DNA from: Polyangia bacterium
GTDB taxonomy: Bacteria > Myxococcota_A > Polyangia > Polyangiales > Sandaracinaceae
Assembly (NCBI GenBank): GCA_030426845.1
Contig: JAUHXR010000061.1
Span: 1-34,188, forward strand
DNA: 34,188 nt
Direction: 5' to 3'
Shown here piece by piece: positions 1 to 34,188 of the stretch. Each line of letters opens with the position of its first letter. The stretch's first letter is position 1. The notes beneath the pieces were generated by a model. The model ran no database searches, was not told the origin of the DNA, and worked only from the letters and a program-made list of their open reading frames with translations. Both the position numbers and the translations under genes were made by a program.

Positions 1-728
1 ACCTCGGCGAAGAGCTGCAGCCCGATCGGCGCGCCGAGCGCGAGCACCCGCCGCATCACCGGGACGTCGACCGGCGCGCGCCCGGTGCCCGGCAAGCGGG
101 CGACGGCGGCCCCGACCATCGCGAGCTGGACCACCGTGACGATCGCGCTCCCGAGGCCTGCCCCGCCCGCGCCCAGCGACGGCAGCCCGATCGCGGGCAC
201 GCCGAAGACGAGCGCCCACGAGAGCGGCGCGTTGACCAGGTTCGCGACCACCACCGCGACGAGCAGCGGCCGGGTGATCTGCTGGGCCTGGAGGAAGGCG
301 CGCGTGGCCGCGAAGAGCAGGAAAGGCGCGAGGCCGAGGAGCCGCGCGTAGAGGTAGGGCCGAGCCTCCGCGGTGGTGGCCTCGTCGATCCCGAGCCACG
401 GGAGGGCGAGCGCGAGGCCGGCCACGAGGAGGCCGAGCGGGACGCACACCAGGAGCGCCACGTAGCGGCCCTGCCACAGGAGCGCGCCGGCGCGGCCGTG
501 CTCGCCGGCGCCGAGCGCCTGCGAGATGAGCGGGTCGAGCGCGAGCATGCAGCCGAGGCCGAGCACGCTGATGAGGAAGTAGAGGTTGTTGCCGAGGCCG
601 ACCGCGCCGAGCGGGACCTCCCCGAGGCGGCCGACGATCGCGGTGTCGACCAGGCCGAGCAGCATCGCCCCGAGCTGCGTCGCGAGCAGCGGGAGGCTGA
701 GCTTCAGCAGCGCGCGTAGCTCGTCCAT
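1..728 (-). CDS. MATE family multidrug/Na+ antiporter, C-terminus cut by window edge
   Basis: Reading the minus strand from ATG at 728 gives an open frame to the window edge (242 codons, no stop). It begins MDELRALLKLSLPLLATQLG and contains LVDTAIVGRLGEVPLGAVGL, the typical first helices of MATE (NorM/DinF-type) efflux proteins. Alternating hydrophobic helices follow, with short polar loops such as SQALGAGEHGRAG. MATE proteins are inner-membrane cation-coupled exporters of about 450 residues with twelve helices, so roughly the N-terminal half is present. Substrate cannot be predicted. The gene is divergent from the amylase gene, separated by 100 bp. Confidence 0.85.
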   Translation of the reverse strand, partial: MDELRALLKLSLPLLATQLGAMLLGLVDTAIVGRLGEVPLGAVGLGNNLYFLISVLGLGCMLALDPLISQALGAGEHGRAGALLWQGRYVALLVCVPLGLLVAGLALALPWLGIDEATTAEARPYLYARLLGLAPFLLFAATRAFLQAQQITRPLLVAVVVANLVNAPLSWALVFGVPAIGLPSLGAGGAGLGSAIVTVVQLAMVGAAVARLPGTGRAPVDVPVMRRVLALGAPIGLQLFAE

Positions 729-828
729 GGGCGGGCCCGGGCTGTGCCTCGCGACGCCCGCCGAGGCAATCCGGCGCCTCGACAAGGCTCGCGGCCGGTG
801 CCATGGTCTCTCTGCCCTGAGTTACGTC

Positions 829-2994
829 ATGATCCGATGCGTCCCTCGCCCGGCCTCCACCGCCGCCCTGCTCCTCGCGTGCGCCCTGACGGGCGGCCTC
901 TCCACGGGCTGCGTCTTCGAAGGCAGCGTCAACCCGCCGCGCCCCGACGGAGGCCCGACGGTGAGCCGCGACGGCGACGTGTTCCCCGGGTGGCGCGAGG
1001 GGTGCGGCATCGGCGGCTCGAGCGGCGCGAGCGGCTCCGGCGGGGCCTGCCCCGAGGACGCGGGCCCGCCGGAGGGCGACGCGGGGCCGCCGCCGCCGCC
1101 GTGCAACGAGGTCACCTTCACCTACCGCAACCCTGGCGCGCGCACCGTCTGGGTCAGCGGCTCGTTCACCCCGCGGCCCGCCCTGCCGAGCGAGTGGGCG
1201 CGGACTCCCGCGGAGGGCGCGCTCGAGATGGTGAGCGACGGGGCGGGCGGCTGGTCGGTCACCGCGCTCCTCGAGCCGTTCGGCCGCCACGAGTACAAGC
1301 TGATCGTCGACGGGACGTCCTGGATCGCCGACCCCAACTCCGACGAGCAGGTGCCGGACGGCTTCGGCGGCCAGAACTCCGTGATCTACGTCTGCACGAC
1401 GGGTTGCGGCGACGTGGACGCCTTCGACTGGCGCGACGCGGTCATGTACTTCCTGATGGTCGACCGCTTCCGGGACAGCGACTCGCGCGCGGACCCGGTG
1501 GCGGGCGCGACCGACGGCGACGCGACCCGCGGGCCCAGCGGGCAGTACGAGGGCGGTGACCTCAACGGCGCGACCGAGCGGCTCGACTACCTCGCCGACC
1601 TCGGCGTCACCGCGGTGTGGCTCAGCGCGCCCTACGAGAACCGCGACACCGACGGCGCGGCGATCGACCCGGGAAGCGACCCGAACCGCTACTCGGCCTA
1701 CCACGGCTACTGGCCCTCGCCGGACAACATCGACTACTCGAACCCGATGAGCCCGAGCCCGCGGCCCCGGGTGGAGTCGCGCATCGGCACCGACGCGGAC
1801 CTGCGCCGCTTCGTCGACACGACCCACGCGACCACGGGCGCCGACGGCCGGCCGATGAAGGTCCTGTTCGACTACGTGATGAACCACGTGGACCTCGACA
1901 GCGGCCTCTACGCCGCGCACCCCGACTGGTTCGCGCGGCGCGGCGGAGGCTTCCCGCTCTGCGGCCCGGAGAACCTCTGGGACGACCCCTTCTGGGGCGT
2001 GCGCTGCGCGTTCACCGACTACCTGCCCGCGTTCGACTTCGACAACGCGGCGCCGCGCGCGTGGAGCGTCAACGACGCGCTGTGGTGGGCCCGCGAGTAC
2101 GACCTCGACGGCTACCGCCTCGACGCGATCAAGCACGTGCCGCGGAGCTGGCTGACGGATCTCCGCGCGCGCCTGACCACGGAGTTTCCCTCGCCCGCGG
2201 GCGAGCGCTTCTACCTGGTCGGCGAGACCTTCGCCTACGACGACCAGGGCCTCATCGGGTCGTTCGTCGACCCGGACACGATGCTCGACGGGCAGTTCGA
2301 CTTCCCGCTCAAGGCGCGGCTCTGCGAGGCGCTGTTCCGGCCGGACGGCGACCTGAGCGCGCTGTCGGGCTTCATGGACGGCAACGACACCTTCTACGGG
2401 CCGACCGCGATCATGACGACGTGGATCGGCAACCACGACATCCCGCGCGCGATCCACTTCGCCTCGGGCGAGATCGCCAATTGCCGCGAGGGCAGCAACG
2501 TCGGCAACGGCTGGAGCTGGCGCCCCGGTCAGCCGGCCGACCCGGCCGCGTACGAGCGGCTCGAGCTCGCGTTCGCGGTGCTCATGACCAACCCGGGCAT
2601 CCCGCTGATCTACTACGGGGACGAGATCGGCCTCGCGGGCGGCGGCGACCCGGACAACCGCCGCATGATGCCGTGGGACGACGCGGGCCTGAGCCCGGCC
2701 CAGCGCGATCTGCGCGACACCGTCCGCGCCCTCGCCCGGGCGCGCTCCGAGCGGCGCGCGCTCACCCGCGGCCGCCGCCGCACCCTGCACGTCGATCGCG
2801 ACACCTGGGTCTACGCGATGGGCGGCTGCGGTGTCGCCGCGCCCGACGTGGTGGTCGCGATCAACCGCTCGGACGCGCCGCGCGACGTGGCGATCCCCGC
2901 CGGGAGCTACACCGACCTCATCGCGGGTGGCGGGGTGAGCGGGGGCACACGCAGCGTCCCGGCCCGCGGCTTCCTCGTCCTCGGCTCGGAGTGA
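829..2994 (+). CDS. GH13 alpha-amylase family lipoprotein, secreted
   Basis: A 721-residue protein. The ATG at 829 is chosen because it gives a classic lipoprotein signal (hydrophobic core, then STGC, with the lipidated Cys near residue 28); the frame is open upstream but lacks coding character. A Gly/Pro-rich linker follows, then an immunoglobulin-like E-set domain related to CBM48/AMPK glycogen-binding modules (about 95-190; FGRHEYKLIVDG). The GH13 barrel carries region I DYVMNH (D348-H353), region II GYRLDAIKH with nucleophile D432, region III GET with acid/base E466, and region IV GNHD with D537. All catalytic residues are present, so it should cleave alpha-1,4-glucans outside the cytoplasmic membrane. 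The exact specificity (amylase, neopullulanase or maltogenic) is not resolved. Confidence 0.93.
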   Translation: MIRCVPRPASTAALLLACALTGGLSTGCVFEGSVNPPRPDGGPTVSRDGDVFPGWREGCGIGGSSGASGSGGACPEDAGPPEGDAGPPPPPCNEVTFTYRNPGARTVWVSGSFTPRPALPSEWARTPAEGALEMVSDGAGGWSVTALLEPFGRHEYKLIVDGTSWIADPNSDEQVPDGFGGQNSVIYVCTTGCGDVDAFDWRDAVMYFLMVDRFRDSDSRADPVAGATDGDATRGPSGQYEGGDLNGATERLDYLADLGVTAVWLSAPYENRDTDGAAIDPGSDPNRYSAYHGYWPSPDNIDYSNPMSPSPRPRVESRIGTDADLRRFVDTTHATTGADGRPMKVLFDYVMNHVDLDSGLYAAHPDWFARRGGGFPLCGPENLWDDPFWGVRCAFTDYLPAFDFDNAAPRAWSVNDALWWAREYDLDGYRLDAIKHVPRSWLTDLRARLTTEFPSPAGERFYLVGETFAYDDQGLIGSFVDPDTMLDGQFDFPLKARLCEALFRPDGDLSALSGFMDGNDTFYGPTAIMTTWIGNHDIPRAIHFASGEIANCREGSNVGNGWSWRPGQPADPAAYERLELAFAVLMTNPGIPLIYYGDEIGLAGGGDPDNRRMMPWDDAGLSPAQRDLRDTVRALARARSERRALTRGRRRTLHVDRDTWVYAMGGCGVAAPDVVVAINRSDAPRDVAIPAGSYTDLIAGGGVSGGTRSVPARGFLVLGSE

Positions 2995-3060
2995 CCGCGC
3001 GCGGCTCGGCCATCGCTCGCGTCGGGCAGGTCCGGCGCGGGACGCGCGTAGACTCGCGCG

Positions 3061-3669
3061 ATGAGGACTCGCGCGACCCGCGTCGCCGCCGCGCTCGCCC
3101 TGCTGCTGATCGCGTGCGGCTCCGGCGCCGACGAACCCGTGGGCCGCGGCTTCCAGCCCGCGATGCAGGCCGCGTCGCAACCCGACGAGACGCGGCCGGC
3201 GACGACCGACCCCGCAGCGACAGCCCCCGCGGCGCCCCCGGCCGTGGCTCCTCCCCCGCCCGGGCCGGGCCTCGTCGCGTGCACCCAGGGGGCTCAGCAG
3301 AGCTGCAACGCGGCGTGGGCGACCTGCGGCTGTGCGTTGAACGAGCGCGGCGACGTCGCCCGCGTCGAGGCCGACTTCGACGGGGACGGCGCGATCGACC
3401 TGCGCCTGACCCACGTCTACGACGACGCCGGCAACAAGCTGCGCTGGGAGCACGACCGCGGCGCCGACGGCGAGATCGATCTCGTGTGCACCTTCACGCC
3501 GCCCTGCCCTCCGCCGCACCCGAACGACTCCTGCCACTGCTACGGCCCGACGCGCGCGATCTCCGCGGACGAAGCGCGCGCGCGCATCGAGGCGGCCGGG
3601 GACCGCGCCGAGCGCCTCGACCCGGGGGAGGTGGCTCCGATCCTCGAGGCGACTCGACGCGCGGAGTGA
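3061..3669 (+). CDS. Hypothetical lipoprotein with acidic repeat-like core
   Basis: A 202-residue protein starting MRTRATRVAAALALLLIACG, where LIAC is a lipobox. A Pro/Ala-rich linker (about 30-75) precedes a cysteine-containing region (CTQGAQQSCNAAWATCGCAL). Next come two Asp/Gly-rich segments, DFDGDGAIDLRLTHVYDDAG and DRGADGEIDLVC, which resemble FG-GAP or calcium-binding type repeats seen in many deltaproteobacterial lipoproteins. The C-terminal part has another Cys cluster (CPPPHPNDSCHCYG). I do not recognise a named family. It lies 66 bp after the amylase gene on the same strand and could be co-transcribed. Confidence 0.75.
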   Translation: MRTRATRVAAALALLLIACGSGADEPVGRGFQPAMQAASQPDETRPATTDPAATAPAAPPAVAPPPPGPGLVACTQGAQQSCNAAWATCGCALNERGDVARVEADFDGDGAIDLRLTHVYDDAGNKLRWEHDRGADGEIDLVCTFTPPCPPPHPNDSCHCYGPTRAISADEARARIEAAGDRAERLDPGEVAPILEATRRAE

Positions 3670-3675
3670 CGCGCC

Positions 3676-3695
3676 GGCCGGCGAGTGGGCCGGCC
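3676..3695. terminator. GC hairpin after lipoprotein gene, terminator-like
   Basis: Arms GGCCGGC (3676-3682) and GCCGGCC (3689-3695) with a 6-nt loop form a perfect 7-bp stem. It starts 6 bp after the lipoprotein stop codon and ends 23 bp before the polymerase start. No T-tract follows, so termination is only a possibility. Confidence 0.3.
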
Positions 3696-3718
3696 CGATC
3701 ACTGCTAGAACGTGCTGG

Positions 3719-6031
3719 GTGAGCGACCGCTTCGAGCTCTTCCTCCTCACGCGCGAGGCGCGCTCGCGCCGCGACGGGATCGAGCTGACCCTCTGGGGCG
3801 CGTCGTCCGAGGGCCCGGTCAAGGTGCGTCTGACCGCGCAGGAGGCGTCGTTCTACGTCGAGCGCGACGTCCCCACCGAGGCCGGCCGGCGCGTCGCGAC
3901 CGAGCTGAGGACCCTCGCCGGCGCGCCGGTCGACGAGGTGTTCTTCCGGGATCGGCGCGACATGCGGGCCGAGGCGGAGCGGCTCCGCGGGATCGGGCGG
4001 GCCGCGCACGAGGCCGACGTGAAGCCGGCCGACCAGGCGCTGATGCGGCGCGCGATCACCGGCGGCTGCGTGGCGATCGGCGAGGCCCGCCGCCGGGAGG
4101 GCTACCTCGAGCTGGTCGACCCGGAGCTGATCCCCGCAGACCTCGCGCCCGCGCTGCGCGTCGGCTCCTTCGACGTGGAGGCGGAGGGCCCGGAGGCCGA
4201 GCTGATCAGCGTCGCGATCGTCTCGGACGCGGGCGAGCGCGTGTTCGTCCGCGGCGACGGCCCGCCGATCGAGGGCGTCCGGTACTACCCGGACGAACGC
4301 AGCGCTCTGCAAGGGTTCTTGACCTACGTCGCGGAGCTCGACCCCGATGTCCTCATCGGCTGGAACGTGGTCGGCTTCGACCTGACCTACCTCGAGGCGC
4401 GCTGCCGTCGGCTGCGCCTGCCGTTCCGCCTCGGGCGCGCCGGCGAGGTCGCCAAGGTCCTCACCGGAATCCAGCCGAACAGCCCGCCGGTCGCGATCGT
4501 GCCGGGTCGCGTGGTCCTCGACGGGATCGCCACGATGCGGGCCGCGACGTGGTCGTTCGAGCGCTGGAGCCTCGAGCACGTCGGCCAGCGCCTGCTCGGC
4601 CGCGGCAAGAAGATCGCCCATGGCGCCGACGGCGATCGGCTCGAGGAGATCCTCCGGATGTACCGCGAGGAGCTGCCCAAGCTGATCGAGTACAACCTCG
4701 AGGACTGCCGGCTGGTGCGCGACATCTTCGCCGAGGCCCACGTCCTCGAGTTCGCGATCGAGCGGCAGCGGCTCACGGGGCTCACCATGGACCGGCGCGC
4801 CGGCGCGGTGAGCGCGTTCGACATGCTCTACCTCCCGCGGCTCCACGCCGAGGGTCGGGTCGCGCCCACCATCGGCTACCGAAACGACGGCCTCGCCAGC
4901 CCGGGCGGGATGGTCATGGACTCCGAGCCCGGGCTCTACGAGAACGTGCTCGTCCTCGACTTCAAGAGCCTGTACCCGAGCCTCATCCGCACCTTCCTCG
5001 TCGACCCGCTCGGTCTCGCGCTCCACCGCGAGGCGGACGAGCGCGACACGGTCGAGGGCTTCGGCGGCGCGCGCTTCCACCGCCGCCGGCACATCCTGCC
5101 CGGGCTCATCGAGACGCTCTGGCGCGCGCGCGACCGCGCGAAGGCGGCCAAGGACGAGGCCCTCTCGCGCGCGATCAAGATCCAGATGAACTCGTTCTAC
5201 GGCGTGCTCGGCTCACCCGGGTGCCGCTTCTTCGACCCGCGCCTCGCCAGCTCGATCACCCGGCGCGGGCACCAGGTGCTGCACCAGAGCCGGGCGTGGC
5301 TCGAGGCGCAGGGCCACCGCGTGATCTACGGCGACACCGACTCGCTCTTCGTCCTGCTCGGGCCCGAGGTCGACGCGGCGGACTGCGGCCCGCTCGGCGC
5401 GTCCCTGGCGGCGGGCCTCAACGCGCACTGGTCCGCGCGGATCGAGGAAGAGCACGGGCTGCCGAGCCACCTGGAGCTCGAGTTCGAGACGCACTACCGC
5501 CGCTTCCTGATGCCGACGATGCGCGGCTCCCAGGTCGGCTCGAAGAAGCGCTACGCCGGCCTCGTCACGCGCCGCGACGCGGGGGGCGCGACCGACCGCG
5601 TGGTCATCAAGGGCCTCGAGGCCGTGCGGACCGACTGGACCCCGCTCGCGCGGGGCTTTCAGCGCGAGCTGCTCCGGCGGGTCTTCGTGGGCGAGCCGTA
5701 CGCGGCGTGGATTCGTGAGGTCTCCGATCGCCTGTTCCGGGGCGAGCTCGACGACGAGCTCGTCTACCACCGGCGGCTCCGGCGAGGGCTCGACGAGTAC
5801 ACCGATCGCGCGCCGCCCCACGTCGCCGCCGCCCGCCAGCTCGCGCGGCCGGGCCGCAGCGTCGACTACGTGATCACGACGCGCGGCCCGCAGCCGCTCG
5901 AGCGCCTGCGCGCGCCGATCGACTACGACCACTACCTGAAGAAGCAGCTCGCGCCGGCGGCCGACGTGGTGCTCCCGTTCGTCGGCGCGGAGTTCCTCGC
6001 GCTCGGCGGCCGTCAGCTCTCGCTGTTCTGA
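3719..6031 (+). CDS. polB: DNA polymerase II, family B, with 3'-5' exonuclease
   Basis: A 770-residue protein with a GTG start; E. coli Pol II is 783 residues. Exonuclease motifs: FDVEAEG (D152/E154), NVVGFD (N216-D221) and YNLEDC (Y325/D329). Polymerase motifs: DFKSLYPS (D414 on), KIQMNSFYGVLG (K487 on), YGDTDS (D539/D541) and GSKKRYAGL. Segments around motifs A to C (SPGGMVMDSEPGLYENVLVL, CRFFDPRLASSITRRG) match enterobacterial Pol II closely, so polB is preferred over an archaeal-type polymerase. The enzyme does proofreading synthesis, classically restart and translesion bypass after damage. All catalytic acidic residues are intact. No LexA-type site was recognised upstream. Confidence 0.93.
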   Translation: MSDRFELFLLTREARSRRDGIELTLWGASSEGPVKVRLTAQEASFYVERDVPTEAGRRVATELRTLAGAPVDEVFFRDRRDMRAEAERLRGIGRAAHEADVKPADQALMRRAITGGCVAIGEARRREGYLELVDPELIPADLAPALRVGSFDVEAEGPEAELISVAIVSDAGERVFVRGDGPPIEGVRYYPDERSALQGFLTYVAELDPDVLIGWNVVGFDLTYLEARCRRLRLPFRLGRAGEVAKVLTGIQPNSPPVAIVPGRVVLDGIATMRAATWSFERWSLEHVGQRLLGRGKKIAHGADGDRLEEILRMYREELPKLIEYNLEDCRLVRDIFAEAHVLEFAIERQRLTGLTMDRRAGAVSAFDMLYLPRLHAEGRVAPTIGYRNDGLASPGGMVMDSEPGLYENVLVLDFKSLYPSLIRTFLVDPLGLALHREADERDTVEGFGGARFHRRRHILPGLIETLWRARDRAKAAKDEALSRAIKIQMNSFYGVLGSPGCRFFDPRLASSITRRGHQVLHQSRAWLEAQGHRVIYGDTDSLFVLLGPEVDAADCGPLGASLAAGLNAHWSARIEEEHGLPSHLELEFETHYRRFLMPTMRGSQVGSKKRYAGLVTRRDAGGATDRVVIKGLEAVRTDWTPLARGFQRELLRRVFVGEPYAAWIREVSDRLFRGELDDELVYHRRLRRGLDEYTDRAPPHVAAARQLARPGRSVDYVITTRGPQPLERLRAPIDYDHYLKKQLAPAADVVLPFVGAEFLALGGRQLSLF

Positions 6032-6053
6032 TCGCGCGGCTCGCGCGCGGCGC

Positions 6054-6710
6054 TCACTCGGGCTCGGCCGGGCCCTCGTCGCCGGGCGCGGGCGGCGCCT
6101 CCTGGCCGCGCTGGATGCGCTCGAGCTCGAGGAGGTAGCGGTCGGCGAGCTGGCCGATGCCGCGGATCGCCGAGCGGAACGCACGCCGATCGAAGTTGGA
6201 GTCGGTGTTGAGGATCATCGCGAGGCGCACCTCGCCGTCCGTCGGATCCCACTCGAACTTGCCGAGGAGGATGGTCCAGTTGAGCTCCATCAGGCGACGC
6301 AGCAGCGGCAGCGTGGTGTCGGCCTCGGCCGTCGCGCGGAGGTAGCGCTCGACGTAGAGGTACACGGTGTCGGTGCGGTCGCTGTAGACGAGCCGGATCG
6401 CGAAGTCGCGGCCGGTGGTCAGGCCGCGCGCGGTGAACCGGCAGCGCGCGCGCTGGGCGTCGACGGCCTCGCAGCTCGGCGAGCGGACGCGCATCGCGGC
6501 GAGCTCGGCCTGCATCGCCTCGAGGTAGCGCGGCTGACCCTCGGGCACCGTGTCGGCGCCCTCGCCGGGATCGGCCGAGGCCTCCGTCGGCTCGCCGTCC
6601 TGCGCGGACGCGAGGGCCGGGGCCATGAGCGCCAGGCCCCCCGACACGCAGAGGCTCCCCGTCGCGGAGAGCGCGAGGCCGAGCAGGAGCGGCCGCAGGC
6701 AGAATCGCAT
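6054..6710 (-). CDS. Exported YbjN-domain-like protein
   Basis: A 218-residue protein with ATG at 6710. It starts MRFCLRPLLLGLALSATGSL and has an apparent signal peptide ending near ASA-QD (about residue 36), so it is probably periplasmic. The core has the look of the YbjN family (type III secretion chaperone-like fold): YLEAMQAELAAM, FAIRLVYSDRTDTVYLYVERY, LLRRLMELNWTILLGKFEWD, GEVRLAMILNTDSN, and a C-terminal helix GIGQLADRYLLELERI. Family members are usually cytoplasmic and of unknown mechanism; an exported version is less usual. It lies 41 bp downstream of the signal-peptidase-like gene on the same strand, a probable operon, and converges on polB (22 bp between stop codons). Confidence 0.75.
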   Translation of the reverse strand: MRFCLRPLLLGLALSATGSLCVSGGLALMAPALASAQDGEPTEASADPGEGADTVPEGQPRYLEAMQAELAAMRVRSPSCEAVDAQRARCRFTARGLTTGRDFAIRLVYSDRTDTVYLYVERYLRATAEADTTLPLLRRLMELNWTILLGKFEWDPTDGEVRLAMILNTDSNFDRRAFRSAIRGIGQLADRYLLELERIQRGQEAPPAPGDEGPAEPE

Positions 6711-6751
6711 GGCGCGTAACGAGACACGGGGCAGCCCCGATGTCCAGCGGA

Positions 6752-7378
6752 TCACTCGATGAGGTCGAGGTTGCCGTGCGGGATCTCCGGCGGGGACTCG
6801 GCCGCGGTGAGCCGCATGAACACGCTGCCGATGCACTCCTCCTGGTGGACCGGTCCGAAGTCGCGGCTGTCCTCGCCGTTGTAGCTGCGGTTGTCGCTGA
6901 GGACGAACAGCCCCCCCTCGACCTCGCGCTCGCGATAGTTCGGCAGCGGGCGCGGCCGGTAGAAGAAGGTGTGGTCGTGGCCGAGGATCGTCTCGACGCC
7001 CCAGACCATCTGCACCTGCCGGCCGGTCTCCACGTCGTTGAACGTGATCGGAGGGTGGAGGTCGACGTCCGGCGTGTCGCCGTTGATCGAGAGCTGCCCC
7101 TCCTGGAGGCGCACGCGCTGGCCCGGGCGACCGACGAAGCGCCCCATCACGAAGCGCCCCGGCTCGCTCGGGTGCGGACACAGGAGGATGTCCCCGAGCT
7201 GGAAGTCGGTGCCCCGCCACACCACCACGCGGTCACCCACGAGGACGGTGGGGGCCATCGCGTTGTGCCCGACCTCCACCACGCGGACGAAGAAGAAGTA
7301 GAGGACGGCGACCACCACCCCGAGGAGCGCCGCCACGACCCCGAGGAACTTAAGCGCGCCCTTGAAGAAGTCTCGCAC
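6752..7378 (-). CDS. Signal peptidase I-like protein lacking the Ser/Lys dyad
   Basis: A 208-residue S26A fold protein with one N-terminal membrane helix (residues 10-31). The box equivalent to SGxSMxPT reads GHNAMAPT, so the catalytic Ser position is A40 (codon GCG). The box equivalent to YIKRVVGLPGD reads FVMGRFVGRPGQ, so the general-base Lys position is G79. The last conserved box, SDNRSYNGEDSRDFGPV (161-177), is kept, and length and fold elements are normal. It is therefore predicted to be catalytically dead and to bind rather than cut pre-proteins; a genuine LepB must be encoded elsewhere. The gene is upstream of, and probably co-transcribed with, the YbjN-like gene. The fold call is firm; the function is inference. 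Confidence 0.88.
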   Translation of the reverse strand: MRDFFKGALKFLGVVAALLGVVVAVLYFFFVRVVEVGHNAMAPTVLVGDRVVVWRGTDFQLGDILLCPHPSEPGRFVMGRFVGRPGQRVRLQEGQLSINGDTPDVDLHPPITFNDVETGRQVQMVWGVETILGHDHTFFYRPRPLPNYREREVEGGLFVLSDNRSYNGEDSRDFGPVHQEECIGSVFMRLTAAESPPEIPHGNLDLIE

Positions 7379-7445
7379 CGTCGGATCCTAAAGGACCGCC
7401 CTCCATTAGAGAACCGCGACGCCCACACGCACGCCCGCCCGGGCC

Positions 7446-8030
7446 TCAGCCGAGCAGCGCCGCGACGGCCGCCGCGGGGTCTGGCGCGCCGAAGACCGCG
7501 CGGATCACCGCGACGCCCGCCGCGCCCTCGGCCCGCAGCGCGGGCGCGAGCGCAGGGGTCACGCCGCCGAGCGCGTAGACGGGCAGCGCGAGCCCCGCGG
7601 TCATGCGGGCGAACCCCGCCACCCCGAGCGGCGCGCCCTTGCCGTCCACCGCCGCGATCGGCGAGAGCAGCGCGAAGGACGCGCCGGCCGCTGCCGCCTC
7701 GACGAGGCCGGCGCGGTCGTGGCGCGAGCAGCCGACGCGGGCGTCCCCCCCCACGGACGCGACCGGCGGCCCGCCCTCGGTGAGGTGCACGCCGGCCGCC
7801 CCGACGCGCCGCGCGAGCCCCGGGTCGTCGGTGACGAAGAGCGCCGCGCCGGCCGCCGACGTGATCGCGGCCAGGCGCCGGCCCGCGCGCTCGAGCTCTG
7901 CGGGCTCGGCCGACGGATCCCGCAGGCGGACCGCGACCGCGCCGGGCGGCGCGCCCTCGAGCGCGGCCTCGACGATCGCGACCGACGCCTCCGACGCGTC
8001 CGGCGTGATCAGGTAGAGCGAGAAGCTCAA
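7446..8030 (-). CDS. thiE: Thiamine-phosphate synthase family (ThiE/TenI-like)
   Basis: A 194-residue TIM-barrel protein starting [11 protein letters not shown]. Family landmarks are [25 protein letters not shown] (phosphate-binding Ser region), LLSPI, GKGAPLG and VYALGGV. Compared with canonical ThiE it has LRDP where LRxK is usual, T for the substrate Asn before DD, and HLTEGG for HLGQED, so several pyrophosphate/HMP-binding residues are altered. ThiE joins HMP-PP and thiazole phosphate; TenI proteins of the same fold are thiazole tautomerases. The start overlaps the thiG stop by 4 bp, so it is translationally coupled and belongs to the thiazole operon. The thiE symbol is tentative. Confidence 0.8.
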
Positions 8031-8830
8031 GCCCGCTCGGAGCCGATGACGCCCTCGAGCGGGCTCGACGCGGTGGCGTAGAGCTTCTTCGGGATGCGCC
8101 CCGCGAGGAAGGCGTCGCGCCCCGCCTCGGTGGCCATGCGCATCGCGCGGGCCATGCGCACCGGATCCTTGGCGCCCGCGATCGCGGTGTTCATCAGCAG
8201 GCCGTCGCAGCCCATCTCCATCGCGAGCGCGGCGTCCGACGCGGTGCCGACCCCCGCGTCGACGATCACCGGCACGCCCGCGCGCTGGAGGATGATCTCG
8301 AGGTTGTACGGGTTGCGGATGCCGAGGCCGCTCCCGATCGGCGCGGCGAGGGGCATCACCGCCGCGCAGCCGAGGTCCTCGAGCCGGCGCGCGGTGATCG
8401 GGTCGTCGCTCGTGTAGGGCAGCACGGTGAAGCCGTCCTTCACCAGCGCCTCGGCCGCGACGAGGGTCGCGGGCACGTCGGGGAAGAGCGTCGCCTCGTC
8501 GCCGAGGACCTCGAGCTTGACGAGGCTCGTGCCGAGCATCTCGCGCGCGAGCTTGGCGGTGCGCACCGCGTCCTCGGCGGTGTAGCAGCCGGCGGTGTTG
8601 GGGAGGATCGTCGCGCCGCGCTCGAGGAGCACGCCGAGGATCGACGCGCCGCCGGTGGCCGAGAGGTCGACCCGGCGCACCGCCACCGTCACGACCTCGG
8701 CGCCGGAGGCCTCGAGCGCCGCGCGCGCGACCTCGAGGCTCGGGTACTTGCCCGTGCCCACGAAGAGGCGCGAGGCGAAGCGGTGCTCGCCGATCGCGAG
8801 CGTGTCGTCGTTCGTCGTCTCCGGGGTCAT
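8027..8830 (-). CDS. thiG: Thiazole synthase
   Basis: A 267-residue TIM barrel with highly conserved ThiG motifs: [49 protein letters not shown] with the Schiff-base Lys at K105, [33 protein letters not shown] and [18 protein letters not shown]. It makes the thiazole phosphate of thiamine from deoxyxylulose 5-phosphate, dehydroglycine and ThiS-thiocarboxylate. It lies 4 bp after thiS and overlaps the next gene by 4 bp, forming a thiS-thiG-thiE-like operon. The source of dehydroglycine (ThiO or ThiH) is not in the window. Confidence 0.97.
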
Positions 8831-8834
8831 GCCG

Positions 8835-9035
8835 TCAGCCTCCGCCTACGAAGTGCACGATCTCGAGCCGGTCCCCGGGGGCGACGCGCGTGCTCGGGTG
8901 CTCGGCGCGCGGGACGATGTCCTGGTTGCGCTCCACCGCGACGAGCGCGCCGCCGAGCCCGAGCGCCTCGAGGAGCGCGCCGACCGTCGTCCCCTCCTCG
9001 ACCTCGCAGGGCTCTCCGTTGACCTCGATCTGCAT
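8835..9035 (-). CDS. thiS: Sulfur-carrier protein ThiS
   Basis: A 66-residue ubiquitin-fold protein: [37 protein letters not shown], and [15 protein letters not shown] at the C-terminus. The terminal Gly-Gly is the site of adenylation and thiocarboxylation. Its length matches the family. It is the first gene of the thiamine set and is followed by thiG after a 4-bp gap. No TPP riboswitch (THI box) is visible in the 59 bp between it and alr, so expression may depend on read-through from alr or on a promoter inside that gap. Confidence 0.95.
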
Positions 9036-9094
9036 CCGGCCGGGAGGCTACCGCGCTCCGGGGGCGGCGGCACGCGCGCGCGCCGCCTTCGGCC

Positions 9095-10180
<1,086 letters not shown>

Positions 10181-10262
10181 AGGCGAGGCGTTGCGGGGGA
10201 TGGGGGTCCGGTCAAGACGGGCGGTCGGCGCCGCCCATTCCCCGTGGTATTTGTGTCAGCGG

Positions 10263-11105
10263 ATGGCCGAGGCGGGAGCCGAGGATCAAGAGCCGTCCCA
10301 GCCGAGCTGGGGCGAGGCGCTGAAGACGGTCGGCCGGTCACTGGTCGAGCGGCCGGTGTCCGTCGTCTCGGAGATCGGGACGATGGCGGCCCTCGTCTAC
10401 TCGACCGCCCGCTGGGCGATCCGCCCGCCCTACCGGCCTCGCCTGCTGATCGACCAGCTCGAGTTCATCGGGGTGCAGTCGATCTTCATCGTCGGCCTGA
10501 CAGGCTTCTTCGTCGGCGCGGTGTTTGGGCTCCAGCTCGTGGACGGCTTCCGCCAGTTCGGCGCCGAGAACCAGGCCGGCTCGGTCGTCGGCCTGGCCCT
10601 CGCGCGCGAGCTCGCGCCGGTGTTCAGCGCGCTGATGATCACGAGCCGCGCAGGCTCCGCGATGGCCACCGAGATCGCGTCGATGCGGGTGACCAACCAG
10701 ATCGACGCGCTCACCACCATGAGCGTCAACCCGATCCAGTACCTGATCGTGCCGCGGGTGATCGCGGGCGTCATCGCCGGTCCGGTGATGACGCTGCTGT
10801 TCTTCCTCATCGGGATCAGCGGCGCCTACCTCGTCGGCGTCTACCTTATGGGGATCGACGGCGGCATCTTCATCGAACGGGTGAAGTGGTTCGTCGACGT
10901 CGGCGACGTGCAGCAGGGCCTCGTGAAGGCGGCGGTGTTCGGGGCCGCGCTCACCCTCATCGCCTGCCGCCAGGGCTTCCTCGCGAGCGGCGGCGCGGCG
11001 GGCGTCGGCCGCGCGACCAACCGCGCGGTGGTCCAGAGCGCGGTCGCGATCCTCGTCCTCGACTACATCGTCACCGGGATCATCCTCGGCGAGGGCCTCT
11101 TCTGA
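10263..11105 (+). CDS. mlaE: MlaE-type phospholipid ABC transporter permease
   Basis: A 280-residue protein. The ATG at 10263 (MAEAGAEDQEPSQPSW) is preferred; the frame is open upstream but overlaps the alr start region without coding character. Landmarks of the MlaE/TrnD permease family include EFIGVQSIFIVGLTGFFVGA, the conserved LARELAPVFSALMITSRAGS and AMATEIASMRVTNQIDAL, and five to six membrane helices. It forms the inner-membrane core of the retrograde or anterograde phospholipid transporter with the MlaF ATPase, whose gene starts 10 bp downstream. No MCE-domain (MlaD) gene follows in this window. Confidence 0.93.
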   Translation: MAEAGAEDQEPSQPSWGEALKTVGRSLVERPVSVVSEIGTMAALVYSTARWAIRPPYRPRLLIDQLEFIGVQSIFIVGLTGFFVGAVFGLQLVDGFRQFGAENQAGSVVGLALARELAPVFSALMITSRAGSAMATEIASMRVTNQIDALTTMSVNPIQYLIVPRVIAGVIAGPVMTLLFFLIGISGAYLVGVYLMGIDGGIFIERVKWFVDVGDVQQGLVKAAVFGAALTLIACRQGFLASGGAAGVGRATNRAVVQSAVAILVLDYIVTGIILGEGLF

Positions 11106-11115
11106 GGCGCGGCCC

Positions 11116-11937
11116 GTGTTCTGGCGCAAGAAGGAGACCACGCCTGAGGAGCAGGCCGCCGCCGCCGCCGCGGCCGACGACCCGATCCACATCCGGGTGC
11201 GCGACCTGGTCAAGAGCTACGACGGCGGCCCGCAGATCCTCAAGGGCGTCACCTTCGACATCCACCGGAGCCGGATCAACATCATCATCGGCGGCTCGGG
11301 GGCCGGCAAGAGCGTGTTCACGCGGCAGCTCCTGCGCCTCGAGCAGCCCGACAGCGGCTCCATCCTGGTCGACGGGGTCGACATCATCCCGCTCGACGAG
11401 TGGGCCCTGGTGCCCATCCGCAAGAAGTTCGGGATGGTCTTCCAGTTCGGCGCGCTCTTCGACTCGATGACCGTGTTCGACAACGTGGCGTTCCCGCTGC
11501 GCGAGCACACGAAGATGAGCGCCAAGGAGGTCAAGGAGCGCGTCATGCAGCGCCTCGAGGACTTCCGCGTCGCCGACGCCGCCCACAAGCTCCCGGGTCA
11601 GATCTCGGGCGGCATGCAGAAGCGCTCGGCGCTCGCGCGCGCCCTCGTCCTCGAGCCGCAGATCCTGGTCTACGACGAGCCGACGAGCGGCCTCGACCCC
11701 GTGAGCTCGCGGCGCGTCGACGAGCTGATGGCCGAGACGAGCGAGCGCTTCGGCGTGACCTCGGTGATCATCACCCACGACATGGCGACGGTCTTCGAGA
11801 TCGGCCAGCACGTGAACATGCTCTACCAGGGCCGCATCGAGACGAGCACGACGCCCGAGGAGATCCTCCGCACCGACAACGCGGTCGTCCGCGACTTCCT
11901 CAAGGCGTCGGGCGTGAGCGTCGCCGACGGGAGCTGA
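11116..11937 (+). CDS. mlaF: MlaF-type ABC transporter ATPase
   Basis: A 273-residue protein with a GTG start and an Ala-rich N-terminal extension (about 20 residues) before the ATPase core. Walker A GGSGAGKS (59-66), Q-loop FQFGALFDSMTVFDNVAFPL, signature ISGGMQKRSALARAL, Walker B VYDEPTSGLDP, and H-loop IITHDMATVF are all present. The MQKR signature and the FGALFDSMTVFDN Q-loop are characteristic of MlaF/Ttg2A. It energises lipid transport with MlaE. It converges on the DUF3570 gene (24 bp between stop codons). Confidence 0.94.
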   Translation: MFWRKKETTPEEQAAAAAAADDPIHIRVRDLVKSYDGGPQILKGVTFDIHRSRINIIIGGSGAGKSVFTRQLLRLEQPDSGSILVDGVDIIPLDEWALVPIRKKFGMVFQFGALFDSMTVFDNVAFPLREHTKMSAKEVKERVMQRLEDFRVADAAHKLPGQISGGMQKRSALARALVLEPQILVYDEPTSGLDPVSSRRVDELMAETSERFGVTSVIITHDMATVFEIGQHVNMLYQGRIETSTTPEEILRTDNAVVRDFLKASGVSVADGS

Positions 11938-11961
11938 CCCACCGCACCGCGCGCCCCTCGG

Positions 11962-13155
11962 TCAGAAGCCGAAGCCGAGGTCGAACGCGCCGACGTGGGA
12001 CTCGAGCGAGTTGCTCCGCCCGTAGTAGAGGTAGCTGAGCTGGGCGAAGCTCGAGCTGGCGGTGAGCGCGCCGCGGCGGTCGAAGAACCACCGCACCGAG
12101 CCGCCGACCTCGTGCGCGGTGAAGCTCTCGAGGTCGGAGTCGCCGGTCCGGCGCTGCCAGGGTGGGATGTCGCCGACGATCCGATCGGTCCAGAAGCTCG
12201 GCCCCTGCTGGTCGTGCAGGCGGTAGTGCGCCCGCAGCCAGAGGTCACCGAGGTACTGGGTCACCGTCAGGCGCGCGGTGTGCGCGAGCGCGTCGAAGCT
12301 GTCCACGTAGAAGCGATAGTCGAGCGACAGGAACGTGCGCGTCTCCTCGATCGCCTGGCGCACGTTCGCGGTGAAGGTGTGCCGGCCGCGGGTGCGCCCG
12401 AGGTAGTCGCCGACCCGGTCCCCGTCGAAGGTCGGGACGCTGTTGTAGGTCGTCTCGAGGACCCCAATCTGCCCGGTGAACGTGTAGCCGCCGCTGACCA
12501 CGGTGGTCGGCGACAAGAGCTGCGACAACGCGCCGTGAACGCTCCATGTCTGCCGCTGCACGAGGCCGATGTCGCGGCCGTCCGGCTGGATCGGGTCGAA
12601 GACGTCCTGAATGGTCTCCACCCCGACGCGCAGCGTGGCGTTGTCCTCGGCGAACGACGTCTCGATCGCGGTGCCGAGCGTGCCCGAGCCGAAGTACTCC
12701 TCGAGGTGCCCACCCCAGTGGATGTGCACCGTCGTGTGCTCGCTCGTCCGGATCGAGCTGACGACGTCGAGGCTCGCGGCCTCGTTCTCGCGCGACTCGC
12801 TCGTGACCGCGTCGAGGCCGTCGGTGGACGCGGCGGTGACGATGTCGACCGGGATGGCGACGTTGTGGACCGCGTTGCGATCCTGGCGGAGCCGGAACGA
12901 GCCGATCGGCTGGAAGATCCAGGCGTGCTCGCTGCCGCGGCGGGACACTCCGTCCTCCTGGGTGCGCCACTGGGACTGCACGCCGCGACCCTCCTGCTGG
13001 AAGACCGCGAAGCGGAAGCGGGCGTTCTCCACCTCCCACTCGCCGTCCTGAGCCACGGCGCCCGAGGGCAGAGCGGCCCCCGACGCCAGCGCGAATGTCA
13101 GCGCGAACGTCAGCGAGGCCGCCGGGGCGACCGCGAGACCACCGAGCGCGCGCAC
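11962..13155 (-). CDS. DUF3570 outer-membrane beta-barrel-like protein
   Basis: A 397-residue protein with a GTG start. The signal peptide ends near AVA-QDG (residues 1-35). The remainder is rich in amphipathic strands (TVVSGGYTFTGQIGVLE, FLSLDYRFYVDSFD, LWLRAHYRLHDQQG, YLYYGRSNSLESHVG) and ends in LGFGF, the aromatic C-terminus of outer-membrane barrels. This fits the DUF3570 family. It starts 3 bp after the stop of the DUF4266 lipoprotein gene, the usual partner of DUF3570, so the two are almost certainly co-translated. Function is unknown; such pairs often lie near ApbE and thioredoxin-like genes, which are not present here. Confidence 0.82.
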   Translation of the reverse strand: MRALGGLAVAPAASLTFALTFALASGAALPSGAVAQDGEWEVENARFRFAVFQQEGRGVQSQWRTQEDGVSRRGSEHAWIFQPIGSFRLRQDRNAVHNVAIPVDIVTAASTDGLDAVTSESRENEAASLDVVSSIRTSEHTTVHIHWGGHLEEYFGSGTLGTAIETSFAEDNATLRVGVETIQDVFDPIQPDGRDIGLVQRQTWSVHGALSQLLSPTTVVSGGYTFTGQIGVLETTYNSVPTFDGDRVGDYLGRTRGRHTFTANVRQAIEETRTFLSLDYRFYVDSFDALAHTARLTVTQYLGDLWLRAHYRLHDQQGPSFWTDRIVGDIPPWQRRTGDSDLESFTAHEVGGSVRWFFDRRGALTASSSFAQLSYLYYGRSNSLESHVGAFDLGFGF

Positions 13156-13158
13156 GGG

Positions 13159-13386
13159 TCAGTTCCCGCAGGCGCAGCCGCCGCCGGCGGGCCGACCGTC
13201 GCCGCCGGCCGCCACCTCGCGCGAGCTGTGCATCTTGGACAGCGAGCGCGCCTCGAGGGCGGTGCCGTCGGGGTCCATCGCCGGGTCGGCGAGCGCCCCG
13301 CGGGCGTAGCGGGGGACGATCGCGCAGGCCCCGAGGGCCGGCGCGAGGATCAAGCAGGCGAAGACGAGGAGGGCTCTCTGGGTCAC
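13159..13386 (-). CDS. DUF4266 small lipoprotein
   Basis: A 75-residue protein from the GTG at 13386, which gives a compact lipoprotein signal (LLVFACLILAPALGAC). Upstream in-frame ATGs at 13416 and 13425 would only lengthen the N-terminus. After the lipidated Cys come RYARGALADPAMDPD, LEARSLSKMHSSREVAAGG and a Gly-rich tail ending GGGCACGN. The order (LADPxM, LEAR, SREGAAGG, GGGCxC) is that of the DUF4266 family. The two terminal Cys could bind a metal or a cofactor. It is followed directly by the DUF3570 gene. Confidence 0.82.
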   Translation of the reverse strand: MTQRALLVFACLILAPALGACAIVPRYARGALADPAMDPDGTALEARSLSKMHSSREVAAGGDGRPAGGGCACGN

Positions 13387-13454
13387 GGTCGCCGATGGTA
13401 GTTGCTCGCCACCCATTTGGCACAACGCGGGCGCGGCCGGATATCCTCACGGAC

Positions 13455-13832
13455 ATGCGTGACCTCCTCCTCGCGGCGATCGCCGGCCTCGTCCTCCTCG
13501 TCGGCTGTGGCCGAGAGACCTGCGCCGGCTCGGACTGCGCGTGCACCGAAGGCAGCTGCGCGCTCGAGTGCGCGAGCGCGAGCTGCGACTTCGTGTGCAC
13601 CCCGGGGACGAGCTGCGATCACGCGTGCCCCGAGGGCGGCTGCCAGATGCAGTGTTCCGGCGCGCAGAGCTGCGTGCTCGACTGCCCTGGCGGCGGCTGC
13701 CAGGTCCAATGCTCGGGCGCCGACGAGTGCCGGATCACCGGCTGCACCGAGAGCTGCCAGCTCCAGTGCGGCGGCGCGGCGACGTGCGAGAGCTCCTGCA
13801 CGGGCCCGGGCTGCCAGACCCAGCCGGGCTGA
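13455..13832 (+). CDS. Cysteine-rich repeat lipoprotein
   Basis: A 125-residue protein starting MRDLLLAAIAGLVLLVGCG, with lipobox LVGC. The mature part contains 23 cysteines and little else. Near-repeating modules are CPEGGCQMQCSGAQSC, CPGGGCQVQCSGADEC, and CTESCQLQCGGAATC, alternating CxxxC and CxC-like spacing every 4-6 residues. This looks like a disulfide-stabilised ladder or a metal-binding surface protein; no named domain is recognised with confidence. It is divergent from the DUF4266 gene (68 bp) and converges on the methyltransferase gene (17 bp between stops). Hydrophobic and catalytic motifs are absent apart from the signal. Confidence 0.82.
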   Translation: MRDLLLAAIAGLVLLVGCGRETCAGSDCACTEGSCALECASASCDFVCTPGTSCDHACPEGGCQMQCSGAQSCVLDCPGGGCQVQCSGADECRITGCTESCQLQCGGAATCESSCTGPGCQTQPG

Positions 13833-13849
13833 GCTGCGCCGGCGCGCGC

Positions 13850-14728
13850 TCAGTAGTTGCGGACCACGACCTCGGAGACCTTGCCGCGGCCGCGCGCGTC
13901 GCAGTTCACCGCGCGCGCCGCCATCACGGTGTCGATGCGGTGCTCGCCGTAGAGCTCGCGGATGAACGGCACGTCGCTGTTCGACAGCATGCAGCGGCAG
14001 CCGCGCATCGTGAGCTCGTCGAAGACGTCTCGGAGCCGCGTCTGGTCGTCCTGCGAGAAGCCGCCCTGCGCGTAGCTGGTGAAGCTCGCGGTGCGCGAGA
14101 CGGGCTCGTACGGCGGGTCCAGGTAGACGAAGTCGCCGGGCCGCGCGTTGCGGAGCAGCCCCTCGAAGGGCTCGACCATGAGGTCGGCGTAGGCGAGCTG
14201 ATCGCTGGCCGCGCGCAGGCCCTCCTCGTCGAGGATGCGCGGCGACTTGTAGCGGCCGGCGGGGACGTTGAACTCGCCCCGGCGGTTCACGCGATGCAGG
14301 CCGTTGAAGCAGGTCTTGTTGAGGTAGATGAACTGCGCGGCGCGCGCCGGGCCGTGGACGCCGTCGCGCCCCTCGTTGTAGGCCTCGCGGACCTCGTAGT
14401 ACCGCTCCTTGTCGTGCCGGAGCGAGAGCGGGCGCAGCGCGGCGATGACCTCGTCGACGTGGTCGCGCACCGCCTCGTAGGTCGCGACGAGCGCCTCGTT
14501 GACGTCGCAGAGGAGCGCCCGCTCGGGCCGCCGCGCGAAGAACATCGCGGCCCCGCCCATGAACGGCTCGACGTGCCGCATGTGCTCGACTCCGGGGGGG
14601 AGCAGCGGCAGGAGCTGCGAGAGGAGTCGGCCCTTGCCGCCCACCCACTTGAGGATCGGCGCCGGGTCGCGGCGCGGCGGAGCGAGCGGCTGGACGGCGG
14701 CGGCGGCCGCCCCTCGGTGTGTAGCCAT
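13850..14728 (-). CDS. dam: Dam-type DNA adenine N6-methyltransferase, orphan
   Basis: 292 residues from the ATG at 14728, or 300 from the ATG at 14752. The shorter start is preferred because homology begins only at ILKWVGGKGRL and the extra residues would be encoded by a perfect inverted repeat. Neither start has a good Shine-Dalgarno sequence. Motifs: EPFMGGAAMFF, DVNEALVATYEAV, IYLNKTCFNGLHRVNRRGEF, NVPAGRYKSP, VYLDPPYEP (catalytic DPPY), ASFTSYAQGGF. Order and spacing match the D12/Dam alpha class, which methylates adenine, usually in GATC. No restriction endonuclease gene is adjacent, so this is probably a regulatory or housekeeping orphan enzyme. Confidence 0.88.
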   Translation of the reverse strand: MATHRGAAAAAVQPLAPPRRDPAPILKWVGGKGRLLSQLLPLLPPGVEHMRHVEPFMGGAAMFFARRPERALLCDVNEALVATYEAVRDHVDEVIAALRPLSLRHDKERYYEVREAYNEGRDGVHGPARAAQFIYLNKTCFNGLHRVNRRGEFNVPAGRYKSPRILDEEGLRAASDQLAYADLMVEPFEGLLRNARPGDFVYLDPPYEPVSRTASFTSYAQGGFSQDDQTRLRDVFDELTMRGCRCMLSNSDVPFIRELYGEHRIDTVMAARAVNCDARGRGKVSEVVVRNY

Positions 14729-14749
14729 GTGTGCGACGCTATCGCACAC
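14729..14749. promoter_or_regulatory. Perfect inverted repeat at dam start
   Basis: Arms GTGTGCGA (14729-14736) and TCGCACAC (14742-14749) flank a 5-bp spacer. On the minus strand the repeat sits exactly between the two candidate start codons (14750-14752 and 14726-14728) of the methyltransferase gene. It could be an operator for repression, or an mRNA hairpin limiting translation. The regulator is unknown. Confidence 0.55.
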
Positions 14750-14813
14750 CATCGTACCCGCGAAAAAAGCGGCACACGGTCCGTCACGCCGCTCTTGGTA
14801 TCCTCCGCGGTCC

Positions 14814-16088
14814 GTGCCCTCCCTCCCGGAGCTGACGCCGATCGGAAAGCTCGGCCGCTACGACGTGATCGGCAGGATCGCGTCAGGCGGGATGGCCGAG
14901 ATCTTCCTCGCCCGCGAGTCCGGCCCGCACACCGTCGGTCGCCACCTCGTCCTCAAGCGGGTGCTCCCGCACATGACGGACGACGAGCGGATGGTGGAGA
15001 TGTTCGTTCACGAGGCGCAGGTCTGCATGAACCTCAGCCACCCGCACATCTGCCCGATCTACGAGTTCGGCGAAGAGCGCGGGCGCTTCTACCTCGCGAT
15101 GGAGTGGGTGCGCGGCGTCTCGCTCCGCGAGCTGATGGACCGCGTCCGCCGCCCGCTGCCCGTCGCGCTCGTCACCCGCGTCTTCGCCGACATCGCGGGC
15201 GCGCTGCACCACGCGCACACCTGCACCGACCAGAGCGGGCGCCCCCTGTCGATCGTGCACCGTGACGTGAACCCCGAGAACCTGATGATCGGGTTCGACG
15301 GCGTCACCAAGCTCCTCGACTTCGGCGTCGCGGCGGCGGCCACCGAGCGCAAGCACAAGACCGAGGCCGGCAACCTCAAGGGCAAGTTCGCGTACATCTC
15401 TCCAGAGCAGTACCAGGGCCAGCCGCTCGACGGCCGGAGCGACGTGTTCTCGCTCGGGGTCAGCCTCTACGAGGCGCTCACGGGCAAGAGCCTCTACGAC
15501 CGCGCGAGCGAGTACGAGACGGTCGCCGCGATCGTGCTCGACCCCGACGTACCGAGCATCCGCGCCGAGAACCCCGACGTGCCGCCGGAGCTCGACGTCA
15601 TCGTCCAGATGGCGCTCGCGAAGAACCGCGACGAGCGCTACCGCACCGCGGACGAGATGCAGGCCGCGCTCCTGACCTTCATGGCGCGCGACGGTCAGAC
15701 CGCGCGGCACACCGACATCGCGACGATGCTGCGCTCGCTCGTGCCGGATCTGGTCGACGCGGAGCCGAAGCTGGACCGGCGGCCGGAGACCCAGGCGACC
15801 TTCACCCACGGCGCGCCCGCGAAGGAGCCCGCGCCAGCGCCCGAGCCGGACGCGCGGCGACGCACCCAGAGCCAGCAGATGCATCAGCTCCTGCTCGCGG
15901 CCGAGGCGGACGACGAGACGGAGGAGCTGCTCGGCCAGCGCAAGCGCGGCGGCCTCTGGCTCGCGATCGCCAGCGCGATCGTGATCCTCGCCTCGCTCGC
16001 GGTCGTCGGCTGGGTGGTCACCCGCCCGCGCGACGAGCCGCCCGAAGCGCCCGAGGCTGGGCCGCCGACCGAAGCGCCGGCCGAGTAG
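14814..16088 (+). CDS. Membrane-anchored serine/threonine protein kinase
   Basis: 424 residues from GTG at 14814. Hanks-type kinase domain about 16-295: Gly loop GRIASGGMAEIF, ATP-anchoring K48 (LVLKRVL), catalytic loop HRDVNPENLM with D151, DFG at D169, activation segment GKFAYISPEQ, and DVFSLGVSLYEALTG. The usual Lys of HRDxKPxN is Asn, a frequent variation in myxobacterial kinases, so activity is still expected. A charged, Pro/Ala-rich linker follows. A single membrane helix lies near 381-403 (LWLAIASAIVILASLAVVGW), and the tail outside is short and acidic with no sensor domain. Target unknown. The 85 bp to the dam start probably hold divergent promoters. Confidence 0.93.
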   Translation: MPSLPELTPIGKLGRYDVIGRIASGGMAEIFLARESGPHTVGRHLVLKRVLPHMTDDERMVEMFVHEAQVCMNLSHPHICPIYEFGEERGRFYLAMEWVRGVSLRELMDRVRRPLPVALVTRVFADIAGALHHAHTCTDQSGRPLSIVHRDVNPENLMIGFDGVTKLLDFGVAAAATERKHKTEAGNLKGKFAYISPEQYQGQPLDGRSDVFSLGVSLYEALTGKSLYDRASEYETVAAIVLDPDVPSIRAENPDVPPELDVIVQMALAKNRDERYRTADEMQAALLTFMARDGQTARHTDIATMLRSLVPDLVDAEPKLDRRPETQATFTHGAPAKEPAPAPEPDARRRTQSQQMHQLLLAAEADDETEELLGQRKRGGLWLAIASAIVILASLAVVGWVVTRPRDEPPEAPEAGPPTEAPAE

Positions 16089-16111
16089 TCGACCGGCGAT
16101 CCCTGCCGCCG

Positions 16112-18298
16112 TTACTCCTCCTCGGGTGCCCTGGCCGCGACGCTCGCGGGCGAGGCGTCGACCGCTCCTTCGTCGACCGCTCCTTCGTCGACCGCTCCTT
16201 CATCAGTCGATCCGTCGTCCACTGAGCCGCCATCGAGAGGGGCGGCGGCCAGGCCGGGGAGCGGCTTGCCGACGAAGCGGACCACGCCGTAGAGGATCGC
16301 CGCGCCTACCACGAGCGCGACCCACTGCGCGCCGGGGAACGCGCTGACCGCGATCTGGGTGCACACGAGGCTCACGACGCCGACCGCGAGCGCGTAGGGG
16401 AGCTGGGTCCGCACGTGGTCCACGTGATCGCAGCTCGAGGCCATCGAGCTCATCACGGTGGTGTCGCTGATCGGCGAGCAGTGATCGCCCCAGACCGAGC
16501 CGCTGAGGATCGACGCGACCGCGCTCAGCACGACGACCGGGGCGTCGGGAGCCAGCTCGTGCGCGAGGGGCACCACGAGCGGGAAGAGGATCCCCATCGT
16601 CCCCCACGAAGTCCCCGTCGCGAAGCTCACCCCGGCCGCGATCACGAAGACCATCGCGGGGAGCAGCGTCGCCGGCAGCCAGCCGCCCAGCGCCTGGATC
16701 ACGTACTCCGCGGTGTGGAGGTGGTCGCACACGTCGCCGAGCGACCACGCGAGGACGAGGATCATCACCGCGAGCGAGATCGACTTCACGCCGCTGACCC
16801 AGGACTCCATCGCGAGCCGCACGGTGAGGATGCGCTGGCCCACCGCGAGGAGGATCGACAGCAGCCCGCCGATCAGCGCGGCCCACAGCAGCGCCCGCAG
16901 CGAGTCCGCCTTGCCGAAGATGTTGCGCAGGTTGATGTCCAGCAGCGAGAGCGCCCGCTCGGCCGACTCGAGGGCGAGCTGGGCGTGCGCGTCCGCCTCC
17001 GTCCCCACGGGCGCGAGCTCGAGCGCGCGGCGGGCCTCGTCCACCGCGAGCTCGGCCGCGGCGCGGGCCTCGAGGAGCGAGTCGTAGCCGGTGACCGCCA
17101 TGCCGATCACCGCGGTGAGGATGACGGCGGCGATCGGGAGCACGGCGTTGATCCAGCGCGGCTTGGTGCCCTCGGGGGGCGACAGCTCGCTCGAGTCGAA
17201 GTCGGACGCCGGATCGGAGCCCTCGCGGACCAGCGCGCCCGTCTCGATCGCGCGCCGCTCCGCGGCGAGCATCGGGCCGAAGTCACGCTTGGTCAGGATC
17301 AGCGCGAGGCCGAAGAACAGCATCAGGATCGGGTAGAAGCGGTACGGGATGGTCTCGAGGAAGACGAGGTAGGGGTCGCCCTCGATGCCGAGCGCGGCGT
17401 ACTGATCGGCGATGTAGCCGACCTCCACGCCGACCCAGGAGCTCACGATCGCGAAGCTCGAGACCGGCGCGGCGGTCGCGTCGACGAGGAACGCGAGCTT
17501 CTCGCGGCTGATGCGGAGGCGATCGGTGATCGGCCGCATCGTGGTGCCCACGAGCAGGCTGTTCGAGTAGTCGTCGAAGAAGATCGCGAGGCCCATCAGC
17601 CAGGTCGCGAGCGCGCCGGTGAGGCGGTCCTTGGCGAAGCCGGTCACGAGGGTCGCGAGGCCCTGGGCGCCGCCGCTCTTGGCGATGACGCCGATCATCC
17701 CGCCGAGGAGCAGGCTGAAGATCGCGATCGAGGCGTGGTCGGGATCGGCGAGCGCGCCGACCGCGTAGGAGTCGGCCGCGCGGAGGAGGCCCGCGAGCGG
17801 GTCGTAGCCCTCGACGATCGTCGCGCCGAGCCAGACCCCGGCCACGAGCGCGACGACGACCTCGCGGAAGGCGATCGCGAGGACGATCGCGATCACCGCC
17901 GGCAGGACGGAGAGCCACGCGGGGATCACGCGGAGGCGGGCGCGCGCGGCGGCCTGGCCGAGGACCTGCACGGTCACGGCCTCGGAGGACGCGGGCGCGG
18001 TGAGCTCCTCGAAGGTGATGGAGGACACGAGCGCGCCGTCCTCGCGGAGCGCGACCTCCCGCCGGGCGAGGGTGCGGCCGCCCGCGGTCACCGTCAGCTC
18101 GGCCCGCTCGCCCCAGGCCTCGCCGGTCGGGCGGACCTCGAGGGAGAAGGGCGCGTTCGACAGCGCGAGGCGCGGCAGCTCCACCTCGAGGTGGCGGCCC
18201 GGCGTGCCCCCCGCGCCGACGGTCTGGCCGAGCGCGAGCGGCGCCCCGAGCAGCGCGAGGGTGAGCCCGACGATCAGGATCGCGAGGTGGCGGCGCAC
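16112..18298 (-). CDS. NhaC-family Na+/H+ antiporter with extra N-terminal and insert domains
   Basis: 728 residues from a GTG at 18298, chosen because it begins a signal-like segment (RRHLAILIVGLTLALLGAP). Residues about 25-135 form a soluble beta-rich domain (SLEVRPTGEAWGERAELTV). The NhaC core follows: AIFSLLLGGMIGVIAKSGGA, AIFFDDYSNSLLVGTTMRP, VSFATGTSWGTMGILFPL and SGSVWGDHCSPISDTTVMSS. Typical NhaC proteins have 450-520 residues; the excess is the N-terminal domain, a helical insert around 405-480 rich in Ala/Glu, and an acidic tail with DEGAV repeats. Sodium/proton exchange at the inner membrane is likely; other substrates of this superfamily are possible. It is divergent from the hydrolase gene by only 24 bp. 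Confidence 0.88.
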   Translation of the reverse strand: MRRHLAILIVGLTLALLGAPLALGQTVGAGGTPGRHLEVELPRLALSNAPFSLEVRPTGEAWGERAELTVTAGGRTLARREVALREDGALVSSITFEELTAPASSEAVTVQVLGQAAARARLRVIPAWLSVLPAVIAIVLAIAFREVVVALVAGVWLGATIVEGYDPLAGLLRAADSYAVGALADPDHASIAIFSLLLGGMIGVIAKSGGAQGLATLVTGFAKDRLTGALATWLMGLAIFFDDYSNSLLVGTTMRPITDRLRISREKLAFLVDATAAPVSSFAIVSSWVGVEVGYIADQYAALGIEGDPYLVFLETIPYRFYPILMLFFGLALILTKRDFGPMLAAERRAIETGALVREGSDPASDFDSSELSPPEGTKPRWINAVLPIAAVILTAVIGMAVTGYDSLLEARAAAELAVDEARRALELAPVGTEADAHAQLALESAERALSLLDINLRNIFGKADSLRALLWAALIGGLLSILLAVGQRILTVRLAMESWVSGVKSISLAVMILVLAWSLGDVCDHLHTAEYVIQALGGWLPATLLPAMVFVIAAGVSFATGTSWGTMGILFPLVVPLAHELAPDAPVVVLSAVASILSGSVWGDHCSPISDTTVMSSMASSCDHVDHVRTQLPYALAVGVVSLVCTQIAVSAFPGAQWVALVVGAAILYGVVRFVGKPLPGLAAAPLDGGSVDDGSTDEGAVDEGAVDEGAVDASPASVAARAPEEE
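16157..16201. repeat. Three 15-bp tandem repeats within nhaC-like tail
   Basis: The unit GTCGACCGCTCCTTC occurs three times end to end (16157-16171, 16172-16186, 16187-16201). It encodes the pentapeptide DEGAV in the acidic C-terminal tail of the antiporter. The 15-bp length preserves the reading frame, so copy number can change without disrupting the protein. Confidence 0.9.
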
Positions 18299-18322
18299 GC
18301 GCGCGACTGTACCCTCCGAGCC

Positions 18323-19210
18323 ATGTTGTCGACAGGCCCCGGCGCGCCCGTGTCGGTCCGGACCGAGGACGGCTGGATCCTGCGCGGCGAGCAGCGGGCC
18401 GGCCACGACGCGCGCGCGGTGGTCGTGCTGGGCCACGCGATGATGGTCGACCGCCGGACGCTCGACCGGCCGCGCGGCCGAGGGCTCGCGAGCGCGCTCG
18501 TCGACGCGGGGCTCGAGGTCGTGGTGATGGACGCGCGCGGGCACGGCGAGAGCGGCCCCGGCGCGCACGAGGGCGGCCGGTGGGACTACGACGACGTGGT
18601 GCGCTTCGACGTGCCGGCGATGGTGGAGGCGGGGCGCGCGGCCGCGGCGGGGCGCCCGGTGGCGCTGCTCGGCCACTCGCTGATCGGGCACGCGGCGATG
18701 ATCGCGGCCGGGCTGCGCCCCGATCGCGCGCCGGACGCGATCGTCGCCTTCGCGCCGAACCTCTGGGCGGGCTCGCTCGAGCCGTCACCGGCGATGCGCC
18801 TCACCAAGGGCGCGCTGCTCGAGGCGTGGGCCGCCCTGAGCCGCGCGCGCGGGCTGTTCGATCCGGCACCGTTCGGGATGGGGCGCACCGCCGAGGCGCA
18901 GCCCTACGTGGCCCAGTTCGCGCAGATGTGGCGCCGCGACCGGCTGGAGTCGCCCGACGGCGAAGACTACGAGGCCGCGCTCGGGCGAGCGACGCTCCCG
19001 GTGCTCGCGGTGGCGTCGGACAACGATCGGCTGCTGGCCCGCCCCGCGTCGGTCGCGAGGTTCGCCGCGCTCGCGACGCGCGCCGACGTCGAGCTGCGCG
19101 TGCTGCGCGGGCCTGACGCGCCGACCCACGCGGGGTTCGTGACGGACGAGAGGAGCCGAGGCCTGTGGCGAGAGACCGCGCGCTGGATCGAGCGCCGCCT
19201 GATCGGCTGA
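18323..19210 (+). CDS. Alpha/beta hydrolase (serine aminopeptidase-like)
   Basis: 295 residues from ATG at 18323. Fold landmarks: VVVLGHAMMVD (oxyanion region), VVVMDARGHGESG, nucleophile elbow LLGHSLIGHAA with S119, acid ASDNDRLL and His in DAPTHAGF. The elbow has Ile where the second Gly of GxSxG is expected, with Gly one residue later, so it is slightly atypical. It resembles YheT/BAAT or Hydrolase_4 esterases; substrate unknown. The next hydrolase gene starts inside its 3' end (46-bp overlap), which indicates co-translation. Confidence 0.85.
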   Translation: MLSTGPGAPVSVRTEDGWILRGEQRAGHDARAVVVLGHAMMVDRRTLDRPRGRGLASALVDAGLEVVVMDARGHGESGPGAHEGGRWDYDDVVRFDVPAMVEAGRAAAAGRPVALLGHSLIGHAAMIAAGLRPDRAPDAIVAFAPNLWAGSLEPSPAMRLTKGALLEAWAALSRARGLFDPAPFGMGRTAEAQPYVAQFAQMWRRDRLESPDGEDYEAALGRATLPVLAVASDNDRLLARPASVARFAALATRADVELRVLRGPDAPTHAGFVTDERSRGLWRETARWIERRLIG

Positions 19211-20028
19211 AGCGGCGCTGGCGCCTGGCGGCGATCGGCGGGGGAGTCATCCTCGCGATCGTGTTCGGCCTCGTGTGGCTCCAGCGCTCGATGCTCTTCC
19301 CGCGGGACCTGGTGCGCGAGGTGCCGGCCGCGCTGCGGACCGAGGGGCTCGAGCGCTGGTGGATCGACTCGGACGACGGGCCGGTGGAGGCCTGGCTGCT
19401 CCCCGGCGACGGCGTGAGCGCCGCGCGGCCCGGGCCGGCGGTGATCTTCGCGCACGGCAACGGCGAGCTCATCGATCACTGGCCCGCCATGCTCGCGCGC
19501 TACCGGCGCCTCGGGGTGAGCGTGGTGCTCGCGGAGTACCGGGGCTACGGCCGCTCGGCCGGCGCGCCGAGCGAGGGGGCGATCGCGGAGGACCTCGAGG
19601 CGCTGCACGCGCGGGTGCTCGCCACGCCGTCCATCGATCCGACGCGGCTCGTCTACCACGGCCGCTCGCTCGGGGGCGGCGCGGTCTGCACGCTGCTGCC
19701 GCGGCACCCTCCCCGCGCGCTCTTGCTCGAGTCGACGTTCACCAGTGTGCCGGACGTGGCCGCGGGAATGAGCGTGCCGAGGTTCCTGATCGTCGACCGC
19801 TTCGAGAGCCTCGCCGCGGTGCGCGCCTACGAGGGGCCGCTGCTGGTGTTCCACGGCGATCGGGATCGCGTCATCCCGATCGAGCACGGCCGCCGGCTCG
19901 CGGCCGCGCACCCGGACGCGGAGCTCGTCGTCTACCCGAGCGGTCACAACGATCTGCCGCCGCCGGGCGCGGACTACTGGGAGCGCATCGAGCGCTTCCT
20001 TCGCGGCGCGGGCGTGATCGAGCCCTGA
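19165..20028 (+). CDS. Membrane-anchored alpha/beta hydrolase (BEM46/ABHD13-like)
   Basis: 287 residues from GTG at 19165, preceded by AGGAG at 19151-19155 (9-nt spacing), which decides this start although it overlaps the upstream gene by 46 bp. An N-terminal membrane segment (about 19-40: LAAIGGGVILAIVFGLVWLQ) is followed by RSMLFPRDL, typical of BEM46-type hydrolases. Catalytic triad: nucleophile HGRSLGGG with S168, acid in FHGDRDRVIP, His in SGHNDLP. HGNGELIDHWPA forms the oxyanion strand. Substrate is unknown; it is probably an esterase or thioesterase facing the periplasm or the membrane surface. Confidence 0.88.
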   Translation: MARDRALDRAPPDRLKRRWRLAAIGGGVILAIVFGLVWLQRSMLFPRDLVREVPAALRTEGLERWWIDSDDGPVEAWLLPGDGVSAARPGPAVIFAHGNGELIDHWPAMLARYRRLGVSVVLAEYRGYGRSAGAPSEGAIAEDLEALHARVLATPSIDPTRLVYHGRSLGGGAVCTLLPRHPPRALLLESTFTSVPDVAAGMSVPRFLIVDRFESLAAVRAYEGPLLVFHGDRDRVIPIEHGRRLAAAHPDAELVVYPSGHNDLPPPGADYWERIERFLRGAGVIEP

Positions 20029-20041
20029 CCTCCATACCGAT

Positions 20042-20153
20042 GGCCACGCGCGCAGACGGCCACGCCCGCAGACGGCCACGCCCGCAGACGGCCACGCCCG
20101 CGAACGGCCACGCCCGCAGACGGCCACGCGCGCAGACGGCCACGCGCGTAGGC
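20042..20153. repeat. 16-bp tandem repeat, seven copies
   Basis: Seven contiguous units of consensus GGCCACGCCCGCAGAC, with variation mainly at positions 9 and 12-15. The array fills most of the space between the convergent hydrolase and tetR genes. Because 16 is not a multiple of three, the array is not coding. It could be a variable-number repeat, a supercoiling or transcription-end element, or a protein-binding array. Confidence 0.92.
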
Positions 20154-20179
20154 GGACCCGCGCGCCAAGACCGGGGCGC

Positions 20180-20758
20180 TCAGGGGCGGGGGAGCAGGCC
20201 CTCGAGCACGAGCTGATGCATCGCGGCGAGCTCCTCGACGACCCGGTCCCGGCCCTCGAAGAGCTGAGGCGGGGCGAAGGCGCGGTAGGCCTGGAGGACG
20301 ACGCGGGCGAGCAGCTCGGGGTCCTCGGCGACGAGCTCTCCGGCCGCGTGGGCGTCGGCGAGGAACCGCGTCAGGAGCTGCCGCTCGGCCTGGAGAAAGG
20401 CCTCGCGCTCGGCCTCGATCGCGCGGCTGCCGCAGGCGAAGAGATCCTGGCCGTGGCGGCCGTCGGCCATCGCGAGGAACGAGGTGACCCGGACGGTGAG
20501 GGCCCGCCTCAGCCGGTCGCGCGCGGGGCCCTCACCCTGAAGGGCCGCGGCCATCTCGCGGTGGACCCGCTCGAAGCCGCGGTGCGAGATGGCCCGGAGG
20601 ATGGCGTTCTTGCTGCGAAACTCGAGGTAGACGGTGCCGACCCCGATGTGCGCCTCGCGCGCGATGTCCGCCACCGTCGTCTTGCGCGGGCCGTAGCTCG
20701 TGAACACCCGGAAGGCGGCGTCGAGGATGGCCAGGCGGCGGCGCGGATCGTTCGTCAT
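20180..20758 (-). CDS. TetR/AcrR family transcriptional regulator
   Basis: A 192-residue protein. The N-terminal helix-turn-helix (about 8-55) reads AILDAAFRVFTSYGPRKTTV, ADIAREAHIGVGTVYLEF and RSKNAILRAI, a standard TetR DNA-binding domain. The C-terminal helical domain (60-192) is the ligand and dimerisation part; its ligand is not predictable. It is divergent from lon with 61 bp between start codons, and an inverted repeat in that gap is a likely autoregulatory operator, so the protein probably controls both itself and lon. Confidence 0.92.
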   Translation of the reverse strand: MTNDPRRRLAILDAAFRVFTSYGPRKTTVADIAREAHIGVGTVYLEFRSKNAILRAISHRGFERVHREMAAALQGEGPARDRLRRALTVRVTSFLAMADGRHGQDLFACGSRAIEAEREAFLQAERQLLTRFLADAHAAGELVAEDPELLARVVLQAYRAFAPPQLFEGRDRVVEELAAMHQLVLEGLLPRP

Positions 20759-20785
20759 GGGGCGAGGGGACGGTCGGTCAAGGCG

Positions 20786-20819
20786 TTGACTGACGGTTGA
20801 ACGATTTTAGATTTCGTTC

Positions 20820-20832
<13 letters not shown>
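20786..20832. promoter_or_regulatory. Overlapping tetR and lon promoters with TetR-type operator
   Basis: Operator: arms TGAACGA (20798-20804) and TCGTTCA (20814-20820), 9-bp spacer, perfect dyad. Plus-strand promoter: TTGACT (20786-20791), 16 bp, TAGATT (20808-20813). Minus-strand promoter: TTGCCT (20832-20827), 17 bp, TAAAAT (20809-20804). Both -10 elements lie inside the operator. The predicted lon transcript would start at or next to the A of its ATG (20820), so lon may be leaderless; no Shine-Dalgarno sequence precedes that ATG. Confidence 0.65.
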
Positions 20833-23249
<2,417 letters not shown>

Positions 23250-23296
23250 ACCCCTCTCTCATCTTGTTCTCCTGTTCCCCCCAACCCCATCCCCTC

Positions 23297-23328
23297 GAGG
23301 GGCCCGTCGCGTGCGCGGCGGGCCCCTC
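23297..23328. terminator. Hairpin after lon
   Basis: Arms GAGGGGCCCGTC (23297-23308) and GGCGGGCCCCTC (23317-23328) pair over 12 positions with one G-T pair and an 8-nt loop. It lies 47 bp after the lon stop and has no T-tract. An overlapping palindrome CCCCTCGAGGGG (23291-23302) offers an alternative fold. Confidence 0.5.
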
Positions 23329-23442
23329 ACCTGTTCGTGGGCCGCCGGTCGCGCGGGCGCGCCGCGTGGTCCACCCTTCGCCGATGGTCGCGATCCACGA
23401 ACCCGTCCCGCCCCTCGAGGTGTGCCGCGCGCGGGGCGGTCG

Positions 23443-23679
23443 ATGAGCGCCCCGCTGCTCGTGGGGCCCGGCCTCGTCGGCCGCCGGCTGCGCGTCCCCC
23501 GGCACCAGGTGGCGCTGCTGCGCTACCTGGTCGAGGCGCACGACGGGCTCGCGAACCTGCACGGCGACGGGGACGGCGCGATCACCCTCGTCACGCCGAC
23601 CTCGCAGGCGGCCGCCCTCGACGCCCTCCTGGTCGACCTCTGCGCCGAGCTCGAGCTGCCGCCCCCCGAGCCCGTGTGA
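23443..23679 (+). CDS. Small DUF4911-like protein
   Basis: A 78-residue soluble protein: RRLRVPRHQVALLRYLVEAH, DGLANLHGDGDGAITLVTPT, and SQAAALDALLVDLCAELEL. The pattern of a basic N-terminal strand, a helix with YLxEAxDGLA, a strand and a final helix fits the DUF4911 family of small proteins common in deltaproteobacteria. Function is unknown. It lies 193 bp after lon beyond the hairpin, so it probably has its own promoter, and 69 bp before the Kazal-type lipoprotein gene. Confidence 0.65.
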   Translation: MSAPLLVGPGLVGRRLRVPRHQVALLRYLVEAHDGLANLHGDGDGAITLVTPTSQAAALDALLVDLCAELELPPPEPV

Positions 23680-23748
23680 GCCGAGCAAGCGCTCGCAAAC
23701 GTGCTTGCGGCTGCGCCCCGGCGCTATGATGCGCGCCGGAGGGACCCG

Positions 23749-25359
<1,611 letters not shown>

Positions 25360-25602
25360 TTTCCCGCCGCGGGCCCCGCGGAGTCGCCGGCGCGCAAGCG
25401 GGACCGTGAGCGAAGCACACAGAATCGACGACGAGCACCGGCGCGCCGCCCCAAAGGTGCTACACCCTTCTCTCCGCAGAGGATCGGGGCTGCCAACGGC
25501 CCCGGGCTTCAGCCATCCAGGCGCGCGGATAGAAGCCTCGGCTGTCAACGGGCCGGGGGGCGGCAGGTGCCGTCACAAGAGAGAAGAGAGAGTAGAGAGA
25601 AC

Positions 25603-25917
25603 ATGTCCAACAAGCTTTTCGTCGGCAGCCTCAGCTGGAACACGGATGACTACGGCCTCGAGCAGGCCTTTGCTCGCTTCGGCGAGGTCACCGACGCCAA
25701 GGTCATCACCGACCGGGACTCGGGTCGCAGCCGGGGCTTCGGCTTCGTCACGTTCGCGGACGCGAGCGCGGCGCAGCGCGCCGTCCAGGAGATGAACGGT
25801 GCCGAGCTCGACGGCCGCACCCTCAACGTCGACATCGCGCAGGAGCGCGGTGGCGGTGGCGGCGGTGGCCGTGGCGGTCCGCGCCGCGGTGGCGGCGGCG
25901 GCGGCGGTCGCTGGTAA
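25603..25917 (+). CDS. Glycine-rich RRM RNA-binding protein
   Basis: 104 residues from ATG at 25603 (MSNKLFVGSLSWNTDDYGLE); an in-frame ATG at 25567 would add low-complexity residues and is rejected. One RRM (4-80) has RNP2 KLFVGSL and RNP1 SRGFGFVTF with the aromatic RNA-stacking residues intact. The tail is Gly/Arg-rich (GGGGGGGRGGPRRGGGG, ending RW), resembling cyanobacterial Rbp and plant GRP proteins that act in cold response or RNA chaperoning. The 243-bp upstream region carries a purine-rich stretch GAGAGAGTAGAGAGA just before the start. It is followed by a strong terminator and is probably monocistronic. Confidence 0.95.
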   Translation: MSNKLFVGSLSWNTDDYGLEQAFARFGEVTDAKVITDRDSGRSRGFGFVTFADASAAQRAVQEMNGAELDGRTLNVDIAQERGGGGGGGRGGPRRGGGGGGGRW

Positions 25918-25942
25918 ACCCCAACGCTCGTTCCGAGCAATG

Positions 25943-25979
25943 AGCGCCGGTCGCCTTGGGCGGCCGGCGCTTTCTCGTT
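25943..25979 (+). terminator. Rho-independent terminator of RRM gene
   Basis: Arms AGCGCCGGTCGCC (25943-25955) and GGCGGCCGGCGCT (25959-25971) form a 13-bp stem with one T-G pair and a 3-nt loop. TTCTCGTT follows, a moderate T-rich tail. It begins 25 bp after the RRM stop codon. Confidence 0.8.
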
Positions 25980-26163
25980 CCGTCCCGCGCGGACGCCCGG
26001 AGGCGCCCCGGGCGTCTCCCCGTGGTGTCCATCCGGCAGCGCCTCGCTGGCCCTTGGATCAGGCGCACGGTCGACGGCGACAACGGAGCACGTCCACCAC
26101 GGCGGTCAGGACGATCCCGAGCGTGTGGACGCTGAGCTGCCTACCCCTTCAGGCGCCGAGGAA

Positions 26164-26243
26164 CACCTCGACGACCCAGCACCTCGACGACCCAGCACCT
26201 CGATCGCGCAGCACCTCGATCGCGCAGCGCCTGGATCGCGCAG
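26164..26243. repeat. 16-bp tandem repeat, five copies
   Basis: Five contiguous 16-bp units: two CACCTCGACGACCCAG, two CACCTCGATCGCGCAG, and one CGCCTGGATCGCGCAG. The array ends 10 bp before the CBS gene stop, in the convergent gap 25918-26253. The rest of that 336-bp gap holds the RRM terminator and, between 25980 and 26163, nothing recognised. The unit sequence is unrelated to the array at 20042 but has the same length and setting. Confidence 0.9.
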
Positions 26244-26253
26244 CGCAGGGCGG

Positions 26254-26634
26254 TCAGAGACGCTCGCCGAGCACGACGAGGGCGTCGATGGTGGTGAAGA
26301 TCCCGACCACCTTGCGGCCCTCCATCACGATCGCGGCGCCGTACTTCTTCGCCGCCATCTCCCGCACCACCTCCTTGAGCGGCGCGTCGGGCGCGACCGA
26401 GTAGACCTCCTGCGACATCGCCTCCTCGACGGTGACGCGGTTCTCGTCGACGTCGTCGAGCGCCTCCACGAGGTAGACGTCACGGTCCGAGACCACCCCC
26501 ACGAGCTGGCCGCCGTGGAGCACCGGCAGGTGTCGGCAGCCGTGCTCGCGCATCATCGCGCTGGCGCTCGAGAGGCTGGCGTCGCGGCCCACGGTGTGCG
26601 GGCTCGCGGTCATGTGCTCGCCGATGGTCGTCAT
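26254..26634 (-). CDS. Two-CBS-domain protein
   Basis: 126 residues from the ATG at 26634, preceded on the minus strand by AAAGAGGAGGAGAT, a strong Shine-Dalgarno sequence that fixes this start. It consists of two CBS motifs only (about 4-60 and 68-122): GEHMTASPHTVGRDASL, RHLPVLHGGQLVGVVSDRD, AMSQEVYSVAPDAPLKEVV, and GAAIVMEGRKVVGIFTTID. Stand-alone CBS pairs bind adenine nucleotides and sense energy charge or regulate partner enzymes. No partner is encoded beside it, since it is divergent from the DUF2293 gene. Confidence 0.93.
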   Translation of the reverse strand: MTTIGEHMTASPHTVGRDASLSSASAMMREHGCRHLPVLHGGQLVGVVSDRDVYLVEALDDVDENRVTVEEAMSQEVYSVAPDAPLKEVVREMAAKKYGAAIVMEGRKVVGIFTTIDALVVLGERL

Positions 26635-26765
26635 CTCGGATCTCCTCCTCTTTGTCCCCCAAGTACCCCAAGAAGAGCTACGCACGGCGGCGCGCGCCAC
26701 CACGTCGGCCTGGGCGCTCGCTCACGGGGCTCGCTCGGGAGGCCGCCTGCACTATCCTCCGCGCC

Positions 26766-27458
26766 GTGTCGCACGAGACCCTCATCGTCGCCCCCGGCCC
26801 CACCCCCCGCTCTGTCGCGCTCCCCGGAGGCGAGGCGCGCGAGGTCCCCGCCGGCTGGGATCTGCTGCCGCCCGGCGACGCCGGGCTGACCCGCCGGGTG
26901 AAGGCCGCCGGCCCGACGTGGACGGTGAAGGCGCGGCGCGGGCGGCGCGTGATCTCGCTCGGCGTGTGGGCCCCCGCCGCGACCATCGAGGCGGCCCGGG
27001 GCGCCCTCGAGGAGGAGCGCGCGACCCCCGCCTATCAGCGTCGACTGGCCGCCGGTCGCGAGCGACGCGCGCGCGACGAGGAGCGCTACGTCGAGGACTT
27101 CGAGGCGGCGATCCGCGACTTCCTCGCGTTCCACCCCAGGCACGCCGCGGTGGCGGGCGAGCTCGCGAGCCGGGTCGCGGCCCACGCGACGCCGGTCGGG
27201 AGCGGCACGGTCGCGCGGACCCGGCGCATCCCGATCGAGGAGCGCGCCGCGGCGGCGGTGATCGCGTGGATGCGGCACCAGACCACCGGCTACGACGAGA
27301 TGCAGATCCCGCGTCAGAAGGGGGCCCGGCGCGAGGTTCGCAGGGCGCTCGCAGCCCGATCGCGGGCCCTGCTCTCGAGCTACCGTCGCGGCGAGGCGCC
27401 GCCGCCCGGCTGCCCGCTGCGGCAGGCCCTCACGCACGACGCAGGGCCGCTCGTGTAG
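26766..27458 (+). CDS. DUF2293 domain protein
   Basis: 230 residues from the GTG at 26766. The N-terminal 85 residues (GWDLLPPGDAGLTRRVKAAG, TWTVKARRGRRVISLGVWAP) resemble a small strand-rich module and are followed by a charged helix (about 90-115). The C-terminal half (about 115-210) matches DUF2293: AIRDFLAFHPRH, GSGTVARTRRIPIEERAAAA, VIAWMRHQTTGYDEMQ and a basic final helix. The region is rich in Arg and could bind nucleic acid, but function is unknown. Its 3' end overlaps the convergent RarD gene by 29 bp. Confidence 0.8.
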   Translation: MSHETLIVAPGPTPRSVALPGGEAREVPAGWDLLPPGDAGLTRRVKAAGPTWTVKARRGRRVISLGVWAPAATIEAARGALEEERATPAYQRRLAAGRERRARDEERYVEDFEAAIRDFLAFHPRHAAVAGELASRVAAHATPVGSGTVARTRRIPIEERAAAAVIAWMRHQTTGYDEMQIPRQKGARREVRRALAARSRALLSSYRRGEAPPPGCPLRQALTHDAGPLV

Positions 27459-28332
27459 CGGCGAGGGCGCGCCAGGCGTCCGCCGCGTAGAGCAGCACCG
27501 CCGTCCAGATCAGGCCGAAGGTCACCGCCTCGTCACGGCCGAACGCCTCGCCGTAGAGCAGCACCGCGCAGCCGAGCTGGAGCGTCGGCGCGAGGAACTG
27601 CACCATCCCCAGCGTGCCGAGGCGCAGGCGCCGCGCGGCCCCGGCGAAGGCGAGGAGCGGGACCGCGGTCACGAGCCCGCTGAGCACGAGGAGCGCGACG
27701 GTCGTCGGCGCCGCGGAGGTGATCGCGCCGAGCGGCGGGTCGAGCAGCAGCAGATAGAGCACCGCGAGCGGCGTCGTGAGCCCCGTCTCGATCGCGAGCC
27801 CGTCCACCGCGCCGACCGGCGCGCGCTTGCGCACCAGGCCGTAGAGGCAGAACGTCAGCGCGAGCACCACCGAGACCCACGGGAGCGCTCCCTTGGCCAC
27901 GGTGAGGTAGCCGACGCCGAGCGTCGCGATCGCGAACGCGACCGCCTGGAGCGGGCGCAGGCGCTCGCCGAGGACGACCCGGCCGACCGCGACGTTCAGG
28001 AGCGGGTTGATGTAGTAGCCGAGGCTCGCGTCCGTGATCCGATCGGCGCTGACCGCCCAGATGAAGAGGGCCCAGTTGGTGCCGATCAGCGCGGTGGAGA
28101 CCAGCAGGACGCGCCGCCGCGCCGGGTCGCGCAGCACCGCGAGGGTGGCGCCGAGCTGCCCGCGCGCGCCGAGGACGAGGGCGATCAGGACGAGCGACCA
28201 GGTGACCCGGTGCGCGAGGATCTCGAACGGCGGGACGGCCGACAGGAGCTTCCAGTAGATCGGGAAGAGGCCCCAGAGGCCGTAGGCCACGACCGCCATC
28301 GCGGCCCCGCTCCGACCCTGGCTCTCCGACAC
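27430..28332 (-). CDS. rarD: EamA family transporter, RarD type
   Basis: 300 residues with a GTG start. Ten hydrophobic helices in two EamA repeats: AVVAYGLWGLFPIYWKLL, EILAHRVTWSLVLIALVL, LIGTNWALFIWAVSADRI, ASLGYYINPLLNVAVG and FLAPTLQLGCAVLLYGE. The HRxxWS and NWxxFIWAV and LGYYINPL motifs are diagnostic of RarD (chloramphenicol-sensitivity protein) within the drug/metabolite transporter superfamily. Its substrate is uncertain. It is divergent from the hydrolase gene with a 109-bp gap. Confidence 0.93.
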   Translation of the reverse strand: MSESQGRSGAAMAVVAYGLWGLFPIYWKLLSAVPPFEILAHRVTWSLVLIALVLGARGQLGATLAVLRDPARRRVLLVSTALIGTNWALFIWAVSADRITDASLGYYINPLLNVAVGRVVLGERLRPLQAVAFAIATLGVGYLTVAKGALPWVSVVLALTFCLYGLVRKRAPVGAVDGLAIETGLTTPLAVLYLLLLDPPLGAITSAAPTTVALLVLSGLVTAVPLLAFAGAARRLRLGTLGMVQFLAPTLQLGCAVLLYGEAFGRDEAVTFGLIWTAVLLYAADAWRALAATRAALRRA

Positions 28333-28441
28333 GCGCGAGGGCTACCTCGGCGGCGGCGGCGGAGCCAGAGGCGGGCGCGCTTTGTCGGCGCGGCCGCGAC
28401 GATCGTTGGCGCGCGTCCGCAGCTCGGGCAGGCTGTGCGCC

Positions 28442-29176
28442 ATGAGCCCGCCGCGCGTCCTGTTCCTCCACGGCCTCGAGGGCCGCCCCGACGGCGCCAA
28501 GGCGCGCGCGATGGAGGCGGCGGGGCTCGAGGTGCACGCGGCCGACATGCACATGTCCCGCTGGGCGCTCGGCAAGCGGAACTCCTTCGCCCGCCAGCTC
28601 CTGCGGATGCCGGAGCCGTGGCTCACCGTCGGCGGCGGCCTGGCCGGCCTCGCGTGGAGCGCGCAGCGACGCTCGGTCCTCGGCGCCGTCGCCTCCATCG
28701 CCGCGTCAGGCGGCTGGCTCGCGCTCCGGCGCGACGTCCTCCTCGGGGCCGCGATCGCGCGCTCGCTCGACGCGTGCGTCGCGATCCAGCGCGAGGCGAT
28801 CGAGACCTTCCGCCCTCACGTCGTGGTCGGCTCGAGCTGGGGCGGCGCGGTGGCGGCCGAGCTGCTGCTGGAGGGCGCGTGGCGCGGCCCCACCCTGCTC
28901 CTGGCGCCCGCCTTTGCGAAGGTGCGGCGCGCGACGGGCCGCCCGGTGGGCGAGGCGGAGGCGGAGCTGCGCCGGATCGCCGAGCGCACCCCGATCGCGA
29001 TCGTCCACGACCCGAGCGACGCGGTCATCGCCCACCAGGACTCGCTGCGCCTCAGCGCCGGCTCGCGGATCGCGCTCCGCTCGGTCGACGGCGGCGGGCA
29101 CCGCCTGCTCGGCTTCGTCGACCGGGGCGAGCTCGCGACCGAGGCCCGCCGGCTCGGCGCGCCGTCCTCTCCCTGA
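28442..29176 (+). CDS. Small alpha/beta hydrolase (YqiA-like)
   Basis: 244 residues from ATG at 28442 (MSPPRVLFLHGLEGRPDGAK). The oxyanion strand VLFLHGLEG, nucleophile elbow VVGSSWGGAVA with S132, acid in IVHDPSDAVI and His in DGGGHRLLG give an intact triad. The HGLEGxPxGxK start and the small lid resemble UPF0227/YqiA-type esterases. Residues about 60-100 form a hydrophobic insert that may be a lid or membrane contact. Substrate unknown. It is followed by a 628-bp gene-free stretch. Confidence 0.85.
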   Translation: MSPPRVLFLHGLEGRPDGAKARAMEAAGLEVHAADMHMSRWALGKRNSFARQLLRMPEPWLTVGGGLAGLAWSAQRRSVLGAVASIAASGGWLALRRDVLLGAAIARSLDACVAIQREAIETFRPHVVVGSSWGGAVAAELLLEGAWRGPTLLLAPAFAKVRRATGRPVGEAEAELRRIAERTPIAIVHDPSDAVIAHQDSLRLSAGSRIALRSVDGGGHRLLGFVDRGELATEARRLGAPSSP

Positions 29177-29359
29177 GGCGACGACCGCGCCCGAGCCCGA
29201 CGTCGGCTCGAGACCCCCCGAGATCGCGTCCCGAGGCCCGGCCTCGGCCGCCGGATCGCTACGCGTTGGCGACCCACGCCCAGCTCCGGGCGCCGAAGCG
29301 AAAAAAAGGACGCTCGGCCGGCCAACGTTGGTCGCCGATCCCAGCGCGTTGGCCACCGA
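29177..29359. other. Gene-free stretch with palindrome and degenerate repeat remnants
   Basis: First part of a 628-bp non-coding interval (29177-29804). It contains a perfect 10-bp palindrome CCAACGTTGG (29322-29331), an A-run (29301-29307), and two segments beginning CGCCCAGC or CCCAGCG near 29278 and 29341 that resemble degenerate starts of the downstream repeat unit. No credible gene, promoter or RNA gene was recognised. Confidence 0.5.
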
Positions 29360-29684
29360 GACCCAACTCTGGCTCTCGAAACCAGGATTTTGGCCTCCGA
29401 CGCCGAGAGCTGGGTCTCCCAAGCCTACCGTTTGGCTTCCCGCGCCCAGAGTTGGGTCTCGAAACGAGAACTTCGGCCTCTGACGCCCAGCCCTGGCTCT
29501 CGAACCCAACCGTTTGGCTTCCCACGCCCAGCGTTGGGTCTCCAAGCCTACCGTTTGGCTTGGCCGCCCAGAGTCGGGTCTCGAGGCCTACCGTTCGGGG
29601 TGGTCGCCCGGCGCTGGGTCTCCAAGCCTGCCGGTTGGCTTGGCCGCCCGAAGCTGGGCTCTCGAGACCCGCGTTCGACCGGCC
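29360..29684. repeat. Degenerate 40-42-bp tandem repeat, eight units, hairpin-forming
   Basis: Units start at 29360, 29401, 29443, 29484, 29525, 29565, 29605 and 29645, with lengths 41, 42, 41, 41, then four of exactly 40. Each begins near CGCCCAGxGxTGGGTCTC. Units 5 and 7 contain arms CCAAGCC and GGCTTGG around different 8-nt loops, unit 2 keeps AAGCC/GGCTT, and a smaller dyad CCCA-N4-TGGG is present in several. Length is not a multiple of three and frames shift between units, so it is not coding. There are no unique spacers, so it is not CRISPR. Its GC looks lower than that of its surroundings. Confidence 0.85.
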
Positions 29685-29752
29685 GCGGAGGCACGTTCTC
29701 TCTTTTGTCTCGAGCAGTTACCCATTCGTGACCGCTCGGTCGCCCTAAAAGA

Positions 29753-29766
29753 ACTGACACGTCAGT
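29753..29766. promoter_or_regulatory. TetR-like palindrome upstream of HAD/reductase operon
   Basis: Arms ACTGAC (29753-29758) and GTCAGT (29761-29766) are separated by AC, 39 bp before the HAD-like gene start. A weak -10-like TAAAAG (29746-29751) lies just upstream. The size and symmetry fit a repressor operator covering the transcription start of the operon. The cognate regulator is unknown. An ACTGAC half-site also occurs at 20789-20794 in the tetR-lon region. Confidence 0.55.
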
Positions 29767-29804
29767 CTACCTCTGCTATCCCGCCCTCTTCTCCGGGGAC
29801 CGAG

Positions 29805-30479
29805 ATGCCTGACGCTGCACTGTTCCGGCTCGAGGGCACGCTGAGCCCGCGACCCACGCTGACTGCCGCCGCCTGGCTCGCGCTCAACGCGAGGCGGGTG
29901 CGCGCGCGCCTGCTCGGCCTGTCGAGCTTCGCCCTCGCGGGGCCGCTGTCGGCGGGCCCTGGCCTCCTCCGCGACCCGGGCCGCGCCCTGCGCCTCGCGT
30001 GGTCGAGCCTCGAGGGGATGAGCGAGGACCGGCTCGTGGTGCTGGGCGAGGTCTACGCGGAGGAGCACCTGCTCGGCGCCCTCTCCGAGGTCGGGCTCGG
30101 GCTGCTCGAGGAGTGCAAGCGCCGCGAGATGCGGCTCGTCCTCCTCAGCGACAACCTCGACGTGATCGCGCGGCCGGTCGCGGCCCACCTCGGGTTCGAC
30201 GTGGTGATCAGCAACGCGATGGAGCTCGACGCGCACGACCGCGCGACGGGAGAGCTCCGGCCGCCCGTGATCGGCCCCGCGCTCGGCGGGCGCCGGCTCG
30301 AGGAGCGGCTCGCGGAGCACGGCGTCGATCTGCGGCGCAGCTCGGTCTACGGGAGCCACGGCGCCGACTCGGTGCTCCTCGGGGCGGCGGAGCTGCCCTG
30401 CGCGGTGACGCCGGACCGCGAGCTGCGGCGCATCGCGCGCGACTGTGACTGGCCGGTGGTCGAAGGGAGGCTCGGATGA
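29805..30479 (+). CDS. HAD-fold protein with degenerate catalytic motifs
   Basis: 224 residues from ATG at 29805. Overall pattern is a HAD-IB (SerB/PSPase-like) phosphatase: motif I region ALFRLEGTLSPR, motif II LVLLSDNLDVI, and ARPVAAHLGFDVVISNAMEL before the C-terminal motif VYGSHGADSVLLGAA. The DxDGT nucleophile pair is R8 and E10, and the DSxxD magnesium-binding motif reads GSHGADS. Phosphatase activity is therefore unlikely. The stop overlaps the next gene's ATG, so it is translationally coupled to the reductase and may act as its partner, scaffold or sensor (inference). Confidence 0.82.
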   Translation: MPDAALFRLEGTLSPRPTLTAAAWLALNARRVRARLLGLSSFALAGPLSAGPGLLRDPGRALRLAWSSLEGMSEDRLVVLGEVYAEEHLLGALSEVGLGLLEECKRREMRLVLLSDNLDVIARPVAAHLGFDVVISNAMELDAHDRATGELRPPVIGPALGGRRLEERLAEHGVDLRRSSVYGSHGADSVLLGAAELPCAVTPDRELRRIARDCDWPVVEGRLG

Positions 30480-32116
30480 TGGGCGTGCGCGAGTCGTTCC
30501 GTGGGCGGCACCTCCTGGTGACCGGCTTCACGGGCTTCCTCGGCAAGGTCTGGGTGGCGTTCCTGCTCGACCACCTCGAGGAGGTCGGGCGGATCACGCT
30601 GCTCGTGCGGGGCCGCCGCGACGAGAGCGCGGTCGCGCGGGTCCGCGCGATCTTCGAGTCGTCGCCCGCCCTGCGCCCGCTGCGCGACAAGCACGGCGAT
30701 CGCCTGCTCGAGCTGGTGCGCGACAAGATCGAGGTCCTCGAGGGCGACGCCAAGCGGCCGCTCCTCGGCATCGACCCGGGCACCCTCGCCCACCTCGCGC
30801 CCCGCCTCGACGCGGTCGTCCACTGCGCGGGCCTCACCGACTTCTCGCCCGACCCGATCCAGGCGATCGACGTCAACGTCATCGGCGCGCTCCACGCCGC
30901 CGACGTCGCGGCGCGCACCCCCGACCGCCGCCTCGTCCACGTGAGCACCTGCTTCGTCGCGGGTGAGGTCGACGGCGACGTCCCCGAGGTGGTCGACCCG
31001 GGCGTCTCCCCCAACGGCACGCGCTTCGACGCCGAGATGGAGATGGTGAGCCTGCGCTCCGCCTGCGCGACGGTGGACGAGCGCGAGGGCGGGCCGCGCA
31101 AGATGGCCGCGCGCCGCGGCCGCGTGGAGATCGGCACCAAGCGCGCCCAGGCCCTCGGCTGGCCGAACCTCTACACCTACAGCAAGGGCCTCGCCGAGCA
31201 CGCGCTCGCGGCGCGCGACGACGTCCGCGTCTGCTTCGTCCGCCCGTCGATCGTCGAGTGCGCGCGGAGCTACCCGTTCCCGGGATGGAACGAGGGCCTC
31301 AACACGAGCGGCCCGATCGTGTGGATGTGCAGCGGCTTCGCGTGGAAGGTCCCGATGCGGGCCGACAACTGCTTCGACGTCGTCCCCGTCGACACCGTCG
31401 CCCGCGGGATGACCCTCGCGGTGGCCGATCACCTCGCGGACCGCGCGCCCGAGGTCGTCCAGCTCGCGAGCGGCGACCACAACATGTTCACGTTCGACCG
31501 CGCGCTCGATCTCACCGCGCTCAAGGTCCGCCGCGGCTACGTGCCGAGCGGGGTGAGCGCGCTCGAGCGGGCGCTGCTCACGCACCTCGACTCGACCGCG
31601 ATGGATCGCGGCGCCGACCGCAGCTACCTGCTGCCGGCCGCCCAGCGCGCCACCCAGTGGCTGCGCGATCGGTTCCGGGGCTTCGACAAGGATCGCCACC
31701 TGCCGCGCGGCGTCGCGAACAAGGACGACATCGAGGCCAAGGTCAAGGACGCGCACCTCAAGCTCAACAAGACGAGCATGCTCCTCAAGTCGATCGAGCA
31801 GGTCTGGAAGAGCTACCAGCCGTTCATCCACGACTTCGACTACCGCTTCTCGACCCGCAACGTGCGCGCGCGGACCGCGCAGCTCTCCGAGGACGAGCGG
31901 CGCGCGTTCGGCTGGGACCTCGAGACGCTCTCGTGGCGCACCTACTGGATGGACGTCGAGATCCCCGGCCTCGACCGCTGGTCGCTCCCGCTGCTGCGCG
32001 GCAAGGACGTCGAGGGCGACGAGCCGGTCGATCTCGGCGGCGACCCGCCGGCCGTCCCGACCCGCGCGCTGCCCGCCGGTCGCGAGACGCGCCTGGACGC
32101 GGGGGGCGCCGAGTGA
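30476..32116 (+). CDS. Fatty acyl-CoA reductase-like NAD-binding protein
   Basis: 546 residues; the start is ATG at 30476 or 30479, with AGGGAGG at 30464-30470. Rossmann motif TGFTGFLG (16-23), HCAGLTDFS and N in DVNVIGAL, HVSTCFVAGE, and catalytic YTYSK (Y233/K237) place it in the extended SDR/NAD_binding_4 (male-sterility) family. The region PFIHDFDYRFSTRNVRA with FGWDLETLSWRTYWMDVEIPGL-like content near the C-terminus is typical of alcohol- or aldehyde-forming acyl-CoA reductases of the mycobacterial FcrA type. It probably reduces a long-chain acyl thioester with NADPH. The operon neighbours suggest lipid modification; the substrate is unknown. Confidence 0.86.
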   Translation: MMGVRESFRGRHLLVTGFTGFLGKVWVAFLLDHLEEVGRITLLVRGRRDESAVARVRAIFESSPALRPLRDKHGDRLLELVRDKIEVLEGDAKRPLLGIDPGTLAHLAPRLDAVVHCAGLTDFSPDPIQAIDVNVIGALHAADVAARTPDRRLVHVSTCFVAGEVDGDVPEVVDPGVSPNGTRFDAEMEMVSLRSACATVDEREGGPRKMAARRGRVEIGTKRAQALGWPNLYTYSKGLAEHALAARDDVRVCFVRPSIVECARSYPFPGWNEGLNTSGPIVWMCSGFAWKVPMRADNCFDVVPVDTVARGMTLAVADHLADRAPEVVQLASGDHNMFTFDRALDLTALKVRRGYVPSGVSALERALLTHLDSTAMDRGADRSYLLPAAQRATQWLRDRFRGFDKDRHLPRGVANKDDIEAKVKDAHLKLNKTSMLLKSIEQVWKSYQPFIHDFDYRFSTRNVRARTAQLSEDERRAFGWDLETLSWRTYWMDVEIPGLDRWSLPLLRGKDVEGDEPVDLGGDPPAVPTRALPAGRETRLDAGGAE

Positions 32117-33255
32117 CCCGCATGTTCGTGACCGGGGGCACCGGCTACCTCGGCTCCTACGTGGTCAACCGCCTGCTCGCCGACCCGTCGGTCGAGCGGC
32201 TCACCCTGCTCAGCCGCGCGCGCGACCGCGCCGAGGGGGTCGAGAAGCTGTGGCGCGCGCTCCAGCTCCACGTGGACGCGGACGCCTTCTACGAGATGCT
32301 GCCGCGGATCGAGCTCGTCACCGGCGACCTGAGCGCGCCGGAGCTCGGCCTCTCGAAGACCGAGCGCGAGCGCGTGGTGAGCGAGCACGACGCGGTGCTC
32401 CACATCGCCGCGAGCCTCAACCGAAAGAGCAGCAAGGCCTGCTTCAACGCGAACCTCCGCGGCTCGCTCTCGGTGATCGAGCTGGTGCGCGAGCTCGCCG
32501 AGCGTCAAGGCGGCATCCGGCGCTACGGCGTGGTGTCGACCACCGCGGTGAGCGGCCAGCGCGAGCACGAGGTGGTGACCGAGGACGCCTCGATCGACTG
32601 GGATCGCTCCGACTACGACCCCTACGCGCGGACGAAGAAGTTCGCCGAGCACATGACCCACCGGCTCCTCCCCGACGTGCCCAAGGTCATCATGCGGCCG
32701 CCGACGGTGATGGGCGACAGCCGCTTCCCCGAGACGACCCAGTTCGACATGGTCCGCGTGACCTGCGCGATGTTCGACCTGCCCGCGGTGCCGGTGCACC
32801 CGGACACGCGCCTCGACTTCGTCCCCGCCGACTTCGTCGGCCCCGCGATCGCGGAGCTGATGCTCAAGCCGGAGCTCCGCTGGGACACCTACCACCTCAG
32901 CTCCGGCGAGGGGGCCGCGGTCGCGCGCGACGTCCACGCCGCGCTCGTCGCCGAGGGCCTCCACGCGCCGCGGATGATGCCCGGCCTCTTCCCGTTCTTC
33001 GAGGTGGTGAGCAACCAGCTCGCGGGCGCGCCCCGGGGCAAGGTCTCGCTCTTCGCGTCGCTCGTGAAGGTCTTCCTCCCCTACTTCACCAACGACGTCG
33101 TCTTCGACAACACCCGCGTCGTGGAGGAGCTCGGCCGCCGGCCGGCGCCCTTCATGAGCTACTTCCCCGCCACCTACCGCTGGGCCAAGTCGGTCCGCTT
33201 CACCTACCCCTACCGGCCCCTGCCGGCGCGGGATCTGCCGAGGGCCGCCGAATGA
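32113..33255 (+). CDS. Extended SDR / NAD_binding_4 family reductase
   Basis: 380 residues from GTG at 32113, whose GTGA overlaps the upstream stop; ATG at 32122 is an alternative giving MFVTGGTGYLG. TGGTGYLG (7-14) binds the cofactor, HIAASLN follows the family's HxAA pattern, and DPYARTK carries the catalytic Y171/K175. RPPTVMGDSRFPETTQFD and DTRLDFVPADFVGPAI match thioester-reductase or acyl-CoA reductase-like SDRs. It is a paralogue-like neighbour of the upstream reductase with a shorter C-terminus. It may act on the aldehyde or on a polyketide or sugar intermediate. Its stop overlaps the next start. Confidence 0.86.
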   Translation: MTRMFVTGGTGYLGSYVVNRLLADPSVERLTLLSRARDRAEGVEKLWRALQLHVDADAFYEMLPRIELVTGDLSAPELGLSKTERERVVSEHDAVLHIAASLNRKSSKACFNANLRGSLSVIELVRELAERQGGIRRYGVVSTTAVSGQREHEVVTEDASIDWDRSDYDPYARTKKFAEHMTHRLLPDVPKVIMRPPTVMGDSRFPETTQFDMVRVTCAMFDLPAVPVHPDTRLDFVPADFVGPAIAELMLKPELRWDTYHLSSGEGAAVARDVHAALVAEGLHAPRMMPGLFPFFEVVSNQLAGAPRGKVSLFASLVKVFLPYFTNDVVFDNTRVVEELGRRPAPFMSYFPATYRWAKSVRFTYPYRPLPARDLPRAAE

Positions 33256-34188
33256 GCATGGCCATGCGTTTGCTGGGGCGCGCCGCCAAGGGCGCGCTCT
33301 CGATGGCGCGCGAGAGCGTCGACCCGGACCGCTTCCTCCAGCTCGGGGTGACCGGCCTGGTCGAGGCGGCGCGCGCGCGGCACGAGTCGGACCCGATGCC
33401 GCCGTGGCGTTCGGGCGAGCCGCTGCGGCTCTTGCTCGCGGGCTACGTGGGCACCCGGAACACCGGCGCGGACGTCCGCACCGAGGAGATGATCCGCCAG
33501 CTCCGGCACGTGTTCGGCGACGACCACCTCGAGCTGTCGATCTGCACGATCGACCCCGCGCTCACCCGCGGCTACTTCCGCGGGGCGCGCCAGCTCCACA
33601 TCCCGCAGCTCTTCCACAAGTTCCTCTACGACACGGTGCGGAGCCAGCACGGCGTGATCGCGTGCGAGGGCTCGATGTTCAAGAGCAAGTTCGCGAACGC
33701 GCTCTCCACCATGATGGTGGGCGCGCTCGGGCTCGCGGCGGCCGAGGAGAAGATGGCGCTCGGCTATGGCGGCGAGGCCGGCGCGATGGACGAGCCGCTC
33801 GAGCGCCTCGTGGAGAAGCACTGCGCCGACACGCTGATCATCTGCCGCAACGAGGAGTCGCGCGTCATCCTCGACCGCCTCGGCGTGCCGACCGAGGTCG
33901 GGACCGACACCGCGTGGACCTTCGAGGCGGGGCCGGTCGAGCGCGCCGAGCGGCTGCTGATGCGCGCCGGGTGGGACGGCGAGACCCCGGTGGTCGCGTT
34001 CTGCCCGATCAACCCGTTCTGGTGGCCGGTGAAGCCCGAGCCGCTGAAGGCCGCGCTCCACGGGCTGACCGGCGGCTACGACGAGGCGCACTACAAGAGC
34101 ATCTACTTCCACAACCACGGGCCCGAGGTGGAGCGGAAGCTCGAGCGCTACCTCCGCGGCCTCGCCGGCGCGCTCAAGGACTTCCGTC
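33252..34188 (+). CDS. Polysaccharide pyruvyl transferase family protein, partial
   Basis: From ATG at 33252 (MSMAMRLLGRAAKGALSMAR) the frame runs to the window edge: 312 codons, no stop. LLLAGYVGTRNTGADVRTEE, ACEGSMFKSKFANALSTMM, KMALGYGGEAGA and IICRNEESRVILDRLGV, then GTDTAWTFEAG, are characteristic of the PS_pyruv_trans domain, which adds ketal pyruvate to sugars of surface polysaccharides or glycolipids. ATGA overlap with the preceding reductase makes it the fourth coupled gene of the operon. A glycan or glycolipid target with a lipid part is suggested by its neighbours. C-terminus missing. Confidence 0.87.
   Translation, partial: MSMAMRLLGRAAKGALSMARESVDPDRFLQLGVTGLVEAARARHESDPMPPWRSGEPLRLLLAGYVGTRNTGADVRTEEMIRQLRHVFGDDHLELSICTIDPALTRGYFRGARQLHIPQLFHKFLYDTVRSQHGVIACEGSMFKSKFANALSTMMVGALGLAAAEEKMALGYGGEAGAMDEPLERLVEKHCADTLIICRNEESRVILDRLGVPTEVGTDTAWTFEAGPVERAERLLMRAGWDGETPVVAFCPINPFWWPVKPEPLKAALHGLTGGYDEAHYKSIYFHNHGPEVERKLERYLRGLAGALKDFR

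Follow-up and report, generated by a model that had tools for sequence, protein, structure and literature searches.

A ten-gene operon across two contigs

The window, by which we mean the whole stretch of 34,188 nucleotides analyzed, comprises all of contig C108, and its end falls inside a gene. Leading up to that end, four open reading frames on the plus strand encode a HAD-like protein (29805–30479, 224 aa), a FAR-type protein (30476–32116, 546 aa), a second reductase of the NAD_binding_4 family (32113–33255, 380 aa) and a PS_pyruv_trans family protein, hereafter PPT (33252–34188), whose frame is ended by the contig end. Each of the three junctions is a 4-nt overlap (ATGA, GTGA and ATGA, in this order). 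A palindrome, ACTGACACGTCAGT (29753–29766; consensus ACTGACRYGTCAGT), lies 38 bp upstream of the HAD start codon. Just 5′ of the operon, positions 29362–29663 hold a degenerate tandem repeat of ~40 bp, CCCAGCGCTGGGTCTC...CCGTTTGGCTT, in about 7 copies with 69–70% matches.

The ends of C108 and contig C84 share an exact 127-bp overlap, across which the PPT reading frame runs on into C84 to give a full length of 496 aa. We infer from this overlap that the two contigs join; the join is supported by the intact PPT frame and by the same gene order in unbroken loci. On C84 (L003 coordinates, minus strand), the PPT remainder (6455–5775) is followed by at least six genes, all on one strand. These encode an enoyl-CoA hydratase/isomerase (ECH; 5778–4849), an ACP with a DSM serine (4852–4607), an acyl-AMP ligase (4602–2866), a YegS/DAGK-type lipid kinase (2852–1941), a PlsC acyltransferase (AT; 1944–1111) and a TetR protein (1114–464). 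A second ligase, common between PPT and the hydratase in other loci, is absent from the window's operon. Directly 3′ of the TetR gene, an alternating run of CACGTG hexamers occupies approximately positions 439–390 of the L003 minus strand.

In the completed ten-gene operon, neighboring genes overlap by 4 nt at seven of nine junctions. An earlier, sequence-only reading of the window had described the first four genes as a coupled unit; the overlaps agree with a single operon, of which these four are only the front part.

Pfam and NCBIfam scans return the families which that reading had assigned to the four genes: PF12710 for the HAD (64.8 bits), PF07993 for both FAR (157.6 bits) and the second reductase (130.9 bits), and PF04230 for PPT once completed (36.2 bits, cut-off 25.3). 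The C-terminal Sterile domain of FAR scores 31.2 bits, under its cut-off of 35.4, and the best solved-structure match of FAR is the fatty acyl-CoA reductase PDB 7eoz (residues 2–513, 142 bits). The second reductase is thioester-reductase-like, with MxaA as its best PDB match. The YxxxK motif is invariant in both enzymes (105 of 105 scoreable sequences each), and FAR, reductase, ACP, ligase, kinase and AT all retain the key residues that were checked. A lipid pathway, as envisaged in the sequence-only reading, is supported.

The HAD protein is a conserved pseudo-enzyme

The window's HAD carries FRLEGT in place of FxDxDGT, in keeping with its earlier description as degenerate. Among the 98 scoreable cluster members, the nucleophile Asp has become Arg in 96 and Lys in 2, the second Asp is Glu in all 98, and the DxD nucleophile motif of HAD-IB phosphatases is missing from every one. 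Judged by these residues, the cluster HAD is a conserved pseudo-enzyme that has lost both catalytic aspartates. In many acidobacterial loci (L193:6484–8877, L150:6378–8834 and others), HAD and FAR form a single open frame of ~800 aa. The dead HAD would probably serve as a scaffold or partner of FAR.

Gene order is conserved in two phyla

Of 377 genomes sampled from the phylum, 49 contain a strong PPT match, one per genome and 46–77% identical; other hits are noise. The 40 loci fetched follow the order HAD, FAR, reductase, PPT, (second ligase), hydratase, ACP, ligase, kinase, AT and TetR; some lack genes, either where a contig ends or in certain lineages. A search of GTDB genomes seeded with PPT returned 309 relatives, and the best 80 of these, which include Nannocystis, Paraliomyxa, Sandaracinus and many Acidobacteriota, keep the gene order. 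The order is conserved in most loci across many Myxococcota families and the Acidobacteriota, far outside close strains, the point that the gene-order search proposed alongside the earlier reading had been meant to test. Its accompanying remark that a pyruvyl transferase and acyl reductases do not normally occur together is wrong for this group, in which the grouping is the rule.

A plasmid search gave one weak match. In the open-access literature searched we came across no account of the cluster; subscription literature lay outside that search. In genome G073 (L145:11509–14673), PPT and the hydratase are separated by genes for an amidohydrolase and for a protein that no Pfam family matches, and this region of the locus contains an additional palindrome.

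Relation to the elb ether-lipid genes

Reviews list the elb genes as elbB (HAD), elbC (function unknown), elbD (FAR–ligase–ACP–acyltransferase) and elbE (reductase), with elbD and possibly elbE being important for the alkyl and vinyl ether lipids of M. xanthus (PMC9131029). We recognized elb loci by their architecture rather than by name. In this phylum, most FAR homologues that are not part of a PPT cluster lie in 1400–2260 aa frames of the ElbD kind. By blastp against canonical loci, FAR aligns with the ElbD N-terminal domain (30–34% over ~550 aa, 226–246 bits), the cluster ligase with the ElbD ligase domain (30–33%, 216–250 bits) and the cluster AT with the ElbD AT (46–58 bits, E 7e-9 to 8e-5), while the ACP module is assigned by Pfam only. 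The window's HAD is 28–33% identical to ElbB of three loci, with 31.7% among the values, and the second reductase is weakly similar to ElbE (22–27% identity, E about 4e-4).

The cluster and the elb operon (VEPE/AEPE/TG-1; ElbB–ElbD–ElbE of M. xanthus) therefore have much in common: both occur in myxobacteria, both place a HAD gene upstream of FAR, and both contain the FAR, ligase, ACP and AT modules, all four of them in one operon here. However, the modules are fused in a single ElbD (~1600 aa; open frames of 1421–2257 aa) and are separate frames in the cluster. The cluster further differs in its dead HAD, whereas ElbB in canonical elb loci retains DxD; in its added PPT, hydratase and, often, second ligase; in the TetR gene and dedicated operator-like palindrome of many loci; and in having no LarAH-type ElbC. 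In some canonical elb loci (L207:14700–15665, L213:14369–15319), a lipid kinase gene directly follows ElbE, as one is also present in the PPT cluster.

In the loci checked, ElbC belongs to the LarAH14/15/16 family (nickel-pincer, NPN-dependent hydroxyacid isomerase). The ElbC of L206:6398–8011 scores 769 bits against a curated cut-off of 740, an ElbC-type gene also lies between HAD and ElbD in L200 and L207, and 102 of 377 phylum genomes have a LarAH14/15/16 match over the cut-off. That PPT might be ElbC is ruled out, ElbC being a LarAH protein. A canonical ElbD elsewhere in the window's genome was likewise rejected: family searches of this genome give neither an ElbD-like second FAR nor a LarAH (ElbC) match. 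The ten carrier genomes checked have a single such FAR each; it lies inside the cluster and is not accompanied by a frame of ElbD size.

With LarAH as the marker, elb is found in 113 and PPT in 49 of 377 genomes; they share 1 genome against 14.7 expected (Fisher p 1.6e-7, genomes treated as independent). Cluster and elb are nearly mutually exclusive. In part this exclusion reflects phylogeny, yet cluster and elb alternate inside families f13 and f29, and it is therefore more than a deep-lineage split. According to an independent survey of 2025, Nannocystis and Sandaracinus amylolyticus lack elb (PMC12766979), and we find the cluster in Nannocystis genomes and Sandaracinus-labelled MAGs. The cluster appears to stand in for the myxobacterial ether-lipid genes.

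The palindrome is a candidate TetR operator

The 9.4-Mb genome of the window contains one exact copy of ACTGACRYGTCAGT, and none of the reversed-pattern control. The palindrome precedes HAD in 27 of 27 TetR-bearing clusters and in 0 of 19 clusters without TetR. This association marks ACTGACRYGTCAGT as a candidate operator of TetR, and the control element that the sequence-only reading had proposed upstream of the genes behaves as expected of an operator. TetR would repress the operon through it.

In three genomes (G073, G014 and G310), the palindrome also occurs shortly before genes for ~1160-aa proteins (at loci among L251, L252, L253, L254 and L255). These proteins contain two activase domains (PF01869, BcrAD_BadFG-type) and DUF2229, as seen by Pfam on G073 and G014, by two-stretch activase hits on G073 and G310, and by DUF2229 in all three. 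In G073 and G014, it also precedes the gene for a ~530-aa partner. PF01869/DUF2229 proteins have other roles too. PlsA homologues with two PF01869 domains have been validated as Ger, glycerol ester reductase (PMC13274423), and genes of this PlsAR/Ger architecture (plasmalogen synthase, glycerol ester reductase) thus share the operon's palindrome. The palindrome-bearing copies come from three genomes of one family only. In the window's genome, homologues of the ~1160-aa and ~530-aa genes adjoin on C195, outside the operon and not under the palindrome. Ger-like genes occur in 23 of 49 cluster-bearing genomes, a count that lacks a proper background rate and hence makes no claim of enrichment. The shared palindrome links the regulon with the making of ethers in this family, without proving the connection.

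Predicted product and alternative readings

The reading we favor, with slightly better than even confidence, is that one operon of about ten genes, autoregulated by TetR, directs synthesis of a fatty-alcohol-based membrane lipid, most likely an alkyl-ether glycerolipid, and is a split-gene counterpart of ElbB/ElbD. The chemistry of ElbD, the standard of comparison, is itself only partly known. In this pathway, (I) the ligase would activate a fatty acid and load it onto ACP, (II) FAR would reduce the acyl thioester to a fatty alcohol, (III) the second reductase and hydratase may tailor a second chain or an intermediate, (IV) PlsC and the lipid kinase would build and phosphorylate the glycerolipid, and (V) the PPT-family enzyme could transfer PEP-derived pyruvate onto the lipid, either at its head group or at the glycerol diol. 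The ether-type product, its substrate and each of these reactions are predicted from gene content.

Alternatively, the product may be a fatty-alcohol-containing lipid other than a glycerol ether, such as a wax ester, an alkyl phosphate or a modified acyl lipid, with only the alcohol-forming front end in common with elb. FAR, ACP, ligase, hydratase and AT would suit fatty alcohol production as such, the operon has no ether-forming AGPS, and PPT and the hydratase are without elb counterparts. We regard this alternative as a realistic possibility but a doubtful one: against it stand the mutual exclusion of cluster and elb, the Ger-like genes under the operon's palindrome in three genomes and the HAD-upstream-of-FAR order common to elb.

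The sequence-only reading had instead proposed a pyruvylated glycolipid, and a surface glycolipid of this kind, or a glycan with a lipid anchor, would give PPT the role for which its family is known, the pyruvylation of glycans. Membership of that family (WcaK, CsaB) is indicated by several lines of evidence. PF04230 is matched by 31 of 31 PPT homologues at E 0.01 or better, as well as by the completed protein. A PPT profile matches E. coli WcaK over 325 columns (95.5% probability, E 1.6e-8), with the RxH and GxDTAW motifs aligned, whereas WcaL, the glycosyltransferase neighbor of WcaK used as control, reaches 0.3%; against PDB sequences the profile gave no match. The fold predicted on the L121 homologue (75% identical, pLDDT 92.5) is GT-B and resembles lipid glycosyltransferases such as PimA and MGD1. 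Its Foldseek/VIA matches are GT-B sugar epimerases and glycosyltransferases, and no pyruvyl-transferase structure is among the matches listed, which excludes nothing. Since the GT-B fold is common to glycosyltransferases, it fixes neither the acceptor nor the donor of PPT. The PPT group is remote from the characterized enzymes of the family (46–77% identical within the group) and, contrary to them, is set in a lipid operon without glycan genes.

In fact, extension past position 34188, suggested earlier as a search for glycosyltransferases, acyltransferases or flippases, recovered the PlsC acyltransferase and neither of the other two. Because the completed operon contains no glycosyltransferase or flippase, the term "glycolipid" is unsupported; a polymerase is absent as well, and all other operon genes are lipid or regulatory. 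We therefore consider a pyruvylated surface glycolipid improbable. The similarity to ElbD ether-lipid genes, not raised in the sequence-only reading, is the better lead, and under our favored reading of an ether-type glycerolipid the PPT-family enzyme probably modifies the lipid.

Chance adjacency of unrelated housekeeping lipid genes is negligible as an explanation and is ruled out by the conserved order: single genes of these families are common, but their order is kept in two phyla, with pervasive 4-nt overlaps and a dedicated operator-like palindrome.

Occurrence in Acidobacteriota and wider relevance

Strong PPT matches also occur in the Acidobacteriota, in 13 of 396 genomes sampled. In the tree, the PPTs of this phylum group as a single clade (support 1.0), and the cluster is therefore old there. 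The ether lipids produced by certain acidobacteria are a source of the branched tetraethers that serve as climate proxies. Large and conserved, this lipid operon of myxobacteria and acidobacteria is found in lineages without elb, where its genes are candidates for the synthesis of ether or fatty-alcohol lipids. It also sets an enzyme of the pyruvyl-transferase family within a lipid pathway. Solibacter usitatus makes ether lipids without ElbD (PMC10087280), and the operon can therefore be tested against an open question.

A bolder extension, which we offer speculatively and consider rather unlikely to hold as a whole, is that the operon represents a third bacterial route to ether-type lipids. 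It would replace ElbD in Nannocystaceae, Sandaracinaceae and parts of the Acidobacteriota, with the PS_pyruv_trans enzyme giving an undescribed pyruvylated or PEP-derived ether lipid.

Four loci carry titles from other groups, namely Rhodobacterales (L135), Klebsiella (L169), Acidimicrobiia (L177) and Kiritimatiellae (L128). Their clusters are of myxobacterial or acidobacterial type, and these entries are probably mislabelled or mixed MAGs.
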